A DNA stretch of 64,000 nucleotides from a virus, in IMG/VR virus record IMGVR_UViG_3300034020_000824, positions 82,031 through 146,030 of that record. The stretch is one strand, 5' to 3'. Numbering within the stretch: the stretch's first letter is position 1; each line of letters opens with the position of its first letter. The notes under the pieces are model-generated. The model searched no databases. It was not told where the DNA came from and saw nothing but the letters and a program-made list of their open reading frames with translations. This document shows, one piece after another, positions 1 through 64,000 of this stretch. The position numbers were made by a program, and so were the translations under genes.

Positions 1-287
1 ATATTAAGGAGTTGATTTCTGAAGATAAAGTATGTGGATATTTGTTCACGAATCCGCATAAAATGAAGATCAGCAATTCAATCTTCTTAACAGAAGAACC
101 AATAGAACCAGAAGATGGTACAGTTAGTGTAACATTTTCTTCCTGGATTCTCTTTACAAGTGATAATGAGATTCCAGTTCGTCTAGATTGGGTTGTGACA
201 ATTGTTGAACCAGTAGAGGCTATCAAACAAATGTATGAGGAAAAAGTAAATGGAAAGGAATGTGAAGTGTCTTCTCTTGAAGGTTGA
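1..287 (+). CDS. Conserved hypothetical protein, 5' end cut by window edge
   Basis: The reading frame is open to the left edge (in frame from position 3) and ends at 287, so the true start is outside the window; the internal TTG at 12 is only the first in-window start. I do not recognise a function. Its C-terminal half (a hydrophobic VVTIVEP segment followed by an acidic helix) resembles the C-terminus of the next ORF (ILTIAEP), which suggests tandem paralogues. It lies just upstream of gp43, where T4-like phages keep clamp-loader and regA genes, so an early or replication-associated role is plausible but unproven. Confidence 0.7.
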   Translation, partial: IKELISEDKVCGYLFTNPHKMKISNSIFLTEEPIEPEDGTVSVTFSSWILFTSDNEIPVRLDWVVTIVEPVEAIKQMYEEKVNGKECEVSSLEG

Positions 288-504
288 TACTATCTTAATT
301 ACCGAAATTGTTGAGATTGGATCCGAACTTGGTGAACCTGATTGTAAGTTAATTAATCCATATGAATTTTTTAGTGTGGATGATATGAAACCCTGGCCCG
401 AGGTTACTAATCAGACCGAATTAATGATTCATTCTGATAGTATTCTCACAATCGCAGAACCAACTCCCGAAATCGTTAACAAGTATCTTGAATTAACTGC
501 CTGA
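250..504 (+). CDS. Small conserved hypothetical protein upstream of gp43
   Basis: An 84-residue ORF of unknown function. The ATG at 250 overlaps the previous gene by 38 nt; a GTG at 262 in the same frame is an alternative start. Its stop codon overlaps the gp43 start (TGATGA), so it should be translationally coupled to the polymerase. The end of the protein (LTIAEPTPEIVNKYLEL) resembles the end of the preceding ORF, consistent with a duplicated small gene. No catalytic motif is visible. Confidence 0.7.
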   Translation: MERNVKCLLLKVDTILITEIVEIGSELGEPDCKLINPYEFFSVDDMKPWPEVTNQTELMIHSDSILTIAEPTPEIVNKYLELTA

Positions 505-3005
505 TGAATTTTTATACAAACGTGCAAATGGTTGGGGACCACTTCTTGGTTCGTGGTTATGAAAATGGTAGACATTTTATGACCCGTGAGAAGTTCTCTC
601 CTACTCTTTTTGTTCCGTCTAAAAAAACAACCAAATATACGACACTTCAGGGAGAATATGTAGAACCTATTCAACCTGGTTCTGTAAGGGATTGTAGAGA
701 GTTTATTAAGAAGTATACTGATGTACAAAACTTTAAAATTTACGGAAACGACAAGTACATCTATCAATATATTTCGGACAAATATCCGGAAAATGAAATT
801 AAGTTTGATATTAGTAAAATTAAACTTACCACAATTGACATTGAGGTTGCATCCGAAAATGGATTTCCTGATGTGGAAAATGCGGCAGAAGAAGTACTAC
901 TCATTACACTTCAAGACTATAATACGAAACAAATTCGTACTTGGGGATTGGGTAAGTTTGATAATAATCAATCAAATGTTTCTTACCGAGGATTCTCTGA
1001 TGAGTATAGTCTATTAAATGATTTTATTCACTGGTGGATGATTGAGGATAATACTCCAGAGGTTATTACTGGTTGGAACAGTGAACTTTATGATATTCCC
1101 TATCTCGTTCGTCGCCTGGATAGAGTTTTGGGTGAGAAATTGATGAAGCGTATGTCACCCTGGGGTCTTGTGACTGAGGATGAAGTTTACATATCTGGAA
1201 GAAAGCACATTTCCTATGATATTGGTGGTATTAGTCAATTAGATTACATTAAACTTTATAAGAAATTCACTTATAAAGCGCAGGAATCTTATCGTCTAGA
1301 TCATATTGCCAGCGTAGAACTCAATCAGAAAAAACTGGATCACTCTGAGTTTGATACTTTTAAGGACTTCTATACTAAAGGTTGGCAGAAGTTTGTAGAA
1401 TACAACATCGTTGACGTAGAACTTGTTGACCGTTTGGAAGACAAGATGAAACTGATTGAACTTGCCTTGACTATGGCATATGATGGTAAGGTAAACTATG
1501 AGGATGTGTTTTCTCAGGTAAGAATGTGGGATACGATTATCTATAATTATCTTAAGCAGAGGAATATTGTAATTCCTCCGAAAGAAAAAACTGATAAAGA
1601 TTCCAAGTATGCTGGAGCTTATGTAAAAGAACCAATTCCTGGAAAGTATGATTGGGTGGTTAATTTTGACTTAAACAGTCTTTATCCACATTTGATTATG
1701 CAATTTAATGTAAGTCCCGAAACACTTGTTGAAGAAAGGCATCCTAGTGTAACCGTGGATAAAATTCTCAATCAGGAACTTACTTTTGATATGTATAAGG
1801 ATTATGCAGTTTGCCCTAATGGTGCTATGTACCGTAAGGACATTCGTGGTTTTCTTCCAGAACTAATGGAGAAAATGTATAATGATCGTGTTGTATATAA
1901 GGAGAAGATGATTGAGGCAAAAAAACAGTATGAGAAGAAAAAATCAAAAGAACTTGAGAAAGAAATTGCAAGATGTAATAACATCCAAATGGCAAAAAAG
2001 ATTTCTCTTAACTCTGCTTATGGTGCTATTGGGAATCAGTATTTCCGTTATTTCAAACTAGCAAATGCTGAGGCAATTACTCTTTCGGGTCAGGTTGCCA
2101 TTCGTTGGATTGAAGAGAAGATGAACTCTTATCTAAACAAAGTTCTTAAAACTAAGAGTGTTGATTATGTTATTGCTTCTGATACTGACTCCATTTATCT
2201 CAATATGGGTCCTTTGGTTGAAACTGTATACCAGGGAAGAGAGAAAACTACTGAAAGCGTTGTTTCGTTCCTTGATAAGATCTGTAAGGTGGAACTTGAA
2301 AAGTATATTGAAGGTTGCTACCAAGAACTGGCGGACTATGTAAACGCATACGATCAAAAGATGCAAATGAAACGGGAGAATATTGCCGACCGTGGAATTT
2401 GGACTGCCAAGAAGCGTTACATTCTGAATGTTTGGGATAGTGAAGGTGTGCGATACACCGAACCTAAATTGAAGATGATGGGTATTGAGGCAGTCAAGTC
2501 TTCAACTCCGGCACCTTGCCGCAAGATGATTAAAGATGGTCTGAAGATTATGATGAGTGGAACTGAAGATGAGGTGATTCGATTTATTGATGAGTGCCTC
2601 CAAGAATTTAAATCTCTTCCACCAGAGCAAATTGCTTTTCCCCGAACGGCATCTGATGTCCGTAAATATTATTCATCATCAAATATTTACGCATCCAAAA
2701 CTCCAATTCATGTTCGTGGAGCACTTCTCTTCAATCATTATATAAAAGAGAAAAAACTTACTAACAAATATTCACTTATTAATAATGGTGAGAAAGTTAA
2801 GTATATTTTCTTAAAAAAACCCAATATTATACAAGAGAATGTTATTTCCTTCATCTCCGAATTTCCAAAGGAATTGGGACTTGACAAATATATTGATTAT
2901 GAACTACAATTTGAGAAGAGTTTCTTAGACCCACTCAAGTCTATTTTGGATTCGATTGGATGGAAAACCGAACATACAACAAATCTTGATTCATTTTTTA
3001 CCTGA
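504..3005 (+). CDS. 43: DNA polymerase, T4 gp43 family
   Basis: Family B replicative DNA polymerase, 833 residues (T4 gp43 is about 900). Visible motifs are exonuclease I TIDIE (D112, E114), polymerase motif A DLNSLYPH (about 389), motif B KISLNSAYGAIGN (about 499-511) and catalytic motif C DTDS (about 560). It copies both strands of the phage genome with the clamp, UvsX and the gp41/gp61 primosome encoded nearby. The start ATG overlaps the upstream stop, and the stop overlaps the next small ORF. It appears intact: unlike gp41 downstream, it carries no intein or intron. Confidence 0.98.
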   Translation: MNFYTNVQMVGDHFLVRGYENGRHFMTREKFSPTLFVPSKKTTKYTTLQGEYVEPIQPGSVRDCREFIKKYTDVQNFKIYGNDKYIYQYISDKYPENEIKFDISKIKLTTIDIEVASENGFPDVENAAEEVLLITLQDYNTKQIRTWGLGKFDNNQSNVSYRGFSDEYSLLNDFIHWWMIEDNTPEVITGWNSELYDIPYLVRRLDRVLGEKLMKRMSPWGLVTEDEVYISGRKHISYDIGGISQLDYIKLYKKFTYKAQESYRLDHIASVELNQKKLDHSEFDTFKDFYTKGWQKFVEYNIVDVELVDRLEDKMKLIELALTMAYDGKVNYEDVFSQVRMWDTIIYNYLKQRNIVIPPKEKTDKDSKYAGAYVKEPIPGKYDWVVNFDLNSLYPHLIMQFNVSPETLVEERHPSVTVDKILNQELTFDMYKDYAVCPNGAMYRKDIRGFLPELMEKMYNDRVVYKEKMIEAKKQYEKKKSKELEKEIARCNNIQMAKKISLNSAYGAIGNQYFRYFKLANAEAITLSGQVAIRWIEEKMNSYLNKVLKTKSVDYVIASDTDSIYLNMGPLVETVYQGREKTTESVVSFLDKICKVELEKYIEGCYQELADYVNAYDQKMQMKRENIADRGIWTAKKRYILNVWDSEGVRYTEPKLKMMGIEAVKSSTPAPCRKMIKDGLKIMMSGTEDEVIRFIDECLQEFKSLPPEQIAFPRTASDVRKYYSSSNIYASKTPIHVRGALLFNHYIKEKKLTNKYSLINNGEKVKYIFLKKPNIIQENVISFISEFPKELGLDKYIDYELQFEKSFLDPLKSILDSIGWKTEHTTNLDSFFT

Positions 3006-3142
3006 TGAATTTACCTATTAACGAAAAAGAACTGAATACTATTATTAGTGCTATGAGGATTGGTGGAGATACTGCTCTTTATCAAAAACTTTGGTCTTAT
3101 AAAATGAATTATCTCAATAAACAAAAACAGGAAGATAAATAA
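3005..3142 (+). CDS. Small conserved ORF following gp43
   Basis: A 45-residue ORF beginning MNLPINEKEL and rich in charged residues. Its ATG overlaps the gp43 stop in a TGATGA arrangement, the same coupling used elsewhere in this genome, which supports real translation. Function is unknown; a short helical protein is likely. It is followed by a hairpin terminator at 3179 that closes the gp43 transcript before the inserted endonuclease gene. Confidence 0.6.
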   Translation: MNLPINEKELNTIISAMRIGGDTALYQKLWSYKMNYLNKQKQEDK

Positions 3143-3178
3143 CTACACCTGTTGAGAGTGCAATTTCACAGGAAGATT

Positions 3179-3200
3179 AGGTGCTTCAGGGCACCTTTTC
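3179..3200 (+). terminator. Rho-independent terminator after gp43
   Basis: Perfect 6-bp stem AGGTGC/GCACCT with loop TTCAGG, followed by TTTTC. It ends the gp43 transcript before the downstream homing endonuclease gene. Confidence 0.7.
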
Positions 3201-3203
3201 TAT

Positions 3204-3211
3204 TATAAATA
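3204..3211 (+). promoter_or_regulatory. T4-type late promoter TATAAATA
   Basis: Exact TATAAATA box 25 nt before the ATG of the HNH endonuclease gene. The gene therefore has its own late promoter although it sits among early genes. Confidence 0.7.
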
Positions 3212-3236
3212 GTAATGCACTCTCAATAGAATATAA

Positions 3237-4025
3237 ATGAACTATCTAAAGCATTATTGCAATCTTATCAGGAAAGTAGAGAACAGAACTCCACCTGAAG
3301 GTTATACAGAAAAGCATCATACATTTCCAAAAAGTATCTTTGGAAATAATAAAAGGATTGTAGTTCTAACATCAAGGGAACATTATATCGCTCACGCTTT
3401 ATTGGAAAAGATTTATATTAAGAGGTGTGGAATTAAGGATAAAAAAACTACTAAAATGATTCACGCTCATATTTTAATGAAATCAAAAGGTAGATATTAT
3501 AATTCTCATCTTTATGGAATCGCAAGAATTAGAATGTCCGAATCAAAGAAAGGTAAAAAACCATATGTTATGACTGAGGAAACTAGAAATAAAATGAGTA
3601 TATCTAAAAGTGGAGAAAATCATCCAAAATATGGAATACCCTTAACTCAAGAACATAGAAATAAATTATTAGATTCTTGGAAAGGAAAAATTCATAGTGA
3701 AGAATCTAAGTTAAAAATAAGTGAAGCAAATAAAGGCAGAATTCACACAGAAGAAACCAAGAAAAAATGGAGTGAAGCAAGAAGTGGGGAAAAGCATTAT
3801 CTTTATGGAAAGAAACGAGATATTGAAATTGTAAATAAAATAGTGGAGAAGAAAAGTAAAGAATTTTCAATTATAAATCCTCAGGGTGAAATTATTTGTG
3901 GGAAAAATATTACTAAATTTTGTAAAGAAAATAATTTAGATGTTGGAACTACTTGGAATCTTCTTAATTATAAAAGGAATACGAAATCACATAAAGGTTA
4001 TCGTGCTGTTCCTCAACAAAGTTGA
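3237..4025 (+). CDS. HNH homing endonuclease with NUMOD3 repeats
   Basis: A 262-residue freestanding endonuclease. The N-terminus carries an HNH-like core (EKHHTFPKS followed by REHYIAHALL, residues about 25-60). The middle has three or four NUMOD3-type DNA-binding repeats (TEETRNKMSISKSG and similar, about 113-190). The C-terminus looks like a helix-turn-helix domain (ITKFCKENNLDVGTTWNLL). It is inserted between gp43 and uvsX, a typical intergenic site for mobile endonuclease genes in T4-like phages. It has its own late promoter, and its stop codon lies inside the -35 box of the uvsX promoter. The target is unknown; neighbouring gp43 or uvsX DNA of related phages is the likeliest. Confidence 0.9.
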   Translation: MNYLKHYCNLIRKVENRTPPEGYTEKHHTFPKSIFGNNKRIVVLTSREHYIAHALLEKIYIKRCGIKDKKTTKMIHAHILMKSKGRYYNSHLYGIARIRMSESKKGKKPYVMTEETRNKMSISKSGENHPKYGIPLTQEHRNKLLDSWKGKIHSEESKLKISEANKGRIHTEETKKKWSEARSGEKHYLYGKKRDIEIVNKIVEKKSKEFSIINPQGEIICGKNITKFCKENNLDVGTTWNLLNYKRNTKSHKGYRAVPQQS

Positions 4026-4050
4026 CTTGAAGTGGTTTTTGTAGTATAAT
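4022..4050 (+). promoter_or_regulatory. sigma70-type early promoter of uvsX
   Basis: TTGACT (4022-4027), a 17-bp spacer and a perfect TATAAT (4045-4050). The TGA stop of the upstream endonuclease gene is embedded in the -35 box. Transcription should start near 4057, so an ATG at 4059 would be almost leaderless. Confidence 0.8.
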
Positions 4051-4058
4051 CATTAAAA

Positions 4059-5087
4059 ATGGGTAGAAAAATGGCAGATTCTGGATTAAATTTTTTGCGT
4101 GACATAGTGAAGGAGATTGGTGGAGAATACACTCAACTCGCTTCGGATATTGATGAAACTGAAACTTATGTGGATACGGGTTCGTACATTTTTAATGCTC
4201 TTGTATCCGGCAGTATATTTGGTGGTGTATCTGGGAATAAGATTACTGCAATCGCTGGTGAAACTTCTACTGGAAAAACTTTCTTCAGTCTTGCCGTCGT
4301 TAAAAATTTCCTTGATAATAATCCTACTGGATATTGTCTGTATTTTGATACTGAAGCAGCAATCACAAAATCCCTTCTGGAAAGTAGGGGAGTTGACACA
4401 AGTCGTCTGGTGGTTGTCAATGTAGTTACGGTAGAAGAGTTTCGTACCAAAACACTCAAGGCAGTTGATATTTACCTAAAGAAAAAAGAGGATGAAAGAA
4501 ACCCTTGTATCTTTGTATTAGATTCTCTGGGAATGCTTTCTACCAACAAAGAAATTAATGATGCTCTGGCAGAGAAGGATACTCGTGATATGACGAAGGC
4601 ACAACTTATCAAAGGTGCCTTCCGTATGCTGACTCTCAAATTGGGACAGGCAAAGATTCCTATGCTAGTGACAAATCACACCTATGAGTCGATGTCTCTT
4701 TATGGTGGTAAACAAATGTCTGGTGGTTCTGGATTGCAATATGCAGCGTCTACAATTATCTATCTTTCTAAGTCAAAAGAAAAAGATGGAACGGAAGTAA
4801 TTGGAAACATTATCAGGGCAAAGACTCACAAATCACGTTTAAGTAAGGAGAATCAAGATGTTGAAATCCGTCTGTATTATGATGAGCGCGGTCTTGATCG
4901 TTACTACGGTCTTCTTGAACTTGGTGAGATTGGTGGACTCTGGAAGAATGTAGCAGGTCGTTATGAGATTGATGGTAAGAAACTTTATGCCAAAGAAATC
5001 TTAAAAAATACCGAAAAATATTTTACACCAGAAGTAATGGAAAAACTTGATGTGATTGCCAAGGGTGAGTTTAGTTATGGTGTATGA
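4059..5087 (+). CDS. uvsX: UvsX RecA-like recombinase
   Basis: Strand-exchange ATPase of the RecA/RAD51 family, 342 residues (T4 UvsX about 390). Walker A is GETSTGKT (67-74); the Walker B region follows at FVLDSLG. It drives recombination-dependent replication with gp41 and gp43. Two starts are possible, ATG 4059 and ATG 4071 (MADSGLNFLRD). The second leaves a short leader downstream of the mapped -10 box and matches the expected N-terminus better. The 3' end overlaps the oxygenase gene by 4 nt. Confidence 0.97.
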   Translation: MGRKMADSGLNFLRDIVKEIGGEYTQLASDIDETETYVDTGSYIFNALVSGSIFGGVSGNKITAIAGETSTGKTFFSLAVVKNFLDNNPTGYCLYFDTEAAITKSLLESRGVDTSRLVVVNVVTVEEFRTKTLKAVDIYLKKKEDERNPCIFVLDSLGMLSTNKEINDALAEKDTRDMTKAQLIKGAFRMLTLKLGQAKIPMLVTNHTYESMSLYGGKQMSGGSGLQYAASTIIYLSKSKEKDGTEVIGNIIRAKTHKSRLSKENQDVEIRLYYDERGLDRYYGLLELGEIGGLWKNVAGRYEIDGKKLYAKEILKNTEKYFTPEVMEKLDVIAKGEFSYGV

Positions 5088-5629
5088 AAAATATTCGTAT
5101 AATAAAAACTAATGTAAATGTTTCTAAAATATTAGAACAACTTAAGCAATATCCTGAAGACTGGGGTTCTCAAAAAAATATTGAAGACTCCGAACAACTA
5201 GACCCCACAGAATATACTGTTACTGTGGATGTGTTGCAACTTATAATGGGTGGAGTTGAAAAAGAGAACCAATATGTCGGGAATACTGAAATATGTATTA
5301 AAACCCCGGCATATGAAAAACATACGGAGATTCTTAATTACTTGGGAAAGTATTTTAAGAAACTCCGTCGTTGTGGATTCTTGGCACTTCCAGTCGGTGA
5401 AATTGTGGGTTCTCATATTGACGAAGGAACTTATTATCTTACGAAGGATAGATATCACCTTTCCATTCAGGGAAAATACGAGTATACTGTTGGGGATGAA
5501 ACTACAACTATTGAACCGGGAACACTATTTTGGTTCAATAATAAACTACCCCATAAGGCAGTTAATATTGGCGACAACATTAGAATTACTTTTGTATTCG
5601 ATGTTCCGCATCATAAACGAAATCTTTAA
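5084..5629 (+). CDS. 2OG-Fe(II) oxygenase (Asp/Asn beta-hydroxylase-like)
   Basis: A 181-residue protein with a double-stranded beta-helix oxygenase core: iron ligands H111, D113 and H157 (in LPHKAV), plus R167 as the likely 2-oxoglutarate contact. The order HxD, RYHLSIQG, EPGTLFWFNN, PHKAV, R fits the aspartyl/asparaginyl hydroxylase family. Such oxygenases are common in cyanophages, but their substrates are unknown. It is coupled to uvsX by an ATGA overlap, suggesting expression with the replication genes. The substrate could be a protein side chain or a nucleotide; the sequence does not decide. Confidence 0.85.
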   Translation: MKNIRIIKTNVNVSKILEQLKQYPEDWGSQKNIEDSEQLDPTEYTVTVDVLQLIMGGVEKENQYVGNTEICIKTPAYEKHTEILNYLGKYFKKLRRCGFLALPVGEIVGSHIDEGTYYLTKDRYHLSIQGKYEYTVGDETTTIEPGTLFWFNNKLPHKAVNIGDNIRITFVFDVPHHKRNL

Positions 5630-5637
5630 TTAAAATA

Positions 5638-6270
5638 ATGGAACGACTTGAACTTACAATCCTTAGAAACTTAGTATTTAATGAAGACTATGCCAGAAAG
5701 GTTATTCCTTTTATTCAACCGGAGTACTATGAGCAAAGAGTAGAAAAGATAGTTTTTGAGGAAATTGTTGAGTTCATCGTTAAGTATGGTTCTTCAATTA
5801 CAATAGAAGCACTCAATATTGAGATTGATAATCGTAGAGATTTGACAGAATCTGAAAATAAGGAAATAGTAGAATTACTTTCTAAACTTAATGATAGTCC
5901 TGTGGATAAGCAGTGGATACTGGATACTACCGAAAAGTGGTGCCGTGACCGTGCTATTTACTTGGCACTCATGGAGTCCATTCATATTGCCGATGGTAAG
6001 GATGATAAAAAAGGTAGAGATGCCATTCCCAGTATTCTTTCCGATGCCTTGGCAGTATCTTTTGATAATAATATAGGTCACGATTATCTTCAGAATTATG
6101 AGGAACGATATGAGTTTTATCATCGTAAAGAAGATAAGATTGAATTTGACCTAGAATATTTCAACAAAATCACAAAAGGTGGATTACCTAATAAGACTCT
6201 GAATATTGCTCTTGCCGGTTGCGTTCATCCAGAAACTATAGTTAAAATTAGATTTAGGAAGATTTCTTGA
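5638..6270 (+). CDS. 41: gp41 replicative helicase, N-terminal half fused to short N-intein
   Basis: A 210-residue protein. Residues 1-194 are the N-extein: the DnaB/gp41-type N-terminal domain up to the start of the Walker A loop (LNIALAG). Residues 195-210 (6220-6267) are an intein N-fragment beginning with the catalytic Cys1 (CVHPETIVKIRFRKIS), then a stop. The missing remainder is encoded from 6955. Protein trans-splicing would recreate the P-loop AGTGVGKS. The 3' end overlaps the antisense endonuclease gene by 17 bp. The N-fragment is only 16 residues, far shorter than classic split inteins. Confidence 0.93.
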   Translation: MERLELTILRNLVFNEDYARKVIPFIQPEYYEQRVEKIVFEEIVEFIVKYGSSITIEALNIEIDNRRDLTESENKEIVELLSKLNDSPVDKQWILDTTEKWCRDRAIYLALMESIHIADGKDDKKGRDAIPSILSDALAVSFDNNIGHDYLQNYEERYEFYHRKEDKIEFDLEYFNKITKGGLPNKTLNIALAGCVHPETIVKIRFRKIS

Positions 6271-6922
6271 TTTTGGAGTTTGGTGCTGGTTCTCCAGTTC
6301 CAAACTTCCAACCTTCATTTAGTTTTATATCAACTTCTTCTGGTGATATTCTTTTCCATCCCTTTGTTCCGGGCAAATGCATTACCTTTTTTCCTTTATG
6401 CGCCTTTCCCCCTAATGATGATCGTGTTTTTCTTCCTTCATTAGATGCCCAATAACTAAATTCTTTTGACCCCATCTTCTTTCCTCCAAGAGATGCCCTT
6501 TCTTTTCTTCCCTCTTCGGTGCTCCAATAGTAAAAATTTTTTGTTTGATTTGTTAAGTAATCTTGTTTTTGACTTTCTATTCCTTTTATTGTCCATTTTT
6601 TTCTTTCATTTGATGGAATGGAAAAAATACCAATATTATTGTCACGACAAAATTCTCCTGTTATTTTTCTATATTGTGGAGATAAGTTTGCTCCCAACAT
6701 TTTCATAGACCTTAAATCATTTGGATTTTTATATATCTTCCACAACAAATAATGTGCCAATATATGTTCTCTAACATTTAAATATGTTAGATTAAAATCT
6801 TCATCACTTCCCCCCATATGTTTGGGAATAATATGATGTTCGTGTAACCCAGAATATTTTTTATAGTTTTCTTTTCTTGACTTATTGCCTTCACATAAGT
6901 TAGAATAGATTTGATTAAACAT
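6254..6922 (-). CDS. HNH homing endonuclease antisense between the gp41 halves
   Basis: A 222-residue endonuclease encoded opposite to gp41. The HNH core reads LHEHHIIPKHMGGSDEDFN with following REHILAHYLLWKIY. Two copies of a YWSTEEGRKERASLGGK-like repeat and a C-terminal GWKRISPEE/GWKFGTG segment are probable DNA-binding modules. I chose ATG 6922 because it follows a GGGA ribosome-binding site and a reverse TATAAATA box at 6943-6950; an upstream in-frame ATG at 6976 would lie beyond that promoter. It probably targets the intein-less gp41 allele and is the mobile element that splits the gene. Confidence 0.92.
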   Translation of the reverse strand: MFNQIYSNLCEGNKSRKENYKKYSGLHEHHIIPKHMGGSDEDFNLTYLNVREHILAHYLLWKIYKNPNDLRSMKMLGANLSPQYRKITGEFCRDNNIGIFSIPSNERKKWTIKGIESQKQDYLTNQTKNFYYWSTEEGRKERASLGGKKMGSKEFSYWASNEGRKTRSSLGGKAHKGKKVMHLPGTKGWKRISPEEVDIKLNEGWKFGTGEPAPNSKIKKSS

Positions 6923-6942
6923 TTCCCTGTCCCTGCTAATGG

Positions 6943-6950
6943 TATTTATA
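6943..6950 (-). promoter_or_regulatory. Late promoter of antisense endonuclease gene
   Basis: TATAAATA read on the minus strand, 21 nt upstream of the endonuclease ATG at 6922. It lies only 5 nt before the start codon of the gp41 C-half on the plus strand, so the two divergent genes share a very small regulatory space. Confidence 0.7.
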
Positions 6951-6954
6951 CAAA

Positions 6955-8127
6955 ATGTGGATTGAAAAAGAAACATCGATTGCTGAAATCAAAACATTAC
7001 TTGATAATGGATATGAAGTGGAGGTTGATTCTCCCGATGGATATGTTCCTGTTAATTTTTTTATTAATAAGGGGATGTATGAAGAATATGAATTGCTTAT
7101 GATGGGGGGTAATAAAGTTAGTTGTAATGAGTCCCATTTGTTTGAAACTACTGAAGGTTGGATTTCCGCTAAAGAAATGGAACAATCTAACTTAATATAC
7201 AAATTGATTACTAACGAGGGTATTAAAATTGGTCGGGTTTATAAAAACAATAAACAAATACCTATTGTAGATATTAATGTAAATCATCCAAATCATAGAT
7301 ATTACACTAATGGAGTTTCCTCTCACAATACTGGAGTTGGAAAATCTCTCTTTATGTGTCACGTTGCCAGTTCTGCCTTACTACAGAATAGAAATGTTCT
7401 TTATATTACTCTTGAAATGGCAGAAGAAAGAATTGCCGAAAGAATTGATGCGAATCTTCTTAATGTTCCAATTCAACAACTGATTGATTTACCACGCTCA
7501 GCATTTGAGAATAAAGTAAATGGTATTTCCAAGAAGACTCGGGGTTCTTTGGTAATCAAAGAATATCCTACTGCTTCGGCACACTCCGGGCACTTCAAGG
7601 CACTTCTGAATGAACTTGCTCTGAAGAAATCATTTAGACCTGATATTATCTTTATTGACTATTTGAATATTTGCTCCTCCTCACGATTTAAGAGTGGTAG
7701 TAATATCAATTCTTATACTTTGGTTAAGTCTATTGCCGAAGAACTTCGTGGTTTGGCAGTAGAGTTTAATGTTCCTATTATGAGTGCGACACAGACGACT
7801 AGGAGCGGTTTTGGTTCTTCCGATGTAGAATTGACCGATACTTCTGAATCGTTCGGTCTTCCTGCTACTGCCGACCTTATGTTTGCTCTGATTAGTACCG
7901 AGGAATTAGAAGGTCTAGGGCAGATTATGGTGAAGCAACTTAAAAACAGATATAATGACCCAACAATCTTTAAGCGTTTCGTTGTTGGAATTGACCGTGC
8001 CAAAATGAGACTTTATGATGTAGAACAGTCCGCACAAAACGACATACTTGACAGCGGTAAAGAAGAGGAGTATAATAATGAAGAAAATAAACCAAAAAAA
8101 TCATTTGAGGGATTTAAATTTTCATGA
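6955..8127 (+). CDS. 41: gp41 helicase C-terminal half preceded by C-intein
   Basis: A 390-residue protein. Residues 1-125 are the large intein C-fragment: block B-like CNESHLF, then DINVNHPNHRYYTNG and the terminal HN of VSSHN. The C-extein starts at Thr126 (codon 7330): TGVGKSLFMCHV, followed by the gp41 motor domain with FIDYL (Walker B) and SATQTTRSG. Extein lengths (194 + 265 = 459) match T4 gp41 (475). An in-frame TAA at 6937 rules out translation through from the N-half. No strong ribosome-binding site is visible. Splicing with the N-half would give a functional replicative helicase. Confidence 0.95.
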   Translation: MWIEKETSIAEIKTLLDNGYEVEVDSPDGYVPVNFFINKGMYEEYELLMMGGNKVSCNESHLFETTEGWISAKEMEQSNLIYKLITNEGIKIGRVYKNNKQIPIVDINVNHPNHRYYTNGVSSHNTGVGKSLFMCHVASSALLQNRNVLYITLEMAEERIAERIDANLLNVPIQQLIDLPRSAFENKVNGISKKTRGSLVIKEYPTASAHSGHFKALLNELALKKSFRPDIIFIDYLNICSSSRFKSGSNINSYTLVKSIAEELRGLAVEFNVPIMSATQTTRSGFGSSDVELTDTSESFGLPATADLMFALISTEELEGLGQIMVKQLKNRYNDPTIFKRFVVGIDRAKMRLYDVEQSAQNDILDSGKEEEYNNEENKPKKSFEGFKFS

Positions 8128-8534
8128 CACAACGAGTTGATTTTAATAAGTATCAGAACTTCGTAGATGCCGTAACTTCTGATGCATCCAAAGATTTCCT
8201 TGCTCTTTCTGACCGTATGGTTCAGTTGGATGAGAAAGGTGCTAATATTGAGCGTCTTCTGACTGCCTCTGTGGGAATTAATGCCGAGGGTGGTGAGTTT
8301 TTAGAAATAGTCAAGAAAATGGTCTTTCAAGGTAAGTCTTGGAATGATGAGACCCGTACTCACTTGATTAAGGAACTGGGTGATACGATGTGGTATGTGG
8401 CACAAGCGTGTATTGCTCTTGATGTCTCTTTTGATGAAGTAATTCAGACTAATATTGATAAACTGATGAAGCGTTATCCAGACGGATTTTTTGACGCATA
8501 CTATAGTGAAAATCGTGAAGATGGAGACATTTGA
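8124..8534 (+). CDS. mazG: MazG-like nucleotide pyrophosphohydrolase
   Basis: A 136-residue all-alpha NTP pyrophosphatase. The metal-binding pattern is E55-G-G-E58 (EGGEF) and E84-L-G-D87 (KELGDTMWY). MazG enzymes hydrolyse NTPs or dNTPs to monophosphates; in cyanophages they have been linked to host (p)ppGpp or nucleotide-pool control. The gene overlaps gp41-C by 4 nt and the next small ORF by ATGA, so it belongs to the replication operon. Confidence 0.88.
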   Translation: MTQRVDFNKYQNFVDAVTSDASKDFLALSDRMVQLDEKGANIERLLTASVGINAEGGEFLEIVKKMVFQGKSWNDETRTHLIKELGDTMWYVAQACIALDVSFDEVIQTNIDKLMKRYPDGFFDAYYSENREDGDI

Positions 8535-8713
8535 TGACTAAAACAGTATCTGTTAAGATGGATGTTCGGACTGCCGCTGCCGTTCGTCAAATTCTTTTTG
8601 AGAATCAAAAAGGTTATACCTATGATGAACTTTCTGTTCCTCCTCGTATTTCTGACATTCGTGCCGTGATTTTAGACCTTGATGAAAAGATTGGTGCTGT
8701 AGTTGGTGAATGA
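8534..8713 (+). CDS. Small conserved hypothetical protein
   Basis: A 59-residue ORF whose ATG at 8534 overlaps the mazG stop (ATGA). A TTG three bases earlier is an unlikely start. The sequence (KMDVRTAAAVRQILFENQKGYTY) suggests an amphipathic helix but no known domain. It closes the early replication operon. Confidence 0.65.
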   Translation: MTKTVSVKMDVRTAAAVRQILFENQKGYTYDELSVPPRISDIRAVILDLDEKIGAVVGE

Positions 8714-8732
8714 CCCTTCGGTAGTCTTAAGC

Positions 8733-8742
8733 ACTAAATAAA
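8733..8742 (+). promoter_or_regulatory. Possible late-promoter variant (CTAAATAA)
   Basis: ACTAAATAAA lies about 13-22 nt before the ATG at 8755, at the boundary between early genes and structural-type genes. It deviates from TATAAATA; the same CTAAATAA variant precedes the porin gene (28886). Confidence 0.35.
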
Positions 8743-8754
8743 AATAAAATACTT

Positions 8755-9888
8755 ATGGCAGAATCTATTCCAGCAAATAGAGGTGATTTATTTGAGGTAT
8801 TTTTTGCTGCCGCAGTTGCTGCTCGGTTTGTAAAAAGAGCAAAACTAAAGACTTCAAAAACATTACCAACTGTAAATACATCTGATGTTGATATTATATT
8901 GACTGAAATGATGAAGCGTGGGTATGCTAAACAAGTTAATGATGTTGGGAGTGCTGTAATTGATACGGTTTCAGTAACAGTATCTGTTCCTAGAAAGGCT
9001 CAAGATTTTTTATCAGTTAGAGCAAATTGGAATAAAGTTTCAGATTTAAGATCCGGTGCAGTATCATTTGTTAATTCTCATAGTAGATTGAATGCTCAAG
9101 CAAGGGGACTATCAATTAATGAAAGAGAAGATAATATTAGAATATCTGCTGCAGGAACATTAGACCAAAAAGGAACTAAAGCAGATGTTAACGTAGAAGT
9201 TAATTCCCCCACCAATCCTGATAAAAGGTTTAGAAATATTGACTATTCTTTAAAGGTTTCTGGTGGGGAACAATTCCATCAAGTATCGGGACAAGGATTT
9301 GATAAGTTTTTAAGTATTTTTGGTGAGATGGGTTTAGATGTATCTCCAATTCAAGAAAAATATCAGAAATTTATTGATAATTTTTTTGATATTGAAGTAT
9401 ACACTAAAAAGTATCCATCAAGGGAATCGGCAAAGTCTACTGGTGGTGGAGAACAGTTAAAAAAAGCGGCAAGACTTGTTTATGCATATGCAACTGAAAA
9501 ATTAAATGAAGGATTAGATACTGTAGAATCTACGGATACTAAAGTTAAATTTGCTGATTATATTATTTTTGGACTATCTAGAAATGTAAATACCGAACTA
9601 GTTAAATTTACAAGCACAGGTCAAGTAAAGACCAGAGTTGCCAATAGAGAGTTTAGAGATATACTTGCAAACAGTAGATATAGTGCTAGAATGAATGCAT
9701 CTGGAGACCCCAAAATAGAGATTTATCTTTCAAAACCGGATGGAACTAGACTTTCTGGTAATAGTAATTTAATTATTCAAATTAGATATAAAATGGAAGT
9801 AGCAAGTTCAAATGCTTCTATGGGAAAATCATATAGATTTTATCCAAGAAATTACCTTGAAGCACAACCAGGAATGTTTCTAATATGA
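8755..9888 (+). CDS. Conserved hypothetical protein, 377 aa
   Basis: Not recognised. The protein starts MAESIPANRGDLFEVFFAAAVAARF and shows mixed alpha/beta composition with no signal peptide or membrane segment. The N-terminal RGDLFE...AAAVAARF region, with a later KISGG-like stretch (YSLKVSGGEQFH), could be compatible with a nuclease-type fold, but I see no decisive catalytic set. It is coupled to the next ORF (ATGA) and starts a block of late, virion-associated genes. Confidence 0.7.
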   Translation: MAESIPANRGDLFEVFFAAAVAARFVKRAKLKTSKTLPTVNTSDVDIILTEMMKRGYAKQVNDVGSAVIDTVSVTVSVPRKAQDFLSVRANWNKVSDLRSGAVSFVNSHSRLNAQARGLSINEREDNIRISAAGTLDQKGTKADVNVEVNSPTNPDKRFRNIDYSLKVSGGEQFHQVSGQGFDKFLSIFGEMGLDVSPIQEKYQKFIDNFFDIEVYTKKYPSRESAKSTGGGEQLKKAARLVYAYATEKLNEGLDTVESTDTKVKFADYIIFGLSRNVNTELVKFTSTGQVKTRVANREFRDILANSRYSARMNASGDPKIEIYLSKPDGTRLSGNSNLIIQIRYKMEVASSNASMGKSYRFYPRNYLEAQPGMFLI

Positions 9889-10133
9889 AAGACCTCCAAG
9901 CATTTCTTAATAATATTATTGATATCTTCACCACTAAAAAATCATTACCAAAAGATGTAATGAATGATTTTATAAAGTATTTTTACTTTACTCTTGATAA
10001 TGAAATTAAATTAAATAAATCAGAATTGTTAAAGAATAAATATATTAAGATTAGAAAAAATGGATTAAACTATATTGTTGCTAATAAAGAAGCAATAATG
10101 GCGAATATTCGTAAGAAAAAATTAAGTAAGTAA
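9885..10133 (+). CDS. Small basic hypothetical protein
   Basis: An 82-residue Lys/Asn-rich protein, predicted mostly helical (DLQAFLNNIIDIFTTKK). Start and stop both overlap neighbouring genes (ATGA upstream, TAATG downstream), so it is part of a coupled trio with the 377-residue protein and the nucleotidyltransferase. Function unknown. Confidence 0.65.
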   Translation: MKDLQAFLNNIIDIFTTKKSLPKDVMNDFIKYFYFTLDNEIKLNKSELLKNKYIKIRKNGLNYIVANKEAIMANIRKKKLSK

Positions 10134-11452
10134 TGAAAAGTTTCTTTCAGTTCATATCAGAAGCAACTTCTGCAGCAGACCAAGCTCAGCGTGTTGGATT
10201 GCAGGGTGACGGGCACGGTGGTTGGTATGATAGAAGAACTAATGAGTTTGTTGCCAAAACAGAAGGTGGAAAGTTAAAGTTCTATAATAAGAGACAGAGA
10301 GTAGGAAAGGACCCAAATCAAACTCCACACGAAAAGGATGTTCCTTCTCCAAGTTATAATGACCCAAATGCTCAACAACCACCACAGCAGCAGCAAGAAC
10401 CAGCACCAGAGCAGCAACCAGTAGCACAGGAACCTCAACAACCGGTGGCAACGCCACCACCAGTTCCTAAGACCAAGGGAACTCTTACGATTGCTTTTGG
10501 TCGTTTTAATCCCCCTACGGTCGGACACCAGCAATTGATGGATGTTGCCGCTGCTTCATCACAGGCAGATGGTGGAGACTATCTAATCTATCCATCCAGA
10601 AGTCAGGATAAGAAAAAGAATCCGCTGGACCCTGATACAAAGATTTCATATATGAGACAGATGTTTCCTGCTCATAGTGAAAGAATTGTGAATGATGCCG
10701 CAAATAAAACTATCTTTGATGTTCTTAAGAAGGCACATAATGATGGATATACGAATGTTAGAATTGTGGGTGGTTCTGACCGTGTAAAGGAGTTTGAGAA
10801 ACTTTCTGGTAATTATAACGGGCAACTGTATGCCTTTGATAATATTGAAGTAGTTTCTGCCGGTGATAGAGACCCCGATGCCAAAGGTGTTGAGGGAATG
10901 TCGGCTTCCAGAATGAGACTTGCCGCTGCCGAAGGAGATTTTCGTAAGTTTAGAGAAGGTCTTCCGCCAGAGATGAAGCGTAAATCGGCACAGGAATTAT
11001 TTGATTCCGTAAGAGCATCTATGGGTATTAATGAAAGTTGGAACCTCTGGGAAATTGCTCCTAAGTTTGATTACCAGACTCTTCGTGAGAATTATATTTC
11101 AGAAAAAATCTTCCAAATCGGTCAACTAGTTGAGAATCTGAATACCGGACTTGTTGGAAGAATCCTGCGTCGTGGTACTAACTATCTGATTTGTGTAACC
11201 GAATCTGGTATGATGTTTAAGTCCTGGATTAAGGATGTAATGGAAACAAAGAAATATACCGAAGTTACGATGAATAGAAAGATGAGAGAACCTGGAAAAC
11301 CAAATACTTTAGTTGGAACATCTGGATTCTATAAGTATGTTGCGGATATGACTCCCGAGGCACCCGAAACAAATCTACAATACGGAGCAAAACCCTATCG
11401 TGGTTATAAGGTATCCAATATCAGGGAGTTTATAAATAAGTATAGAAAATAG
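10133..11452 (+). CDS. Nucleotidyltransferase with capsid-targeting leader
   Basis: A 439-residue protein with three parts. Residues 1-11 (MKSFFQFISEA) match the T4 capsid-targeting leader pattern MKTYQEFIAEA, with an I-x-E site for the gp21 prohead protease. A Pro/Gln-rich linker follows (about 75-115). A cytidylyltransferase-fold domain has FGRFNPPTVGH (about 121), GGSDR and MSASRMR as the equivalents of the HxGH and ISSTxxR motifs. The C-terminal domain is unknown. Inference: the enzyme is packaged in the head and possibly injected, like T4 internal proteins. The substrate is unknown. A late promoter for the next gene lies in its 3' end. Confidence 0.85.
   Translation: MKSFFQFISEATSAADQAQRVGLQGDGHGGWYDRRTNEFVAKTEGGKLKFYNKRQRVGKDPNQTPHEKDVPSPSYNDPNAQQPPQQQQEPAPEQQPVAQEPQQPVATPPPVPKTKGTLTIAFGRFNPPTVGHQQLMDVAAASSQADGGDYLIYPSRSQDKKKNPLDPDTKISYMRQMFPAHSERIVNDAANKTIFDVLKKAHNDGYTNVRIVGGSDRVKEFEKLSGNYNGQLYAFDNIEVVSAGDRDPDAKGVEGMSASRMRLAAAEGDFRKFREGLPPEMKRKSAQELFDSVRASMGINESWNLWEIAPKFDYQTLRENYISEKIFQIGQLVENLNTGLVGRILRRGTNYLICVTESGMMFKSWIKDVMETKKYTEVTMNRKMREPGKPNTLVGTSGFYKYVADMTPEAPETNLQYGAKPYRGYKVSNIREFINKYRK
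11431..11438 (+). promoter_or_regulatory. Late promoter TATAAATA inside 3' end of upstream gene
   Basis: Exact TATAAATA within the last codons of the nucleotidyltransferase gene, 35 nt before the ATG at 11473. Confidence 0.65.
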
Positions 11453-11472
11453 TAAAGTAGTAAAGTCTTAAT

Positions 11473-12951
11473 ATGAAAAATCATATTGCCGAAGAATTGC
11501 CAGCAAGAAAATTTGCTCCTGCTGCTGCCGGTTCTGGTCCTACTGACAAGAACGATAAAAAAGAAGATTCTGGAAAGTCTCCTGAGAAAAAGGCAAAGCA
11601 GGCAGTATATGATATTCGTTATAGAGCAAGAAGAGAAGATATTCCACTTCCTCAGGCATTTTCTCAATATATGCAAAATAGCAGTATGGGAGGTGAGGAA
11701 AGAAAGATGGTCAAGGCAAAACTATTCGGCAAAGAAGGTAGTAGTATGAAGGCAGAAGATTTTAATCCTGCATTTAAGAGTGCCGCATCAGATTCTCTTG
11801 CGAAGGCACTCTTTAAGGTTTTTGTTGAAGGAACCGAGCAAGAACAAGAACCAATTTCTCTAACCTATGTTGAAGAATTGGATTCGGCAGAGCACAGAAA
11901 GTATAAGGTAAGAGTAACCGATAAGAATACTAAAAGGTCTTATGTGAGAATGGCAACCCGTGAGAAAATTAATCAACTTCGTGCGAATCCAAATATTGAA
12001 TCCGTTGAGATGACTCAGTATGGCGAACCTTATGAGGGTGAGAGAAAGAAGGGTTCTCAAACGGCAAGAGTTGCGGCAGGTAAAGGATTAGACCCCGTAG
12101 GTCAAGAAGATGGTGATGTTGATAATGATGGAGATAAGGATAAGTCCGATAAGTACCTAATGAAGAGGCGTGGTGCGATTGGAAATGCTATCGCAACTCG
12201 TAAAGAAGAGTTCATTCACGAAGCAGAAACCGAAGATTCTAATACCACAAAAATTGATTATAAAAAAGGAAAAGTTAAGAATAAAGTAGTTGTTGCTCCC
12301 GAACAAGGTAAGGGACTAATGGCACATAATGAACTTGAGGGTGAACTGATTGCCGAAAAGGCAGTTAGTCAGGCACAACAGCGTTTTATGGGTATGGTTT
12401 ATGCTGCCAAAAAAGGAAAACCTGCCGCAAGTCCTGAAGTTGCCCAAGCTGCAAAAGAAATTACCAAAAAAGAAGCAAAGAAGTTTGCATCAACCAAGCA
12501 CAAAGGTCTTCCAGAAAAAGTAAAGGAAGAAATGGAATGTGGTTCTGATGATAAGAAAAAAAAGAATGGTGAAGAGGAAGACCCCCGTTCTATGAAAACT
12601 GTGAGGGATAGATTAAGAACTAAACTTGGATTGATGGGTCTTAAGATGTCTTATGAACCAGAAGGTGAGCAGATTGATGAGCTGAATCGTTCCGAAAGAG
12701 AAACCGGTATTAATACAAAGACTGGTAGACCAACTCAAAAAGGTGGCGACCCTAGAGTTAAAGAAAGAAATAAACCACCCCTGAAGTATGGTGGTTCAAG
12801 GCAAGAACCAAAGAGTGGAGAAAAACCACCCTCTCCTAGTGAGGAGGCTAGAAAAAAGGGTGTTCTTAGTCCTTTAGAACGTAAAGCAGCACTACGCCGT
12901 AATGCTAGAAAAGCAGCAGCAGACTTTAGAATGGATACTAGAGGAACCTAG
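11473..12951 (+). CDS. Virion/prohead-associated protein with DUF3008-like domain
   Basis: A 492-residue highly charged protein, probably virion-associated. A mid-protein acidic segment DGDVDNDGDKDKSDKY (about 215-230) looks like a metal-binding loop. AVSQAQQRFMGMVYAAKKGK (about 298-317) begins a DUF3008-type domain. Several (L/I)-x-E sites such as ELIAE could be cut by the prohead protease. The rest is low-complexity Lys/Glu/Arg. The upstream late promoter and its position beside the packaged nucleotidyltransferase suggest an internal head protein; the function is not known. Confidence 0.75.
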   Translation: MKNHIAEELPARKFAPAAAGSGPTDKNDKKEDSGKSPEKKAKQAVYDIRYRARREDIPLPQAFSQYMQNSSMGGEERKMVKAKLFGKEGSSMKAEDFNPAFKSAASDSLAKALFKVFVEGTEQEQEPISLTYVEELDSAEHRKYKVRVTDKNTKRSYVRMATREKINQLRANPNIESVEMTQYGEPYEGERKKGSQTARVAAGKGLDPVGQEDGDVDNDGDKDKSDKYLMKRRGAIGNAIATRKEEFIHEAETEDSNTTKIDYKKGKVKNKVVVAPEQGKGLMAHNELEGELIAEKAVSQAQQRFMGMVYAAKKGKPAASPEVAQAAKEITKKEAKKFASTKHKGLPEKVKEEMECGSDDKKKKNGEEEDPRSMKTVRDRLRTKLGLMGLKMSYEPEGEQIDELNRSERETGINTKTGRPTQKGGDPRVKERNKPPLKYGGSRQEPKSGEKPPSPSEEARKKGVLSPLERKAALRRNARKAAADFRMDTRGT

Positions 12952-12953
12952 TT

Positions 12954-12961
12954 CATAAATA
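12954..12961 (+). promoter_or_regulatory. Late promoter variant CATAAATA
   Basis: CATAAATA, one base off the consensus, 28 nt before the ATG of the small membrane protein at 12989. Confidence 0.5.
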
Positions 12962-12988
12962 AAACAGAACTCTTCACACGAGGTAATT

Positions 12989-13174
12989 ATGACCACTGGA
13001 CTTATCTGGGCATGGATTGTTGCAAATGAAGCGACAGTAGCAACTATTCTTCTAGTTGTTTCCGAATTACTTGGTTCAATTCCACAACTAAAAGCAAATG
13101 GAATTGTTTCTTTTGTAATTCTTCAAATTCAAACACATCTTAAGAAAAAAGGTGCAGTAGACCCTACTCCCTGA
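12989..13174 (+). CDS. Small membrane protein
   Basis: A 61-residue hydrophobic protein: an N-terminal Trp-rich stretch, then a membrane helix (ATVATILLVVSELLG), a second hydrophobic stretch and a basic C-terminus. GAGG lies 6-9 nt upstream of the ATG. It ends shortly before a strong terminator. Holin-like or virion-membrane roles are possible but unsupported. Confidence 0.7.
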   Translation: MTTGLIWAWIVANEATVATILLVVSELLGSIPQLKANGIVSFVILQIQTHLKKKGAVDPTP

Positions 13175-13193
13175 ATTAAACTAAGTTAATAAT

Positions 13194-13225
13194 AAGGAGA
13201 CCAAAACCAAGGTCTCCTTTTTTTA
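13194..13225 (+). terminator. Terminator with U-tract running into a late promoter
   Basis: Perfect 9-bp stem AAGGAGACC/GGTCTCCTT with loop AAAACCAA, then a T-run that continues directly into TATAAATA (13224-13231). Confidence 0.9.
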
Positions 13226-13231
13226 TAAATA
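13224..13231 (+). promoter_or_regulatory. Late promoter TATAAATA
   Basis: Exact box beginning at the end of the preceding terminator U-tract and 32 nt before the ATG at 13263. Confidence 0.8.
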
Positions 13232-13262
13232 TTATCAGAAAAGAATTTTATAGGTAAGAAAC

Positions 13263-14135
13263 ATGGCTCTTTGGGGCAAGGCAGACAATTTATTTTCTCC
13301 CGGTACAGTTTCAGTAAACTACTCTACTGAAACTATTACTGGAGCTGGTACTTCATTTACCGCTGCTGGTATTTCAACTGGAACTACAATTGTTATTGGT
13401 GTAGGAGGTACATACGGGCAGGCAGTAATTTCCGGAATTACTTCGGATCTAGTTGTTTCAATTGCAACAACTCAATATCTGAGTGGAGCAGCAATTTCTG
13501 GAGTTGGATATACTTTAACGCAAAAACCAGTTTATACATTAGAAGATTCAAATTACGCAGGTATTCAAACCACTTCTACTGGTTTAACCAATGCAGTTTA
13601 TGGTGTAGATGAATACGAAGCTGCTGCCAACGCCGCAACTGGTTCTAAGTATAAAGTAGCACACGCCGGTTGGGTTGGGATTCACACTTACATTGACCAG
13701 CACGGATACTTAAGAGTCAAATCAGAAGTTCTCGTAGCTATGTCTGGTATTAGTTCTAATGTACCCGCAACTTATGGTGCAACAGGTGATGCTCTTGATG
13801 ATGCCGTATTCCCAGACCGTTACATTACAATTACTACTCAACCAGTAAGTCTGAGTGGAGTTTCTACAACTGCGGCACAATCATTTAGTGTTGTAGCAAG
13901 TGCAACCCCAACAGCACCTCTCACATTCCAGTGGCAGTATGCTTCTTATGTTGGTGCAGGATTTACTAACCTTGCCAACGGTGGAATTTACAGTAATGTA
14001 ACTACGGCAACAGTCGGAATTGGTTCAACAACTGTCGGTGCTAATATTCCTGATGGATACCAGTATCGTACCGTGGTTACTTCAACTGGTGGAGCAACAG
14101 CAACTTCTAACGCAGCAACTCTTGATTACGCATAA
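13263..14135 (+). CDS. Virion structural protein with Ig-like C-terminus
   Basis: A 290-residue Thr/Ser/Gly-rich beta protein beginning MALWGKADNLF, with no charged catalytic centre. The C-terminal about 95 residues (ITITTQPVSLSGVST...AAQSFSVVASATP...FQWQYAS...ATSNAATLDYA) have the pattern of a bacterial/phage Ig-like domain, as in head or tail decoration proteins. Its own late promoter supports a structural role. The exact virion position is unknown. Confidence 0.8.
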   Translation: MALWGKADNLFSPGTVSVNYSTETITGAGTSFTAAGISTGTTIVIGVGGTYGQAVISGITSDLVVSIATTQYLSGAAISGVGYTLTQKPVYTLEDSNYAGIQTTSTGLTNAVYGVDEYEAAANAATGSKYKVAHAGWVGIHTYIDQHGYLRVKSEVLVAMSGISSNVPATYGATGDALDDAVFPDRYITITTQPVSLSGVSTTAAQSFSVVASATPTAPLTFQWQYASYVGAGFTNLANGGIYSNVTTATVGIGSTTVGANIPDGYQYRTVVTSTGGATATSNAATLDYA

Positions 14136-14141
14136 TAACCT

Positions 14142-14513
14142 ATGAGATTTGATGAGTTGAATGAGAATAATTATATATTATTTGCCATTAAGTATTATGA
14201 AAATCCTCAATCAGTCACGATGGAGGACTTTGAGTCTGATTTGAAAAGAATAAGATATGTAAAAAGATTATTAAAAAGATATAAAAATACCGGAGAATTA
14301 AAAACTCATCTCATCTTAAATCATCTCATTATTCTCTTTAATGTTTTTAATGATGCCGCAGTTCCTTTATTATTCTATAACTTAGAAAAGGAACTGTGGC
14401 CGTCTATTAAAAGTTTTTTACTGTTCTTAAATCGTTTACCGGAATATCCCAAAACTCAGATACACGAAATTGTTGAAGATTCTGAGTGCCTATCTCAACT
14501 ACAAAAAATCTAA
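14142..14513 (+). CDS. Conserved cyanophage protein of unknown function
   Basis: A 123-residue helical protein (MRFDELNENN start; LKTHLILNHLIILFNVFNDAA; LLFYNLEKELWPSIKSFLLFLNRLP). I recognise it as a family widespread in T4-like cyanophages but without assigned function. Its TAA overlaps the ATG of the next ORF. Confidence 0.8.
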   Translation: MRFDELNENNYILFAIKYYENPQSVTMEDFESDLKRIRYVKRLLKRYKNTGELKTHLILNHLIILFNVFNDAAVPLLFYNLEKELWPSIKSFLLFLNRLPEYPKTQIHEIVEDSECLSQLQKI

Positions 14514-14725
14514 TGGATATAAACAAGATTATTGATATTATTCATAATCTCAAAGAGGAGGGTGAGGGTGGTGCTGCCCCTACTAATAGTCTTGCTGGTG
14601 GAAAGATTGCCGGTACAGTAGAAGCAGGTGATAATCCTCCAGTAGATTTGAGAAAAGGAAAGAGAAGGAATTGGAACCCATTCTTCAAAAATCTTGCCAG
14701 AATGCAAAGAAGAAAACCCAAATAA
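14513..14725 (+). CDS. Small conserved protein with PPVDLRK / WNPFFK motif
   Basis: A 70-residue protein, MDINKIIDIIHNLKEEG then PPVDLRKGKRRNWNPFFKNLA. The ATG at 14513 overlaps the upstream TAA; an earlier in-frame start at 14486 would overlap more and is less likely. The basic C-terminus suggests contact with nucleic acid or virion proteins. Function unknown. Confidence 0.75.
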   Translation: MDINKIIDIIHNLKEEGEGGAAPTNSLAGGKIAGTVEAGDNPPVDLRKGKRRNWNPFFKNLARMQRRKPK

Positions 14726-14789
14726 ATAATAGCAAGACCACTACTTGATTTTTTTGTTTTGTAGAACCATATACCCACCAACAAAAAAA

Positions 14790-15233
14790 ATGTTTACCAA
14801 ATCATCTAACGAAACAAAAATAGCGGTTCTCGAAGAACGTCTTACTTCCTATGAGGTTATGATGAAAAAGATAGATGAAGCCATTCAGATAATGGGACAG
14901 ACTAGTCAAAGCATATCGAAGATGTTAGCAGTCCATGAAGAAAAGTTGGATAATACTAATAAGACTGATGAGGTAATTTTTAGTCGAATTCGGGTGATGG
15001 AAGATAAAAATACAGAAGAGCACGGTAGAGTAATCGAAAGGTTTGAATCATTAGAAAAAAAGATAGATAATCGTATAGAATCTGTAGATAAAAAGGTTGA
15101 TGACGTAACAAAGTTTCGTTGGTTAGTTGCGGGTGCTTTAGTAATAGTTTCTTTTGCGTTTTCTCAGTCAAGTATGGTTGTGGATGTCTTGACACCAGAC
15201 GCAGAAAAGATTAGAATAGAAAAAGCAAAATAG
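14790..15233 (+). CDS. Coiled-coil protein with C-terminal membrane helix
   Basis: A 147-residue protein with a long coiled coil (about 10-110: IAVLEERLTSYEVMMKKID, ISKMLAVHEEKL) followed by one membrane segment (RWLVAGALVIVSFAFS). Family members in cyanophages are sometimes called holin-like; the single C-terminal anchor would also fit a spanin-like or membrane-tether role. I chose ATG 14790 rather than the upstream in-frame ATG 14745, which adds an unrelated hydrophobic stretch. Confidence 0.75.
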   Translation: MFTKSSNETKIAVLEERLTSYEVMMKKIDEAIQIMGQTSQSISKMLAVHEEKLDNTNKTDEVIFSRIRVMEDKNTEEHGRVIERFESLEKKIDNRIESVDKKVDDVTKFRWLVAGALVIVSFAFSQSSMVVDVLTPDAEKIRIEKAK

Positions 15234-15244
15234 TACCCTTTATA

Positions 15245-16216
15245 ATGGATTTGATTGATTCCAAGTATATTGGATTAGTTTCGTCACGCCTTCAGAAATT
15301 TAAAAGAGTTAAATCAAACCTCTACAATTTTCGCTGCCCTCTTTGTGGAGATTCTCAAAAGAATAAAAGTAAGACAAGGGGATATTTGTATGCCGTAAAG
15401 ACTAATACAAACTTTAAGTGCCATAACTGTGGGTCAAGTTTATCATTTAATAACTTCCTCAAAGAACTGGACCCAACTCTTCACAAACAATATACACTTG
15501 AGAAATTTAAGGAAGGTCATACTGGTAAGAACTTTGTGGTTGAAGAACCAAAGTTTGAGTTCTCAAAACCAGTCTTCCAAAAGAAACTAAATCTTCCTAA
15601 AGCATCGTCCAATCAAATTGCTAAAGAATACTTGGAAAAAAGAAAACTCAATCCGGAAAAGTTTTATTTTGCTGACAAGTTTCAGGAGTGGGTGAATACT
15701 CAAAAACCTACATTTAGTAGGATTGTAAAGGATGAGAGTCGTATAGTCATACCACTATACACTAGGGAAGGAGAAGTCTTCGGATTTCAAGGAAGAGCAC
15801 TAGGACCGAATAGTGTTAAATACATTACCGTCATCTTGGATGATTCGATTCCCAAACTTTATGGACTCAATAAGGTAAATGCAAATGAGACGGTTTATAT
15901 TGTCGAAGGACCATTTGACTCTGAGTTTGTAGAGAATGGAATCGCTATGTGTGGTGCCGATGTTGATGTATCATCCTGCAATTTTAAGGATGTTGTTTAT
16001 GTCTTTGATAATGAACCACGAAATCGAGAAATCTGTAATCGTATGAATAAGATTATTGAGAGTGGAAGTAAGGTTGTGATTTGGTCAAAATCTATTCAGC
16101 AAAAGGACATTAATGATATGGTGCTTGCTGGACTTTCGGTTATGGATGTGTTAAAATTGAATACACGAACAGGTTTAGAAGCAAAAGTAAAGTTTAACGA
16201 ATGGAAGAAAGTATGA
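15245..16216 (+). CDS. 61: DNA primase, T4 gp61 family
   Basis: A 323-residue primase (T4 gp61 342). The N-terminal zinc ribbon has CPLCGDSQ (about 35-42) and CHNCG (about 60-64). The TOPRIM core includes VEGPFDSEF with conserved Glu and the YVFDNEPRN strand. It makes RNA primers for lagging-strand synthesis with the gp41 helicase encoded upstream. It is coupled to nrdA by an ATGA overlap. Confidence 0.95.
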   Translation: MDLIDSKYIGLVSSRLQKFKRVKSNLYNFRCPLCGDSQKNKSKTRGYLYAVKTNTNFKCHNCGSSLSFNNFLKELDPTLHKQYTLEKFKEGHTGKNFVVEEPKFEFSKPVFQKKLNLPKASSNQIAKEYLEKRKLNPEKFYFADKFQEWVNTQKPTFSRIVKDESRIVIPLYTREGEVFGFQGRALGPNSVKYITVILDDSIPKLYGLNKVNANETVYIVEGPFDSEFVENGIAMCGADVDVSSCNFKDVVYVFDNEPRNREICNRMNKIIESGSKVVIWSKSIQQKDINDMVLAGLSVMDVLKLNTRTGLEAKVKFNEWKKV

Positions 16217-18513
16217 GCAACGGAACAAAGGTTATTAAAAGAAACGGATCGATTGAGGGTCTTGACTTAAACAAACTTCACCTAATGGTAGAAGAAGCGT
16301 GTAAGGACTTAGCAGGAGTATCGGCATCTCAAGTTGAAATGCAGTCCGGTATTCAGTTTTATGATGGCATTACCACATCGGAGGTTCAGGAGATTCTAAT
16401 TCGCTCTGCAAGCGACTTGATTGACCTAGACCACCCTAACTATCAGTTTGTTGCCGCTCGCCTGCTTCTGTTCGCTCTCCGCAAGCAGTTATTCGGTCGT
16501 ATGCACGAGTGCCCTACTCTGATTGAACACGTTCATAATTGTGTTGATAAGGGTGTCTATGATGCCGAGATTCTGAGTCTTTATAGTGATGAAGAGTTTG
16601 AGAAACTTCAGTCCTTTATTGTACATGAGCGTGATTATCTCTTCACCTATGCGGGTCTCCGTCAGGTGGTTGATAAGTATCTGGTTCAGGACAGAAGTTC
16701 CGGTGCTCTTTATGAGACTCCTCAGTTTATGTACCTGATGATTGCTGCTACCATCTTCTCTAAATATCCAAAGGAAACTCGTTTGGATTACGTTAAAAAA
16801 TATTATGACGCAATCAGCAAACACAAAATCAACATCCCAACGCCGATTATGGCAGGAGTCAGAACTCCACTTCGTCAATTTGCATCTTGTGTTCTCGTTG
16901 ATGTTGATGACACCCTCGATAGCATCTTTAGCAGCGATGTGGCTATTGGTAAATATGTCTCACAAAGGGCTGGTATCGGCATTAACGCTGGTAGAATACG
17001 TGGCATCAACAGCAAAATCAGAGGCGGAGAGGTACAACACACAGGCGTGGTGCCCTTCCTTAAGAAGTTTGAGGCAACTGTCCGATGCTGCACTCAGAAC
17101 GGCATCAGAGGTGGTTCTGCTACAGTTTTCTTTCCTATCTGGCACCAAGAAATAGAAGACATTCTAGTTCTCAAAAATAACAAAGGAACTGAAGATAATC
17201 GTGTTCGTAAATTGGATTATGGAATTCAAATATCCAAACTGTTCTATGAAAGATTCATCAAGAATCAGGAGATCACACTTTTCTCCCCACACTCAGTTCC
17301 CGGATTGTATGATGCTTTTGGTACAGATTCATTCGATGAGATATATGTAAATGCGGAGCAAGATGAGTCTATTCCAAGAAAAACTATTGGAGCACAAGAA
17401 CTTTTTCTGGATCTTCTGAAGGAAAGAGCAGAGACCGGTCGTATTTACATTATGAATATTGACCACTGCAACTCTCATAGTTCTTATCTGGATAAGGTTA
17501 ATATGAGTAACCTTTGTATGGAGATCACCGAACCCACGACTCCAATACAGCATATTGATGATGAGAATGGAGAAGTCGCAACTTGTATTCTATCTGCGAT
17601 AAATGTTGGAAAATTAAAGCACTTTGATGATATGAAAGAACTTTGCGATCTTTCTGTTCGTGCTTTGGATGAGATTATTGACTATCAAAATTACCCCGTA
17701 AAGGCAGCAGAGAACTTCACCAAGAGGCGCCGATCACTTGGGATAGGTTATATTGGTCTGGCACACTATCTTGCCAAGAATGGAGAAAACTATGGAGACC
17801 CTGGTGCCTGGAAACTAGTACACGACTTGAGTGAGGCATTCCAATATTATCTGATTAAGGCAACCGTAAATCTTGCGAAAGAAAAAGGTGCCTGTGAGTA
17901 TTCTCATCGTACTAAGTATGGTCAGGGTATTCTACCGATTGATACATACAAGAAGGATGTTGATGAAATTGTTCCGAATAACTTAAAGTATGATTGGGAT
18001 AGTCTTAGGGAACAAGTTAAGCAATATGGAGTACGGAACTCAACACTGTCGGCACAAATGCCTTCGGAGAGCAGTTCCGTTGTGTCAAATGCAACAAATG
18101 GAATTGAACCACCTCGGGGATACTTGTCCATTAAGAAATCAAAGAAAGGACCTCTCAAGCAGATTGTCCCCCAGTATCAAACTCTTAAGAACAACTATAC
18201 GCTTCTTTGGGATATGCCTAGCAATACTGGTTATATCAATATTGTTGCTGTTATGCAAAAGTTCTTTGATCAGGCAATTTCTGGAAACTGGTCGTATAAT
18301 CCAGAAAATTATCCCAATAATGAAGTACCTGTGTCGGTAATGGCACAAGACCTTCTTACAACTTATAAACTAGGTTGGAAAACAAGTTATTATCAGAATA
18401 CTTATGATATTAAGACTGATGAAGTGGTTGAAGAATCTAAAGAAGAACTTCAATCCCTCCTGTATGATATTATGAGTTCTGATGAAGACGACTGTGAAAG
18501 TTGCAAAATCTGA
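16213..18513 (+). CDS. nrdA: Ribonucleotide reductase class Ia alpha subunit
   Basis: A 766-residue large subunit. An N-terminal ATP-cone (VIKRNGSIEGLDLNKL) is followed by the catalytic barrel with SCVLVDVDDTLDSIF, NLCMEITEP and SALNAQMPSESSS-like segments (here STLSAQMPSESSS). A C-terminal CESC redox pair serves thioredoxin or glutaredoxin exchange. It makes dNTPs for phage replication with NrdB. The start at 16213 overlaps the gp61 stop (ATGA); an in-frame ATG at 16201 inside gp61 is less likely. Confidence 0.97.
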   Translation: MSNGTKVIKRNGSIEGLDLNKLHLMVEEACKDLAGVSASQVEMQSGIQFYDGITTSEVQEILIRSASDLIDLDHPNYQFVAARLLLFALRKQLFGRMHECPTLIEHVHNCVDKGVYDAEILSLYSDEEFEKLQSFIVHERDYLFTYAGLRQVVDKYLVQDRSSGALYETPQFMYLMIAATIFSKYPKETRLDYVKKYYDAISKHKINIPTPIMAGVRTPLRQFASCVLVDVDDTLDSIFSSDVAIGKYVSQRAGIGINAGRIRGINSKIRGGEVQHTGVVPFLKKFEATVRCCTQNGIRGGSATVFFPIWHQEIEDILVLKNNKGTEDNRVRKLDYGIQISKLFYERFIKNQEITLFSPHSVPGLYDAFGTDSFDEIYVNAEQDESIPRKTIGAQELFLDLLKERAETGRIYIMNIDHCNSHSSYLDKVNMSNLCMEITEPTTPIQHIDDENGEVATCILSAINVGKLKHFDDMKELCDLSVRALDEIIDYQNYPVKAAENFTKRRRSLGIGYIGLAHYLAKNGENYGDPGAWKLVHDLSEAFQYYLIKATVNLAKEKGACEYSHRTKYGQGILPIDTYKKDVDEIVPNNLKYDWDSLREQVKQYGVRNSTLSAQMPSESSSVVSNATNGIEPPRGYLSIKKSKKGPLKQIVPQYQTLKNNYTLLWDMPSNTGYINIVAVMQKFFDQAISGNWSYNPENYPNNEVPVSVMAQDLLTTYKLGWKTSYYQNTYDIKTDEVVEESKEELQSLLYDIMSSDEDDCESCKI

Positions 18514-18558
18514 CCTGAGTAAATATAAAAGTGTGAGTTAATTTGGAGAAAAAAAATT

Positions 18559-19740
18559 ATGGATTTTAACTTTAAAACAAAACTAGAGGAGAAAAATGTG
18601 GTCAATCAAATGACAGTTTTTAACTCTCAGGAGGTAGATACTAAAAAGCAACCGATGTTTTTTGGAGCACCTCTGGGCATTCAGCGTTATGATTCTTACA
18701 AGTATCCAATCTTTGATAAATTAACTCAACAACAACTTGGATACTTTTGGAGACCCGAAGAAATCTCCTTACAAAAAGATCGTGGTGATTATCAAACATT
18801 ACGCCAGGAACAAAAACATATTTTTACGAGTAATCTGAAATATCAGATTATGCTTGATTCGGTTCAGGGAAGAGGTCCTGGTATGGCATTTGCTCCCTAC
18901 TGCTCTCTTCCTGAACTGGAAGCGTGTATGAAGGTCTGGGAGTTTATGGAGATGATTCATAGTCGCTCATATACCTATATCATTAAGAATGTTTATTCGG
19001 ACCCTGCGGATGTCTTTGATACAATTCTTCGTGATGAAAGAATCCTAGAACGTGCCGTGAGTGTCACCGAAGCATATAATGATTTCATCAATAGTGCCCA
19101 TCATTATGGAACTTCTGAACTTTGGAAACATGCCCAAGAATCAGTTCCCTACGCACAGGCAGAAAGATATGAACTCAAACGAAAACTTTTCAGAGCAGTT
19201 GCAAACGTTAATATTCTTGAAGGTATTCGCTTTTACGTCAGTTTCGCTTGCAGTTTTGCATTTGGCGAACTCAAACTTATGGAAGGAAGTGCAAAAATCA
19301 TCGGTCTAATTGCCCGTGATGAGAGTCAGCACCTAGTCATTACCCAGAACATCCTCAACAAGTGGAAGGAAGGTGATGACCCAGATATGAAGAAAATCTC
19401 ACAGGAAGAAGAGCAGTGGGTCTATAAGACTTTTGAGAATGCAGTCAATCAAGAAAAACTCTGGGCAGAATATTTGTTCAAGGATGGTTCTATGATCGGA
19501 CTGAATGATAAACTTCTTTGCCAGTATGTTGAATGGACTGCCAACCGCAGAATGAAGGCAATTGGTCTTCGCCCACTTTATGATATTCCTGCGAAGAATA
19601 ATCCTCTTCCTTGGACCTCACACTGGTTGAATTCAAGAGAAGTACAAATAGCACCACAAGAATCAGAGATAACTTCATATTTGGTTGGAGGTATTAAGTC
19701 TGATGTAAAACCCGACACTTTCTCCGGATTCAAGTTGTGA
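18559..19740 (+). CDS. nrdB: Ribonucleotide reductase class Ia beta subunit
   Basis: A 393-residue radical-generating subunit. The diiron ligand pattern is visible as ELEACMKVWEFMEMIHSRSY (E-x-x-H region) and ARDESQHLVITQ (E-x-x-H). It follows nrdA by 45 nt. Its stop overlaps a GTG-started small ORF. The N-terminus MDFNFKTKLEEKNVVNQMTVFN is slightly longer than the core family. Confidence 0.96.
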   Translation: MDFNFKTKLEEKNVVNQMTVFNSQEVDTKKQPMFFGAPLGIQRYDSYKYPIFDKLTQQQLGYFWRPEEISLQKDRGDYQTLRQEQKHIFTSNLKYQIMLDSVQGRGPGMAFAPYCSLPELEACMKVWEFMEMIHSRSYTYIIKNVYSDPADVFDTILRDERILERAVSVTEAYNDFINSAHHYGTSELWKHAQESVPYAQAERYELKRKLFRAVANVNILEGIRFYVSFACSFAFGELKLMEGSAKIIGLIARDESQHLVITQNILNKWKEGDDPDMKKISQEEEQWVYKTFENAVNQEKLWAEYLFKDGSMIGLNDKLLCQYVEWTANRRMKAIGLRPLYDIPAKNNPLPWTSHWLNSREVQIAPQESEITSYLVGGIKSDVKPDTFSGFKL

Positions 19741-19898
19741 CACCAAAAATACTCAATAGTGATGGAAATTACGATGAGTGGTGTGAAGAAGAAATTATAA
19801 AATGTTATAAGGATGCTGCCGAATATGATGATGTGCTTTTTGGAGACCACGACTATTCTTATATTTGGTTGAATAATAAAACTAATGAGAGTCCTTGA
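19737..19898 (+). CDS. Small acidic ORF after nrdB
   Basis: A 53-residue acidic ORF starting at GTG 19737, which overlaps the nrdB TGA (GTGA). It is rich in Asp, Glu and Tyr (YDEWCEEEI, AAEYDDVLFGDHDY). The overlapping start and the terminator inside its last codons support it as the end of the nrd operon. Function unknown. Confidence 0.55.
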   Translation: MTPKILNSDGNYDEWCEEEIIKCYKDAAEYDDVLFGDHDYSYIWLNNKTNESP

Positions 19899-19911
19899 GG
19901 CTCTCTTTTTT
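19887..19911 (+). terminator. Terminator overlapping stop codon, fused to late promoter
   Basis: GAGAG-T-CC/GG-CTCTC hairpin with loop TTGA, then a T-run. The small ORF stop lies in the hairpin loop, and the U-tract runs into TATAAATA at 19912. Confidence 0.8.
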
Positions 19912-19919
19912 TATAAATA
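19912..19919 (+). promoter_or_regulatory. Late promoter TATAAATA
   Basis: Exact box immediately after the terminator U-tract and 27 nt before the ATG at 19946. Confidence 0.8.
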
Positions 19920-19945
19920 AAACTATAAAGAACTTATAAGAAAAG

Positions 19946-21058
19946 ATGTCTAGACTTACTGGTACTGATGCATATGGTTTGATGGAGGCATATAATAATG
20001 TATATGCCCCTCAAGAACTCACCGAAGAGCAGGTTTGGGAAGAAGTTGAGACTTGGGTAAATGGCCTTATTGAAGAGGGTTATGACCTGAGTGATTATAC
20101 TTGGGAAGAGATGTATGAGTCTTATCTTGAAGAGCAAGGTCGAGCAAGAACCACGGGACAAAATTCTTCAGTTTTTACATTACCAACAACTCCTGGCGCA
20201 GGTAGTGCTGGTGGGTCTGGTAGTGGTGGTAGGAGAGGTAGTGGTTCTTCTCCTGGTTCAGTACGACCCGCTACTACTCCTGCTCCTGCCGCAAAACCAG
20301 CAGCAGCACCAGCACCCGCTGGCGCAAAACCAGCAGCACCAGCACCCGCTGCCACAAAACCAGCAGCACCCGCTGCCGCTAGACCTGCTACACCAGCACC
20401 CGCTGGCGCTAAAGTAGCACCCACAAAACCCACAGCACCGGCAAAACCAGCAACTGGTATGTTAGGTAAAACTTCATTTGAGAGAAGAACTCCAACTTCC
20501 TCCGAATTGAAGGCAGCACAAGCAGCAAGAGCATCTGGAGCATCTCCAGAGAAAGCACTTCAGGCAGCAAAGTCTGCCGGTGCCCCTAAAGTTGCTCCAA
20601 GTAATACACTAAGTAATACTGTAGCAGCAGCATCAAAACCTGCTGCATTTAGTCCAACTCCTGCTGTTGCAAAAACATCGCCTACTCCTGCTGCAAAACC
20701 AACTCCTAGACAGCAGCGCCTGAATATGGAAATGGAGTATGATACTTTTGATACTGTGCTTGAGCACCTAGTTGCCGAAGGTTATGCTGATACAAATGAA
20801 GCGGCTCTGGTCATTATGGCAAATATGAGTGAAGAGTGGAGACAGAGTATTTTAGATGAGGGTGATAATTACGATAAAAATCGTCAAAGAGCAGCAAAAA
20901 GAGCAGCAGAAAGAAATGCTGCCAGAGATGCTGGAAAGACTGGTGCTGTTCCCGGCGTAGGTTATGTAACACCAAGAAGAGAAAGAGAAACCTATAGAGA
21001 TTCTGCAGGCACTGAAAGGCACACTTCTGGCGCCAAAATGCCAAAAAAAGAAGGTTGA
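19946..21058 (+). CDS. Virion-type protein with Ala/Pro low-complexity region
   Basis: A 370-residue protein in three parts: an acidic helical N-domain (MSRLTGTDAYGLMEAYN, about 1-65); a long Ala/Pro/Gly/Lys-rich disordered region (about 75-255); and a helical domain (YDTFDTVLEHLVAEGYADTN, about 270-300) ending in a basic tail. The last domain recurs in the next gene. A late promoter and the composition point to an internal or scaffold-like virion protein; the function is unknown. Confidence 0.8.
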   Translation: MSRLTGTDAYGLMEAYNNVYAPQELTEEQVWEEVETWVNGLIEEGYDLSDYTWEEMYESYLEEQGRARTTGQNSSVFTLPTTPGAGSAGGSGSGGRRGSGSSPGSVRPATTPAPAAKPAAAPAPAGAKPAAPAPAATKPAAPAAARPATPAPAGAKVAPTKPTAPAKPATGMLGKTSFERRTPTSSELKAAQAARASGASPEKALQAAKSAGAPKVAPSNTLSNTVAAASKPAAFSPTPAVAKTSPTPAAKPTPRQQRLNMEMEYDTFDTVLEHLVAEGYADTNEAALVIMANMSEEWRQSILDEGDNYDKNRQRAAKRAAERNAARDAGKTGAVPGVGYVTPRRERETYRDSAGTERHTSGAKMPKKEG

Positions 21059-21083
21059 TATTATTTTTCAAGTAATCACAAGA

Positions 21084-21108
21084 CCTCTCCACCCGGAGGG
21101 GTTTTTTT
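21084..21108 (+). terminator. Terminator fused to late promoter
   Basis: CCTCTCC/GGAGGGG stem (one G-U pair) with loop ACCC, then seven T. The last T is the first base of TATAAATA. Confidence 0.85.
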
Positions 21109-21115
21109 ATAAATA
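21108..21115 (+). promoter_or_regulatory. Late promoter TATAAATA
   Basis: Exact box overlapping the terminator U-tract, 19 nt before the ATG at 21134. Confidence 0.8.
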
Positions 21116-21133
21116 ACTAAAAAAGTAAAAAAA

Positions 21134-21532
21134 ATGAAAACATTTACTACCGACTCTTACGAGTGTGATGCCTATGACCTTGTGCTTGAGTATCTCCTCT
21201 CACAGGGGCACGTAGAGACCGTAGAAGAGGCACATTATGTAATGATGGAGATGGATGCCGAAGCTATTGGAACTATTGTTGAGGCAGCGGCAGACCAATC
21301 TGATAAGCAAATTGATAAAGGTGTAAAGACGACTTATAAGGCACAAAATGTTCTTGATAATCAACATCAAGGTAGAAGTAAAGGATTGAATAAACTTCCA
21401 AGAGGCGAAAGAGAAGAAAAGGCAAAAAGAATGGGAGGTCGTCTAAAAAGTCGTAGAGACGATTTATTTGGAGAACGCAATAAGCGTGAAGATTCAAAAA
21501 GAGAACAACTGAAAAAAATGTTAGGTTTATAA
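21134..21532 (+). CDS. Virion-type protein sharing domain with upstream gene
   Basis: A 132-residue protein. The first half (YECDAYDLVLEYLLSQGHVETVEEAHYVMM, about 8-38) is the same helical domain as the C-terminal region of the preceding 370-residue protein. The second half is a basic, Lys/Arg/Glu-rich tail. A dedicated late promoter supports late expression. A DNA- or capsid-associated role is inferred from composition only. Confidence 0.75.
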   Translation: MKTFTTDSYECDAYDLVLEYLLSQGHVETVEEAHYVMMEMDAEAIGTIVEAAADQSDKQIDKGVKTTYKAQNVLDNQHQGRSKGLNKLPRGEREEKAKRMGGRLKSRRDDLFGERNKREDSKREQLKKMLGL

Positions 21533-21553
21533 TCTAAAATCCTAACATAACTT

Positions 21554-21582
21554 AAAGGAGGCTTGACAAGTCTCCTTTTTTT
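21554..21582 (+). terminator. Terminator whose loop holds the next -35 box
   Basis: 10-bp stem AAAGGAGGCT/AGTCTCCTTT (one G-U) with loop TGACA and a T-run. The loop and adjoining base form TTGACA (21563-21568). Confidence 0.85.
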
Positions 21583-21591
21583 ATGTAGACT
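21563..21591 (+). promoter_or_regulatory. sigma70-type promoter embedded in terminator
   Basis: TTGACA, 17-bp spacer, TAGACT (21586-21591). The spacer includes the terminator's 3' arm and U-tract. It should drive the GIY-YIG gene at 21640. A GATAAATA late-like box follows at 21611-21618. Confidence 0.6.
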
Positions 21592-21639
21592 AGGTTTGTC
21601 TCCGTTGAAGGATAAATAATAGCTCTATAAGACTACTAA

Positions 21640-22095
21640 ATGAGCTATGAGAATCCTTGGAGATATAATGGGGAGATTTTTGAGTCAACTCATATAGAAG
21701 ATTATTTTGGATTCGTATATCTCATATCCTGTAAGACCACCGGTAGAAATTATATTGGACGCAAGTACCTTTGGCAGTTCAGAACACCAAAAGGAAAGAA
21801 GAGAAAAGTAAAGTCAGAATCTGATTGGAAAAATTATTATGGTTCTTGCCCCGAACTGAAAGAAGATATAATTCAGTATGGCAAAGAGTTGTTCAGTAGA
21901 GAAATTATAAGTCTTCATAAGACCAAAGGTAAGTGTAACTTTGAGGAAACAAGACAACTTTTTCTAAATAATGTACTGACCGAATCACTTGACTCTGGGG
22001 TTCCAGCGTACTATAATTCTAATATTCTAAATCGTTATTTTCGGAAAGATTATTATGATGACACTACTAGAGCAGACTCTAAGAACATCACATGA
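21640..22095 (+). CDS. GIY-YIG family endonuclease
   Basis: A 151-residue protein with a GIY-YIG catalytic core: GFVYLISCKTTGRNYIGRKYLW (about residues 23-44) with the conserved Arg, and a downstream Glu in the FSREIISLHKTKGKC segment. There is no obvious extra DNA-binding domain, so it may be a Seg-like mobile endonuclease or a resident phage nuclease; related genes are widespread in cyanophages. It is preceded by a sigma70 promoter and a GATAAATA box. Confidence 0.85.
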   Translation: MSYENPWRYNGEIFESTHIEDYFGFVYLISCKTTGRNYIGRKYLWQFRTPKGKKRKVKSESDWKNYYGSCPELKEDIIQYGKELFSREIISLHKTKGKCNFEETRQLFLNNVLTESLDSGVPAYYNSNILNRYFRKDYYDDTTRADSKNIT

Positions 22096-22240
22096 TTGGG
22101 CAGTTGATCGCATACATACATTATGTGAGAATAAAGGTACTGAAGATGCTCAGGCAATTCAGGCAGAGTTTAGAGAATGGATGGACCCCGATATTTCTGA
22201 ACACGATGTTTTTTCACTTGAATACTTAGGAGACGAATAA
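22055..22240 (+). CDS. Small conserved acidic protein
   Basis: A 60- or 61-residue acidic helical protein (MTLLEQTLRTSHDWAVDRIHTL). Its start (ATG 22055 or 22058) lies inside the 3' end of the GIY-YIG gene, and its stop overlaps the C39 peptidase ATG (TAATG), so it is translationally coupled to the lysis-type genes. Function unknown. Confidence 0.7.
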   Translation: MMTLLEQTLRTSHDWAVDRIHTLCENKGTEDAQAIQAEFREWMDPDISEHDVFSLEYLGDE

Positions 22241-22938
22241 TGAGAATAGACCTTCACAACTTTTTTCTACATTATGACCCAAAGAACCCAAAACATGTTG
22301 CGGCAGTAGAGCAACTTGAAGTGAATCTTGCAAGTAAGTGTCCGGACCTGATAGAGGATACTGCTAACTGGGTCAAAATCTTTAGAACAAAAATAGAAGC
22401 AGTCATTCCTGGAATTTTGAATGTTCCATATTATCCTCAGACAGATAATTATAGAGACGCTAATCGTACTTGCAATAGTTCTTCCTGTGCTATGTGCCTT
22501 GAGTATTTTAAGCCAGGTACTTTAAAGGGAGCAAAGGGCGATGATGCCTATGTTCAGAAAGTGTTTGCAATCGGTGACTCAACTGATCACACGGTTCAGA
22601 CCAAAGTTCTTGATTCTTATGGAATTAAGTCACGCTTTAGTTACAATCTTTCTTTTGCTGATCTTGATCGTGAGTTATCTGCTGGGAGACCCGTTGTTAT
22701 TGGCATACTCCACCGTGGTACTCTATCTTCTCCTACTGGTGGGCACATGCTGTGTGTAATAGGAAAAAGTCCTGATGGAAAATCTTATATCTGTAATGAC
22801 CCATATGGGGATTTGATGTCGGGTTATACTACACCCGTAAATAAAGGTAAAGGTGCCGTTTATCCTGTTGAAGTTCTAAAGTATAGATGGTTAGAGAACG
22901 GTAAGGATAAAACTGGTTGGGGAAGAATCTTTAAATGA
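22240..22938 (+). CDS. C39-like cysteine peptidase
   Basis: A 232-residue papain-fold peptidase. The likely triad is C83 (CNSSSCAMC), H169 (TGGHMLCVIG) and D187 (CNDPYGD). It begins with a substrate-facing NVPYYPQTDN motif typical of peptidase C39-like proteins. It overlaps the lysozyme gene by 4 nt. Inference: it cleaves peptide bonds in peptidoglycan or a cell-envelope protein during lysis or entry. There is no signal peptide, so export would need a holin. Confidence 0.8.
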   Translation: MRIDLHNFFLHYDPKNPKHVAAVEQLEVNLASKCPDLIEDTANWVKIFRTKIEAVIPGILNVPYYPQTDNYRDANRTCNSSSCAMCLEYFKPGTLKGAKGDDAYVQKVFAIGDSTDHTVQTKVLDSYGIKSRFSYNLSFADLDRELSAGRPVVIGILHRGTLSSPTGGHMLCVIGKSPDGKSYICNDPYGDLMSGYTTPVNKGKGAVYPVEVLKYRWLENGKDKTGWGRIFK

Positions 22939-23552
22939 CTATCAAATTCATAGATGCCGTAGAGAACCATAAAGACCTGGAGCATCAAAATCGTGCCTGG
23001 GCATTTCTTCAGGCATCAGTTCACAAAGAAATCTTGGATGAGTTTGCTAGGATTTATAGAAATCAAAAGATAGAACCAACACTTGATGGATTGCCTATTG
23101 AAGGTGTAGAACTTATTAAGGAATTTGAGAAATGTCATCTTAAAGCATATTACGATCCTCTTACAGGTGGTTTGCCCATTACGATAGGTTGGGGAAGCAC
23201 TCGTAGAAAGGATGGAACCCGATTTATGATTGGAAACAAAATCACTCAAGAAGAAGCAGATGATTTGTTCTACTATCAACTGCGTCGTGAGTTTATTCCT
23301 GCTCTCCAAAAAATACCTTACTGGAGTGAAATGAATGACAGTCAAAAAGGGGCTCTACTTTGCTTTGCTTATAATCTCGGTGCAGATTTTTATGGTAATC
23401 CTGACTTCAATACTATTACAAGAGTCCTAAAGAATAAGGAATGGGATAAAGTTCCGGAAGCACTTAAACTCTATCGTAATCCTGGAACTAATGTTGAAGC
23501 AGGATTATTAAGAAGGAGAAAAGCAGAAGGAAAACTTTGGTCTACACCATAA
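22935..23552 (+). CDS. T4-type lysozyme (GH24 endolysin)
   Basis: A 205-residue muramidase. The GH24 catalytic pattern is E65 (FEKCHLKAYYD), D74 and T83 (ITIGWG). About 55 extra N-terminal residues (LEHQNRAWAFLQASVHKEIL) form a helical module that may bind the wall. It would degrade host peptidoglycan at lysis together with the coupled C39 peptidase. The 3' end overlaps the antisense nuclease gene by 11 bp. Confidence 0.93.
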   Translation: MTIKFIDAVENHKDLEHQNRAWAFLQASVHKEILDEFARIYRNQKIEPTLDGLPIEGVELIKEFEKCHLKAYYDPLTGGLPITIGWGSTRRKDGTRFMIGNKITQEEADDLFYYQLRREFIPALQKIPYWSEMNDSQKGALLCFAYNLGADFYGNPDFNTITRVLKNKEWDKVPEALKLYRNPGTNVEAGLLRRRKAEGKLWSTP

Positions 23553-23883
23553 AAGGTTTTGCTATTCCTTCATTTATCATTCTCTCATTCACCGTAACTG
23601 GGTCTCCAACAAAATAAAGAGTGCCGAGTATTCTTCCATACTTATCTTCTTTGAAAGTTTCAATTACCCATTCACCTTCTCGGGACAGTTCTTTTTCTAA
23701 CCACGCTTTTGTCGCAAGACCTTCTGCCTTTTCTTTAAGGTCTTTGGTTCTTGTTTCTGCTGCATTAATACCTTTGAGACGAACTCTTTGAACAGTTGTA
23801 AGATTGAATCCCAAATCTATTGAAACATCTAATGTGTCTCCATCAACAATTCTTTCTATCTTCTTGATTCTATAGTTATACAT
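23542..23883 (-). CDS. Thermonuclease (SNase-like)
   Basis: A 113-residue staphylococcal-nuclease-like protein with VDGDTLDV, RVRLKGINAAE and ETFKEDKYGRILG, which contain the expected metal and Arg/Glu catalytic positions. There is no signal peptide, so it probably acts on intracellular or host DNA/RNA. It is the last gene of a short minus-strand operon, and its ATG overlaps the 3' end of a 36-residue membrane ORF. Confidence 0.88.
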   Translation of the reverse strand: MYNYRIKKIERIVDGDTLDVSIDLGFNLTTVQRVRLKGINAAETRTKDLKEKAEGLATKAWLEKELSREGEWVIETFKEDKYGRILGTLYFVGDPVTVNERMINEGIAKPFMV

Positions 23884-23986
23884 TATCTTCTTCGTATGCT
23901 AATTTAAGTATATAGTATATGATATAAGCAGCACCGGCAAGTCCAATACCTAATAGTATATTTACACTCCATACTGGGTCAGTCAT
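23876..23986 (-). CDS. 36-aa membrane micro-protein
   Basis: MTDPVWSV then one membrane helix (NILLGIGLAGAAYIIYYILKL) and an acidic end. It overlaps the genes on both sides in the minus-strand operon, which supports translation. It could be a holin or antiholin component, given the adjacent two-helix protein and the facing lysozyme gene. Confidence 0.6.
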   Translation of the reverse strand: MTDPVWSVNILLGIGLAGAAYIIYYILKLAYEEDNV

Positions 23987-24272
23987 TTTCTTTTTCTTCG
24001 GGTTTTTTATTTAAGTTTGCCTTCAAAGCAATAATAGTTGCTAGAAGAGACATCAAAACTTGAATTGATTCTGATGTATTATCGTCACATTTACTTGGAG
24101 GTTTTGCTCCACTTTTATCAAATGCCTTTACAAGATACAGATAATGTAAACTAGTCATTACCTTGAAATTACATATTACATAATTTGTGAAAGTCATTCC
24201 AACAATTGCTGCTGCTACAAATGCAACCATCACAGGAACTATATTATCAAGTGTTGGATATTTGAATTTCAT
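23979..24272 (-). CDS. Holin-like two-helix membrane protein
   Basis: A 97-residue protein with two hydrophobic helices (IVPVMVAFVAAAIVGMTFTNYVI near the N-terminus; IQVLMSLLATIIALKA near the C-terminus) and a charged tail (NKKPEEKEND). Size, topology and position opposite the endolysin genes fit a class II holin, but no family signature proves it. ATG 24272 overlaps the upstream TGA (ATGA), so the longer ORF start at 24299 is unlikely. Confidence 0.7.
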   Translation of the reverse strand: MKFKYPTLDNIVPVMVAFVAAAIVGMTFTNYVICNFKVMTSLHYLYLVKAFDKSGAKPPSKCDDNTSESIQVLMSLLATIIALKANLNKKPEEKEND

Positions 24273-24565
24273 AATCGTCCTTCGGTTTGGTGTATCCATT
24301 CCTTCAACTCAGCAACATATTTTCTGAGTTCTTGTGCCTTATTTAGATGCCATTCATCACCACTCTTGAAGTACTCGTGAGTGTGATTATCTATTGCTTT
24401 AAGCATATTATGTATCGGTGCGTTCCAGTCTTCTCTATGAGGTGTATTCCACTCCCGTGGCATAAAATGTGAAAAGTAGTTTGAAGTATTTAGATTCTTG
24501 GGAGACTTATTCACCCCTAACCACTTCTCAAACTGGCACACTTGACAAAACCTAAATAATCTCAT
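24269..24565 (-). CDS. Conserved cyanophage protein, 98 aa
   Basis: A helical protein beginning MRLFRFCQVCQFEKWLG, with Trp/His-rich sequence (HREDWNAPIHNML). I recognise it as a recurrent cyanophage ORF with no function. ATG 24565 is chosen; an ATG three codons upstream (24574) is possible. It is the first gene of the minus-strand operon. Confidence 0.7.
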   Translation of the reverse strand: MRLFRFCQVCQFEKWLGVNKSPKNLNTSNYFSHFMPREWNTPHREDWNAPIHNMLKAIDNHTHEYFKSGDEWHLNKAQELRKYVAELKEWIHQTEGRL

Positions 24566-24570
24566 ATAAT
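24542..24570 (+). promoter_or_regulatory. Perfect consensus sigma70 promoter
   Basis: TTGACA, 17-bp spacer, TATAAT. It lies in the 5' end of the minus-strand gene 24269-24565 but points right, towards the tail-lysozyme gene at 24703. Confidence 0.85.
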
Positions 24571-24577
24571 GCAAAGG

Positions 24578-24600
24578 AACCCACTCAAAAGGTGGGTTTT
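24578..24600 (+). terminator. Hairpin at the predicted transcript start
   Basis: 7-bp stem AACCCAC/GTGGGTT with loop TCAAAAG and TTTTG after it. It begins at about +1 of the promoter at 24542, so it could be an attenuator or a 5'-end-protecting hairpin rather than a simple terminator. Confidence 0.55.
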
Positions 24601-24619
24601 GTCATAATGAGTCTGTGAC

Positions 24620-24697
24620 GTGACACTTAGAGCCGTGGAAGATGCCCTCCGAGAGTTGGGTGTACCCCTCTTCTATACGGATGCCGAATTCTATTAA
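24620..24697 (+). CDS. Possible 25-aa leader peptide
   Basis: GTG-started ORF (VTLRAVEDALRELGVPLF then YTDAEFY) between the promoter hairpin and the tail-lysozyme gene. The helical, acidic sequence looks coding rather than random, but it is very short. It could be a leader peptide or the remnant of a larger gene. Confidence 0.35.
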   Translation: MTLRAVEDALRELGVPLFYTDAEFY

Positions 24698-24702
24698 ACT
24701 AA

Positions 24703-25347
24703 ATGCTTAAAAACCTAACAAATGTAACCGTAGCGATTTTGGGTGCGGTTGCAACATCAGCGGCAACACTGCCAACACCGAGTATGGCAACATCTTCAGT
24801 AGTACAACCATTTTCAATTGTTCCTGAAGCGCCAACTCAAGAGACAGAGACCAAAGAGGTTGTTCCCGAAAAACCTAAGGTAAAACGATTAGTTTGTAAA
24901 GGATGTAATACTAATGAGTCCCGTACTCTGGAATTCTTACAGAAACGAGGAATCACTGACAAAAACGCCCTAGCAACCATTATGGGCAATATTAAACAAG
25001 AATCTACCTTCACTCCTAACATATGTGAGGGTGGTGCTAGAGTGCCTTATCACCAGTGTAGGAGCGGTGGGGTAGGAATACTCCAATGGACAAATGCTCC
25101 AAGATACTATGGACTTGGTAAGTTTGCTGCCCGTATTGGTGGAGACCCTTCCACTCTTGATACTCAATTGCAGTATATGTTACACGAAGGTGATTGGAAG
25201 ATGATTGAGAACCAAATGAAAACCCCTGGTAAGTCCATTACTGATTATATGAGACTTGCTAGAAAGTGGATTCGTTGGGGTCATCACGGTGCCCGAACTG
25301 ACTTTGCTTATGGTTATGCTAATAAGATGGTTCTTACTGAAGTATGA
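24703..25347 (+). CDS. Phage tail-lysozyme-like cell-wall hydrolase
   Basis: A 214-residue protein. The N-terminal hydrophobic segment (VTVAILGAVATSAATLP) looks like a signal peptide or anchor, followed by a Pro/Glu/Thr linker. A catalytic domain of the tail-lysozyme type has NALATIMGNIKQES and GGVGILQWTNAPRYYGL. It probably cleaves host peptidoglycan, either as a virion enzyme at entry or as an exported lysin. It is transcribed from the consensus promoter at 24542. Confidence 0.82.
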   Translation: MLKNLTNVTVAILGAVATSAATLPTPSMATSSVVQPFSIVPEAPTQETETKEVVPEKPKVKRLVCKGCNTNESRTLEFLQKRGITDKNALATIMGNIKQESTFTPNICEGGARVPYHQCRSGGVGILQWTNAPRYYGLGKFAARIGGDPSTLDTQLQYMLHEGDWKMIENQMKTPGKSITDYMRLARKWIRWGHHGARTDFAYGYANKMVLTEV

Positions 25348-25375
25348 TAAAAATCATAAGTCCACAATAAATACT

Positions 25376-25401
25376 GAGGAGTTCTATACTCCTCTTTTTT
25401 T
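25376..25401 (+). terminator. Terminator abutting the next start codon
   Basis: 7-bp stem GAGGAGT/ACTCCTC with loop TCTAT, then seven T and directly ATG (25402). The Shine-Dalgarno-like GAGGAG lies in the 5' arm. Confidence 0.8.
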
Positions 25402-25809
25402 ATGTTTAATTTCAATTTTGGTAAGAAGAAACCTGATATTAAACAATATGCAATTATAGGAGTCGTACTATCTTCTGTGATTGCAATACTTTCACAGTGC
25501 TCTAGTATTCCCAGCAATCAACTTTGGGATTTACTGGATGAGATACAAAGAAAATATTTTCCACAAACTATACTAAATGAGTTTATTATCAAAGATGATG
25601 AAAAACTCAAAAGAAGAATTGGACGGGATGTGGATAGAGCAATTGATGATTATTGGAAACAATCTGGAGAGAAACCAGTAGAAGTTCCTGCTCCAATATT
25701 TTCAGAAAAACCTGTTGATGAATCCGTGTGTTATACCGAAGAATGTAAGTCACTCGGCGGAGAAATGCGTTTATGTGCTCCCTGGATGCCTGATTGCCCC
25801 AAAAACTAG
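25402..25809 (+). CDS. Conserved membrane-anchored cyanophage protein
   Basis: A 135-residue protein: N-terminal FNFGKKKPDIKQ, then one membrane helix (YAIIGVVLSSVIAILSQC), then a soluble charged domain ending in a Cys-rich tail (CYTEECKSLGGEMRLCAPWMPDC) that may form disulphides outside the cytoplasm. I recognise the family as conserved in T4-like cyanophages without a function. The start codon directly follows a terminator U-tract. Confidence 0.75.
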   Translation: MFNFNFGKKKPDIKQYAIIGVVLSSVIAILSQCSSIPSNQLWDLLDEIQRKYFPQTILNEFIIKDDEKLKRRIGRDVDRAIDDYWKQSGEKPVEVPAPIFSEKPVDESVCYTEECKSLGGEMRLCAPWMPDCPKN

Positions 25810-25846
25810 CTATATAAACATATCCTATTTTATTTTGGAGATTATT

Positions 25847-26035
25847 ATGTCTGTATCACAAGAACTACTGACTGCTATTGAAGCGTGGAAAGTAGAAGAC
25901 GAAAAGTTCACTGCTGGTAATAGTGCCGCCGGTACTCGTGCCCGTAAGGCACTTCAGGAAGTTGCCAAACTCGTCAAGACCCGTAGAGGCGAGATTACCG
26001 AAGAGAAGAACGCCCGTAAGGAAGCAAAGGGTTGA
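25847..26035 (+). CDS. Histone H1-like (Hc1) DNA-binding protein
   Basis: A 62-residue Lys/Arg-rich helical protein (ELLTAIEAWKVEDEKFTAGN, GTRARKALQEVAKLVKTRRG). It resembles the Hc1/histone-H1-like family found in cyanophages and would coat or condense DNA. I chose the ATG at 25847 after GGAG; the frame continues upstream but runs through non-coding-like sequence. Its TGA stop lies in the -35 box of the tRNA promoter. Confidence 0.8.
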   Translation: MSVSQELLTAIEAWKVEDEKFTAGNSAAGTRARKALQEVAKLVKTRRGEITEEKNARKEAKG

Positions 26036-26060
26036 CTTTAGTACCCTGATGCCTTATAGT
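26032..26060 (+). promoter_or_regulatory. sigma70-type promoter of the tRNA cluster
   Basis: TTGACT, 17-bp spacer, TATAGT, about 90 nt before the first tRNA. The stop codon of the Hc1-like gene is within the -35 box. Confidence 0.75.
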
Positions 26061-26148
26061 AGGTTCACGGGTGGAGGAGGTCCAAACTTCTTATAAATCC
26101 CACACCTCCCATGCCTCTCATAGAAGCACAAACAGGGAGGTTCCTTAT

Positions 26149-26222
26149 GTCCCGATAGCACAGCGGATTAGTGCAACATCCTTCTAAGATGTGGGTCGCT
26201 GGTTCGAATCCAGCTCGGGACG
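26149..26222 (+). tRNA. tRNA-Arg (UCU)
   Basis: Acceptor GTCCCGA/TCGGGAC, anticodon loop with TCT, T-loop TTCGAAT, discriminator G. Confidence 0.92.
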
Positions 26223-26225
26223 CTT

Positions 26226-26299
26226 GGGGAATTAGCTCAGTTGGTAGTAGCACTTGCTTTGCAAGCAAGATGTCATCGGTTCGAGTCCGATATTCTCCA
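26226..26299 (+). tRNA. tRNA-Ala (UGC)
   Basis: Acceptor GGGGAAT/ATTCTCC, anticodon stem CTTGC/GCAAG with TGC, T-loop TTCGAGT, discriminator A. Confidence 0.93.
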
Positions 26300-26300
26300 C

Positions 26301-26331
26301 TTGACTTTTTAACAAAAAAGTCTTATAAATA
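26301..26331 (+). promoter_or_regulatory. Superposed early and late promoters with hairpin
   Basis: TTGACT (26301-26306), 17-bp spacer and TATAAA (26324-26329) form a sigma70-type promoter whose -10 is also the start of an exact late box TATAAATA (26324-26331). The spacer contains an 8-bp inverted repeat GACTTTTT/AAAAAGTC. Confidence 0.65.
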
Positions 26332-26352
26332 AAAACACTTAGGTCGAAAACA

Positions 26353-26454
26353 ATGTCTTATCCGATGCCCACAAAACAGATTAGTAATCTCGATTGCCGC
26401 TATTGGCATATTGAGGGTTCTCCCCTGTTTGCGGATATGGAAAGACATATGTAA
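26353..26454 (+). CDS. Conserved 33-aa ORF in the tRNA array
   Basis: MSYPMPTKQISNLDCRYWH followed by IEGSPLFADMERHM. Its own early/late promoter and a strong terminator make it an independent unit between tRNA-Ala and tRNA-Lys. I believe similar ORFs occur in other cyanophages; the function is unknown. Confidence 0.6.
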   Translation: MSYPMPTKQISNLDCRYWHIEGSPLFADMERHM

Positions 26455-26482
26455 GATGTAATCCATAAAAAGCAAATAAGAA

Positions 26483-26517
26483 GGGGGAGAGAAACCAAAA
26501 GTTTCCTCCCCTTTTTT
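26483..26517 (+). terminator. Rho-independent terminator
   Basis: GGGGAG-(A)-GAAAC/GTTTC-CTCCCC stem of 11 bp with one bulged A, loop CAAAA, then six T. It ends the 33-aa ORF transcript. Confidence 0.9.
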
Positions 26518-26648
26518 GTTGCCTGTACCAGTTTCCTAAGTGCCCACCAATCTCCCCCCAGAGACCAAACGGTGGTATTCTAATCAAGTGGTTGAGGGAT
26601 TGCCTCTCCACCAGAACCTAGACAACCGAATATTTATCCATATTATTT
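26518..26648 (+). other. Spacer of about 130 nt without assigned gene
   Basis: No ORF or tRNA is supportable. It contains GGTGG...CCACC pairing around 26572-26611 with an inner GAGG/CCTC hairpin, so part of it may be structured RNA. Confidence 0.4.
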
Positions 26649-26721
26649 GGGTCGTTGGCAGATCGGTTTTATGCACCCGGCTTTTAACCGGTAGAGAGAG
26701 GTTCAACTCCTCTACGACCCA
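26649..26721 (+). tRNA. tRNA-Lys (UUU)
   Basis: Acceptor GGGTCGT/ACGACCC, loop CTTTTAA, T-loop TTCAACT, discriminator A. Confidence 0.92.
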
Positions 26722-26724
26722 TTT

Positions 26725-26813
26725 GGGAGAAAGGCTACTATTAGATATGTGTGGCGGCAGTCTGTAAAACTGTTACATAAGAACCGTTGGGGGTGCAATT
26801 CCCTCTTCTCCCA
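26725..26813 (+). tRNA. tRNA-Tyr (GUA)
   Basis: Acceptor GGGAGAA/TTCTCCC, loop CTGTAAA, long class II variable arm, 89 nt. Confidence 0.9.
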
Positions 26814-26817
26814 CCTT

Positions 26818-26889
26818 GACCCTATGATGAAGTGGTTATCATACTTCTCTGTCTAAGAAGAATCACGAGTTCGAATCTCGTTAGGGTCG
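26818..26889 (+). tRNA. tRNA-Asp (GUC)
   Basis: Acceptor GACCCTA/TAGGGTC, anticodon stem CTTCT/AGAAG, loop CTGTCTA, discriminator G. Confidence 0.93.
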
Positions 26890-26954
26890 TTGGAGGCAAG
26901 GAAAGTAAAAGGAGCATGGGAACGCCTTCGGGATGATACCGCACCTGCCTTCAA
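26890..26954 (+). ncRNA. Structured non-tRNA element closed by 9-bp helix
   Basis: TTGGAGGCA (26890-26898) pairs with TGCCTTCAA (26946-26954; one G-U), enclosing 47 nt with a CC-TTCG-GG mini-hairpin. It has no T-loop or anticodon arm, so it is not a tRNA. It sits between tRNA-Asp and tRNA-Glu and could be a stable RNA or a processing spacer. Confidence 0.4.
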
Positions 26955-26959
26955 ATCAA

Positions 26960-27031
26960 GTTCCTATCGACTAGCGGTTAGGTCACCTCCCTTTCAAGGA
27001 GGTAACACGGGTTCGAATCCCGTTAGGAATG
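26960..27031 (+). tRNA. tRNA-Glu (UUC)
   Basis: Acceptor GTTCCTA/TAGGAAT (G-U at the first pair), loop CTTTCAA, T-loop TTCGAAT. Confidence 0.92.
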
Positions 27032-27034
27032 TAT

Positions 27035-27108
27035 CTGGGAGTAGCTCAGTTTGGTAGAGCTGGGTGTTTGGAACGCTCAAGTCGCAGGTTCAAATCCTGC
27101 CTCTCAGA
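27035..27108 (+). tRNA. tRNA-Pro (UGG), A37 variant
   Basis: Acceptor CTGGGAG/CTCTCAG, D-stem GCTC/GAGC, loop TTTGGAA giving anticodon TGG with A at position 37 instead of the usual G. A second, canonical tRNA-Pro(UGG) lies at 32870. Confidence 0.85.
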
Positions 27109-27112
27109 CCTT

Positions 27113-27186
27113 GGGAACATAGCTCCAATTGGTAGAGCACTTGTTTGAAGAACAAGGTGTTATTGGTTCAAATCCAATTGTTCCCG
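27113..27186 (+). tRNA. tRNA-Phe (GAA)
   Basis: Acceptor GGGAACA/TGTTCCC, anticodon stem CTTGT/ACAAG, loop TTGAAGA, discriminator G. Confidence 0.93.
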
Positions 27187-27190
27187 CCTC

Positions 27191-27262
27191 AGGAATATAG
27201 CTCAATGGTTAGAGCAATCGGTTGATAACCGATAGATTCCAGTTCAAATCTGGGTATTCCTA
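27191..27262 (+). tRNA. tRNA-Ile (GAU)
   Basis: Acceptor AGGAATA/TATTCCT, anticodon stem ATCGG/CCGAT, loop TTGATAA, discriminator A. Confidence 0.93.
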
Positions 27263-27369
27263 TTGATAAGGGTCCACCCCCACCAAACATTAGTGTGACG
27301 GGGGAGGAGGGTGAAATAGTCCCCTAGTTAAACGACCCAAGCGCACTTTAAATCAGGCGCCCTTATCAA
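27263..27369 (+). ncRNA. tRNA-like 107-nt structured RNA of unknown function
   Basis: A perfect 10-bp terminal helix (TTGATAAGGG 27263-27272 with CCCTTATCAA 27360-27369) encloses three possible arms: TCCACCCCC/GGGGGAGGA (27273-27281/27300-27308, one mismatch), GGG/CCC (27309-27311/27321-27323) and GCGC/GCGC (27341-27344/27357-27360). The outline is a cloverleaf, but there is no T-loop, anticodon loop or D-loop consensus. T4 also has two stable non-tRNA RNAs in its tRNA cluster. Confidence 0.5.
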
Positions 27370-27372
27370 CTT

Positions 27373-27462
27373 GGGAGAGCACCTTGGATGGTGAGCACGA
27401 CGGTGTTAGAGACGGTTCGATTCCGTCCTTTGGCAATGGTGGTTCGATTCCACCTTCTCCCC
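27373..27462 (+). pseudogene. Degenerate class-II-sized tRNA with two T-arm-like hairpins
   Basis: Acceptor GGGAGAG/TTCTCCC and a D-stem CACC/GGTG are present. Two hairpins of T-arm type follow: GACGG-TTCGATT-CCGTC and GGTGG-TTCGATT-CCACC. No normal 7-nt anticodon loop can be drawn; the region has only AGCAC-GACG-GTGTT. It looks like a fusion or decay product of tRNAs, or a tRNA-like RNA. Confidence 0.5.
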
Positions 27463-27466
27463 ACTT

Positions 27467-27549
27467 GGAAGATTGGCAGAGCGGTTAATGCATCGGTTTG
27501 CTAAACCGTGAGGATAAAACCTCCGTTGGTTCGAATCCAACATCTTCCA
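27467..27549 (+). tRNA. tRNA-Ser (GCU)
   Basis: Acceptor GGAAGAT/ATCTTCC, loop TTGCTAA, class II variable arm (GAGG...CCTC), T-loop TTCGAAT. Confidence 0.92.
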
Positions 27550-27552
27550 CCA

Positions 27553-27625
27553 GGTTGTATAGTTCAGTTGGTAGAACGCTTCTTTCATACGGAAGTCGTC
27601 GGTGGTTCGAATCCATCTACAGCCA
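27553..27625 (+). tRNA. tRNA with CAU anticodon (Met or Ile2)
   Basis: Acceptor GGTTGTA/TACAGCC, loop TTCATAC. The paired first base rules out an initiator. Elongator Met and lysidine-modified Ile cannot be separated from sequence alone. Confidence 0.88.
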
Positions 27626-27627
27626 CT

Positions 27628-27699
27628 GTGTCGTTAGTCTAGTGGTTAAGACTGGAGATTGTGATTCTCCCTACGAGGGTTCGATTCCCTCACGACACC
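27628..27699 (+). tRNA. tRNA-His (GUG)
   Basis: Acceptor GTGTCGT/ACGACAC, anticodon stem GGAGA/TCTCC, loop TTGTGAT. The base before the acceptor is T, so no G-1 is encoded. Confidence 0.9.
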
Positions 27700-27703
27700 C
27701 CAA

Positions 27704-27774
27704 TGAGAAATCGTCTAATGGTAGGACACCGCCCTTTGAAGGCGTTTATCTAGGTTCGAGTCCTAGTTTCTCAG
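27704..27774 (+). tRNA. tRNA-Gln (UUG)
   Basis: Acceptor TGAGAAA/TTTCTCA, loop CTTTGAA, T-loop TTCGAGT, discriminator G. Confidence 0.9.
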
Positions 27775-27777
27775 CCA

Positions 27778-27851
27778 GCCCGATTGATGGAATTGGAATA
27801 CATACTTGTCTTAGAAACAAGGTTTTACAGGTTCGAGTCCTGTATCGGGCA
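27778..27851 (+). tRNA. tRNA-Leu (UAG), short variable loop
   Basis: Acceptor GCCCGAT/ATCGGGC, anticodon stem CTTGT/ACAAG, loop CTTAGAA. The variable loop is only about 5 nt, unlike the long arm of typical bacterial tRNA-Leu. Confidence 0.88.
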
Positions 27852-27873
27852 TTGGATTTTATATCCAAATTTT

Positions 27874-27945
27874 GTTGGGTTAGTCTAACGGTAAGATGCA
27901 GGTCTCCAAAACCTTGCGATGGGGGTTCAAATCCCTCACCCTTCG
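27874..27945 (+). tRNA. tRNA-Trp (CCA) with weak acceptor stem
   Basis: Loop CTCCAAA and T-loop TTCAAAT are normal. The acceptor GTTGGGT pairs with ACCCTTC at only five of seven positions (two adjacent T-T mismatches at pairs 2 and 3), so function is uncertain. Confidence 0.75.
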
Positions 27946-27949
27946 CCTT

Positions 27950-28023
27950 GTTCTTTTAGCTCAGTGGATTAGAGCAGTAGGCTACGAACCTATGTGTCGG
28001 GAGTTCGAATCTCTCAAAGGACG
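27950..28023 (+). tRNA. tRNA-Arg (ACG)
   Basis: Acceptor GTTCTTT/AAAGGAC, loop CTACGAA, T-loop TTCGAAT, discriminator G. Confidence 0.92.
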
Positions 28024-28024
28024 C

Positions 28025-28053
28025 TTGACAAACCTTCAAAAGTTTGTTACTAT
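28025..28053 (+). promoter_or_regulatory. sigma70-type promoter inside tRNA array
   Basis: TTGACA, 17-bp spacer, TACTAT. A 6-bp inverted repeat ACAAAC/GTTTGT covers the -35 and spacer. Confidence 0.65.
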
Positions 28054-28081
28054 ATAAACTGATAGGCGCCTCTATCAAAAT

Positions 28082-28172
28082 GTAGGAAGTGCAACACCTC
28101 TCTCTGGTCTGTCCAAAAGTCTAGATGATGTGCAAGAGGGATGAGGTAGTCACTTTGTTCTCCCCCTCCTAC
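28082..28172 (+). ncRNA. Possible structured RNA between promoter and tRNA-Asn
   Basis: GTAGGA (28082-28087) pairs with TCCTAC (28167-28172), and ACCTC pairs with GAGGT inside. It is about 90 nt, starts about 20 nt after a promoter and has no ORF. The structure is weaker than that of the other two elements. Confidence 0.35.
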
Positions 28173-28178
28173 CAATAT

Positions 28179-28251
28179 TCCCCTATAGCTCAATTGGCAG
28201 AGTATTTGACTGTTAATCAAAGTGTTCCTGGTTCGAGTCCAGGTGGGGGAG
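28179..28251 (+). tRNA. tRNA-Asn (GUU)
   Basis: Acceptor TCCCCTA/TGGGGGA, anticodon stem TTTGA/TCAAA, loop CTGTTAA, T-loop TTCGAGT. Confidence 0.93.
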
Positions 28252-28258
28252 TTATCGG

Positions 28259-28266
28259 TATAAATA
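28259..28266 (+). promoter_or_regulatory. Late promoter of the HNH gene
   Basis: Exact TATAAATA, 22 nt before the ATG at 28288. Confidence 0.7.
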
Positions 28267-28287
28267 ATAAAAGTTATACCAATAATA

Positions 28288-28632
28288 ATGGCAAAAATAG
28301 AAACACGAACTTATGCTGAAAGAAAAGCAAAAAATCCTGATTGGGCAAAGAAAAGCGCAGAGCGTGTATCCGCTACCAGAAGGAAAAATGTTGCTATTCT
28401 AAAAGAGGAAGCAGGAAACTGTTGCTCTATATGTGGGTATAATAAGTGCATTGCCGCATTAGATTTCCACCATCTTGACCCAACCGTAAAGGAAGGTGGT
28501 ATAATTGGGTCTACTCTTTCTCTTGAAAAACAAAGAGAAGAAGCAAAAAAGTGTATTCTTGTTTGTGCTAACTGCCATAGAGAATTACACAATCCGCCCT
28601 ATAAGCATTGTGGTGATGCAGCAGTTTTGTAA
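28288..28632 (+). CDS. Small HNH endonuclease ending inside tRNA-Thr
   Basis: A 114-residue zinc-binding HNH protein: CSICGYNKC, then LDFHHLDP, then CILVCANCHRELHN (two CxxC-type pairs and the HNH residues). The basic N-terminus (RKAKNPDWAKKSAERV) may bind DNA. It has a dedicated late promoter. The last 12 codons lie within tRNA-Thr (28596-28666), and its TAA stop is formed at the tRNA anticodon loop. This looks like a mobile gene inserted directly against a tRNA. Confidence 0.88.
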   Translation: MAKIETRTYAERKAKNPDWAKKSAERVSATRRKNVAILKEEAGNCCSICGYNKCIAALDFHHLDPTVKEGGIIGSTLSLEKQREEAKKCILVCANCHRELHNPPYKHCGDAAVL

Positions 28633-28666
28633 ACTGCAGAGAACAGTTCAATTCTGTTATGGGGCT
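28596..28666 (+). tRNA. tRNA-Thr (UGU), overlapping HNH gene
   Basis: Acceptor GCCCTAT/ATGGGGC, D-arm GCAT/ATGC, anticodon stem GCAGT/ACTGC with loop TTTGTAA, T-arm AACAG/CTGTT. Its first 37 nt also encode the end of the HNH protein. Confidence 0.9.
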
Positions 28667-28694
28667 TGACATAATACTCATTATGTCTTATAAT
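28666..28694 (+). promoter_or_regulatory. Perfect consensus sigma70 promoter after tRNA-Thr
   Basis: TTGACA, 17-bp spacer, TATAAT. The -35 and spacer contain a perfect 8-bp inverted repeat GACATAAT/ATTATGTC with loop ACTC. The first T is the tRNA-Thr discriminator base. Confidence 0.85.
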
Positions 28695-28717
28695 TCCATG
28701 GTGTGAAGGAAGTACGC

Positions 28718-28788
28718 TGAGAGTGATGCCAAAAGTAAGGCACCCCGACAAGGGATACAGTAGAAGGATGCGAAACCTTCCACTCTCA
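28718..28788 (+). ncRNA. tRNA-sized cloverleaf-like RNA, not a tRNA
   Basis: An 8-bp end helix TGAGAGTG/CACTCTCA encloses arms TGCC/GGCA (loop AAAAGTAA), CCC/GGG (loop GACAA) and GAAGG/CCTTC (loop ATGCGAAA). The last arm stacks directly on the end helix, as a T-arm does on an acceptor stem. The 71 nt match tRNA size, but there is no TTCRA loop and no anticodon arm. It is transcribed from the perfect promoter at 28666 and precedes tRNA-Gly. Confidence 0.55.
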
Positions 28789-28793
28789 ACATT

Positions 28794-28864
28794 GCGGATA
28801 TGGTGTAGTGGTAACACAAGAGTTTTCCAAACTTTTATCCTCGGTTCAAATCCGTGTATCCGCT
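28794..28864 (+). tRNA. tRNA-Gly (UCC)
   Basis: Acceptor GCGGATA/TATCCGC, loop TTTCCAA, T-loop TTCAAAT, discriminator T. Confidence 0.91.
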
Positions 28865-28885
28865 TCCCCTAAAATATCAGGGGGT

Positions 28886-28893
28886 CTAAATAA
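28886..28893 (+). promoter_or_regulatory. Possible late-type box before porin (CTAAATAA)
   Basis: CTAAATAA 31 nt before the porin ATG, following a CCCCT/AGGGG hairpin at 28866-28883. Confidence 0.35.
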
Positions 28894-28923
28894 ACTTCGT
28901 AGTTGTAATTCTTAACGAACTAT

Positions 28924-30408
28924 ATGAATTTTCTTAAAAAACTAATGCTCGTCCCTGTTGCTCTGGGTCTTGTTGCTCCTGCTGCTATCGCTGCAGAACT
29001 CAATACTGAGGATGTCAATAAGTATGCTTCGGCAGCACAGGTTACAAGTGTTACTCAATTCTCTGATGTCCAACCTACTGATTGGGCATATCAGGCACTT
29101 ACCAACCTCGTAGACCGTTATGGTTGCGTTGCTGGTTATCCTAACGGCACATACAAAGGTGGTCAGGCAATGACTCGCTTTGAAGCAGCAGCACTGCTGA
29201 ATGCCTGTTTGGATCGTGTGACTGAAACTACAGATGAACTTCAACGACTGCTGAACGAATTCAAGAGTGAACTTGCAGTACTCAAGGGTCGTGTAGATGG
29301 TCTGGAGAACCGTGTTGGAAACTTGGAAGCAACACAATTCTCTACCACTACTAAACTCAAGGGTGAAGTCAATTTCATGCTTGGTGGAGTTCCTAGTCTT
29401 GAAACCAATAAAGGTGCTGATGTGGGTAACACCGCATTCAACTATGATCTGCGTCTGAACTTTGATACCTCGTTTACTGGTAAGGACTTGCTCCGTACTC
29501 GTCTTCGTTCCGGTAACTTCAGTAGCGATCCTTTTGGTTCTAGTTCTTCTTTGTTCAAACTTGATAAGGCAGAATCTACCGATAGAACTGTAGAGATCGA
29601 TCGTCTTTACTACCAGTTCCCTGTAAGTAAGAGTCTAACTCTAACTGCTGGTCCTCTGGTTCGTAATACCGAGATGGCATGGATTCCTTCTGCTTATAAG
29701 TCAGAAATTCTTGACTTCTTTGCTGTTTCTGGTGTTCCCGGTGTCTATAACAAGGCAACTGGTGCTGGTTTTGGTGCTCAGTGGAAACAACCTACCAAGA
29801 AAGGTCAAGGTGGATTTGTTGCTGGTCTGAACTATGTTGCTCAGAACGGTGATGATTCCGAAACTGGTGTATTCAATGCTGATGGTGCTCTGAACCTGCT
29901 TGCTCAAGTTGGTTATCGTGCTCCTCAGTGGGGTGTTGCCGTAGGTTACCGTTATGGTACTGAAGGCACTCGTTCGCGCACCTACAACGGTCTCTTGAGT
30001 GCTAATGGTACTCTTGCTGCTGGTCAAGAATCCAATAGTGTTGCTCTTAATGCTTATTGGCAACCACAACAATCTGGTTGGGTTCCTTCCGTTTCTGCTG
30101 CTTATGGATATAATGGTGTAAGTGGTACTCCTGGTTCGGGTGATGCTACTGATTCCAATTCTTGGATGGTTGGTCTTCAGTGGAGCGATGTCTTTGCTAA
30201 GGGTAACTCTGCTGGTATTGCTTTGGGTCAAGCACCTTCTGCCGAAACCGCTGGTGTAGATGATGCAACTCTGCTTGAAATCTTCTACAAGTTCCAAGTC
30301 ACCGATAACATCAGCATTACTCCTGCTCTGTTCTATGTTGATAACAATCAGCGTTATCAAGATTCCAGCAAGTGGGGTGGTGTAGTCCAGACTAAGTTCA
30401 CATTCTGA
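28924..30408 (+). CDS. Cyanobacterial-type outer-membrane porin
   Basis: A 494-residue host-like porin: a Sec signal peptide (about 1-23, ending AIAA), an SLH domain that holds on to peptidoglycan (FSDVQPTDWAYQALTNL to MTRFEAAALLNACLDR, about 46-98), a coiled coil (about 100-135) and a long OprB/Som-type beta-barrel ending in Phe (VVQTKFTF). It is probably an auxiliary gene that changes outer-membrane permeability during infection. It neighbours pstS, which suggests a nutrient-uptake role, phosphate for example. Codon use looks less AT-rich than in the glycan cluster. Confidence 0.9.
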   Translation: MNFLKKLMLVPVALGLVAPAAIAAELNTEDVNKYASAAQVTSVTQFSDVQPTDWAYQALTNLVDRYGCVAGYPNGTYKGGQAMTRFEAAALLNACLDRVTETTDELQRLLNEFKSELAVLKGRVDGLENRVGNLEATQFSTTTKLKGEVNFMLGGVPSLETNKGADVGNTAFNYDLRLNFDTSFTGKDLLRTRLRSGNFSSDPFGSSSSLFKLDKAESTDRTVEIDRLYYQFPVSKSLTLTAGPLVRNTEMAWIPSAYKSEILDFFAVSGVPGVYNKATGAGFGAQWKQPTKKGQGGFVAGLNYVAQNGDDSETGVFNADGALNLLAQVGYRAPQWGVAVGYRYGTEGTRSRTYNGLLSANGTLAAGQESNSVALNAYWQPQQSGWVPSVSAAYGYNGVSGTPGSGDATDSNSWMVGLQWSDVFAKGNSAGIALGQAPSAETAGVDDATLLEIFYKFQVTDNISITPALFYVDNNQRYQDSSKWGGVVQTKFTF

Positions 30409-30431
30409 TAAACAACTCATAATATGAGTAG

Positions 30432-30460
30432 AAGCACCCATTCTTTGGGTGCTTTTTTTT
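30432..30460 (+). terminator. Terminator after porin gene
   Basis: Perfect 9-bp stem AAGCACCCA/TGGGTGCTT with loop TTCTT and a run of eight T (counting the last two stem bases, ten). Confidence 0.92.
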
Positions 30461-30462
30461 GT

Positions 30463-30503
30463 CTTAACCAAATCTTAGTTGATTTTATCTTTCCTTTACC
30501 TTA
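30463..30503 (+). promoter_or_regulatory. Pho box upstream of pstS
   Basis: 8-mers spaced by 3 nt with an 11-bp period: CTTAACCA (30463), CTTAGTTG (30474), TTATCTTT (30485) and TTACCTTA (30496). This matches the cyanobacterial PhoB-box layout of tandem PyTTAAPyPy(T/A) repeats. A TATAAT box follows at 30502-30507. Confidence 0.75.
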
Positions 30504-30530
30504 TAATTACTCTGTAGTTATTCACTTTTT

Positions 30531-31493
30531 ATGAAACTCAAAAATCTTATTGTTGCTGGTCTGGTTGCTGCTCCTGTTGCCGCTCTTGCTGGACCTCCTT
30601 TGAATGGTGCTGGTGCCACCTTTCCAGCACCCATCTATCAACGCTGGTTCCAAGGTTATGCTTCTGAAACTGGCAATCGTGTGAATTATCAGTCAGTTGG
30701 TTCTGGTTCTGGTGTCCGTCAGTATGTCGCAGGAACTGTCGATTTTGGTGCAACTGATGAACCTATTTCGTCAAAAGAGGCAAGTAAAGTTAAGCGTGGC
30801 GTGGTTCAAATTCCTATGGTGGGTGGAACTATTGCCGTTGCTTATAACAAACCTGGATGCACTCTGAAACTCACTCAGAAGCAAACTGTAGATGTGTTTT
30901 CTGGAACCATCAAGAACTGGAAGGCACTTGGATGTGCTGCTGGACCTATTCTTGTGGTTCATCGTTCTGATGGTTCTGGAACTACTTTTGCATTTACTAA
31001 TTCTCTGGATGCTTTTGGTGGTTGGAAACCTGGAGTTGGTAAGTCAGTAAAATGGCCTGTTGGTATTGGTGGTAAAGGAAATGAAGGTGTTTCTGGTACT
31101 GTTAAGACCACTCCTGGTTCTATTGGTTATGTGAATACCGGATTTGTGAAAGCAAATAAACTTCAGACAGCAGCAGTTCAAAATAAGGCAGGGCAGTTTG
31201 TTCTTCCTACTGCTAAGTCTGGTGCTATTGCTCTAAACTCTATCAAACTGGATGCAAATCTTGCTGGCGAAAATCCTAATCCTTCTGCCTCTGGTGCATA
31301 TCCTATCTCCACTCTGACTTGGATTCTTGCCTATAAGACTGGAAATGGTGCAAAGACTGGTGATATTCAACAGGCACTCAATTATGCTTTGAGTTCTAAG
31401 GCACAAATGCTTGCTGATGATCTGGGTTATGTTCCTCTTGCCGGTAGCATTCTCAACAAATCAAGAATTGCCGTAAAGCGTATCGGTAACTGA
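30531..31493 (+). CDS. pstS: Phosphate-binding protein PstS
   Basis: A 320-residue periplasmic phosphate receptor: signal peptide (about 1-20, AALA), GAGATFPAPIYQRWF, the phosphate-site segment SVGSGSGVRQY, DFGATDEPIS and RSDGSGTTF. It would feed the host Pst transporter during infection. The Pho box puts it under host PhoB control, as known for cyanophage pstS genes. It follows the porin gene after a terminator, so it is separately regulated. Confidence 0.96.
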   Translation: MKLKNLIVAGLVAAPVAALAGPPLNGAGATFPAPIYQRWFQGYASETGNRVNYQSVGSGSGVRQYVAGTVDFGATDEPISSKEASKVKRGVVQIPMVGGTIAVAYNKPGCTLKLTQKQTVDVFSGTIKNWKALGCAAGPILVVHRSDGSGTTFAFTNSLDAFGGWKPGVGKSVKWPVGIGGKGNEGVSGTVKTTPGSIGYVNTGFVKANKLQTAAVQNKAGQFVLPTAKSGAIALNSIKLDANLAGENPNPSASGAYPISTLTWILAYKTGNGAKTGDIQQALNYALSSKAQMLADDLGYVPLAGSILNKSRIAVKRIGN

Positions 31494-31502
31494 TATAGAT
31501 AT

Positions 31503-31527
31503 GGGGGGTTGACGAAACCTCCCTTTT
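31503..31527 (+). terminator. Terminator after pstS carrying the next -35
   Basis: 8-bp stem GGGGGGTT/AACCTCCC (one G-U) with loop GACGA and TTTT. The last stem bases plus loop form TTGACG, the -35 of the next promoter. Confidence 0.8.
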
Positions 31528-31537
31528 GTCGTATAAT
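31509..31537 (+). promoter_or_regulatory. sigma70-type promoter embedded in terminator
   Basis: TTGACG, 17-bp spacer, TATAAT, upstream of the ORF at 31559. Confidence 0.78.
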
Positions 31538-31558
31538 AAGAAACGAGTTAGGAGGTCT

Positions 31559-31801
31559 ATGTCGCTTATTTCTCAACGTGATAGAAAACTTGCTATAGAA
31601 GCATTAGAATACTATAAAACTGCAATTCCATTAATCATTAACTTTGGAGAACTTCCTTCTGATATCGTCATTAAACAAGATGAACAAAAAATGATGGAAG
31701 TAAATGCTCTTATAAATTGGATTAAGTTAGAACACTATAAGAATGAAGATAAATCTATGGTTCTGCTCAGAAATGAATCAGTGGAGGTGGACTCTGTGTG
31801 A
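31559..31801 (+). CDS. Small hypothetical protein
   Basis: An 80-residue helical protein (MSLISQRDRKLAIEALEYYK). I chose the ATG at 31559 because GGAGG stands 4 nt upstream; in-frame TTG 31526 lies inside the promoter. Function unknown. It overlaps the next small ORF by 29 nt. Confidence 0.7.
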   Translation: MSLISQRDRKLAIEALEYYKTAIPLIINFGELPSDIVIKQDEQKMMEVNALINWIKLEHYKNEDKSMVLLRNESVEVDSV

Positions 31802-31907
31802 TAGTTCTCGTCCAATTCGTAAACAAGAATCTGGTCAAAGAGAAAATCTCCGTGATGCTATGAATGATATAGCAACTACGGTAGAATATATGATGAATCA
31901 GTCTTGA
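31773..31907 (+). CDS. 44-aa ORF overlapping previous gene
   Basis: MNQWRWTLCDSSRPIRKQES followed by a helix (LRDAMNDIATTVEYMM). The composition looks coding, and it fills the gap to tRNA-Val. Function unknown. Confidence 0.55.
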   Translation: MNQWRWTLCDSSRPIRKQESGQRENLRDAMNDIATTVEYMMNQS

Positions 31908-31913
31908 CTTTAG

Positions 31914-31986
31914 GGGCGATTAACTCAGCGGTTAGAGTGTCTGATTTACATTCAGAAAGTCCGCAGTTCGAATCTGCGATTGCTCA
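31914..31986 (+). tRNA. tRNA-Val (UAC)
   Basis: Acceptor GGGCGAT/ATTGCTC (two G-U pairs), anticodon stem TCTGA/TCAGA, loop TTTACAT, T-loop TTCGAAT. Confidence 0.9.
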
Positions 31987-31987
31987 T

Positions 31988-31995
31988 TATAAATA
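31988..31995 (+). promoter_or_regulatory. Late promoter TATAAATA
   Basis: Exact box starting 2 nt after tRNA-Val and 20 nt before the Dps-like gene. Confidence 0.72.
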
Positions 31996-32014
31996 CTCAA
32001 AACTACTTTGAGTA

Positions 32015-32458
32015 ATGGAAAAACTATTCAAACTATTGAGTGATACACAGGCATCACTTTTCGTCTTATTTCATAAAACTTGGATATATCACTGGAATGT
32101 TGTTGGACCCAATTTTAAGGAGTATCACGATTTGTTTGGTGGGCAATATGAGGAAATGTTTGAGGAAATCGACCGTATCACCGAGCATATGCGATTCCTG
32201 GGTATGAAACCTGTAAGCACCCTCACACGCATTACAGAGGTCTCTGGAGTGGAGCAGGCGTCAAATAGCACACAGTCTATTGATGCCAAGACTATGGTTG
32301 AGCAATTGATGGGAGACCATAAGAAAATTATTGAGATGCTTACCGAGGTGTCCGATGAAGCAGAGAAACAAAACTCAAAAGGAACTATTAATCTTGTTGA
32401 CGATTTGAATGAATCTCACGGAAAAGCAGTTTGGATGTTAAGATCATTTACTGAATAA
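32015..32458 (+). CDS. Dps-like ferritin
   Basis: A 147-residue four-helix protein of the Dps family. The ferroxidase-site pattern is conserved: H26 (YHWNVVG), H38 (EYHDLFG), D53 and E57 (EEIDRITEH). Dps proteins oxidise and store iron and shield DNA from peroxide; during infection this could protect phage DNA under light stress. It has its own late promoter directly after tRNA-Val. Confidence 0.9.
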   Translation: MEKLFKLLSDTQASLFVLFHKTWIYHWNVVGPNFKEYHDLFGGQYEEMFEEIDRITEHMRFLGMKPVSTLTRITEVSGVEQASNSTQSIDAKTMVEQLMGDHKKIIEMLTEVSDEAEKQNSKGTINLVDDLNESHGKAVWMLRSFTE

Positions 32459-32470
32459 TTAATTATAGCG

Positions 32471-32731
32471 ATGGAAAACTTAAAAGTTAGATGTAAGCCT
32501 TGCGGAAGCGAGATTGAAGGGAAGTCTGGTAAAACAATTACTTGTGGATGTCCTAATATGGCAACCATTCGTAATAATGAAAATATTGCGGCACTTGACT
32601 TATCAAAGGTCGTTATGGTAAACTATATGAGTATCAAAGAAAAGTCTACTGTTCTTACGAATGAAGACCTTGCCTTTCAAGAAGCAAGGCGTCAGCGTAA
32701 AGTAAGACGACTTGATTTTGAAGTCCGTTAA
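32471..32731 (+). CDS. Small zinc-ribbon protein
   Basis: An 86-residue protein with CKPCGSE and CGCPN, a likely zinc-binding pair in the first 30 residues, then VVMVNYMSIKEKSTVLTNEDL and a basic C-terminus. I recognise a family common in cyanophages with no assigned role. Confidence 0.75.
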   Translation: MENLKVRCKPCGSEIEGKSGKTITCGCPNMATIRNNENIAALDLSKVVMVNYMSIKEKSTVLTNEDLAFQEARRQRKVRRLDFEVR

Positions 32732-32742
32732 GGACTTATTTT

Positions 32743-32825
32743 GGAAAGAGTCCGGTTGGTCGAGGACACCGCCTTGAAAGCGGCTGGGTGTAAAAACTTC
32801 GCAGGTTCGATTCCTGTTCTTTCCG
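32743..32825 (+). tRNA. tRNA-Ser (UGA)
   Basis: Acceptor GGAAAGA/TCTTTCC, loop CTTGAAA, class II variable arm, T-loop TTCGATT. Confidence 0.9.
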
Positions 32826-32827
32826 TA

Positions 32828-32856
32828 TTGACATGATGGGGTAGTCATGGTATTAT
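32828..32856 (+). promoter_or_regulatory. sigma70-type promoter before tRNA-Pro
   Basis: TTGACA, 17-bp spacer, TATTAT; the spacer region contains the inverted repeat CATGA/TCATG. Confidence 0.72.
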
Positions 32857-32869
32857 ACATAAAGAAATA

Positions 32870-32943
32870 CGGGCATTAGCGCAGTTTGGTAGCGCGTTCC
32901 GCTTGGGCCGGAAAGGTCAGAGGTTCAAATCCTCTATGCCCGA
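32870..32943 (+). tRNA. tRNA-Pro (UGG), canonical
   Basis: Acceptor CGGGCAT/ATGCCCG, anticodon stem TTCCG/CGGAA, loop CTTGGGC (G37). It is the second Pro isoacceptor in the window. Confidence 0.93.
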
Positions 32944-32967
32944 TTGCCAGTTCCGAGACTGGTACAC

Positions 32968-32996
32968 TTGACATAAAACTCAAATCACTCTATAAT
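32968..32996 (+). promoter_or_regulatory. Perfect consensus sigma70 promoter
   Basis: TTGACA, 17-bp spacer, TATAAT, 24 nt before the ATG at 33020. A CCAGT/ACTGG hairpin (32947-32962) lies just upstream. Confidence 0.87.
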
Positions 32997-33019
32997 AACA
33001 AGGTAAACAAATCAAAGCG

Positions 33020-33235
33020 ATGTCTCTGACTATCAAATTCAAGAAAGAACTTAGTACTCTTCGTGCCGCCGCGAATGGTGATTTTTATCTTGATGTAAAG
33101 AGTCCAAAACTTTACAAAAAAATTCGTCGATATTATCAAAATGAAGGTGTAATGTTCTCTGAGGATGCTTTGGATAACTATGACATTCTAATTGATTATC
33201 TTATTCAGGACCTTGAAACTGTTGAAGTAAAATGA
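33020..33235 (+). CDS. Small hypothetical protein
   Basis: A 71-residue charged protein (MSLTIKFKKELSTLRAAANG; ILIDYLIQDLETVEVK). It is driven by the consensus promoter at 32968 and coupled (ATGA) to the next ORF. Function unknown. Confidence 0.7.
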   Translation: MSLTIKFKKELSTLRAAANGDFYLDVKSPKLYKKIRRYYQNEGVMFSEDALDNYDILIDYLIQDLETVEVK

Positions 33236-33489
33236 TTCAATCTAAAGTTCTCTTGGAACGAGAAGAATATCGGTTTGTAGAAAAGGGTATTATTGAACTT
33301 AACAACAAACCCGATTATCGCCTTCAGAAAAAAGATTATTATACCAAACGATGGAATGATATCTATCTGTTTGATAATCAGATGCAGTGCTTGACTGCTA
33401 TGGAAGACTTTAATTATGCTAAATGGTTGGACCCTGATAGAGTACCTTGTTATATAAGAGACGATGATGAAGACACGGAGAGTCTCTAA
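33232..33489 (+). CDS. Small acidic hypothetical protein
   Basis: An 85-residue protein (VLLEREEYRFVEKGIIEL; acidic end RDDDEDTESL). Its last codons and stop lie in the first copy of a 26-bp direct repeat. Function unknown. Confidence 0.7.
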   Translation: MIQSKVLLEREEYRFVEKGIIELNNKPDYRLQKKDYYTKRWNDIYLFDNQMQCLTAMEDFNYAKWLDPDRVPCYIRDDDEDTESL

Positions 33490-33546
33490 AAGTACTGGTC
33501 GGTGATGAACCCCCTTTAGTCACGGAGAGACTCTAAAAGTACTGGT
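33474..33546 (+). repeat. Two-copy 26-bp direct repeat
   Basis: Copies at 33474-33499 and 33521-33546 are identical except for one base (position 10), with a 47-bp period. Each holds AGAG/CTCT symmetry and AGTACT. The first copy contains the stop codon of the upstream gene. Confidence 0.85.
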
Positions 33547-33688
33547 GGAGTCAAATATGACCCCTTAATGCCCTTGTCGTATGGGCGATATAAATGACGA
33601 CTGGTGCGGATGGAGGTTACTCCCGTCTGGTTTCCAATTTCCAGTCAAAGAATTGGTGGCGAGCAACCTGGAGAAGCGCAACTCCCCC
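33547..33688 (+). other. Non-coding stretch before glycan operon
   Basis: No convincing ORF; several GC-rich inverted segments suggest structured RNA or leader sequence. I assign no gene here. Confidence 0.4.
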
Positions 33689-33717
33689 TTGATTAAAGGG
33701 TTATTACATGCTATACA
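33689..33717 (+). promoter_or_regulatory. Possible sigma70 promoter before glycan operon
   Basis: TTGATT, 17-bp spacer, TATACA. The predicted start site falls inside the terminator hairpin at 33719. Confidence 0.45.
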
Positions 33718-33718
33718 A

Positions 33719-33745
33719 GGAGAGTTGCATAAACTCTCCTTTTTT
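33719..33745 (+). terminator. Terminator whose loop holds the next -35
   Basis: Perfect 8-bp stem GGAGAGTT/AACTCTCC with loop GCATA and six T. TTGCAT (33725-33730), the -35 of the next promoter, overlaps the loop. Confidence 0.88.
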
Positions 33746-33753
33746 GCTATAAT
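33725..33753 (+). promoter_or_regulatory. sigma70-type promoter of the glycan operon
   Basis: TTGCAT, 17-bp spacer, TATAAT, 20 nt before the gmd ATG. The spacer is the terminator 3' arm and U-tract. Confidence 0.68.
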
Positions 33754-33773
33754 AATAAAAAAGTAGTTCTTAT

Positions 33774-34775
33774 ATGAAAGTTGCTTTAATTTCGGGAATT
33801 TCAGGTCAAGACGGATCATATCTTGCCGAACTTCTCCTAGAGAAAGGATATGAAGTTCATGGTATTATTCGTCGTGCTTCTCAAATCAATACTCAAAGAA
33901 TTGATCATATTTACAATCAAATCAAATTGCACTATGGTGATTTGACTGACTCCACAAATCTTGTAAGAGTTATTCAGCAAGTTCAACCAGATGAAATATA
34001 TAATCTGGGTGCTCAGAGTCATGTAAAAGTGTCTTTTGAGATACCTGAGTATACTGGTATGGTTGATGGTCTCGGCACTCTTCGTATTCTTGAGGCAGTT
34101 CGTCTTCTTGGTATGGAGAATAAAACCCGAATTTATCAGGCATCTACTTCTGAGATGTTCGGTAAAGTTCAAGAGATACCTCAGAAAGAAACCACACCAT
34201 TTTATCCTCGTTCACCTTATGGAGTTGCAAAATTATATGGATACTGGATCGTCAAAAACTACAGAGAATCTTACGGATTACATGCATCTTCTGGAATTCT
34301 TTTCAATCACGAATCCCCTAGAAGAGGAGAAACTTTTGTTACAAGAAAAATCACTAGAGGATTATCACGCATTTCAACTGGGGAACAAGATATATTATAT
34401 CTCGGGAATCTAAACTCAAAGAGGGACTGGGGACACGCTAAGGACTTCGTAGAGGCGATGTGGTTAATGCTTAAGCAAGATGAGGCAGATGATTATGTAA
34501 TTGCCACAGGAGAGCAGTACTCGGTGCGTGAGTTCGTTGAGGCAGCAGCACCTTACTTTGGTATGAAGATTGAATGGATGGGTGAAGGTCTTGATGAGGT
34601 GGGATATGATTGGAATACTAAGAAAGCAGTCATTAAAGTCAATCCTAAATATTTTAGACCTGCTGAAGTAGAGACTTTATTGGGGGATGCCTCTAAGGCA
34701 AAGAAAAAATTAGGTTGGGAACCTAAGATTTCTTTTAATCAATTAGTTGAGGATATGTGCATTTATGGACAGTGA
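33774..34775 (+). CDS. gmd: GDP-mannose 4,6-dehydratase
   Basis: A 333-residue short-chain dehydrogenase fold: [15 protein letters not shown] (NAD(P) loop, 8-22), [16 protein letters not shown] and the catalytic [12 protein letters not shown]. It converts GDP-mannose to GDP-4-keto-6-deoxymannose, the first step to GDP-L-fucose. It is the first gene of the surface-glycan operon and overlaps fcl by 11 nt. Its base composition is less AT-rich than that of the genes after it. Confidence 0.96.
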
Positions 34776-35697
34776 TTCTAAAATTTTAGTTGCAGGTGCC
34801 AACGGAATGGTTGGATCTGCAATTGTCAGAAATCTTGCAAGTAAAGGATATACTAACATCATCAAAGGAACTCGTGACGATGTAGATTTTACAAATCAAG
34901 ATGAAACTGAAAGATATTTTTGCTCAGAAGAACCTGAATATGTTTTTCTTGCCGCTGCAAAAGTTGGTGGTATTATGGCAAATTACAATTATCCTGGAGA
35001 ATTCATATATGATAACTTAATGATACAAAATAATATCATTAATTCATCTTATAATTTTGGTGTTAAGAAACTTTTATTTCTTGGTTCATCTTGCATTTAT
35101 CCAAAACTTGCTAAACAACCGATTACTGAAGATCAACTATTATCAAGCCCTCTAGAACCTACAAATGATGCTTATGCAATAGCAAAAATTGCTGGCGTTA
35201 AAATGTGTCAAGCATATTATAAGCAATATGGGTTTAAGGCAATTTCTTTAATGCCTACAAATCTTTATGGTCCTTATGATAACTTTGATTGGGAGACTGG
35301 GCACGTTCTTCCTGCGATGATTGCTAAGTTTCATAATTCCCTTAACCATAGCGAACATTGGGAAGTGAAACTATGGGGAGATGGTTCTGCTATGAGAGAA
35401 TTTCTTCATGTTGACGATTTGGCTGAAGCATGTTATATTTCTATGAAAAATTATAATAATCCAGAACATATTAATGTTGGGACTGGTGAGGATGTGACAA
35501 TTAAACAACTGGCAGAAACAATTTCTGATGTTGTTGGTTATGACCGTCATATCAATTGGGATGCAACAAAACCAAATGGAACACCAAGAAAACTTTTGAA
35601 TGTGGATAAAATTAAAGCACTTGGTTGGAATCCCAAAATTGGTCTTCGTGAAGGTATTCAATCAACTTATAAGTGGTATTTGGAAAATATTATTTAA
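34765..35697 (+). CDS. fcl: GDP-L-fucose synthase
   Basis: A 310-residue epimerase/reductase: [35 protein letters not shown], and the catalytic [13 protein letters not shown]. It turns the Gmd product into GDP-L-fucose. I chose ATG 34765 over 34747, since the latter adds gmd-encoded residues. The two genes give the cell a fucose donor used by the GT11 enzyme encoded at 48754. Confidence 0.95.
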
Positions 35698-35740
35698 ATT
35701 ATTTCTAATGAAAGTAGCATAAAATTTATCAATATCCTCA

Positions 35741-36568
35741 ATGTTAGATTTTTCTGTAGGATTATCTGGATGTAAACTTGAATTAATTGATAGCAGAGTA
35801 CTTAGAAAATATTCTTCATCAATCAATTATAACTCAAGACTTTCTTTACAAGTTAATAAACAAGTTTTATTTTCTCATCGAATTTTAAAGAATATAGATA
35901 CCCCCAAAGTTCATAATATTCAGGACGGGTATTTTGATATGGAATACATTCCTGGAAAATCTTTTGTGAAATTTTTTTCTACATCTTCTATTAAGGACAT
36001 AGAATTTGTCATTGATACTTTATTTGAATATTTTGATTCTCTTATTTCAAACTATCGATTGATTAATGTTCAACCAAATATTGATGAAAAAATTAAATTT
36101 TTAAAAAATAAAACTTGTTATAAGAATTATTTGGAATACATTGAACTTTTAATTGGTAAGCAAGATGTTTATGTTCCTAAAACTTTTTGTCATGGAGATT
36201 TAACTTTTAATAATATTATTTTTCATAAAAATAGATTATTTTTTATTGATTTTCTTGACTGTTATGTTGATAGTTTTATTTCTGATCTTGTCAAATTGAA
36301 ACAAGATCTTTACCATCTCTGGGGTATCAAAACTCAAAACATACAGTCAAATAGATTGGAGCAAATTTATAAACATATCTGGAATCAACTTTATTATAGA
36401 TACTCTAAATTTATTGATACTGATGAATTTGATATTTTAGAAGCAATGAATAGTTTGAGAATTGAACCTTACTTGACTTTTTCTGATCAAAGAAGTATAC
36501 TTGATACAATGGTAAAATCGTCAAAGTTATATGCGGACTTTAATAATTCCTATGGCGGGAAGGTCTAG
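35741..36568 (+). CDS. Aminoglycoside/choline-kinase-like phosphotransferase
   Basis: A 275-residue APH-fold kinase. The Brenner motif is FCHGDLTFNNIIF (about 150-162), followed by FFIDFLDC. It is 38 nt overlapped with a nucleotidyltransferase/HAD fusion, so together they may activate a small molecule (choline, a sugar or a polyol) for attachment to the glycan, as LicA and LicC do for phosphocholine. The substrate is unknown. Strongly AT-rich. Confidence 0.75.
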   Translation: MLDFSVGLSGCKLELIDSRVLRKYSSSINYNSRLSLQVNKQVLFSHRILKNIDTPKVHNIQDGYFDMEYIPGKSFVKFFSTSSIKDIEFVIDTLFEYFDSLISNYRLINVQPNIDEKIKFLKNKTCYKNYLEYIELLIGKQDVYVPKTFCHGDLTFNNIIFHKNRLFFIDFLDCYVDSFISDLVKLKQDLYHLWGIKTQNIQSNRLEQIYKHIWNQLYYRYSKFIDTDEFDILEAMNSLRIEPYLTFSDQRSILDTMVKSSKLYADFNNSYGGKV

Positions 36569-37589
36569 TCGTTTCCCAAATATGAGACCAAAATGGATGC
36601 TAACACATCCAATGACTAATAGATTTATGGTTACGGAATCTATATTAGGATTAAATTTAGATTTTTTTGAAAGTATATATTTTATTTGCCTTCAAGAACA
36701 TGAAGACAAATATAATTTTATAAAAGGTTTTACTGAAGAACTTGAAGAACTTCAATTAAATAAAAAATCAAATATTATTCTACTATCCAATCAAACTAAA
36801 TCTCAGTCAGAGACTGTTTATAATTTTTTAAATAAAAATTCATTAGATGGATTCATTTTTATTAAAGATTCTGATGGATATTATGAATGTGAATTGGTAG
36901 AAGAAAAAAACCAAATTGCATATTTTGACTTAAATGATATGGATAATATTAATGCTAGAACTAAAAGTTATATTGAACTTGATATTAATGAAATAGTAAC
37001 TAATATTGTAGAAAAACAAGTTATTAGTTCTACTTTTTCCAGTGGTGGATATGCTTTCTCTGATGCAAAAGAATTTTGTGTTACCTATGAGAAACTAAAA
37101 GACATGGAAGGTGAGTGCTATATTAGCCATATTATATTTGAGATGATGTTATCTGGTTCTACTTTTTATGGTCTTAAAACTTTTAATTTTAAAGATTGGG
37201 GAACGCTTGAATCTTGGAACAAGTATAAATCTCAATATAAGTGTTTATTTGTTGATATCGATGGAACTTTGGTAACAAACTCTTCTATACATTTTCCACC
37301 TTATATTGGTAATGCCGATCCTCTTCAAGACAATATTAATTATTTAAATTCTTTATATGCATCAGGTAAAGTAAAAATAATTTTGACAACAAGTAGACCA
37401 AAACATATGAAAGATATAACGGTCTCTGAATTAGAAGAAAAAAATATTTTATATGATGAACTAGTTATGGGATTACCTCATTGTAAGAGAGTGATCATTA
37501 ATGATTTTGCAAAAAGTAATCCATATCCTTCTTGCGAGGCAATTAATATACCAAGAAATAGTGATAATTTAAAGGAGTTCTTAAAATGA
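36531..37589 (+). CDS. Nucleotidyltransferase fused to HAD phosphatase
   Basis: A 352-residue bifunctional protein. The N-terminal domain (about 1-225) begins with the nucleotide-binding signature LIIPMAGRSSRFPNMRPKWM of sugar-phosphate or choline-phosphate nucleotidyltransferases. The C-terminal domain (about 236-352) is a HAD phosphatase: LFVDIDGTLV, TTSRP, INDFAKSNP. With the adjacent kinase it forms a kinase, phosphatase and nucleotidyl-activation set. The exact sugar or polyol is not inferable. Confidence 0.82.
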   Translation: MRTLIIPMAGRSSRFPNMRPKWMLTHPMTNRFMVTESILGLNLDFFESIYFICLQEHEDKYNFIKGFTEELEELQLNKKSNIILLSNQTKSQSETVYNFLNKNSLDGFIFIKDSDGYYECELVEEKNQIAYFDLNDMDNINARTKSYIELDINEIVTNIVEKQVISSTFSSGGYAFSDAKEFCVTYEKLKDMEGECYISHIIFEMMLSGSTFYGLKTFNFKDWGTLESWNKYKSQYKCLFVDIDGTLVTNSSIHFPPYIGNADPLQDNINYLNSLYASGKVKIILTTSRPKHMKDITVSELEEKNILYDELVMGLPHCKRVIINDFAKSNPYPSCEAINIPRNSDNLKEFLK

Positions 37590-38575
37590 AAATACTTTTA
37601 ACAGGAGCGGCAGGTGGAATAGGATCTACTTTAGGATATTACTTATATAAAAAAGGACACATACTTACATTTATTGATAATTTAAGAAATGGATATTTGG
37701 AAAATTTAACCATTAACGGTGAAACTTTTGGAAAATTTTATAATCTTAGTATTTGTAATTCTAATCTAAATGAATTAATCAAAGATGATTATGATTGTAT
37801 TATTCATCTTGCCGCTATTACCGCACTTCCTGATTGTGAAACTAATGCAGTTGAAACTATTAATGTAAATGTTTCTGGCACAATGAATATTCTTGAATGT
37901 GCTAGGAAATGGAATGTTCCCCATGTAATTTTTGCAAGTACAAGTGCAGTTTACGAGAATAATAAAGAAAAAGTTTTTACTGAAGATTTAAAAGTAAATC
38001 CAAGACTTTGGTATTCTTTATCTAAAAAAATGTCTGAGGAAGTTTGCGAATCATACCGATTAAATTATGGTATGCCAGTTACTACACTCAGATTTTTTAA
38101 TGTATTTGGTCCAAGACAAGATATTCATAGAAAACACCCACCTTTGATTAACTATATTGTTAGGGAAATTATGAATAATAATTCTCCAATACTACATTCT
38201 AATGGTGAACAGAGTAGAGATTATATTCATGTTGATGATGTTGTCAAATTGATTGATTTATGTTTAGAGAAAAAACCAGATGATACCTTTAATGTTTGTA
38301 CGGGGACACTTGTTTCTGTAAATCAAATCGCAAGTTATATCTGTGAAGTGTTTAACACAAATATTAAACCAATTTATAGAGAAGCATCAAAACTTTGGGA
38401 TAATTATCCAGAACTATTCGATGGGTTTTATTCACTCGATAAGCAAATTGTTGCAAAAGAAACCAATAAATATTCTAAGGGAACTTATCAAAAAGCAAAA
38501 CAAATTTTGGGATGGGAACCTAATACAAATATTGAATTTTTAATTAAAAAAGTGGTAAAAGAAATTTCCTTATGA
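37586..38575 (+). CDS. NAD-dependent sugar epimerase/dehydratase
   Basis: A 329-residue extended SDR: LLTGAAGGIGSTLGYYL, IIHLAAITALPDCE, ASTSAVYENN and catalytic WYSLSKK (Y-x-x-x-K). It probably epimerises a UDP- or GDP-sugar. ATGA overlaps join it to the genes on both sides. Confidence 0.88.
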   Translation: MKILLTGAAGGIGSTLGYYLYKKGHILTFIDNLRNGYLENLTINGETFGKFYNLSICNSNLNELIKDDYDCIIHLAAITALPDCETNAVETINVNVSGTMNILECARKWNVPHVIFASTSAVYENNKEKVFTEDLKVNPRLWYSLSKKMSEEVCESYRLNYGMPVTTLRFFNVFGPRQDIHRKHPPLINYIVREIMNNNSPILHSNGEQSRDYIHVDDVVKLIDLCLEKKPDDTFNVCTGTLVSVNQIASYICEVFNTNIKPIYREASKLWDNYPELFDGFYSLDKQIVAKETNKYSKGTYQKAKQILGWEPNTNIEFLIKKVVKEISL

Positions 38576-39315
38576 AAATTGCATTATGTTTGTCTGGTCA
38601 ACCACGTAATGCCATACAAACTTCTCAAAGAATTAAACAAACTCTCATAGATGGTAATGATGTAGACGTTTTTCTACATTGTTGGTATGATCCTAATAAT
38701 CTAGATTATGGCAAAAGAACTCCAGGGCATTGGGGTAGATCTTGTGACATTGATATGGATAAAAAACTTTTAGATATCTATGCTCCAAAATCTTTTTACT
38801 TTGAAAAACCAAAACTTTGGGAAAATTCAAATATTAAAGTAACAGAAGAAAACATTAAAAAATGTTTTGATTATGGGTTGGATGATCCAAATGGAATAGA
38901 ATTTTTTGAAAAGTATACTATTGATAGATGCCATAGTCAATGCTATAGTAAAATGGTGGTCAATTTTCTTAGGGAAAATTATTCTATTGAAAATAATGTA
39001 AAGTATGATTTTGTAATTACTTTAAGATATGATGTAAGCCCTTCTGTTAAGATAGATTTTTTAAATTCAAAATTTGAATCAGATATCTTATATTATCAAG
39101 ATTTAAATCAACCTTCAGGTATGATTAGTGATTGGTTTGGAATGGGATCTCCTAAAATTATGAATGTTTGGAGTAGTCTATATTATCATTTTGAACCAGT
39201 TTATCATCAAGTAATGTCTGAAGAAAATATTTGGTGTGTTGAACTATTACTTAGAAATCATTTAAAAAATAATCAAATTAAAACAAAGTCATTAGATTTG
39301 GGGGTATCATTTTGA
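38572..39315 (+). CDS. Putative glycosyltransferase of the SGQPR type
   Basis: A 247-residue protein beginning KIALCLSGQPRNAIQTSQRI, with VDVFLHCWYDP and a later YDFVITLRYDV acidic site. The same opening (LFSGQP) and HLWWD/SRPDV pattern occurs in the gene at 43874, so the phage has two members of this family. GT-A-like transfer is inferred from the context. Confidence 0.65.
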   Translation: MKIALCLSGQPRNAIQTSQRIKQTLIDGNDVDVFLHCWYDPNNLDYGKRTPGHWGRSCDIDMDKKLLDIYAPKSFYFEKPKLWENSNIKVTEENIKKCFDYGLDDPNGIEFFEKYTIDRCHSQCYSKMVVNFLRENYSIENNVKYDFVITLRYDVSPSVKIDFLNSKFESDILYYQDLNQPSGMISDWFGMGSPKIMNVWSSLYYHFEPVYHQVMSEENIWCVELLLRNHLKNNQIKTKSLDLGVSF

Positions 39316-40310
39316 AACATAAAAGAGTTATTGTGTGGGGATATAAATTATATTCTCATACACATTCATATATTCATTCCGGATATTATAATGCTTTTAA
39401 GGCACTAGGATATGAAACTTATTGGATTGATGGTTCAGATAATTTTGATCCTCAAATATTCAATGATGCTTTGATTTTTACTGAACAGTGGGCAGTTATT
39501 GGAAATCCAAATATTCCACTGTTTAGCAACTCTACTTATGCAGTTCATTATATTGGAAACAAAGATAATCGTGTAGAAGGTAATCCTGGAGCAGGCGCTT
39601 ATCTTGGTAAGGTTGGACGATTGATTGATGTTAGATATAATGCTGATAAATGGGTTGATAAAAATTACAACTATTCTTTAGACCGCAGTAAAGCAGCAAA
39701 GATTGGTTCTGGTTGTTATTTTGAGAAAGGTTCGGAATATGATTATTTTTATACAACTTGGGCAACTGACTTATTGCCCGATGAAATAAATTTAGAAGAT
39801 ATGTATATTCCCAAAGAAAATTATGTCTTCTTTGCTGGAACAATTGGCGGCGGGCAGGGTGGTCCAAAAGATTGTAAAACTGCACCACCCGAGTATGATA
39901 ACTTAGTTTATTTAAATCCTTTTATTCGGGCTTGTGAAGAGGGTGGTATTGAATTTAAGTATAACTGCCCTTGGATTAGTCCTCAATCTTTTGAAGAACA
40001 GAGGAAAATAATTCAAAAATCTTATCTTGCGCCCGATGTAAGACACAAAGCATTTAAAGAGTGGGGTTATATTCCTTGTAGGAATTTCAAAAACATTAGT
40101 TATGGTCAACTGGGAGTTACTAATTCAAAACCAGTATATGAATTTTTTGATGGTAATATCATTTATAATGAGGATACATATCAATTATTCTTTGATGCTC
40201 AAAAAGAAAAAGAGAACTATGACTTAATTAAATCTCAAATGCTTTTTGTTAAAGAAAATCATACTTATATAAGCAGAGTTAAAGAACTTATTGAAGTAGT
40301 TAATTATTGA
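39312..40310 (+). CDS. Putative glycosyltransferase (GT-B-like)
   Basis: A 332-residue protein starting at TTG 39312 (overlapping the previous stop). VIVWGYKLYSHTHSYIHSGYYNAF opens it, and GYIPCRNFKNISYGQLGVTN near the end resembles the donor-site helix of glycan-modifying GT-B enzymes. No family is certain. Position and size fit a glycosyltransferase. Confidence 0.6.
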   Translation: MKHKRVIVWGYKLYSHTHSYIHSGYYNAFKALGYETYWIDGSDNFDPQIFNDALIFTEQWAVIGNPNIPLFSNSTYAVHYIGNKDNRVEGNPGAGAYLGKVGRLIDVRYNADKWVDKNYNYSLDRSKAAKIGSGCYFEKGSEYDYFYTTWATDLLPDEINLEDMYIPKENYVFFAGTIGGGQGGPKDCKTAPPEYDNLVYLNPFIRACEEGGIEFKYNCPWISPQSFEEQRKIIQKSYLAPDVRHKAFKEWGYIPCRNFKNISYGQLGVTNSKPVYEFFDGNIIYNEDTYQLFFDAQKEKENYDLIKSQMLFVKENHTYISRVKELIEVVNY

Positions 40311-40315
40311 TTATT

Positions 40316-41797
40316 ATGTATCTATTATCTTTTTGCTCCGAAGGTCCACCATATGATGAGGGATTTTCTTTATTAGAAACATCTAACCAAATTAAAGAAC
40401 GTTTAGCACCATTTTTTGAAGATATTTTTGTTCATACAAAACGAACTTTAAAACTTCTTCCTAATAGTGAAGACATTTGTAATTGTTATGATGAACCTTT
40501 AGACCAAAACACTCACGTTCATAATTTTGGTTATTTTGACTTTAAACCATTTCTGATTGACTATACATTAAAGAACATTCCAGAGGGTTCTTTACTTTTA
40601 TATCACGATGGTAATTTTATTAAGAACGAACAGTATTGGCAAACTGATTGGGAGAACATTACATCCATTTCTGAAACTATGTTGAGTGAGAACTCAAGTG
40701 ATGTTTGGTTTCAGATGGAAAGGGAAGGTTGTTATGTAAAGTCATCTGTCAAAGAATATACATTAGATTATTTCTTCAGTGAAGATGAAAAACGAGTAGT
40801 GAAAAATTCACATCTCATCAATGCTGCAAGAGTCTTGGTAAGAAATAATAATTTTGGAAGACAATTTATTTCTGAGTATCTTGACTTATGTAAGAATAAA
40901 GATTTAATCGCAAAGAGTCCTAATCATAATCCAGACCCAGAATTTCAATGGTCTTGTGGCGATCAAGATGTTTTGAACTGTTTGGTGTACCGATATATAC
41001 TAGATGGAAAATTACCTAGAACTTTTCCAAGATTTTCTTTCTTATATCGGGTGTTAAGATACGAAAATAGACCATTCCTTTGGAGTGGTGTAAATAATGA
41101 TAACTACCATTTTACTGGTATTAGCGAATTAAAAAATACTGAATTATTAAACTACATGGAAAATACTTCACTTGAAATTGCTGAGAATGAAATTCTTTCA
41201 TTTTTAGATTTAGATAAGTTAGCAAACAGAACTGACCTTTGCAGTATCCTTGAGAAGCATGGATCAGACAAGTGCTCGAATTGGCATAATTACTCTGCTC
41301 TTTATAATTACTTTTTTAAGAATTTTAGAGACGAAAAAATTAACTTTTTTGAAGTGGGAATTTATCACGGGTCTTCAATAAAGAGCTGGAGAGAATATTT
41401 CTCAAAGGCAAAAATTTATGCCGCAGATGTTGATGAAGAAACGTTTTTAACCATTTCAGATCTTGATGTTGAATATTTTTATTGTAACCAAGATAATCCA
41501 CAGTCAATTCAAAATATGTGGAAAAATGATTCTCTTAATGATATTGAGTTTGATGTGATTATTGATGATGGAAAGCACGAATTTATTTCCAATCTAAACT
41601 TTTTTAAAGAGTCCATTTATAAACTTAAACCAGGTGGCATTTTTATTGTAGAAGATTTAACCATTTCAACTTATGATTCATTTAAAGCAATACTTTTAAA
41701 CTTGAAAAATGAGTATTCTTTAGATTATATTAAATTGATGAATCTTCCAAATTCAAATAATCATATTGATAATAACATTCTTTTAGTAATTAAATAG
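40316..41797 (+). CDS. Two-domain protein: glycosyltransferase-like plus methyltransferase
   Basis: A 493-residue protein. Residues about 1-290 resemble a GT-A-like enzyme (YHDGN; WSCGDQDVLNCLVYRYILDGKLP). Residues about 320-490 are a class I SAM methyltransferase (FFEVGIYHGSSIKSWREYF, AADVDEE, DVIIDDGKHEF, LKPGGIFIVEDL). The methyltransferase half resembles the free-standing gene at 44754, suggesting domain shuffling. It would add and methylate a sugar, perhaps as chain capping. ATG 40316 is preferred to the TTG at 40307. Confidence 0.72.
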   Translation: MYLLSFCSEGPPYDEGFSLLETSNQIKERLAPFFEDIFVHTKRTLKLLPNSEDICNCYDEPLDQNTHVHNFGYFDFKPFLIDYTLKNIPEGSLLLYHDGNFIKNEQYWQTDWENITSISETMLSENSSDVWFQMEREGCYVKSSVKEYTLDYFFSEDEKRVVKNSHLINAARVLVRNNNFGRQFISEYLDLCKNKDLIAKSPNHNPDPEFQWSCGDQDVLNCLVYRYILDGKLPRTFPRFSFLYRVLRYENRPFLWSGVNNDNYHFTGISELKNTELLNYMENTSLEIAENEILSFLDLDKLANRTDLCSILEKHGSDKCSNWHNYSALYNYFFKNFRDEKINFFEVGIYHGSSIKSWREYFSKAKIYAADVDEETFLTISDLDVEYFYCNQDNPQSIQNMWKNDSLNDIEFDVIIDDGKHEFISNLNFFKESIYKLKPGGIFIVEDLTISTYDSFKAILLNLKNEYSLDYIKLMNLPNSNNHIDNNILLVIK

Positions 41798-41798
41798 T

Positions 41799-42545
41799 AT
41801 GGACTTAGGTGTATTTTATATCTGCTACAAAGAACAAGCGGCGATTGAGTATTCTTTGGAAAAATTTAGACAATTTTACCCAGAAAATCCAATTTACCTT
41901 GTTTCTGATAATGGTTTAGATTTTTCTTATCTAAAAGAAAATTTTGGAAATATTGAGACTATAAAAGAAACTATGGAGGTAGTTGGTATTGCTAGAGATG
42001 TAGATCAATATATTAGAGAAAACTCTGGAGATATTGACCTTTTTATGGGAATCTCACTTGAGTTTTTGAGAAGACTAAAAAATGGATGTGACTTTTGTAA
42101 AACCGAATATATGGTTTTGATGGAACCAGATGTTTTGGTAAGAGGAGAGTTGCATCCATTTGATGCTGATCTTGTTGGACCAACGGCGAATGTAATGCCC
42201 AAAATCATTCAGAAATATGTTATAATGAATGGAGGTAAAAATAATGGAACTTGGGGACCCGCTGGCGGTATCATGAAAACATCTTCATTTTATGGGATGT
42301 ATGATAAGTTGATGAATGATCTTGATAAACTTTCTGGTGGTTTGGAATTAGATCCAAGAATGATTTGTTACGATTACTTACTCGCTTTTCTTTTTTCTTT
42401 ATTTGGGTATACTTATACAGATAATCCAGACCAAACCGAGTGTATCAGAAATCCAAATTGGAAAAACTCTGGTCATCCATTATTGCATCAACATAGAGAA
42501 CTTTATTCAACTAATTACGGAGGAAAATGGCAAAATACAAAATAG
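41799..42545 (+). CDS. Putative glycosyltransferase
   Basis: A 248-residue GT-A-like protein: VFYICYKEQAAIEYSLEKFRQFYPENPIYLVSDNG at the start, MEPDVLVRG as a DxD-type site, and GGIMKTSSFYGMYD. The substrate is not inferable. It overlaps the next gene by 19 nt. Confidence 0.68.
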   Translation: MDLGVFYICYKEQAAIEYSLEKFRQFYPENPIYLVSDNGLDFSYLKENFGNIETIKETMEVVGIARDVDQYIRENSGDIDLFMGISLEFLRRLKNGCDFCKTEYMVLMEPDVLVRGELHPFDADLVGPTANVMPKIIQKYVIMNGGKNNGTWGPAGGIMKTSSFYGMYDKLMNDLDKLSGGLELDPRMICYDYLLAFLFSLFGYTYTDNPDQTECIRNPNWKNSGHPLLHQHRELYSTNYGGKWQNTK

Positions 42546-43210
42546 CCAACTTTAGTAAAGATCCCGCAGGTTGGGAGCATGGTAATCCCTTTCATGGAGA
42601 CACTTACATTATTGATACTGTTTATGAGTGTATGAAAGATTCGGATATTTTTATTGAAACCGGAACTGCTTATGCTGAAAGTTCCTATTTTATTGCTGAT
42701 AATTTTTCGGACAAAAAGGTATATACCTGTGAGATTGATGACTACAGATATTCGGTGTCTTATGATATCTTAAAGGATTTTAAGAATGTTGATATGCAAA
42801 AAATGCCATCACCAGAAATTCTTCATTATGTCTTTGCTAAAGAACCAGATCTAAAAGATAAGAAAACCGTTTTTTGGTTCGATGCACATGGGGAGTGGAT
42901 GGAAAACGGACAGCATATGTATTCCTGGCCCTTGTTTGATGAAGTCAATTTTGTAACTACTAATTTTAAAAATTATACAATTTTTATTGACGACTTCCAA
43001 AACCCATATGTTTCACATGCTAAGTATGATGTTTGTGGTGGAAAAATTTGTGGACCTGGAGAAGTTATGGGAGCATTAAATGGGGTTAAATTATATGTTC
43101 CAACATATACTGATGTTACCTCAGAGTATCACGAAGATATTGTTGGAGTTGGATTGATTACTGATATGGAGGTTATTGAAAACTCAGCACAGTGGAAAGA
43201 GGTTGTTTGA
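42527..43210 (+). CDS. Class I methyltransferase-like protein
   Basis: A 227-residue protein with FIETGTAYAESSYFIADNF (SAM loop), VYTCEIDDY, VFWFDAHGEW and IFIDDF. It is probably a sugar methyltransferase of the glycan operon. Confidence 0.7.
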   Translation: MAKYKIANFSKDPAGWEHGNPFHGDTYIIDTVYECMKDSDIFIETGTAYAESSYFIADNFSDKKVYTCEIDDYRYSVSYDILKDFKNVDMQKMPSPEILHYVFAKEPDLKDKKTVFWFDAHGEWMENGQHMYSWPLFDEVNFVTTNFKNYTIFIDDFQNPYVSHAKYDVCGGKICGPGEVMGALNGVKLYVPTYTDVTSEYHEDIVGVGLITDMEVIENSAQWKEVV

Positions 43211-43211
43211 A

Positions 43212-43877
43212 ATGAATTTTAATAGTAAATTATTGAATGCAATTGATTTAGAGTTTTGTAGAAGTAAAGTTAAAGAGTATGGGTATCTTCAAAAATTTCC
43301 CCATGTTACTTGGGAAAATGATGATGCTTTGATGAAGTGGTGTTTAATCGCAGATTATTTTGAAAAACTAGATCAAACTGAAAAAACTGTCGTAGATCTT
43401 GGATGTTCTAGTTCTCCCCTACCTCACATCATCTCTTCATTGGGTCATGATGTAACCGGAATTGATATTAGCGATGTTAGTCATTCATTTTCCGGAAGTT
43501 TAGTTCGGATGGTTTTGAATGATGCTCTTGCCGAAGTTAAGGATATGGAAAATAATTCAGTAGATTATTTTGTAGATTCTTGCGCTGTAACACATTTTAA
43601 TGGATCTCATACTAATAAAATTAATAATCAGGGATGGAAAGATATTGCAGAACAAGTTTATAGAGTCCTCAAACCTGGCGGTAAATTTATTATTGTTTCT
43701 GATGTTGATGTTGAAAATAAATTTGGTGAGTTTATTAAACCGGAATTAGTTGTTAAACTGATTGAATCGACGGGTTTAACTCTGATAGGTTCTTGTGATT
43801 ATTCTGAACCAGATCCTTTTACAATTCATTGTGGGAAATATACTCTACAAGTTGCAAATTTTATTTTTGAAAAATGA
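43212..43877 (+). CDS. SAM-dependent methyltransferase
   Basis: A 221-residue class I methyltransferase: VVDLGCSSSPLPHIISSLG, VTGIDISD, YRVLKPGGKFIIVSDVD. I chose ATG 43212; the in-frame ATG at 43176 lies inside the previous gene. It has an ATGA overlap with the next gene. Confidence 0.82.
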   Translation: MNFNSKLLNAIDLEFCRSKVKEYGYLQKFPHVTWENDDALMKWCLIADYFEKLDQTEKTVVDLGCSSSPLPHIISSLGHDVTGIDISDVSHSFSGSLVRMVLNDALAEVKDMENNSVDYFVDSCAVTHFNGSHTNKINNQGWKDIAEQVYRVLKPGGKFIIVSDVDVENKFGEFIKPELVVKLIESTGLTLIGSCDYSEPDPFTIHCGKYTLQVANFIFEK

Positions 43878-44752
43878 ATTGCGCTTTTTTATTTTCTGGA
43901 CAACCTATTTTTTATGATGAAAATATTAGTTATTTTTCCAATTATCAGATAGATGAAAATGATAAGGTTTGCTCTCATCTTTGGTGGGATAAATCTTATC
44001 ATAAAAAAGTTTATAAGTTATGGTTTACTGATCGGTTTGGTGATGAAAATTTAGATAAACAATTTATAGAAAGATATAAGGTAACTGATTGTAGTGTTGA
44101 AAAGCATAAAGATTTTGATATTACATTCTTTAAAAAATTTAATTTTGATGTTTGGAAGGGTGAAAGTATAGAGCATTATAAAATCATTACTCCAATAGTT
44201 TTATATGGTCTTCTAAGTCAAACTTATTCCAACTATCAAGCATTTTTGCAAACTAAAAAATATAATAATATCGATGTCGTTATTAAATCTAGACCAGATG
44301 TTATTTTAACTAAACCAATTAAAGATATATTATCCCAGGTTACTCTAGAGTCAGATACAATATATTTTCAAAGTTCAATGAATGGTGGTCATTTGTATGC
44401 CGGAGAGTTTCCTAATAATCCTTGCGATTGGTTTTTCTTGGGAAACCCAGAATCTATGGAAAAGTTTTTATCTGGATGGTATGAATTTATTCCAAGTGTT
44501 TATGAAAATGGTGTAATTCATGTAAGAGACTATTGCATAGAAGTTTGCTCTAGGAAAAATTTAAAAATCGGATTGGGCGACTTTGGAGCGATCATATATA
44601 AACAAGCAACAGATTGGTATGAGAAATATAAAATTGATTCCAAATTTTATATTCATAATTTTGACTACGAATCTTGCAAACCTTTACAAGTTAATATGTG
44701 GCCAAATTGGGTTGAGCATGTTAACTTTGAACATTTTAAAAATATGAAATAA
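43874..44752 (+). CDS. Second SGQP-type putative glycosyltransferase
   Basis: A 292-residue protein (NCAFLFSGQPIFYDENISYF, VCSHLWWDKS, VVIKSRPDVIL) related in layout to the gene at 38572. It is likely to add a sugar to the same glycan. Strongly AT-rich. Confidence 0.65.
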   Translation: MNCAFLFSGQPIFYDENISYFSNYQIDENDKVCSHLWWDKSYHKKVYKLWFTDRFGDENLDKQFIERYKVTDCSVEKHKDFDITFFKKFNFDVWKGESIEHYKIITPIVLYGLLSQTYSNYQAFLQTKKYNNIDVVIKSRPDVILTKPIKDILSQVTLESDTIYFQSSMNGGHLYAGEFPNNPCDWFFLGNPESMEKFLSGWYEFIPSVYENGVIHVRDYCIEVCSRKNLKIGLGDFGAIIYKQATDWYEKYKIDSKFYIHNFDYESCKPLQVNMWPNWVEHVNFEHFKNMK

Positions 44753-44753
44753 A

Positions 44754-45326
44754 ATGGCAAAATCATTCAAACAAAAAGCAAAAGAAATCATTCAACATTA
44801 TAGTTCTACCCCCTGGACTGGTTGTAGTGATAAGGGATCAGATCATTCTTATGAACTTTTTTATCCGGAAGTTTTCGAAAAAGTTAAAGACAATAAAGAT
44901 CTTTGTGTTTTAGAGGTAGGAGTATCTTCTGGTTATAGTTTGAGAATGTGGAGAGATATTTTTTCAGATAAAACTAAAATCTATGGATTTGATAAAGAAT
45001 ATTCTAATCTCCAACTTACAGAAGAAGAGAAAGAAAGATTTATTTTTCTACCAGAAGGGTCTCAAGATGATCCAAGTTCATTTGAAAACTGCCCACAATT
45101 TGATTTAATTATTGATGATGCTTCCCATAATCCGGATCTTACATTAAAAACTTGGAATATTCTTAAATCAAAACTTAAACCAGGTGGTTATTATATTATT
45201 GAAGATGTTGATGATAATCCAGGATGGAAAGTTTCTGAATATCTTGATACTTTTGAAATTGTTGATTTGAGAGCAAATAAAAATAAGTATGACGATATTA
45301 TCTACCTCTATAAAAATGAAAACTGA
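44754..45326 (+). CDS. Class I methyltransferase
   Basis: A 190-residue protein: CVLEVGVSSGYSLRMWRDIF, YGFDKEY, FDLIIDDASHNP, LKPGGYYIIEDVDD. It is very similar in motif order to the C-terminal domain of the fused protein at 40316. Confidence 0.82.
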   Translation: MAKSFKQKAKEIIQHYSSTPWTGCSDKGSDHSYELFYPEVFEKVKDNKDLCVLEVGVSSGYSLRMWRDIFSDKTKIYGFDKEYSNLQLTEEEKERFIFLPEGSQDDPSSFENCPQFDLIIDDASHNPDLTLKTWNILKSKLKPGGYYIIEDVDDNPGWKVSEYLDTFEIVDLRANKNKYDDIIYLYKNEN

Positions 45327-46122
45327 TTTTGTAATTGTTACTTCTTTATATAATGTTCAAGAACTACAAAGAGATGATAATAGAAGTTGGGAAGATTATC
45401 TAGAATGGTTTTCAAAGACATTAAGTGTAAAATGTCCATTTATTATTTTTACAGAAGAGTCTTTGGTTGAAACTATTAAAGAAGTCAGGCAAGATTTACC
45501 GACCGAAATTATTGTTGAACCTTTGGAACAAATACCATATTTTCATCTGAAAGATTCAATTCAAGAAGTTATCGATTCTGAATTTTATAAAGAAAATATG
45601 GCAGACACAAATAGAGTTGAGTGCAACTACTCAATGTATCCTGTCATTCAATATTCTAAATTTAAGTGGTTGAAAAAAGCATCTGAGATTAATTCTTTTG
45701 ACTCTAAATTTTTCTTTTGGTTAGACGCAGGTGCCAGTCGATTTTTATATGACTGCAATCTTGAAAATGATTACCCCAGTGAAGATACTCTTCAAGCATT
45801 AGAACAAATTGACAATACCTTCTTAATCCAGTATAATACTGAATGTTATCCTGATCTTGTAAATTCTCAAACATTATCCGAAAGTTATTTTTGGGATAAT
45901 CGGTCTTTTATCTGTGGAAGCATGTTTGGTGGAAATAAAATTGCTATTAAAAATATCAGCAATGAAATCGATCATGTTTTGGATTATATGATTAAGAATA
46001 AAAATGTAAATAATGAACAAATAGCAATTGGATATCTCTGTAAAACAAAAGAGAATCTTTTTACTAAGTTTCATAGAGTTAATGGTAAAAATCATCTTTG
46101 TTTATTTCAAGAAATGGTATGA
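45316..46122 (+). CDS. HtrL/YibB-like glycosyltransferase
   Basis: A 268-residue protein with VIVTSLYNV at the N-terminus, a FFFWLDAGASRFL motif and GSMFGGNK, as in HtrL/YibB-type glycosyltransferases. I chose ATG 45316, which overlaps the previous gene slightly; ATG 45289 is less likely. Confidence 0.75.
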   Translation: MKTDFVIVTSLYNVQELQRDDNRSWEDYLEWFSKTLSVKCPFIIFTEESLVETIKEVRQDLPTEIIVEPLEQIPYFHLKDSIQEVIDSEFYKENMADTNRVECNYSMYPVIQYSKFKWLKKASEINSFDSKFFFWLDAGASRFLYDCNLENDYPSEDTLQALEQIDNTFLIQYNTECYPDLVNSQTLSESYFWDNRSFICGSMFGGNKIAIKNISNEIDHVLDYMIKNKNVNNEQIAIGYLCKTKENLFTKFHRVNGKNHLCLFQEMV

Positions 46123-47015
46123 AAAGTTTAGTTACTGGCGGCGCAGGATTTATCGGATCAAATCTAGTAGATTGTCTTCTTGAAATGGGGCACGAGGTTG
46201 TTGTAATTGATAATGAATATTCGGATGTTCATGAACAGTTTTACTGGAATGATAAAGCGCAAAATTATAAGTATGACATTCGTGATTATGAAAACACTCG
46301 CCCCCTATACGATGGAGTAGATTATGTCTTCCATATTGCTGCAGAGGCACGTATTCAACCTGCAATTGAAAATCCTATTCAAGCAGTAAGTATTAACTCT
46401 GTTGGTACATGTACAGTTCTTCAGTGCTCAAGAGAAGCAGGGGTAAAGCGATTGATGTACTCCTCAACCTCTTCTGCATATGGAATGAATCAATCACCAA
46501 ATATTGAAACACAACCTGATGACTGTTTAAATCCTTATTCAGTTTCAAAAGTAAATGGCGAAAAACTATGCAAAATGTATACTAGTCTTTATGGTCTTCC
46601 CACTGTTTGCTTTAGATACTTTAATGTTTATGGTGAGCGTCAACCTTTACGTGGACAATATGCTCCTGTGATTGGTATTTTTCTTCGTCAGAGGGCAGCA
46701 GGAGAACCTCTGACTATCGTTGGTGATGGTAATCAGCGGAGAGACTTTACTCATGTTAGTGATGTTGTGAAGGCAAATGTGATGGCTGCTATTTCCAATC
46801 CAGATTGGGAAGCATTTGGGCAAGTATATAATGTCGGCACCGGAACAAATCATTCTATTAATCAAATTGCAAGAATGATTTCGAATAATGTTATTAATCT
46901 AGCACCTAGACCTGGAGAGTCAAGAATTACTCTTGCAAATAATAAAAAAATTAATAAAATTTTTGGTTGGAATCCAAGTGTAAAATTAGAGGAATGGGTT
47001 GAAAAGAATCTATGA
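46119..47015 (+). CDS. NAD-dependent epimerase (GalE-like)
   Basis: A 298-residue extended SDR: LVTGGAGFIGSNLVDCLLEM, FHIAAEARIQPA, SSTSSAYG, and catalytic YSVSK. The GRQ-type signature GERQPLRGQYAP suggests a UDP-hexose 4-epimerase. The start overlaps the previous TGA (ATGA). Confidence 0.9.
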   Translation: MKSLVTGGAGFIGSNLVDCLLEMGHEVVVIDNEYSDVHEQFYWNDKAQNYKYDIRDYENTRPLYDGVDYVFHIAAEARIQPAIENPIQAVSINSVGTCTVLQCSREAGVKRLMYSSTSSAYGMNQSPNIETQPDDCLNPYSVSKVNGEKLCKMYTSLYGLPTVCFRYFNVYGERQPLRGQYAPVIGIFLRQRAAGEPLTIVGDGNQRRDFTHVSDVVKANVMAAISNPDWEAFGQVYNVGTGTNHSINQIARMISNNVINLAPRPGESRITLANNKKINKIFGWNPSVKLEEWVEKNL

Positions 47016-47959
47016 AAATATCTTTAATCGGTCCTGGAATTATGCCTATTCCACCTCTTGGTTGGGGTGCGGTAGAAATTCTTATATGGGACACTAAAAT
47101 TGCTTTAGAATCTCTAGGACATCAAGTTCAAATTGTGAATACTAAAGATTATAATCAGATTATAAAAGATGTTAATTCTTTTGGATCTGATTTTGTTCAC
47201 ATTCATTATGATGAATTTATTACTTTATATCCTCATATTCAACAACCAAAGGCAATTACAAGTCATTATGGTTACTTAGAAAGACCTGAACTCTTTGGTG
47301 GATATGTGAATATTGCTAATGACTTTGCTCGACTCAGACCGAATACATTCTGTCTGTCTGAGGGAATTCAAAATATGTATAAAGTATTATTGAATCTGCC
47401 TGAAGACAAGTTGTTCTTAACACCAAATGGAGTAAACAGAGGAAAATTTAATTATGTAGATAATCCAGAGTATCCAGATCGTTCAATCTATCTTGCAAAG
47501 GTAGATTATAGGAAGCGTCAGTTTATGTTTCAGACAATTCCTAGTCTTTGGTATGCTGGAAATATTGCTGATTCTAGATTTGATACTTCTAAAAATTATT
47601 TGGGTGAGTGGGGAAAAGATACATTATATAATGAATTAACTCAATACGGAAACCTTGTTTTACTTTCCGATGGCGAAGCACATCCACTTGTTTGTATGGA
47701 GGCACTTTCCGCTGGACTTGGTGTGGTTGTTTGTGAATGGGGGAGAGCAAATTTAGATATTAATAAAGAATTTATTACAATCATTCCCGAAAACAAAATC
47801 TCCGATTTGGAGTATGTTGAGAATAAAATTATTGAGAATAGGAAATATGCTGTAAATAATAGAAAAGAAATTGTAGAATATTCAAAGCAGTTTGATTGGA
47901 AAGAGATACTTCAAAAATATTATATTTCTTCAGTTGAAAAAATCATTACCAATAGTTAA
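47012..47959 (+). CDS. Glycosyltransferase family 4-like
   Basis: A 315-residue GT-B enzyme: PPLGWGAVEILIWDTKIALE, HIHYDEF, LTPNGVNRGKF, and the donor-site segment LLSDGEAHPLVCMEALSAGLG. It adds a hexose to the growing glycan; the donor is unknown. Confidence 0.85.
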   Translation: MKISLIGPGIMPIPPLGWGAVEILIWDTKIALESLGHQVQIVNTKDYNQIIKDVNSFGSDFVHIHYDEFITLYPHIQQPKAITSHYGYLERPELFGGYVNIANDFARLRPNTFCLSEGIQNMYKVLLNLPEDKLFLTPNGVNRGKFNYVDNPEYPDRSIYLAKVDYRKRQFMFQTIPSLWYAGNIADSRFDTSKNYLGEWGKDTLYNELTQYGNLVLLSDGEAHPLVCMEALSAGLGVVVCEWGRANLDINKEFITIIPENKISDLEYVENKIIENRKYAVNNRKEIVEYSKQFDWKEILQKYYISSVEKIITNS

Positions 47960-47960
47960 T

Positions 47961-48749
47961 ATGAATAAAAAAATAGCAATAAACTTTATTGGAACGGGAA
48001 ATTATCTTAAATTCTTTCCAAAGTATTATGAGACACTGATGGAATATTTTGTTCCAGAATGTCAGAAAGATTTTTTTGTTTTTACAGATGGAGATCTTGG
48101 AGATGACATTCCAGACAATATTAAAATTATACCATCATCTGAAAATATTGAAATTACCACATCAGATTATTCTTCAGATAATTGGTATAATTTGATGTAT
48201 AATAGTATCGGTGGATTGAGAAGATTTGGAGAGATTAAAAAAATTGAAAGCCAATTAAAGGATTATGATTGGTATGTATACTTTGATGCTGATATGTATT
48301 GTTGCGATCAGTTAATTACATATCAAGATTTTTTCAATGATGAAAAACCATTTTTCGGAGTACAACATCCGACTTTTAGTGCTAACTGGAGTAAATTTCT
48401 TCAATATTTACCTTTTGAAAGAAATACAAGATCCTTATCATGTGTAACTGAAGAAGAGGAAAAGGACGATGTATATCTTCAAGGATGTATTTGGGGTGGT
48501 AAAATTCCAGAAATTTTTAAATTAATTGATGAACTTGATGAAAGAATCAAAAAAGATTTGGAAAATAATGTAATGGCAGCGGCACATGATGAAAGTCATT
48601 TAAATAGATATAGGATTGAAAATTATGATGATTTCCACATACTGCATCCTTCCTTTGCAAAACCTGGAAATTATCCTGATAATGAGTTTGATTTTTCTGC
48701 AAGGATGATTCATTCTCCTGCTGACAAAAAAACTATTCTTTATTCTTAG
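47961..48749 (+). CDS. GT6 (ABO-type) alpha-1,3-Gal/GalNAc transferase homologue
   Basis: A 262-residue protein with the GT6 signatures: YVYFDADMYC (about 104-113, DxD-equivalent), FFGVQHPTF, YLQGCIWGG, and HDESHLNRY (about 209-217), the hallmark of the histo-blood-group family. Such enzymes add Gal or GalNAc in alpha-1,3 linkage to fucosylated galactose. GT6 is rare in phages, with a P-SSM2 homologue known. I chose ATG 47961, right after the upstream stop. It is next to the fucosyltransferase. Confidence 0.85.
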   Translation: MNKKIAINFIGTGNYLKFFPKYYETLMEYFVPECQKDFFVFTDGDLGDDIPDNIKIIPSSENIEITTSDYSSDNWYNLMYNSIGGLRRFGEIKKIESQLKDYDWYVYFDADMYCCDQLITYQDFFNDEKPFFGVQHPTFSANWSKFLQYLPFERNTRSLSCVTEEEEKDDVYLQGCIWGGKIPEIFKLIDELDERIKKDLENNVMAAAHDESHLNRYRIENYDDFHILHPSFAKPGNYPDNEFDFSARMIHSPADKKTILYS

Positions 48750-48753
48750 TAGC

Positions 48754-49536
48754 ATGATTGGATTTAATTATCTTGGTCAGTATGGTAGACTGGCAAATCA
48801 AATGTTTCAATATGCCTCACTGAGAGGTATTTCTGCAACTAAAGGATATGATTTTTGTATTCCTAAAACTGATTATGGTGATAAATGGAAAGATAATAAA
48901 CTCTTTGATGTTTTTGAGATGAAGAGTGTAAAGAATATTGGATTCATTCCTGCAGATTTTTATCCCGAAAAACAATTTCACTATGACCCAGAGTATGTTG
49001 ATAACTGTCCAGATAATGTAAATTTACATGGATATTATCAGAGTGAAAAATATTTCAAACATATTGAAGATAGTATCAGAGAAGATTTTACATTTAAAAA
49101 TTATATTTTAGAACCCTGTGTATCTAATTTTAAGTTTGATGAAATTATTGCTCTGCATGTAAGACGAACTGATTATGTATCTAATTCTACGAATCACCCT
49201 CCTTGCAGTCTTTCGTATTATGAACGAGCACTAGAACACTTTGATTCTGATATTCCTGTAATAATTTTTTCCGATGATGTTGGTTGGTGTCAGTCGCAAA
49301 AATTATTTGAATCGGAACGATTTATTATTTCAGAATCTCATAATGGATTTATTGATTTGTGTTTGATGAGTATGTGCGATTATCATATTATTGCTAATTC
49401 TTCATTCTCTTGGTGGGGTGCATGGTTAGCAAAATCTAAAAAAGTGATTGCTCCTTTGCGGTGGTTTGGGGAAGATAGTAATACTTCTAAAAATCAAACA
49501 CAAGATTTATATTTGGATGAGTGGATTAAAATATGA
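48754..49536 (+). CDS. GT11 alpha-1,2-fucosyltransferase
   Basis: A 260-residue fucosyltransferase: GRLANQMFQYASLRG near the N-terminus, the GDP-fucose motif HVRRTDYV (about 134), NSSFSWWGAWLA and the conserved Ile/Asn/Ser patch. It should transfer fucose from GDP-fucose (gmd, fcl) onto galactose, producing the acceptor used by GT6 enzymes. Confidence 0.9.
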   Translation: MIGFNYLGQYGRLANQMFQYASLRGISATKGYDFCIPKTDYGDKWKDNKLFDVFEMKSVKNIGFIPADFYPEKQFHYDPEYVDNCPDNVNLHGYYQSEKYFKHIEDSIREDFTFKNYILEPCVSNFKFDEIIALHVRRTDYVSNSTNHPPCSLSYYERALEHFDSDIPVIIFSDDVGWCQSQKLFESERFIISESHNGFIDLCLMSMCDYHIIANSSFSWWGAWLAKSKKVIAPLRWFGEDSNTSKNQTQDLYLDEWIKI

Positions 49537-50378
49537 AAAAAATAGACTTATCAGATTGTACTTTCATAATTCCTATTAGGATTGATTCTGGTGATAGAAC
49601 TAGAAATATTACTACAGTTCTTTGCTATCTTCTTAAAACTTTTAACACCAAAGTAATCTTAAAAGAAGTTGATTCTAAACCTCTTGTTCAAGAGTATGTT
49701 ATAGAACAAATTAAAGAATTTTTGGATGAAGATGAAATTAATAATCTTATATATTTGTTTGAAGAATCTGATAGTTTAGAATTTCATAGAATGAAAATTC
49801 TAAACGAAATGCTAGATCAAGTAAAAACTGATGTTGTGGTTAATTATGATTGTGATGCTTTATTGAAACCAGAGGCATGTATAGAAGCAGTAAAATTAAT
49901 CGTAGAAAAAAATTATGATTTAGTCTATCCGTATGGGTTTGGAGACTATCAGTATCAAATTTTTACAACTGATGAACTTGTAAGTGATTTTATTAATAAT
50001 GATTTTGATTTTTCAATTTTAGAAAAAAAATCAAATATTTATAGGTCTGAGTTTGGACATGTTCAATTCTTTAAGAGAAAATCCTATATTAATGCCGGAA
50101 TGGAAAATGAGAACTTTATTTCTTGGTCTCCGGAAGACAAAGAAAGATATTTACGTTTTAAAATTTTAGGTTATAATGTTGGGAGAATTGATTATTCATA
50201 TGTATATCATCTAGAACATTTTAGAGGTCATAATTCTGGCTTTGGTAATCCACACATTAGGAGAAATAATGAGTTGTGGGATTACTTACAAAGTCTAAAT
50301 CAAAAACAACTAGAGAGATATTATCAGTCTCAAAAATACTTGAAAAAATATCAATCTTACAATTTAAATAAAATTTAA
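49533..50378 (+). CDS. GT-A glycosyltransferase (GT2/GT27-like)
   Basis: A 281-residue GT-A protein: CTFIIPIRIDSGDRTRNITT, VVVNYDCDALLKPEA (DxD), HVQFFKRKSYINAGMENENF and WSPEDKERYLRF. Likely a Gal or GalNAc transferase by its C-terminal layout. Confidence 0.75.
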   Translation: MKKIDLSDCTFIIPIRIDSGDRTRNITTVLCYLLKTFNTKVILKEVDSKPLVQEYVIEQIKEFLDEDEINNLIYLFEESDSLEFHRMKILNEMLDQVKTDVVVNYDCDALLKPEACIEAVKLIVEKNYDLVYPYGFGDYQYQIFTTDELVSDFINNDFDFSILEKKSNIYRSEFGHVQFFKRKSYINAGMENENFISWSPEDKERYLRFKILGYNVGRIDYSYVYHLEHFRGHNSGFGNPHIRRNNELWDYLQSLNQKQLERYYQSQKYLKKYQSYNLNKI

Positions 50379-50384
50379 TTTACG

Positions 50385-51176
50385 ATGGACAAAAATAAAG
50401 CGGCATATAAACTTAAGAATATTGGACCTATTTATTATCTTAATCTTGATGGGCAACCAGAAAGAAAGGAATATATGGAGGAGCAGTTTAAGTACTGGGA
50501 GATAGAAAACTATACTCGTATCTCTGCCTATGATGGAAGAGAAGATGACCTGAGCGACATCATTAAGGGTCGCTATCCTGACAATATGACCTCTGGTGAG
50601 ATTGGATGTACAACTTCTCATCTCAAGGCACTCAAGCACTGGATAGAGACCTCTGACAGTCCCTATGCGGTGATTATGGAAGATGATGTAGATTTACAAC
50701 TTGTCAGATTCTGGAACTTTACTTGGAGTGATTTTGTTGCTAAAGTTCCTTATGATTATGATGTAATTCAACTTGCCATTATTTGTACCGGTGATTTACA
50801 TGTTAAACTTCATAAGAGATTTGTGAATGATTTTTCAACTGCCGCTTATATGATTACTCGACATCATGCAGAAAAGATTCTAAGACATCATGTTCGTGGA
50901 GATAAGTACAAACTTGATAATGGTGTAAAGCCCAGAGCAGTTGCTGATGACTTGATTTACAATTCTGGTAATACTTTTTCAATTCCTTTGTTCCTTTATA
51001 AGATTGCTTTAGGTTCTTCCATTCATCCAGAACATATTGATGTTTTTCATCGTCAAAGTCACGATGGTCTTCTTCATTTTTGGGAACGCCAGGGTTATGA
51101 TATGAAAATTGATGACTTGATGAATTATGATCCATATCTTGGTAGGATTACAAACCCATCCCCGCCACAAAGTTAG
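50385..51176 (+). CDS. GT25 family glycosyltransferase
   Basis: A 263-residue protein: IYYLNLDGQPERKEYMEEQF, GEIGCTTSHLKALKHW and AVIMEDDVDL (catalytic acidic triplet), typical of GT25 enzymes of LPS synthesis. It is the last gene of the glycan operon and is less AT-rich than its neighbours, like gmd at the other end. GT25 genes are common in cyanophages. Confidence 0.88.
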   Translation: MDKNKAAYKLKNIGPIYYLNLDGQPERKEYMEEQFKYWEIENYTRISAYDGREDDLSDIIKGRYPDNMTSGEIGCTTSHLKALKHWIETSDSPYAVIMEDDVDLQLVRFWNFTWSDFVAKVPYDYDVIQLAIICTGDLHVKLHKRFVNDFSTAAYMITRHHAEKILRHHVRGDKYKLDNGVKPRAVADDLIYNSGNTFSIPLFLYKIALGSSIHPEHIDVFHRQSHDGLLHFWERQGYDMKIDDLMNYDPYLGRITNPSPPQS

Positions 51177-51196
51177 GGTCTTCTGACTTTGGGTAC

Positions 51197-51225
51197 TTGA
51201 CAACGCCCTCCTCTGCATATATAAT
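51197..51225 (+). promoter_or_regulatory. Consensus sigma70 promoter of the hli cluster
   Basis: TTGACA, 17-bp spacer, TATAAT, 24 nt before the first hli gene. A hairpin CAAAGTTAG/CTGACTTTG overlaps the end of the upstream gene. Confidence 0.85.
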
Positions 51226-51249
51226 GACATAGTTCTTAATGAAACTACG

Positions 51250-51459
51250 ATGACCGTTACGACTAATGAGCACGGGCAACAAAACCTGTTCGCAAAGGAA
51301 CCTGAAATGTATGTGTCTCCAACTGATGCAGAGCGTTATGCACTTGAGACTTATGCGGAAAGAGCAGAAAAGGCAAATTCAAGATGGGCAATGCTAGGAT
51401 TTGTTGCCGCAGTTGTTTCTTATGCACTCACAGGGAACCTCTTCTTTGGTGTAATCTGA
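51250..51459 (+). CDS. hli: High-light-inducible protein
   Basis: A 69-residue Hli/ELIP-type protein. The C-terminal chlorophyll-binding helix is AERAEKANSRWAMLGFVAAV followed by a TGNLFFGVI end. It protects photosystems under light stress during infection. The first of two hli genes; it is coupled (ATGA) to a small membrane ORF. Confidence 0.95.
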   Translation: MTVTTNEHGQQNLFAKEPEMYVSPTDAERYALETYAERAEKANSRWAMLGFVAAVVSYALTGNLFFGVI

Positions 51460-51545
51460 TGAACGAACTCATTTTTACCGTAACGAGCATTTCTTTTCTT
51501 GTGCTTCTTGCACACTCTATCAATCAACTTTCCGACACTTACTAA
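51459..51545 (+). CDS. 28-aa membrane micro-protein between hli genes
   Basis: MNELIFTVTSISFLVLLAHS and a short polar tail: one membrane helix. ATGA coupling to the first hli gene and location in the photosynthesis island suggest a small photosystem-associated or regulatory peptide. Confidence 0.55.
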   Translation: MNELIFTVTSISFLVLLAHSINQLSDTY

Positions 51546-51556
51546 GGAGAAACAAA

Positions 51557-51676
51557 ATGAAATTTGGATTTACCCCCGAGGCAGAAATTTTAAACGGAAG
51601 ACTTGCCATGCTTGGTTTTGTAATTGCCGTAGGCACTTATCTTACCACCGGTCAAATTCTTCCGGGAGTATGGTGA
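51557..51676 (+). CDS. hli: Second high-light-inducible protein
   Basis: A 39-residue minimal Hli: EILNGRLAMLGFVIAVGTYL with the chlorophyll-binding ExxNGRxAMLG motif and TTGQILPGVW end. AAGGAG stands upstream of the ATG. Confidence 0.92.
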   Translation: MKFGFTPEAEILNGRLAMLGFVIAVGTYLTTGQILPGVW

Positions 51677-51759
51677 CTTCTGATATTCTCTCAATATTCT
51701 GCGGAGTATTCATATCAGCAATAGCACTTAATATATTGAAACTCACATTAAAAAAATAA
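51670..51759 (+). CDS. 29-aa membrane micro-protein after hli
   Basis: MVTSDILSIFCGVFISAIAL then NILKLTLKK: one helix with a basic end. It overlaps the hli gene by 7 nt. Not recognised. Confidence 0.5.
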   Translation: MVTSDILSIFCGVFISAIALNILKLTLKK

Positions 51760-51767
51760 TTATATCA

Positions 51768-51802
51768 ATCCTTCTCTCTAAATACGGAGAGAAGGATTTT
51801 TT
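51768..51802 (+). terminator. Strong terminator whose 3' arm is the next RBS
   Basis: Perfect 11-bp stem ATCCTTCTCTC/GAGAGAAGGAT and a T-run ending directly at the ATG (51803). AAGGA in the 3' arm is correctly spaced as a Shine-Dalgarno for that ATG. Confidence 0.9.
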
Positions 51803-51964
51803 ATGCCCAGAGGACAATTGACTAAAGAAGAAATGAAGTATCAGGTTCTGAAGTTGAAGCAGAAACTTCAGACTGAACATATTGGATATACTTCGGACCC
51901 AAAAGCACTTGCGGACCAATACTTGAATATGGTTTTGGATAAAATCAACGAATATTCCTGCTGA
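51803..51964 (+). CDS. Small conserved coiled-coil protein
   Basis: A 53-residue helical protein: MPRGQLTKEEMKYQVLKLKQ, then DQYLNMVLDKINEY. I recognise it as a recurrent cyanophage ORF near psbA. The start codon is set by the AAGGA within the preceding terminator. Confidence 0.75.
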   Translation: MPRGQLTKEEMKYQVLKLKQKLQTEHIGYTSDPKALADQYLNMVLDKINEYSC

Positions 51965-52009
51965 CAAAGGGTTCTTATTTATGCTGTGCCACTTAGGTAA
52001 TTGGACCTA

Positions 52010-52038
52010 TTGACAGGATTTCCTAACAGTGTTATTAT
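52010..52038 (+). promoter_or_regulatory. sigma70-type promoter of psbA
   Basis: TTGACA, 17-bp spacer, TATTAT; transcription should start near 52045, giving an unusually long leader of about 140 nt. Confidence 0.82.
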
Positions 52039-52044
52039 ATATAC

Positions 52045-52183
52045 ATACACGGATTAAGAACCGTGTCTTCTCCAACCGGGATCACGAGAAGTAAAGAATC
52101 CCTCATATCCACGATGGAGGGTGTCGTGGAACATAATGTAACCAGTTCGTTCCCCCGAACTCATACTTACCCTTTTTATTTAA
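52045..52183 (+). promoter_or_regulatory. Structured psbA leader RNA
   Basis: At least four hairpins: CACGG/CCGTG, TTCTC/GAGAA, CCACGA/TCGTGG and GTTCG/CGAAC. A conserved structured RNA class (PhotoRC-type) is known upstream of psbA in marine cyanobacteria and their phages. I cannot run a covariance model, so the class is unproven. Confidence 0.55.
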
Positions 52184-53969
52184 ATGACTGCTACAATTGC
52201 TCAACAACGTTCCACAAATACTTGGAACGATTTCTGTGACTGGATTACATCTACCAATAATCGTCTTTATGTCGGGTGGTTTGGTGTATTGATGGTGCCT
52301 TGCCTTCTTGCGGCAACGGTTTGCTTCATTATCGCTTTCGTTGGTGCTCCCCCAGTGGACATTGACGGCATTCGTGAACCAGTAGCGGGTTCTCTAATGT
52401 ATGGTAACAACATCATCTCTGGTGCCGTTGTTCCTTCTTCTAATGCTATCGGACTGCATTTCTACCCAATCTGGGAAGCTGCAAGTCTTGATGAGTGGCT
52501 TAAGTAAAATAGGGTCACTATAAATTGGGTGAATTGCTGGAACCCTAAATCGTTTATACGACAAGGCAATCAGCAGCCAAGCCACAGACGATACTTCTGT
52601 GGAAGGTTCAGAGACTACTGGGGTCAACAAGCGTGTTGAGTAATACCAGATTAGCGCCCAACACCTTAAATAGAAATAAGGTGAAGATATAGTCCAATCT
52701 ATATGGAAACATATAGTCCCCCGATTGCTATAATGGGGGTCCATTCCAACTCGTTGTATTTCACTTCCTCATCGGCATCTATGCTTATATGGGTCGTGAA
52801 TGGGAACTTTCTTACCGTCTAGGTATGCGTCCTTGGATTTGCGTCGCTTACTCAGCACCTGTTGCTGCTGCGAGTGCCGTATTCTTGGTCTATCCCTTCG
52901 GTCAAGGTTCTTTCTCTGACGCTATGCCACTAGGCATCTCTGGTACTTTTAACTATATGCTTGTATTCCAGGCAGAACATAACATCCTTATGCACCCATT
53001 CCACATGCTTGGAGTTGCTGGTGTGTTCGGTGGTTCACTGTTCTCTGCGATGCACGGTTCTTTGGTTACTTCGTCACTCGTTCGTGAAACTACAGAAACT
53101 GAATCACAGAATTATGGTTACAAGTTCGGACAAGAAGAAGAGACATACAATATCGTTGCCGCTCATGGTTATTTTGGACGCCTTATTTTTCAATATGCTT
53201 CGTTTAATAACTCTAGGTCGCTTCATTTCTTTCTTGCTACATGGCCTGTTGTTGGAATTTGGTTCACTGCTCTCGGGGTTTCTACGATGGCTTTTAACCT
53301 CAATTGGGGTTCCGTTAAAGCAATTTAACGGCAAACATCGGATGAATTGCTGGAAACCCTCCAAATAAAAGGGCAATCAGCAGCCAAGTCTTGAGTACAC
53401 TCAAGAAAGGTTCAGAGACTACCTGAGGAATATAGTTTCCTTAATAACAGGTTTAAGCGTCCGACATCCTACTGGGATGAAGATATAGTCCACTCCATAA
53501 GGATGGAAAACTTATGGGTCTAGTGCAACGGTTTTAATTTTAACCAGTCCATCGTTGATAGTCAAAACCGAGTAATTCCTACTTGGGCTGACATTCTTAA
53601 TCGTGCTGGTCTTGGTATGGAAGTGATTTCCTAAATGTAGTCACCCTGGAATAGGAATATTCCTTGACGAAACTGGGTTAAACGGGGAAACTCTCAAGTA
53701 GACAATCCCGTACCAATCCGAAGAGGACATAGGTTCTTCGGCAGGTCTAACGACTAGGTAGTGAGTTCCAACAATAATCTACCCACGAATGCCCAGCATC
53801 CAGAACGGATGAAGAGATAGTCTGGTCTTACTGGCGACAGTAAGAAGTAAGAAATAAAGAGTTCTTACGATAACAAAAACGGCATGAACGGAATGCTCAC
53901 AATTTTCCACTTGACCTTGCTGCCGCTTCTACTCAAGAAGTTGCTTTAACGGCACCGTCAATCGGTTGA
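52184..53969 (+). CDS. psbA: Photosystem II D1 protein, four exons with three group I introns
   Basis: Exons are 52184-52500, 52728-53300, 53526-53627 and 53882-53969; joined they make 1080 nt encoding a full 359-residue D1. Each junction follows a U in the exon and a G at the intron end, and each interrupts a codon in phase 2: DEWL/YNGG, AFNL/NGFNFNQ and [13 protein letters not shown]. Sequence elements (FRLYVGW-like start, PHMxG helix as [11 protein letters not shown]-terminal HNFPLDLAA) are intact. It replaces damaged host D1 during infection. Each intron puts in-frame stops soon after its exon, so splicing is essential. Confidence 0.95.
52501..52727 (+). ncRNA. Group I intron 1 in psbA
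   Basis: 227 nt without an ORF. Core elements are visible: P (GAATTGCTGGAACCC), Q (AATCAGCAGCCAAG), R (GTTCAGAGACTA) and S (AAGATATAGTCC). P1 pairs exon GTGGCT with intron GGTCAC (52513-52518), with a U-G at the splice site. The last base is G (52727). Confidence 0.92.
53301..53525 (+). ncRNA. Group I intron 2 in psbA
   Basis: 225 nt without an ORF. P (GAATTGCTGGAAACCC), Q (CAATCAGCAGCCAAG), R (GTTCAGAGACTA) and S (AAGATATAGTCC) nearly match intron 1, so the two are related. P1 is exon AACCT with intron GGGTT, U-G at the splice site. GTTAAA-GCAA-TTTAAC forms a GNRA-capped hairpin. The last base is G (53525). Confidence 0.92.
53628..53881 (+). ncRNA. Group I intron 3 in psbA, different subgroup
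   Basis: 254 nt without an ORF. P1 pairs exon GTGAT with intron GTCAC (U-G at the splice site). Core-like AACGGGGAAACTC (P), GACAATCCCGTACCAA (Q), GGTCTAACGACTA (R) and AGAGATAGTCTGG (S) differ from introns 1 and 2, so it has a separate origin. The last base is G (53881). Confidence 0.88.
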
Positions 53970-53994
53970 TATAAAAACCAAATAATGGTATAAT
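53966..53994 (+). promoter_or_regulatory. sigma70-type promoter overlapping psbA stop
   Basis: TTGATA, 17-bp spacer, TATAAT. The psbA TGA lies in the -35 box. A terminator hairpin begins directly after the -10. Confidence 0.65.
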
Positions 53995-53997
53995 AAG

Positions 53998-54022
53998 GGA
54001 ACTCTTCGAAGTTCCTTTTTTT
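53998..54022 (+). terminator. psbA terminator fused to late promoter
   Basis: GGAACT/AGTTCC stem with loop CTTCGA and a seven-T tract whose last base starts TATAAATA. Confidence 0.88.
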
Positions 54023-54029
54023 ATAAATA
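54022..54029 (+). promoter_or_regulatory. Late promoter TATAAATA
   Basis: Exact box, 31 nt before the GTG start of the endonuclease-like gene at 54053. Confidence 0.75.
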
Positions 54030-54052
54030 GTTATAACTTTGGTATAGAAGTT

Positions 54053-54673
54053 GTGGTAAATGAAATAATAGATTTATATAATTCTGGTATGAAAATGAGA
54101 GATGTTGCTAAACAACTTAACATCTCTCATCATAAGGTCAGTAAAGTTCTTAAGGAATGTGGTGTAAAAATTCGTATTCGTAATGACTATGGAAATCCGG
54201 CACAAGCACCAGATTTTGCTGAAAGAGTTATAAGTAAAAGAAGAAGTTATGCTGGAGAAAATAATCCAAACTATGGAAAATCTTGTTCTCAAAAAGCAAT
54301 AGAAGCAACCAAAAAAGCAAATACTGGAAAAGTTAGTCCTAGAAAAGGAAAACCATATCCACAATCAATCGGGTGGGTATGTAAAGACCCAGAGCATCCA
54401 GACAAACTCTATTTCATAAAACTCCATAATGGTAAGTATAAAGTCGGTAGGTCTTATAAGGGTTGGTTATATCGTAAAAAAGAAACCGCAGAACTGATTG
54501 GAGAATGGTCTGGGAAGTCCATAGATATTTGGAACTTGGAAAGGAAAGTTCTTAATCATTTTTCTTCATATAAGGCACCACTAAATGAAATGAGTATGGG
54601 TCGTGGAATGACCGAACACTTTATAGATACTTTACCAGTTCAAGAAGTAATTTCATTTATAGAAAGATGCTAA
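54053..54673 (+). CDS. Freestanding homing-endonuclease-like protein next to psbA
   Basis: A 206-residue protein with an HTH at the N-terminus (MRDVAKQLNISHHKVSKVL, about 14-33), one NUMOD3-like repeat (YAGENNPNYGKSCSQKAIEA then TGKVSPRKGK), and a C-terminal domain (GKYKVGRSYKG, IWNLERKVLNHF, MSMGRGMTEHF) that probably holds the nuclease site. The start is GTG 54053. The position right after an intron-bearing psbA recalls F-CphI of phage S-PM2, which cuts the intronless psbA site, so it may mobilise one of the introns. Not a canonical HNH or GIY-YIG by eye. Confidence 0.72.
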   Translation: MVNEIIDLYNSGMKMRDVAKQLNISHHKVSKVLKECGVKIRIRNDYGNPAQAPDFAERVISKRRSYAGENNPNYGKSCSQKAIEATKKANTGKVSPRKGKPYPQSIGWVCKDPEHPDKLYFIKLHNGKYKVGRSYKGWLYRKKETAELIGEWSGKSIDIWNLERKVLNHFSSYKAPLNEMSMGRGMTEHFIDTLPVQEVISFIERC

Positions 54674-54732
54674 CAATCCTCGCAGCATTCATAGCATTCG
54701 GAGTGTTCCTTTTCATAATGTCTCTGCTATAA
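54667..54732 (+). CDS. 21-aa membrane micro-protein
   Basis: MLTILAAFIAFGVFLFIMSL plus a final Leu: a single hydrophobic helix. It overlaps the end of the endonuclease gene. Its stop lies in a TATAAT box (54729-54734) that could be the -10 of the next gene. It may be a tiny photosystem-type subunit, but it is not recognisable as one. Confidence 0.4.
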   Translation: MLTILAAFIAFGVFLFIMSLL

Positions 54733-54758
54733 TACATAAGATAAAACCATAACTCTTT

Positions 54759-55463
54759 ATGACTTACGATACGGTATTTGTTTCAGATGTGCATTTAGGA
54801 ACTCCAAGATGTAATACCGAAAAGTTTCTTAAGTTTCTGAAAGAACTCAAAACCAAAAAGTTAGTTCTGGTAGGTGACATTATAGACATCTACTGTATGG
54901 AAAAATATAATACTCTTTGGAAAAAGGAACATACTGAATGCGTTCATCAAATACTCAATCTCGCAAAGAAAGGAACCGAGATTGTTTATATTCTTGGTAA
55001 TCACGAGGGAATGATTCGTCGTTATACTGACTTTGAACACAAGAACTTTAAGATGGTAGAAGAGTATATTCATAAGGACTCAAAGGGAAATAAGTTTCTT
55101 TGTATTCACGGAGATAAGTATTCTGAGTACTCTTCTGGGTCTTGGAAGCAATTAATGTTCAATAAAGGTTATGAATTAATTACACCCTTAAGTATTTGGT
55201 TGGAAAGATTCTTTAGATTTTCTTTAGTATATTTCCTCAAGAATACTGTAAGAGGAAAGAATTATATCAATCAATATGAGACCGATATTGCTTCTTATTG
55301 TGCCCAAAGAGATAAGAAATATTCTGGTGTAATTTGCGGGCATATACATTCTGGAAATATTCGTAACTTTGGTAAAATCACTTATATGTGTTGTGGTGAT
55401 TTTGTGGATACTTGCTCTGCGATTACTGAAAAGAACGGCATATATTGTTTGGAAAAGTATTGA
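54759..55463 (+). CDS. Metallophosphoesterase (LpxH-like)
   Basis: A 234-residue calcineurin-like phosphoesterase: SDVHLG, VGDIIDIY, LGNHEG, IHGDKY and CGHIHSG, the complete five-block metal site. It resembles UDP-diacylglucosamine pyrophosphatase (LpxH) in fold and length. The substrate could be a nucleotide or lipid A precursor. No membrane anchor. Confidence 0.88.
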   Translation: MTYDTVFVSDVHLGTPRCNTEKFLKFLKELKTKKLVLVGDIIDIYCMEKYNTLWKKEHTECVHQILNLAKKGTEIVYILGNHEGMIRRYTDFEHKNFKMVEEYIHKDSKGNKFLCIHGDKYSEYSSGSWKQLMFNKGYELITPLSIWLERFFRFSLVYFLKNTVRGKNYINQYETDIASYCAQRDKKYSGVICGHIHSGNIRNFGKITYMCCGDFVDTCSAITEKNGIYCLEKY

Positions 55464-55504
55464 TGATATCCTCGCAGAGATTATCCAAGATACTTGGCCT
55501 AATC

Positions 55505-55533
55505 TTTACAGACCGATAAAAATGGTCTATAAT
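55505..55533 (+). promoter_or_regulatory. sigma70-type promoter
   Basis: TTTACA, 17-bp spacer, TATAAT, 22 nt before the ATG at 55556. Confidence 0.65.
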
Positions 55534-55555
55534 ACTGAAAGAACTCAAAAGCAAA

Positions 55556-55789
55556 ATGATAGAAAGGATTAACGAACTCATCGCAGAACTTGGATGGGAA
55601 CCAACGGATGAGATTGTAGTACAAGTCGGTGGTTGTGCCATAACTGGTACTGCAACTCATCCAGATGCAAATCCAAAGTGGTCTAAACCTTTTGGTACTG
55701 TTACTTATCAAAAAGATGCTTTTATCGTCATTAAGAATGTCAATCGTAATCCAGTAATTCCTTCGCAACCAAATAATGAAAAAGTATAA
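55556..55789 (+). CDS. Small hypothetical protein
   Basis: A 77-residue protein (MIERINELIAELGWEPTDEI; VQVGGCAITGTATHP). Probably a small beta-rich fold. Function unknown; it overlaps the next ORF by 14 nt. Confidence 0.7.
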   Translation: MIERINELIAELGWEPTDEIVVQVGGCAITGTATHPDANPKWSKPFGTVTYQKDAFIVIKNVNRNPVIPSQPNNEKV

Positions 55790-56096
55790 TACAGAAGATT
55801 ATTTTTCCGTCATTGAGACTAAGACTGGTAGAAAAATCCTAGACTGTGGTGAAGAACAAGATGCACTGGCAATGGTTGCTTTTGACCCTGCTAATCGGTC
55901 AATCTTAAGAAATAAGTTCCTGATGGGTCAGGTGATTGATATTGAAATGCCGAAAGCACTTCCTACGAATGAGGTAGTGCAAGGTGCTGTTGGTAGTTCT
56001 TGGGAAAGTCCAATCTCAACTGGTGGAAATGGACCTAACAGATCACTACCACAAATTAAACTTCCCGAGGGTCAACAAAAACCTTTTGTGGTATGA
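55776..56096 (+). CDS. Conserved hypothetical protein, 106 aa
   Basis: MKKYNTEDYFSVIETKTGRK, then DALAMVAFDPANRSILRNKF and a Gly/Pro-rich tail. I recognise it as recurrent in cyanophages; the function is unknown. It is followed by two overlapping micro-ORFs. Confidence 0.7.
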   Translation: MKKYNTEDYFSVIETKTGRKILDCGEEQDALAMVAFDPANRSILRNKFLMGQVIDIEMPKALPTNEVVQGAVGSSWESPISTGGNGPNRSLPQIKLPEGQQKPFVV

Positions 56097-56182
56097 TGCA
56101 AAATATCAATTGGTTTAATGTTTTCTTTGATTTGTATATCATTTATTGGGGTTATAATTTTGGAAGAAATAAAGAAGAATGA
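56093..56182 (+). CDS. 28/29-aa aromatic micro-protein
   Basis: MMQNINWFNVFFDLYIIYWG then YNFGRNKEE: an aromatic, probably membrane-associated helix. Tandem ATGs at 56093 and 56096 overlap the upstream stop, and its own stop overlaps the next ATG. Confidence 0.5.
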   Translation: MMQNINWFNVFFDLYIIYWGYNFGRNKEE

Positions 56183-56277
56183 ATCATAAGACAACATTAT
56201 CCGAACAGTTTAGTTATATTTGGATTTGTCTAAAAGAAACCATCTCAATAACTCTAAATAATCATAAGTCGCAGTAA
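56179..56277 (+). CDS. 32-aa micro-ORF
   Basis: MNHKTTLSEQFSYIWICLKE then TISITLNNHKSQ. It is joined by an ATGA overlap to the previous micro-ORF, the only support for translation besides composition. Function unknown. Confidence 0.45.
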   Translation: MNHKTTLSEQFSYIWICLKETISITLNNHKSQ

Positions 56278-56280
56278 CTT

Positions 56281-56652
56281 ATGGGACCTCTCCATTCGCC
56301 TAAAGAGTATCTGTTTAATCTTTGTACAGCAAGTTCTGGGGATGCTAAACGAATATGGAGAAAAGATATCAAAGAGAGTTGGAATCATAAGTGTGCCTAT
56401 TGTGAGTCCGAAGATAATCTTACAATAGACCACATAGTTCCTCAATCAAAAGGTGGATTAGATACTACTACGAATGTAGTATGCTCTTGCCATTCCTGTA
56501 ATCAATCTAAGGGGCACGAGCACTGGAAACTGTGGTATGTTCAGCAAGATTTTTATAGTGAAGAACGATTTGATAAAATACAAGAATGGATGAAACCTCC
56601 ATTACCCACAAATCTTTATGCCTATCGTCCAAGAAAAAATAATGCTTCTTGA
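56281..56652 (+). CDS. HNH endonuclease (McrA-like)
   Basis: A 123-residue protein with a zinc-stabilised HNH: CAYCESEDNLTIDHIVPQSKGG and NVVCSCHSCNQSKG. It has no extra DNA-binding repeats. HNH genes of this sort are common in cyanophages and could be a mobile nuclease or a phage DNA-processing enzyme. Confidence 0.88.
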   Translation: MGPLHSPKEYLFNLCTASSGDAKRIWRKDIKESWNHKCAYCESEDNLTIDHIVPQSKGGLDTTTNVVCSCHSCNQSKGHEHWKLWYVQQDFYSEERFDKIQEWMKPPLPTNLYAYRPRKNNAS

Positions 56653-56657
56653 GGTTT

Positions 56658-56665
56658 TATAAATA
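56658..56665 (+). promoter_or_regulatory. Late promoter of the tail-fibre genes
   Basis: Exact TATAAATA 53 nt before the ATG at 56718. A second TATAAAT-like string overlaps the start codon region (56711). Confidence 0.65.
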
Positions 56666-56717
56666 AATCAAATGGCAGTATATACTGTCTAATTTTGGTA
56701 AATACCGAATGTTATAA

Positions 56718-58883
56718 ATGGACGGAACCCCCATTAGGATTAGAAGGTCTGCTGTTCCAGGTAAAAGACCTACAATAGAGAATCTCTTAAGTGGAGAATT
56801 AGCCTACAACACTTATGATGGTGAATTAACCGCAAGGAGGGACCGTACTGGAATAGGAACTGATATTATCCGCATCGGCGCCGGAGCAACAGTAACAAAT
56901 ATTTTATATGTCACAACAGACGGAAGCGATACAAATACAGGAAAAAAACTCGGAGACGCAAAACGAACCATCCGAGGAGCAGTTGAGGCAGCAACAACAG
57001 GAACTGTTATTAAGGTTAGTGCTGGAAGTTATATAGAAAATAATCCAATTAAGATTCCCGAACAAGTTAGTATTGTTGGGGATAGTTTAAGAGAGGTCTC
57101 CGTCACTCCACAAAATCAAGCAGACCTTTTTTATGTAAGTAATGGAAATTATATTGCCGAAATGTCCTTTGTTGGACCTGCAAATACTGGTGCAATTTTT
57201 GCCTTTAATCCAGTAGAGATTGGATACTTCAATCAATCACCTTATATTCAGAACTGTACAAACTTTATTCCAAACAGTATTGGATTAAAGATTGATGGAA
57301 ATGATGCCATAGGACCAACTAAGAGTATGGTTCTTGACTCCTATACTCAATATAATCAGGGTGGTATTGGAGCATCGATGACCAATGAGGGATATGCTCA
57401 GTTAGTTTCTCTCTTTACTATTTGCGATGATGTTGCAGTTTTTTGTGGGTCTGGTGCTGCATGTGACCTTACAAACTCAAACTCCTCTTTTGGTAATTTT
57501 GGACTAGTTGCGGATGGTATTGGACCCTTGAAATATACGGGAATAGTCACAAGTGCTGCGGCAGAAAATTCAGATACTTTTGTATTGAATTTAAATACTC
57601 CAACTTTAAATGTTACAAACGCACTTTATAATAATACTACAGGACTCTCTACAATTACTTTAAATGCTCCACATAATTTTAATGTTGGAATGGGAGTTTC
57701 AATTTCCGGATTGAAATTTACCTGTTCTTCGGTAAATGCAGTTACTAATTATAATATTAGTACTGCAAATTATACTAATACGACTGGTATTTTGACCGTA
57801 ACGACATCTACTAATCATAATTTTACTGTTGGTATCAGTGTTACGATGTCTAATTTGGTATTTTCTTGTAATTCTGGTGGTGGTATATCTACGGCATATT
57901 TTCCACCAGCACCGGGAGATAATAATGGAGCTTCTAATCATATTTTTAATGTAATATCAATACCGGCATCTAATCAGTTTGTGGTAAATGTAGGGACTTC
58001 TACAATTACTCATAATTATGTGAATAATGGTATTGTATCAATTAGCACTATTTCCAATTTTCCTTCTGGAAATTATGGATACATTTTTGAAGTCGTGAGT
58101 ATTGCTTCATCTACATCATTCTCAGTTTATACTGGAGTTTCTACATTTTCCCATACTTATGCCTCTGGTGGAACTGCAAAGATTAATGTCATAAGACCCT
58201 TTGACGGTCAGGTGATTTATTTTGGTGAACTTTTCTATACAGTAGAAAAAATATTGGTAAGTATTGGTGGGTCTGGATATTCTGTTTCTCCCGAAATTAC
58301 TATATCTGATCCAGAAACTAATTTTGGAGTTACTGCACAAGCAGTTGCGGAAGTTAAAGATGGGTCGGTGGTTGCAATTGATATGGTTTCTAGTGGTAGG
58401 GGATATGTTTCTACTCCGACAGTTACATTAACCGGTCCTGAAGTTGGGATAAATACAGCAATAGCGGTTCCCGTAATGGTTCCAACTTATTATTCAATCT
58501 TAAGTTCTACTCCAATTTCTGCCGGTATTTGTACTGTTACGGTAAATGATAATGTTCCTTATGAAGTTGGAATCGGAACTCAGGTGCCATTTTTTAAACA
58601 GAGTCGTATTTTGGCATCTGGGCATTCATTAGAATATATTGGTTCTGGTACTGAAATTGCAACTGCTCTTCCTACAACTGGTGGTGTTCCAATTCAGGAA
58701 AATGAAACTGATGCTCGTAATGGAGGATTAGTTGTATTTACAAGTACGGACCAATCTGGGAACTTTAGAATTGGTGATGGTGTTGTAATTAATCAACAGA
58801 CTGGTACTATCTCTGGTACATTTTATTCTAAGAGTTTGTTTTCGACCCTTACACCATTTATTTTAGCACTAGGAGGAGATTAA
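56718..58883 (+). CDS. Tail-fibre/receptor-binding-type structural protein
   Basis: A 721-residue beta-rich protein. The N-terminus (PIRIRRSAVPGKRPTIENLL, GELAYNTYDGEL) resembles the attachment domain of phage tropism proteins. Next comes a pectate-lyase-like beta-helix (VTTDGSDTNTGKKLGDAKRT to SVTPQNQADLFYVSNGNYIA, about 75-175). The remainder has repeated Thr/Ser/Asn-rich beta segments (VTTSTNHNFTVGISVTM twice). Probably a tail fibre or baseplate-associated protein. It ends 3 nt before the next gene. Confidence 0.82.
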   Translation: MDGTPIRIRRSAVPGKRPTIENLLSGELAYNTYDGELTARRDRTGIGTDIIRIGAGATVTNILYVTTDGSDTNTGKKLGDAKRTIRGAVEAATTGTVIKVSAGSYIENNPIKIPEQVSIVGDSLREVSVTPQNQADLFYVSNGNYIAEMSFVGPANTGAIFAFNPVEIGYFNQSPYIQNCTNFIPNSIGLKIDGNDAIGPTKSMVLDSYTQYNQGGIGASMTNEGYAQLVSLFTICDDVAVFCGSGAACDLTNSNSSFGNFGLVADGIGPLKYTGIVTSAAAENSDTFVLNLNTPTLNVTNALYNNTTGLSTITLNAPHNFNVGMGVSISGLKFTCSSVNAVTNYNISTANYTNTTGILTVTTSTNHNFTVGISVTMSNLVFSCNSGGGISTAYFPPAPGDNNGASNHIFNVISIPASNQFVVNVGTSTITHNYVNNGIVSISTISNFPSGNYGYIFEVVSIASSTSFSVYTGVSTFSHTYASGGTAKINVIRPFDGQVIYFGELFYTVEKILVSIGGSGYSVSPEITISDPETNFGVTAQAVAEVKDGSVVAIDMVSSGRGYVSTPTVTLTGPEVGINTAIAVPVMVPTYYSILSSTPISAGICTVTVNDNVPYEVGIGTQVPFFKQSRILASGHSLEYIGSGTEIATALPTTGGVPIQENETDARNGGLVVFTSTDQSGNFRIGDGVVINQQTGTISGTFYSKSLFSTLTPFILALGGD

Positions 58884-58886
58884 AGA

Positions 58887-59234
58887 ATGGCACTAGCACT
58901 TAATATATTTAAAACAATTACTTCTGTTGGGTCAACAAACACGGTTGGAATTTATACTGCACCCGTTGGATATACTGGTGTTGTTCTTTTGGCACAGGCA
59001 ACAAATGTAGGGTCAGATACTCAAATAGTTTCTTTATCTCATCAAAGAACTAATAAGAGAACAGGAATTGCGGTGACTACCGAACTTCTTAAATCATATC
59101 CAATCTCCTCAAGTGATAGTGCAAATTTATTATCCGGAAAGTTGGTTCTTGAATCTAGTGATGTTTTAAAATTATCTGCAAGTAATAATACTGATATTAA
59201 GTTTGTATCCAGTATTCTCGAAACTCTTAACTAA
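58887..59234 (+). CDS. Small structural-type protein
   Basis: A 115-residue beta-rich protein (MALALNIFKTITSVGSTNTV, APVGYTGVVLLAQATNVG). It lies between two fibre genes, 3 nt from each, so it is probably a virion component or fibre chaperone. AGGAGG precedes the ATG. Confidence 0.75.
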   Translation: MALALNIFKTITSVGSTNTVGIYTAPVGYTGVVLLAQATNVGSDTQIVSLSHQRTNKRTGIAVTTELLKSYPISSSDSANLLSGKLVLESSDVLKLSASNNTDIKFVSSILETLN

Positions 59235-59237
59235 AAA

Positions 59238-62200
59238 ATGGATAAGTACGTCAGCGGTAGGCAAAGAGAACTCAAAGTAGGTTTATCATCCTATAGTGAA
59301 GATAAGACTGTTATTCAGGTAACGGGAAAGGTAGGTATTGGAACGACAAATGCCGAACAATATTCTCTTAAAGTTATTGGTGATACAAATATTGTTGGTG
59401 ATTTATATGTAACCGATGATGTATTTTTTGATGATCTTACTGCAGATAATTTAAATGTAACGGGAGTTTCTACTTTTGGTGGTAGAGTTGGTATTAATTC
59501 GGATTTAATTATTTCTGGAATTACAACATTTGAAAATAATGCATATTTTAGATCTAATGATAGATTATATTTTGGTGATAATCCAGATTTAGAGATTTAT
59601 TCTAATGGTAATAGTTCAATAATTCGTGATATTTCTGGATCTACTCTTTATATTTTAGGCAACAACATTCAAATTGCGGATCCTTTTGCCACAGTTACAA
59701 GCGCAATTTTTAATCCTAATGGTGGTGCTCAACTTTATTATAATAATAATGTAAAACTTGAAACAACCGAATCTGGGATTACTATTTCTGGAGACGCTTA
59801 TATTACAGGTATAACTACATCTCTTGGTGGATTTGTAGGCAGCTTGACAGGCATTGCCGCATCTGCAATTCAATTAGTCACTCCAAGAACTTTTGAAATT
59901 ACTGGAGATGTTGTTGCTTCTCCAATTAGTTTTGATGGAACTGGTAATGTATCATTAGCAGCAACTATTCAACCAAATAGTGTTGGGTTAGGAACTGATA
60001 CATTTGGAGATTATATTCAGACAATTTCTGGGGCGGCAAATCAGATTTATGTATCAGGAGGAACGGGAGAAAGTTCAACTCCTGTTGTTTCAATTTCAAC
60101 AAATCCAACTTTACCTGGAAATGTAACGATTGGAAATGATTTACAGGTTAATAATAATCTTAATGTAACTGGAAATATTACTGTTGGTGGTACAGCAGGT
60201 TATATTCTTGTTGAAAACTTTAGAGTTAGTGATGCGGACATTATTCTTGGATTTACAACCGATTCTCAGGGTAATGATGTTTCCACAGATACAACGGCAA
60301 ATCACGGTGGTATTGCAATTGCATCTACCGAAGGAACTCCTCTTGTAAGTCTCAATATTGTTGGTATTGAAACATTACCTGCCACATATAAGAAAATAAT
60401 GTGGTTCAAGTCCGGTGCTTTTGCCGGATTGAATACTGATGCCTGGTTATTTAATTATGGTGTTGGTATTGGTTCAACTCAAGTTCCTTATGGAGTTCGT
60501 TTGGCAGTTGGTAATGTTCAGATTACTGATACTGAAGTAACTGCGACTCGTTTTAATGGAACTGCATCAAATCTTGATATTAATGGTCTTCCTTTAATTG
60601 CCGATCCGCAGAGTGGAGACTTTATTGCTCTTTATGATGTAAGTGGGACAGTTGTAGGAAAGGCAACAATTCAAAATGCTGCGTTGCAAGGTCTTCAAGG
60701 TACTCAAGGACTTCAGGGTCTTCAGGGTCTTCAAGGACTTCAGGGTCTTCAAGGGGAACAAGGTACTCAAGGTCTTCAAGGTACTCAAGGTCTTCAAGGT
60801 ACTCAAGGTCTTCAAGGACTTCAGGGTCTTCAAGGGGAACAAGGTACTCAAGGTCTTCAAGGTCTTCAAGGACTTCAGGGTCTTCAAGGACTTCAGGGTC
60901 TTCAAGGAGAACAAGGTACTCAAGGTCTTCAAGGTACTCAGGGTACTCAGGGAATACAAGGTCTTCAGGGTCTTCAAGGAGAACAAGGTACTCAAGGTCT
61001 TCAAGGTACTCAAGGTCTTCAAGGTACTCAAGGTCTTCAAGGAGAACAAGGTACTCAAGGACTTCAGGGTCTTCAAGGAGAACAAGGTACTCAAGGTCTT
61101 CAAGGTACTCAAGGTCTTCAAGGACTTCAGGGTCTTCAAGGTACTCAGGGTACTCAGGGAATACAAGGTCTTCAAGGTACTCAGGGTACTCAAGGTACTC
61201 AGGGTCTTCAAGGGGAACAAGGTACTCAAGGTCTTCAAGGTACTCAAGGTCTTCAAGGAGAACAAGGTACTCAAGGACTTCAGGGTCTTCAAGGAGAACA
61301 AGGTACTCAAGGTCATCAAGGCACTCAAGGTACTCAGGGTCTTCAAGGTCATCAAGGCACTCAAGGTACTCAAGGACTCCAGGGTGAGCAAGGTACTCAA
61401 GGACTCCAGGGTGAGCAAGGTACTCAAGGTACGCAAGGTACTCAAGGTACGCAAGGAACTCAAGGACTCCAGGGTGAGCAAGGACTCCAGGGAACTCAAG
61501 GTCTTCAAGGTACTCAGGGTACTCAGGGAATACAAGGTCTTCAAGGTACTCAGGGTACTCAGGGAATACAAGGTCTTCAAGGTACTCAGGGTACTCAAGG
61601 TACTCAGGGTCTTCAAGGACTTCAAGGTACTCAAGGTCTCCAAGGTACTCAAGGTCTTCAAGGTACTCAAGGTCTTCAAGGACTTCAGGGTCTTCAAGGT
61701 ACTCAAGGTACTCAGGGTACTCAGGGTCTTCAAGGTACTCAAGGTACTCAGGGTACTCAGGGTACTCAAGGTACTCAAGGTACACAAGGTCTCCAGGGTA
61801 CTCAGGGACTACAGGGTGAGCAGGGTACTCAAGGTGCTCAGGGTCTTCAAGGTACTCAAGGTACTCAAGGTACACAAGGACTCCAGGGTACTCAGGGACT
61901 ACAGGGTGAGCAGGGTACTCAAGGTACTCAAGGTACTCAAGGTCTTCAGGGTCTTCAGGGGACTCAAGGCACTCAGGGTCTACAAGGTACAGTAGGTTCA
62001 CAAGGAACTCAAGGTACTCAGGGTGCTCAGGGTGCTCAGGGTCTCCAGGGTCTTCAAGGTACTCAAGGTACACAAGGACTCCAGGGTACTCAGGGACTAC
62101 AGGGTGAGCAGGGTACTCAAGGTACTCAAGGTACTCAAGGTACTCAAGGTACTCAGGGTCTTCAGGGGACTCAAGGCACTCAGGGTCTACAAGGTACAGT

Positions 62201-64000
62201 AGGTTCACAAGGAACTCAAGGTACTCAGGGTCTTCAAGGACTTCAAGGACTTCAGGGTCTTCAAGGTACTCAAGGTACTCAAGGTACTCAGGGTGCTCAG
62301 GGTGCTCAGGGTCTCCAGGGTCTTCAAGGTACTCAAGGTACTCAAGGTACACAAGGACTCCAGGGTCTTCAAGGTCAAACCGGTCCAGTAGCAGGTTCTG
62401 CAAACCAAGTTGTTTATAAAGATGGTTCTAATAATCCAACTGGTTCTAATAATTTAACTTTTGATGGGACTCAATTAAATGTCTATGATTTAAATGTTCA
62501 AAATAATCTAACAATTGGTGGTACATCAGTTTATATTAGTGCAACAGAACTAAGAGTTCAGGACAAAGAAATTGTCCTGGGTTTAACAACAATATCTTTA
62601 CCGACTGATACGACCGCAAATCACGGTGGTATTGCTATTGCATCTACCGAAGGAATCCCATTAGTTCCATTCCAAGTTGGTACTGCTAATACACTTCCAG
62701 AAAGTTACAAGCAAATAATGTGGGTTAGGTCTGGAACTTATTCTGGACTTGGAACTGATGCTTGGTTATTTAATTATGGTGTAGGTATTGGTTCAACTCA
62801 AGTTCCTTATGGAGTAAGACTTGCTGCTGGTGGAATGCAAGTTACTGATACTACTGTAACTTCTCCATACCTTGATGGTATTGTTACAAAACAAGCGATT
62901 AAAGGTCAAATATCTACAAGTAGTGTAACTTCTGATGATTTGATTTTAATTTATGATAATGCAACTGACCAAATTTATAAATCAACAATTCAGGATGCAG
63001 CCCTACAGGGAATACAAGGTACTCAGGGTCTCCAGGGTACTCAAGGTCTTCAAGGTCAGCAGGGAACACAAGGTACTCAAGGTCTTCAGGGAGAACAAGG
63101 TACTCAAGGTACTCAAGGTACTCAAGGTCTCCAGGGTACTCAAGGAACTCAAGGTCAACAAGGTACTCAAGGTACTCAAGGTACTCAAGGACTCCAGGGT
63201 ACTCAAGGTACTCAAGGTACTCAAGGTACACAAGGACTCCAGGGTACTCAAGGTACTCAAGGTACTCAAGGTACACAAGGACTCCAGGGTACTCAAGGTA
63301 CTCAAGGTACTCAAGGTACTCAAGGACTCCAAGGTACTCAAGGACTCCAGGGAACTCAAGGTACTCAAGGTATTCAAGGACTCCAGGGTACTCAAGGTAC
63401 TCAAGGTACTCAAGGACTTCAGGGTACTCAAGGACTTCAGGGTACTCAAGGAGCACAAGGAACTCAAGGTCTTCAAGGTCGTCAGGGTCTTCAGGGGACT
63501 CAAGGTACAGTTGGTTCACAAGGAACTCAAGGTCTTCAAGGTCTTCAGGGGACTCAAGGTACGGTAGGTTCACAAGGTACAGTTGGTTCACAAGGTCTTC
63601 AGGGACTTCAGGGTATAGTAGGTTCACAAGGAACTCAAGGTCTTCAGGGACTTCAGGGTATAGTAGGTTCACAAGGAACTCAAGGTCTTCAGGGACTTCA
63701 GGGTACAGTAGGTTCACAAGGTACAGTTGGTTCACAAGGACTTCAGGGTCTTCAAGGTACTGCTGGAGGAACAGGAGGTACAGGTACTCAAGGAACACAA
63801 GGACTTCAGGGTCTTCAAGGTACTGCTGGAGGAACAGGAGGTACAGGTACTCAAGGAACACAAGGACTTCAGGGTCTTCAAGGTATTCAAGGAACACAAG
63901 GTCTTCAAGGATTAATTGGTCCTGTTGCTGGTATTAATAAGCAGATTATATTCAATAATAATAATGTATCTGCTGGCGCGACTAATTTTGTATATGATGC
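59238..64000 (+). CDS. Giant collagen-like tail-fibre protein, continues beyond window
   Basis: Open from ATG 59238 to the edge (1587 codons in window). An N-terminal beta domain (KVGIGTTNAEQYSLKVIGDT) is followed by a head module (about 60177-60680) and a collagen-like Gly-X-Gln block (about 60688-62385). A second head module (62386-63000) and Gly-X-Gln block (about 63004-63912) follow, and a third module begins at the edge (GPVAGIN). X is mainly Leu, Thr or Glu, and the Y position is nearly always Gln. It should trimerise into a long rod. The head modules share FNYGVGIGSTQVPYGVRLA exactly. Confidence 0.92.
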   Translation, partial: MDKYVSGRQRELKVGLSSYSEDKTVIQVTGKVGIGTTNAEQYSLKVIGDTNIVGDLYVTDDVFFDDLTADNLNVTGVSTFGGRVGINSDLIISGITTFENNAYFRSNDRLYFGDNPDLEIYSNGNSSIIRDISGSTLYILGNNIQIADPFATVTSAIFNPNGGAQLYYNNNVKLETTESGITISGDAYITGITTSLGGFVGSLTGIAASAIQLVTPRTFEITGDVVASPISFDGTGNVSLAATIQPNSVGLGTDTFGDYIQTISGAANQIYVSGGTGESSTPVVSISTNPTLPGNVTIGNDLQVNNNLNVTGNITVGGTAGYILVENFRVSDADIILGFTTDSQGNDVSTDTTANHGGIAIASTEGTPLVSLNIVGIETLPATYKKIMWFKSGAFAGLNTDAWLFNYGVGIGSTQVPYGVRLAVGNVQITDTEVTATRFNGTASNLDINGLPLIADPQSGDFIALYDVSGTVVGKATIQNAALQGLQGTQGLQGLQGLQGLQGLQGEQGTQGLQGTQGLQGTQGLQGLQGLQGEQGTQGLQGLQGLQGLQGLQGLQGEQGTQGLQGTQGTQGIQGLQGLQGEQGTQGLQGTQGLQGTQGLQGEQGTQGLQGLQGEQGTQGLQGTQGLQGLQGLQGTQGTQGIQGLQGTQGTQGTQGLQGEQGTQGLQGTQGLQGEQGTQGLQGLQGEQGTQGHQGTQGTQGLQGHQGTQGTQGLQGEQGTQGLQGEQGTQGTQGTQGTQGTQGLQGEQGLQGTQGLQGTQGTQGIQGLQGTQGTQGIQGLQGTQGTQGTQGLQGLQGTQGLQGTQGLQGTQGLQGLQGLQGTQGTQGTQGLQGTQGTQGTQGTQGTQGTQGLQGTQGLQGEQGTQGAQGLQGTQGTQGTQGLQGTQGLQGEQGTQGTQGTQGLQGLQGTQGTQGLQGTVGSQGTQGTQGAQGAQGLQGLQGTQGTQGLQGTQGLQGEQGTQGTQGTQGTQGTQGLQGTQGTQGLQGTVGSQGTQGTQGLQGLQGLQGLQGTQGTQGTQGAQGAQGLQGLQGTQGTQGTQGLQGLQGQTGPVAGSANQVVYKDGSNNPTGSNNLTFDGTQLNVYDLNVQNNLTIGGTSVYISATELRVQDKEIVLGLTTISLPTDTTANHGGIAIASTEGIPLVPFQVGTANTLPESYKQIMWVRSGTYSGLGTDAWLFNYGVGIGSTQVPYGVRLAAGGMQVTDTTVTSPYLDGIVTKQAIKGQISTSSVTSDDLILIYDNATDQIYKSTIQDAALQGIQGTQGLQGTQGLQGQQGTQGTQGLQGEQGTQGTQGTQGLQGTQGTQGQQGTQGTQGTQGLQGTQGTQGTQGTQGLQGTQGTQGTQGTQGLQGTQGTQGTQGTQGLQGTQGLQGTQGTQGIQGLQGTQGTQGTQGLQGTQGLQGTQGAQGTQGLQGRQGLQGTQGTVGSQGTQGLQGLQGTQGTVGSQGTVGSQGLQGLQGIVGSQGTQGLQGLQGIVGSQGTQGLQGLQGTVGSQGTVGSQGLQGLQGTAGGTGGTGTQGTQGLQGLQGTAGGTGGTGTQGTQGLQGLQGIQGTQGLQGLIGPVAGINKQIIFNNNNVSAGATNFVYD
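60688..62385 (+). repeat. Collagen-like triplet repeat block 1
   Basis: Tandem 9-nt codon triplets of GGT/GGA, CTT/ACT/GAA and CAA/CAG encoding Gly-X-Gln. The repeat lacks stop codons in other frames, which creates long false antisense ORFs. Confidence 0.95.
63004..63912 (+). repeat. Collagen-like triplet repeat block 2
   Basis: Same Gly-X-Gln code, with more variable triplets at the end (Gly-Thr-Val-Gly-Ser-Gln and Gly-Thr-Ala-Gly-Gly units, 63500-63860) arranged as longer period repeats. Confidence 0.93.

What the first reader, a model, noticed from the sequence alone, without database searches (positions are those of the whole stretch)
5638..8127. gp41 helicase fractured by an atypically split intein with an antisense homing endonuclease gene
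The N-half ends with a 16-residue intein N-fragment starting at Cys1. The C-half starts with a 125-residue C-fragment ending HN, and its first extein residue is Thr. Joining the exteins recreates the Walker A loop AGTGVGKS. An HNH gene lies antisense between them and overlaps the N-half by 17 bp. Stops in between exclude read-through. Fractured gp41 genes with split inteins are known from marine metagenomes, and short N-fragments from atypical split inteins such as AceL-TerL; a 16-residue N-fragment with a reversed endonuclease gene is a striking arrangement.
Basis: partly seen in the sequence, partly recalled or inferred. Interest (0 to 1): 0.93.

Follow-up and report, generated by a model that had tools for sequence, protein, structure and literature searches.

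The report
Phage helicase gene split by intein
A cyanophage replicative helicase is encoded in two pieces that most likely join themselves by protein trans-splicing, with the gene of a probable DNA-cutting mobile-element enzyme lying backwards between them; relatives suggest that the splicing element jumps between phages and can stay split after the enzyme gene decays.

Summary
gp41 helicase is broken at the Walker A loop: the N-half ends in a 16-residue intein N-fragment (C1), the C-half begins with a 125-residue C-fragment (HN|T+1), and an HNH gene lies antisense between them. The joined exteins give 459 aa, identical in 395 of 460 columns to the uninterrupted gp41 of Synechococcus phage S-SRM01. 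VidaL sits in a UvsX-like gene with a sense ORF between its halves, so this is a new variant of a known kind.

Among 111 records (window plus 110 relatives) 101 hold both intein ends: 8 contiguous, 93 split. Of the split, 74 have a complete antisense HNH, 8 antisense remnants, 1 a sense HNH-like ORF, 10 none (one of these has a sense GIY-YIG). A T4-type late promoter motif precedes the HNH in 63 of 74. Some alleles have lost the HNH but stay split, keeping a scar, and near-identical intein-HNH modules sit in diverged helicases. The window's HNH probably starts at 6922, not 6976. Trans-splicing and DNA cleavage are inferred, not tested.

The parts
5638..6219 (+). gp41 helicase N-extein (194 aa), ends ...NIALAG at the first part of the Walker A loop
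   Evidence: PHROG_19 DnaB-like helicase E=5.6e-42; collinear with S-SRM01 gp41
6220..6270 (+). intein N-fragment CVHPETIVKIRFRKIS (16 aa) and stop codon
   Evidence: match to VidaL 48.1 bits without and 58.1 bits with this fragment joined
6254..6922 (-). HNH homing endonuclease gene, 222 aa from the conserved start (longest ORF 6254-6976, 240 aa); its stop codon lies inside the intein N-fragment
   Evidence: PHROG_655 homing endonuclease E=7e-15; no Pfam hit for the window protein itself but 12 of 21 aligned members match Pfam HNH PF01844; conserved H, N, H residues; HNH stop inside the N-half ORF in 52 of 74 loci
6943..6950 (-). TATAAATA, T4-type late promoter motif for the HNH gene; the only copy on either strand of 5638-8127
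   Evidence: within 70 nt upstream of the HNH start in 63 of 74 loci (background 0.008 per 70 nt)
6955..7329 (+). intein C-fragment, 125 aa, MWIEKETS...VSSHN
   Evidence: PDB match VidaL 6vgv E=1.5e-11; model of the contiguous relative L062 matches 6vgv, TM 0.88, rmsd 1.4
7330..8127 (+). gp41 helicase C-extein (265 aa), T+1, starts TGVGKS = second part of Walker A
   Evidence: Pfam DnaB_C E=3.7e-16; PHROG_19 E=1.2e-81

Best explanation
gp41 is made as two polypeptides, each carrying part of a class-1 intein split after strand beta-2 (VidaL type). The 16- and 125-residue fragments associate, C1 attacks at the AG|C junction, T+1 takes over the acyl group, the terminal Asn cyclises, and a 459-residue helicase with an intact Walker A loop (AGTGVGKS) is released. 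SHOWN by sequence: all parts, conserved catalytic residues, purifying selection, fold of a contiguous relative. INFERRED: the reaction. The HNH gene between the halves is a separate antisense transcription unit with a TATAAATA late promoter motif; its product probably cuts element-free gp41 alleles in co-infecting phages, so that repair copies in intein plus HNH (homing). SHOWN: near-identical intein-HNH modules in diverged gp41 genes, with identity dropping at or soon after the intein ends, and uninterrupted alleles. INFERRED: late expression, cutting and the cut site. The HNH cassette interrupts the intein at the split point and can be lost later while the intein stays split (shown as alleles).
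For: Anatomy. VidaL is the best PDB hit by sequence and by structure, and the split falls at the same point (our RKIS|MWIEKE, VidaL KKG|MIEEKK). Conservation: C1 101/101, HN and T+1 111/111, N-x-x-H 111/111; median dN/dS 0.27 (IntC), 0.13 (HNH), 0.11 (C-extein), pairs not independent. Uninterrupted alleles: S-SRM01; 79 of 80 loci. Mobility: window against L002, third-position identity 57 and 58 in the exteins, 97 in IntC; L054 against L046, 90-nt windows of the N-extein 49-84%, of IntN-HNH-IntC 93-100%, dropping to 67% some 65-155 nt beyond the intein; L195 against L190, gp41 exteins 60-88%, module 97-100%. Late promoter motif: 63 of 74. Loss of HNH without re-fusion: L170 and L177 against L195, exteins 94-97% at third positions and IntC 100%, 34-nt spacer that keeps the HNH 3' end and the promoter relic (shown for L170).
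Against: No biochemical data. In the window and most HNH-bearing relatives the C-half has no Shine-Dalgarno-like sequence (18 of the 69 loci whose HNH matches the profile end to end have one), so how it is translated is unclear. The HNH cut site is unknown and the fold search of the HNH model was inconclusive. The HNH cassette also moves without the intein (L013 against L002: cassette windows 97-100%, IntC 71-92%), so it need not home on the empty gp41 site. Loci were fetched by intein similarity, which inflates the intein-extein asymmetry in the pair count.
Confidence: 0.88

Rival explanations
1. Genes in pieces without splicing: the HNH insertion broke gp41 and the halves assemble non-covalently, as reported for the nrdA of phage Aeh1.
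For: Such a case is known (Aeh1 nrdA split by mobE; PMC3653736, passages).
Against: The class-1 splicing residues are kept in all records examined, the break lies inside the Walker A loop, the contiguous relatives L062, L075 and L148 keep the same residues, and IntC is under purifying selection.
Confidence: 0.04
2. The HNH cassette is a nested parasite that homes into the intein itself rather than into empty gp41, and the intein spreads by other recombination.
For: HNH2 cassette 99.7% identical between L013 and L002 although IntN is 90.5% and IntC 84.5% identical; L013 and L014 have near-identical inteins but different HNH genes; contiguous, HNH-free inteins exist as possible targets; HNH reading frames end inside IntN at the same offset in 45 of 74.
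Against: In L054/L046 and L195/L190 intein and HNH are near-identical together in diverged gp41 genes. Gene conversion between two intein-bearing phages would also explain the cassette swaps.
Confidence: 0.2
3. The contiguous inteins (L062-L067) are the ancestral state into which the HNH was inserted, rather than re-fused descendants.
For: Uninterrupted reading frame; contiguous forms also occur elsewhere on the tree (L075, L148).
Against: L062, L063 and L067 lie in a clade with split, HNH-bearing inteins (SH-aLRT 97), and the L062 junction equals the left edge ATTTCTTG of L054 joined to its GTGGATTGAA, as a deletion would leave. The tree is poorly resolved, so the direction stays open.
Confidence: 0.35
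4. Assembly error or decayed gene.
For: The records are metagenomic assemblies.
Against: Identical 2490-bp locus in three further records, and the same architecture in 74 of 93 split records, with purifying selection.
Confidence: 0.01

Closest known systems
VidaL split intein (PDB 6vgv, 6vgw); loci L084-L087
   Same: Natural split intein with a 16-aa IntN, split after beta-2, Cys1, Walker A insertion in a T4-type phage gene, an ORF between the halves in L084, and copies with only a 58-nt spacer (L086)
   Different: VidaL sits in a UvsX-like recombinase (PHROG_97), not gp41; +1 residue Ser, not Thr; about 30% identity; the 373-codon ORF between its halves in L084 is on the sense strand and has no recognised function (PHROG_22677)
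Fractured genes with split inteins and a free-standing endonuclease (Dassa et al. 2009; paper not held; content recalled)
   Same: Conserved phage enzyme broken by a split intein with an endonuclease gene in between
   Different: As I recall, those are mostly canonical splits; here the split is atypical and the endonuclease is an antisense HNH with its own late promoter motif. Whether antisense cases are among them I could not check
gp41-1 split intein
   Same: Same host gene, gp41, in T4-like phages
   Different: Other insertion site (TRSG[Y/F]|SSSDVE or SNSDV), canonical split with an 88-aa IntN. Five fetched contigs (L026, L049, L056, L071, L219) carry it, or in L219 a more distant relative, together with a VidaL-type insertion bearing an HNH gene or part of one
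PolB split intein with HNH gene in Pseudomonas phage MIJ3
   Same: HNH gene between two halves of a split-intein polymerase (PMC6892783, passages)
   Different: All three genes are on one strand
Free-standing mob/seg endonucleases of T4
   Same: Include HNH endonucleases; some T4 endonucleases use late promoters, and segD is antisense to its neighbours (PMC2988022, passages)
   Different: Here the endonuclease gene sits inside an intein and splits a gene

Membership tests
Atypically split intein, VidaL type | Hint/intein fold | tested here: met
   Contiguous relative L062 modelled with pLDDT 95.5; top PDB hit 6vgv, TM 0.88. The window's own two-piece form was not modelled.
Atypically split intein, VidaL type | Short IntN (about 15-37 aa) with the split just after beta-2 | tested here: met
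   16 aa; in 93 split records 14-23 aa, 52 of them 16; alignment places the split as in VidaL; the model has strand 7-13, split point 16|17
Atypically split intein, VidaL type | Class-1 catalytic residues (C1, block-B His, His-Asn, C/S/T+1) | tested here: met
Atypically split intein, VidaL type | Trans-splicing activity | not testable with these tools
   needs co-expression
Fractured gene (definition recalled from Dassa 2009) | Conserved enzyme gene broken by a split intein with a free-standing endonuclease gene between the halves | tested here: met
HNH homing endonuclease | Conserved HNH motif and intact reading frame | tested here: met
   the window member alone gives no Pfam hit
HNH homing endonuclease | Close structural match to a solved HNH nuclease | tested here: inconclusive
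   Model pTM 0.52; best hits are HNH-containing Cascade subunits at E=0.24 and above
HNH homing endonuclease | Cuts the element-free allele | not testable with these tools
   needs a cleavage assay; the transfer pattern fits
Genes-in-pieces enzyme without splicing (Aeh1 nrdA) | No splicing element at the break | tested here: not met
   complete intein at the break
Group I intron or other known RNA element | Rfam match in 5600-8200 | tested here: not met
   no match up to E=0.1

The most novel reading that the evidence does not exclude
The antisense HNH cassette is a parasite of the intein: it inserts at one fixed point in a contiguous intein, borrows the intein's antisense codons for its stop, brings a late promoter, and so turns a cis-intein into a split one; when it dies the intein stays split. 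If so, endonuclease invasion and decay is a route by which endonuclease-free natural split inteins arise, and these phages hold the stages as alleles, including helicases built from three polypeptides by two different split inteins.
Probability: 0.4. Interest if true: 0.75.

Novelty: new variant of a known kind. Interest (0 to 1): 0.6.

Why it matters
It supplies a natural allele series for one intein site: empty, contiguous, split with a complete endonuclease gene, split with a decaying one, split with only a scar. That makes the idea that split inteins are made by endonuclease insertion directly testable. The family also offers dozens of natural split inteins with 14-23 residue N-fragments, the size wanted for attaching synthetic peptides to proteins, and cases in which one enzyme gene carries two different split inteins.

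Tried and rejected
Rejected: group I intron or other RNA element (no match); assembly error; a second gp41 in the own record or in the larger matching record. The HNH fold search was uninformative. The ORF between the VidaL halves in L084 looked Vsr-like to me by recalled motif, but a PDB sequence search, Pfam and PHROGs (unknown function) did not confirm it. The sense ORF in L072 has no Pfam or PHROG hit; it is called HNH-like because the window HNH matches it at 41% over residues 41-167. Promoter-like sites were 20 against 14.5 (sd 3.4) in shuffles and terminator-like 1 against 2.1; one is a perfect sigma-70 match at 8048-8076. The direction contiguous-to-split or the reverse could not be settled. 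Dassa 2009, Burton 2020 and two other cited papers are not held, so whether an antisense endonuclease in a split intein has been printed before is not known to me; the listings of searches, and passages of the held papers opened, showed none.

Rows dropped and limits: each intein scan kept only the best 80 of 113, 105 and 145 relatives. Loci that repeat contigs already held were left out of the census; L001 (own record), the VidaL loci L084-L087, the phage-record loci and the uninterrupted loci L229-L308 were not counted; 10 of the 111 census records lack the IntN side. The identity analysis used 86 records with enough flank, 68 after removal of near-copies. Five HNH2 loci that the script labelled 'partial' I count as complete because L002, L013, L033 and L039 have an open frame of 232 codons and L003 shows the same 232-codon frame. 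The HNH profile was built from 22 of the loci themselves.

Full report
1. What is there. The window is 64,000 bases of a 146,030-base IMG/VR virus record. Its first 24 kb are closest to cyanophage records, best Synechococcus phage S-SRM01 (35% covered, 79% identity), which is classed in Kyanoviridae. Around the finding the gene order is gp43 polymerase, a free-standing endonuclease gene, uvsX, a cupin-like gene, gp41, mazG. S-SRM01 has polymerase, two small hypothetical genes, recombinase, a hypothetical gene, helicase and pyrophosphatase in the same order, without the endonuclease genes. gp41 is in two pieces with the coordinates given in 'parts'. The spliced product would be 459 aa, the length of S-SRM01 gp41, and matches it in 395 of 460 columns with no gap at the junction.

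2. The intein. Sequence search of the PDB puts VidaL first (E=1.5e-11, 48.1 bits for IntC alone; 58.1 bits when the 16-aa IntN is joined). Ankyrin-repeat proteins lower in the same list match a stretch of about 50 residues and I take them as spurious. A model of the contiguous relative L062 (pLDDT 95.5) matches VidaL 6vgv at TM 0.88, rmsd 1.4. Passages of PMC13014065 say that VidaL has a 16-aa IntN, is split after beta-2 and splices in about a minute. So the short fragment is not new. I located VidaL genes in IMG/VR: L084 has the 100% match, and its halves flank the Walker A loop of a UvsX-like recombinase (PHROG_97; AGESG|CLPKEAVVQIRLTKKG, then HN|SGKS), with a 373-codon sense ORF of unknown function between; L086 has a 58-nt spacer instead.

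3. Census. Three scans with intein queries, each capped at 80 loci, gave, after removal of repeats, 110 loci plus the window. 101 hold both intein ends. 8 are contiguous (L062-L067, L075, L148). 93 are split, with IntN of 14-23 aa, 52 of them 16. Of the 93, 74 have a complete antisense HNH: 69 match a family profile over at least 150 positions (identity to the window 42-100%), and 5 (HNH2) match it in two blocks. 8 have antisense remnants, 1 (L072) has a sense HNH-like ORF, and 10 have none; of those ten, L151 carries a sense GIY-YIG/NUMOD3 ORF. So 82 of 83 HNH genes or remnants in split inteins are antisense. The records are not independent samples.

4. The HNH unit. The conserved protein starts at the 19th codon of the window ORF (6922). 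Upstream lie GGGACAGGGA and then TATAAATA (6943-6950), the only copy on either strand of the locus. The motif is within 70 nt of the HNH start in 63 of 74 complete cases (three without a recognised start counted as misses) against 0.008 expected per 70 nt. In T4, late promoters drive some endonucleases (PMC2988022, passages), and T4 late promoters were sought in cyanophages with TATAAAT (PMC3037559, passage). In 52 of 74 the HNH stop codon lies inside the N-half ORF, in 45 at the same offset.

5. Mobility. Nucleotide profiles show near-identical modules in diverged genes: L054/L046, N-extein windows 49-84%, IntN to IntC 93-100%, 96 and 93% just past the intein and then 81 and 67%, later C-extein windows 67-94%; L195/L190, gp41 exteins 60-88%, module 97-100% where both have it. 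Window against L002 is 57 and 58% at third positions in the exteins and 97% in IntC. Over 2278 pairs of 68 non-redundant loci IntC exceeds both exteins by 20 points in 342 and falls below both by 20 in none, but the loci were chosen by intein similarity. The HNH cassette can also change alone: L013 and L014 share intein (99.7-100%) and C-extein (100%) but have different HNH types (spacer 67%), while L013 and L002 share a 99.7% cassette in inteins 84.5-90.5% identical.

6. Decay. L195 (complete HNH), L190 (387-nt spacer), L180 (169 nt) and L170 (34 nt) have nearly the same intein, and the shorter spacers are different deletions of the same cassette; L170 keeps the HNH 3' end and the TTATTTATA promoter relic. 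Only L170 and L177 share the gp41 background of L195 (exteins 94-97% at third positions, IntC 100%); L190 and L180 sit in diverged gp41 genes (L190 against L195 48 and 57%; L180 against L170 55 and 55%), so this is not a single-lineage series. These inteins remain split. L059 and L061 keep the left edge of the HNH cassette as a scar. On a poorly resolved tree of IntC, presence of a complete endonuclease among split inteins needs at least 10 changes and contiguity 4, and shuffled labels do about as well on the first. L046 (HNH, split) and L062 (contiguous) are close alleles (86 and 92% in exteins, 98% in IntC); whether L062 is the pre-insertion state or a re-fusion is open.

7. Selection. C1 is kept in 101 of 101, HN and T+1 in 111 of 111, N-x-x-H in 111 of 111. 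Median dN/dS is 0.27 for IntC, 0.13 for HNH and 0.11 for the C-extein, with non-independent pairs.

8. Judgement. Trans-splicing is strongly implied but untested. The finding is a new variant of the fractured-gene, VidaL-type split intein; its value lies in the allele series and in the antisense endonuclease with a late promoter motif. An unexplained point is that most HNH-bearing C-halves lack a Shine-Dalgarno-like sequence (present in 18 of the 69 loci with an end-to-end HNH match, against 9 of 10 split loci without HNH).

Noticed in passing
L049, L056, L219 (both sites held); L026, L071 (IntN side of site 1 not held); L023 (C side of site 2 not held): gp41 carries a second, gp41-1-type split intein after TRSG[Y/F] (L049 IntN matches PDB 6riz/6qaz at E about 1e-51; in L219 a more distant one whose halves lie in different frames), so the helicase is encoded in three pieces needing two different split inteins; L049 has a sense homing-endonuclease ORF (PHROG_314, also GIY-YIG PHROG_5123) at the second site.
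   Followed up: partly
L032 3662-4228, L040 3451-4224, L051 1984-2820, L026 3670-4014: Long spacers carry a sense ORF sharing a motif like IYDIILSHLLDEGYAETPEAAEAIMVNMSEEWR; the same ORF type is found at the second intein site of L026. The L032 ORF matches only PHROGs of unknown function.
   Followed up: partly
window 3237-4025 (+): Free-standing NUMOD3 homing endonuclease gene between gp43 and uvsX, absent at that place in S-SRM01.
   Followed up: no
window 6925-6955: The C-half start has no Shine-Dalgarno-like sequence; in some HNH-free split alleles (L007, L023, L059) the AGGAA inside IntN lies just upstream of the C-half start and may serve.
   Followed up: partly
window 8048-8076 (+): Perfect sigma-70 consensus (TTGACA-17-TATAAT) at the end of gp41, upstream of mazG.
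   Followed up: no
L010 1696-1911, L045 1768-1980, L170 2098-2310: Further weak intein-like matches (31-39% to the gp41-1 IntN) about 1-2 kb upstream of gp41, possibly in uvsX or a neighbour.
   Followed up: no
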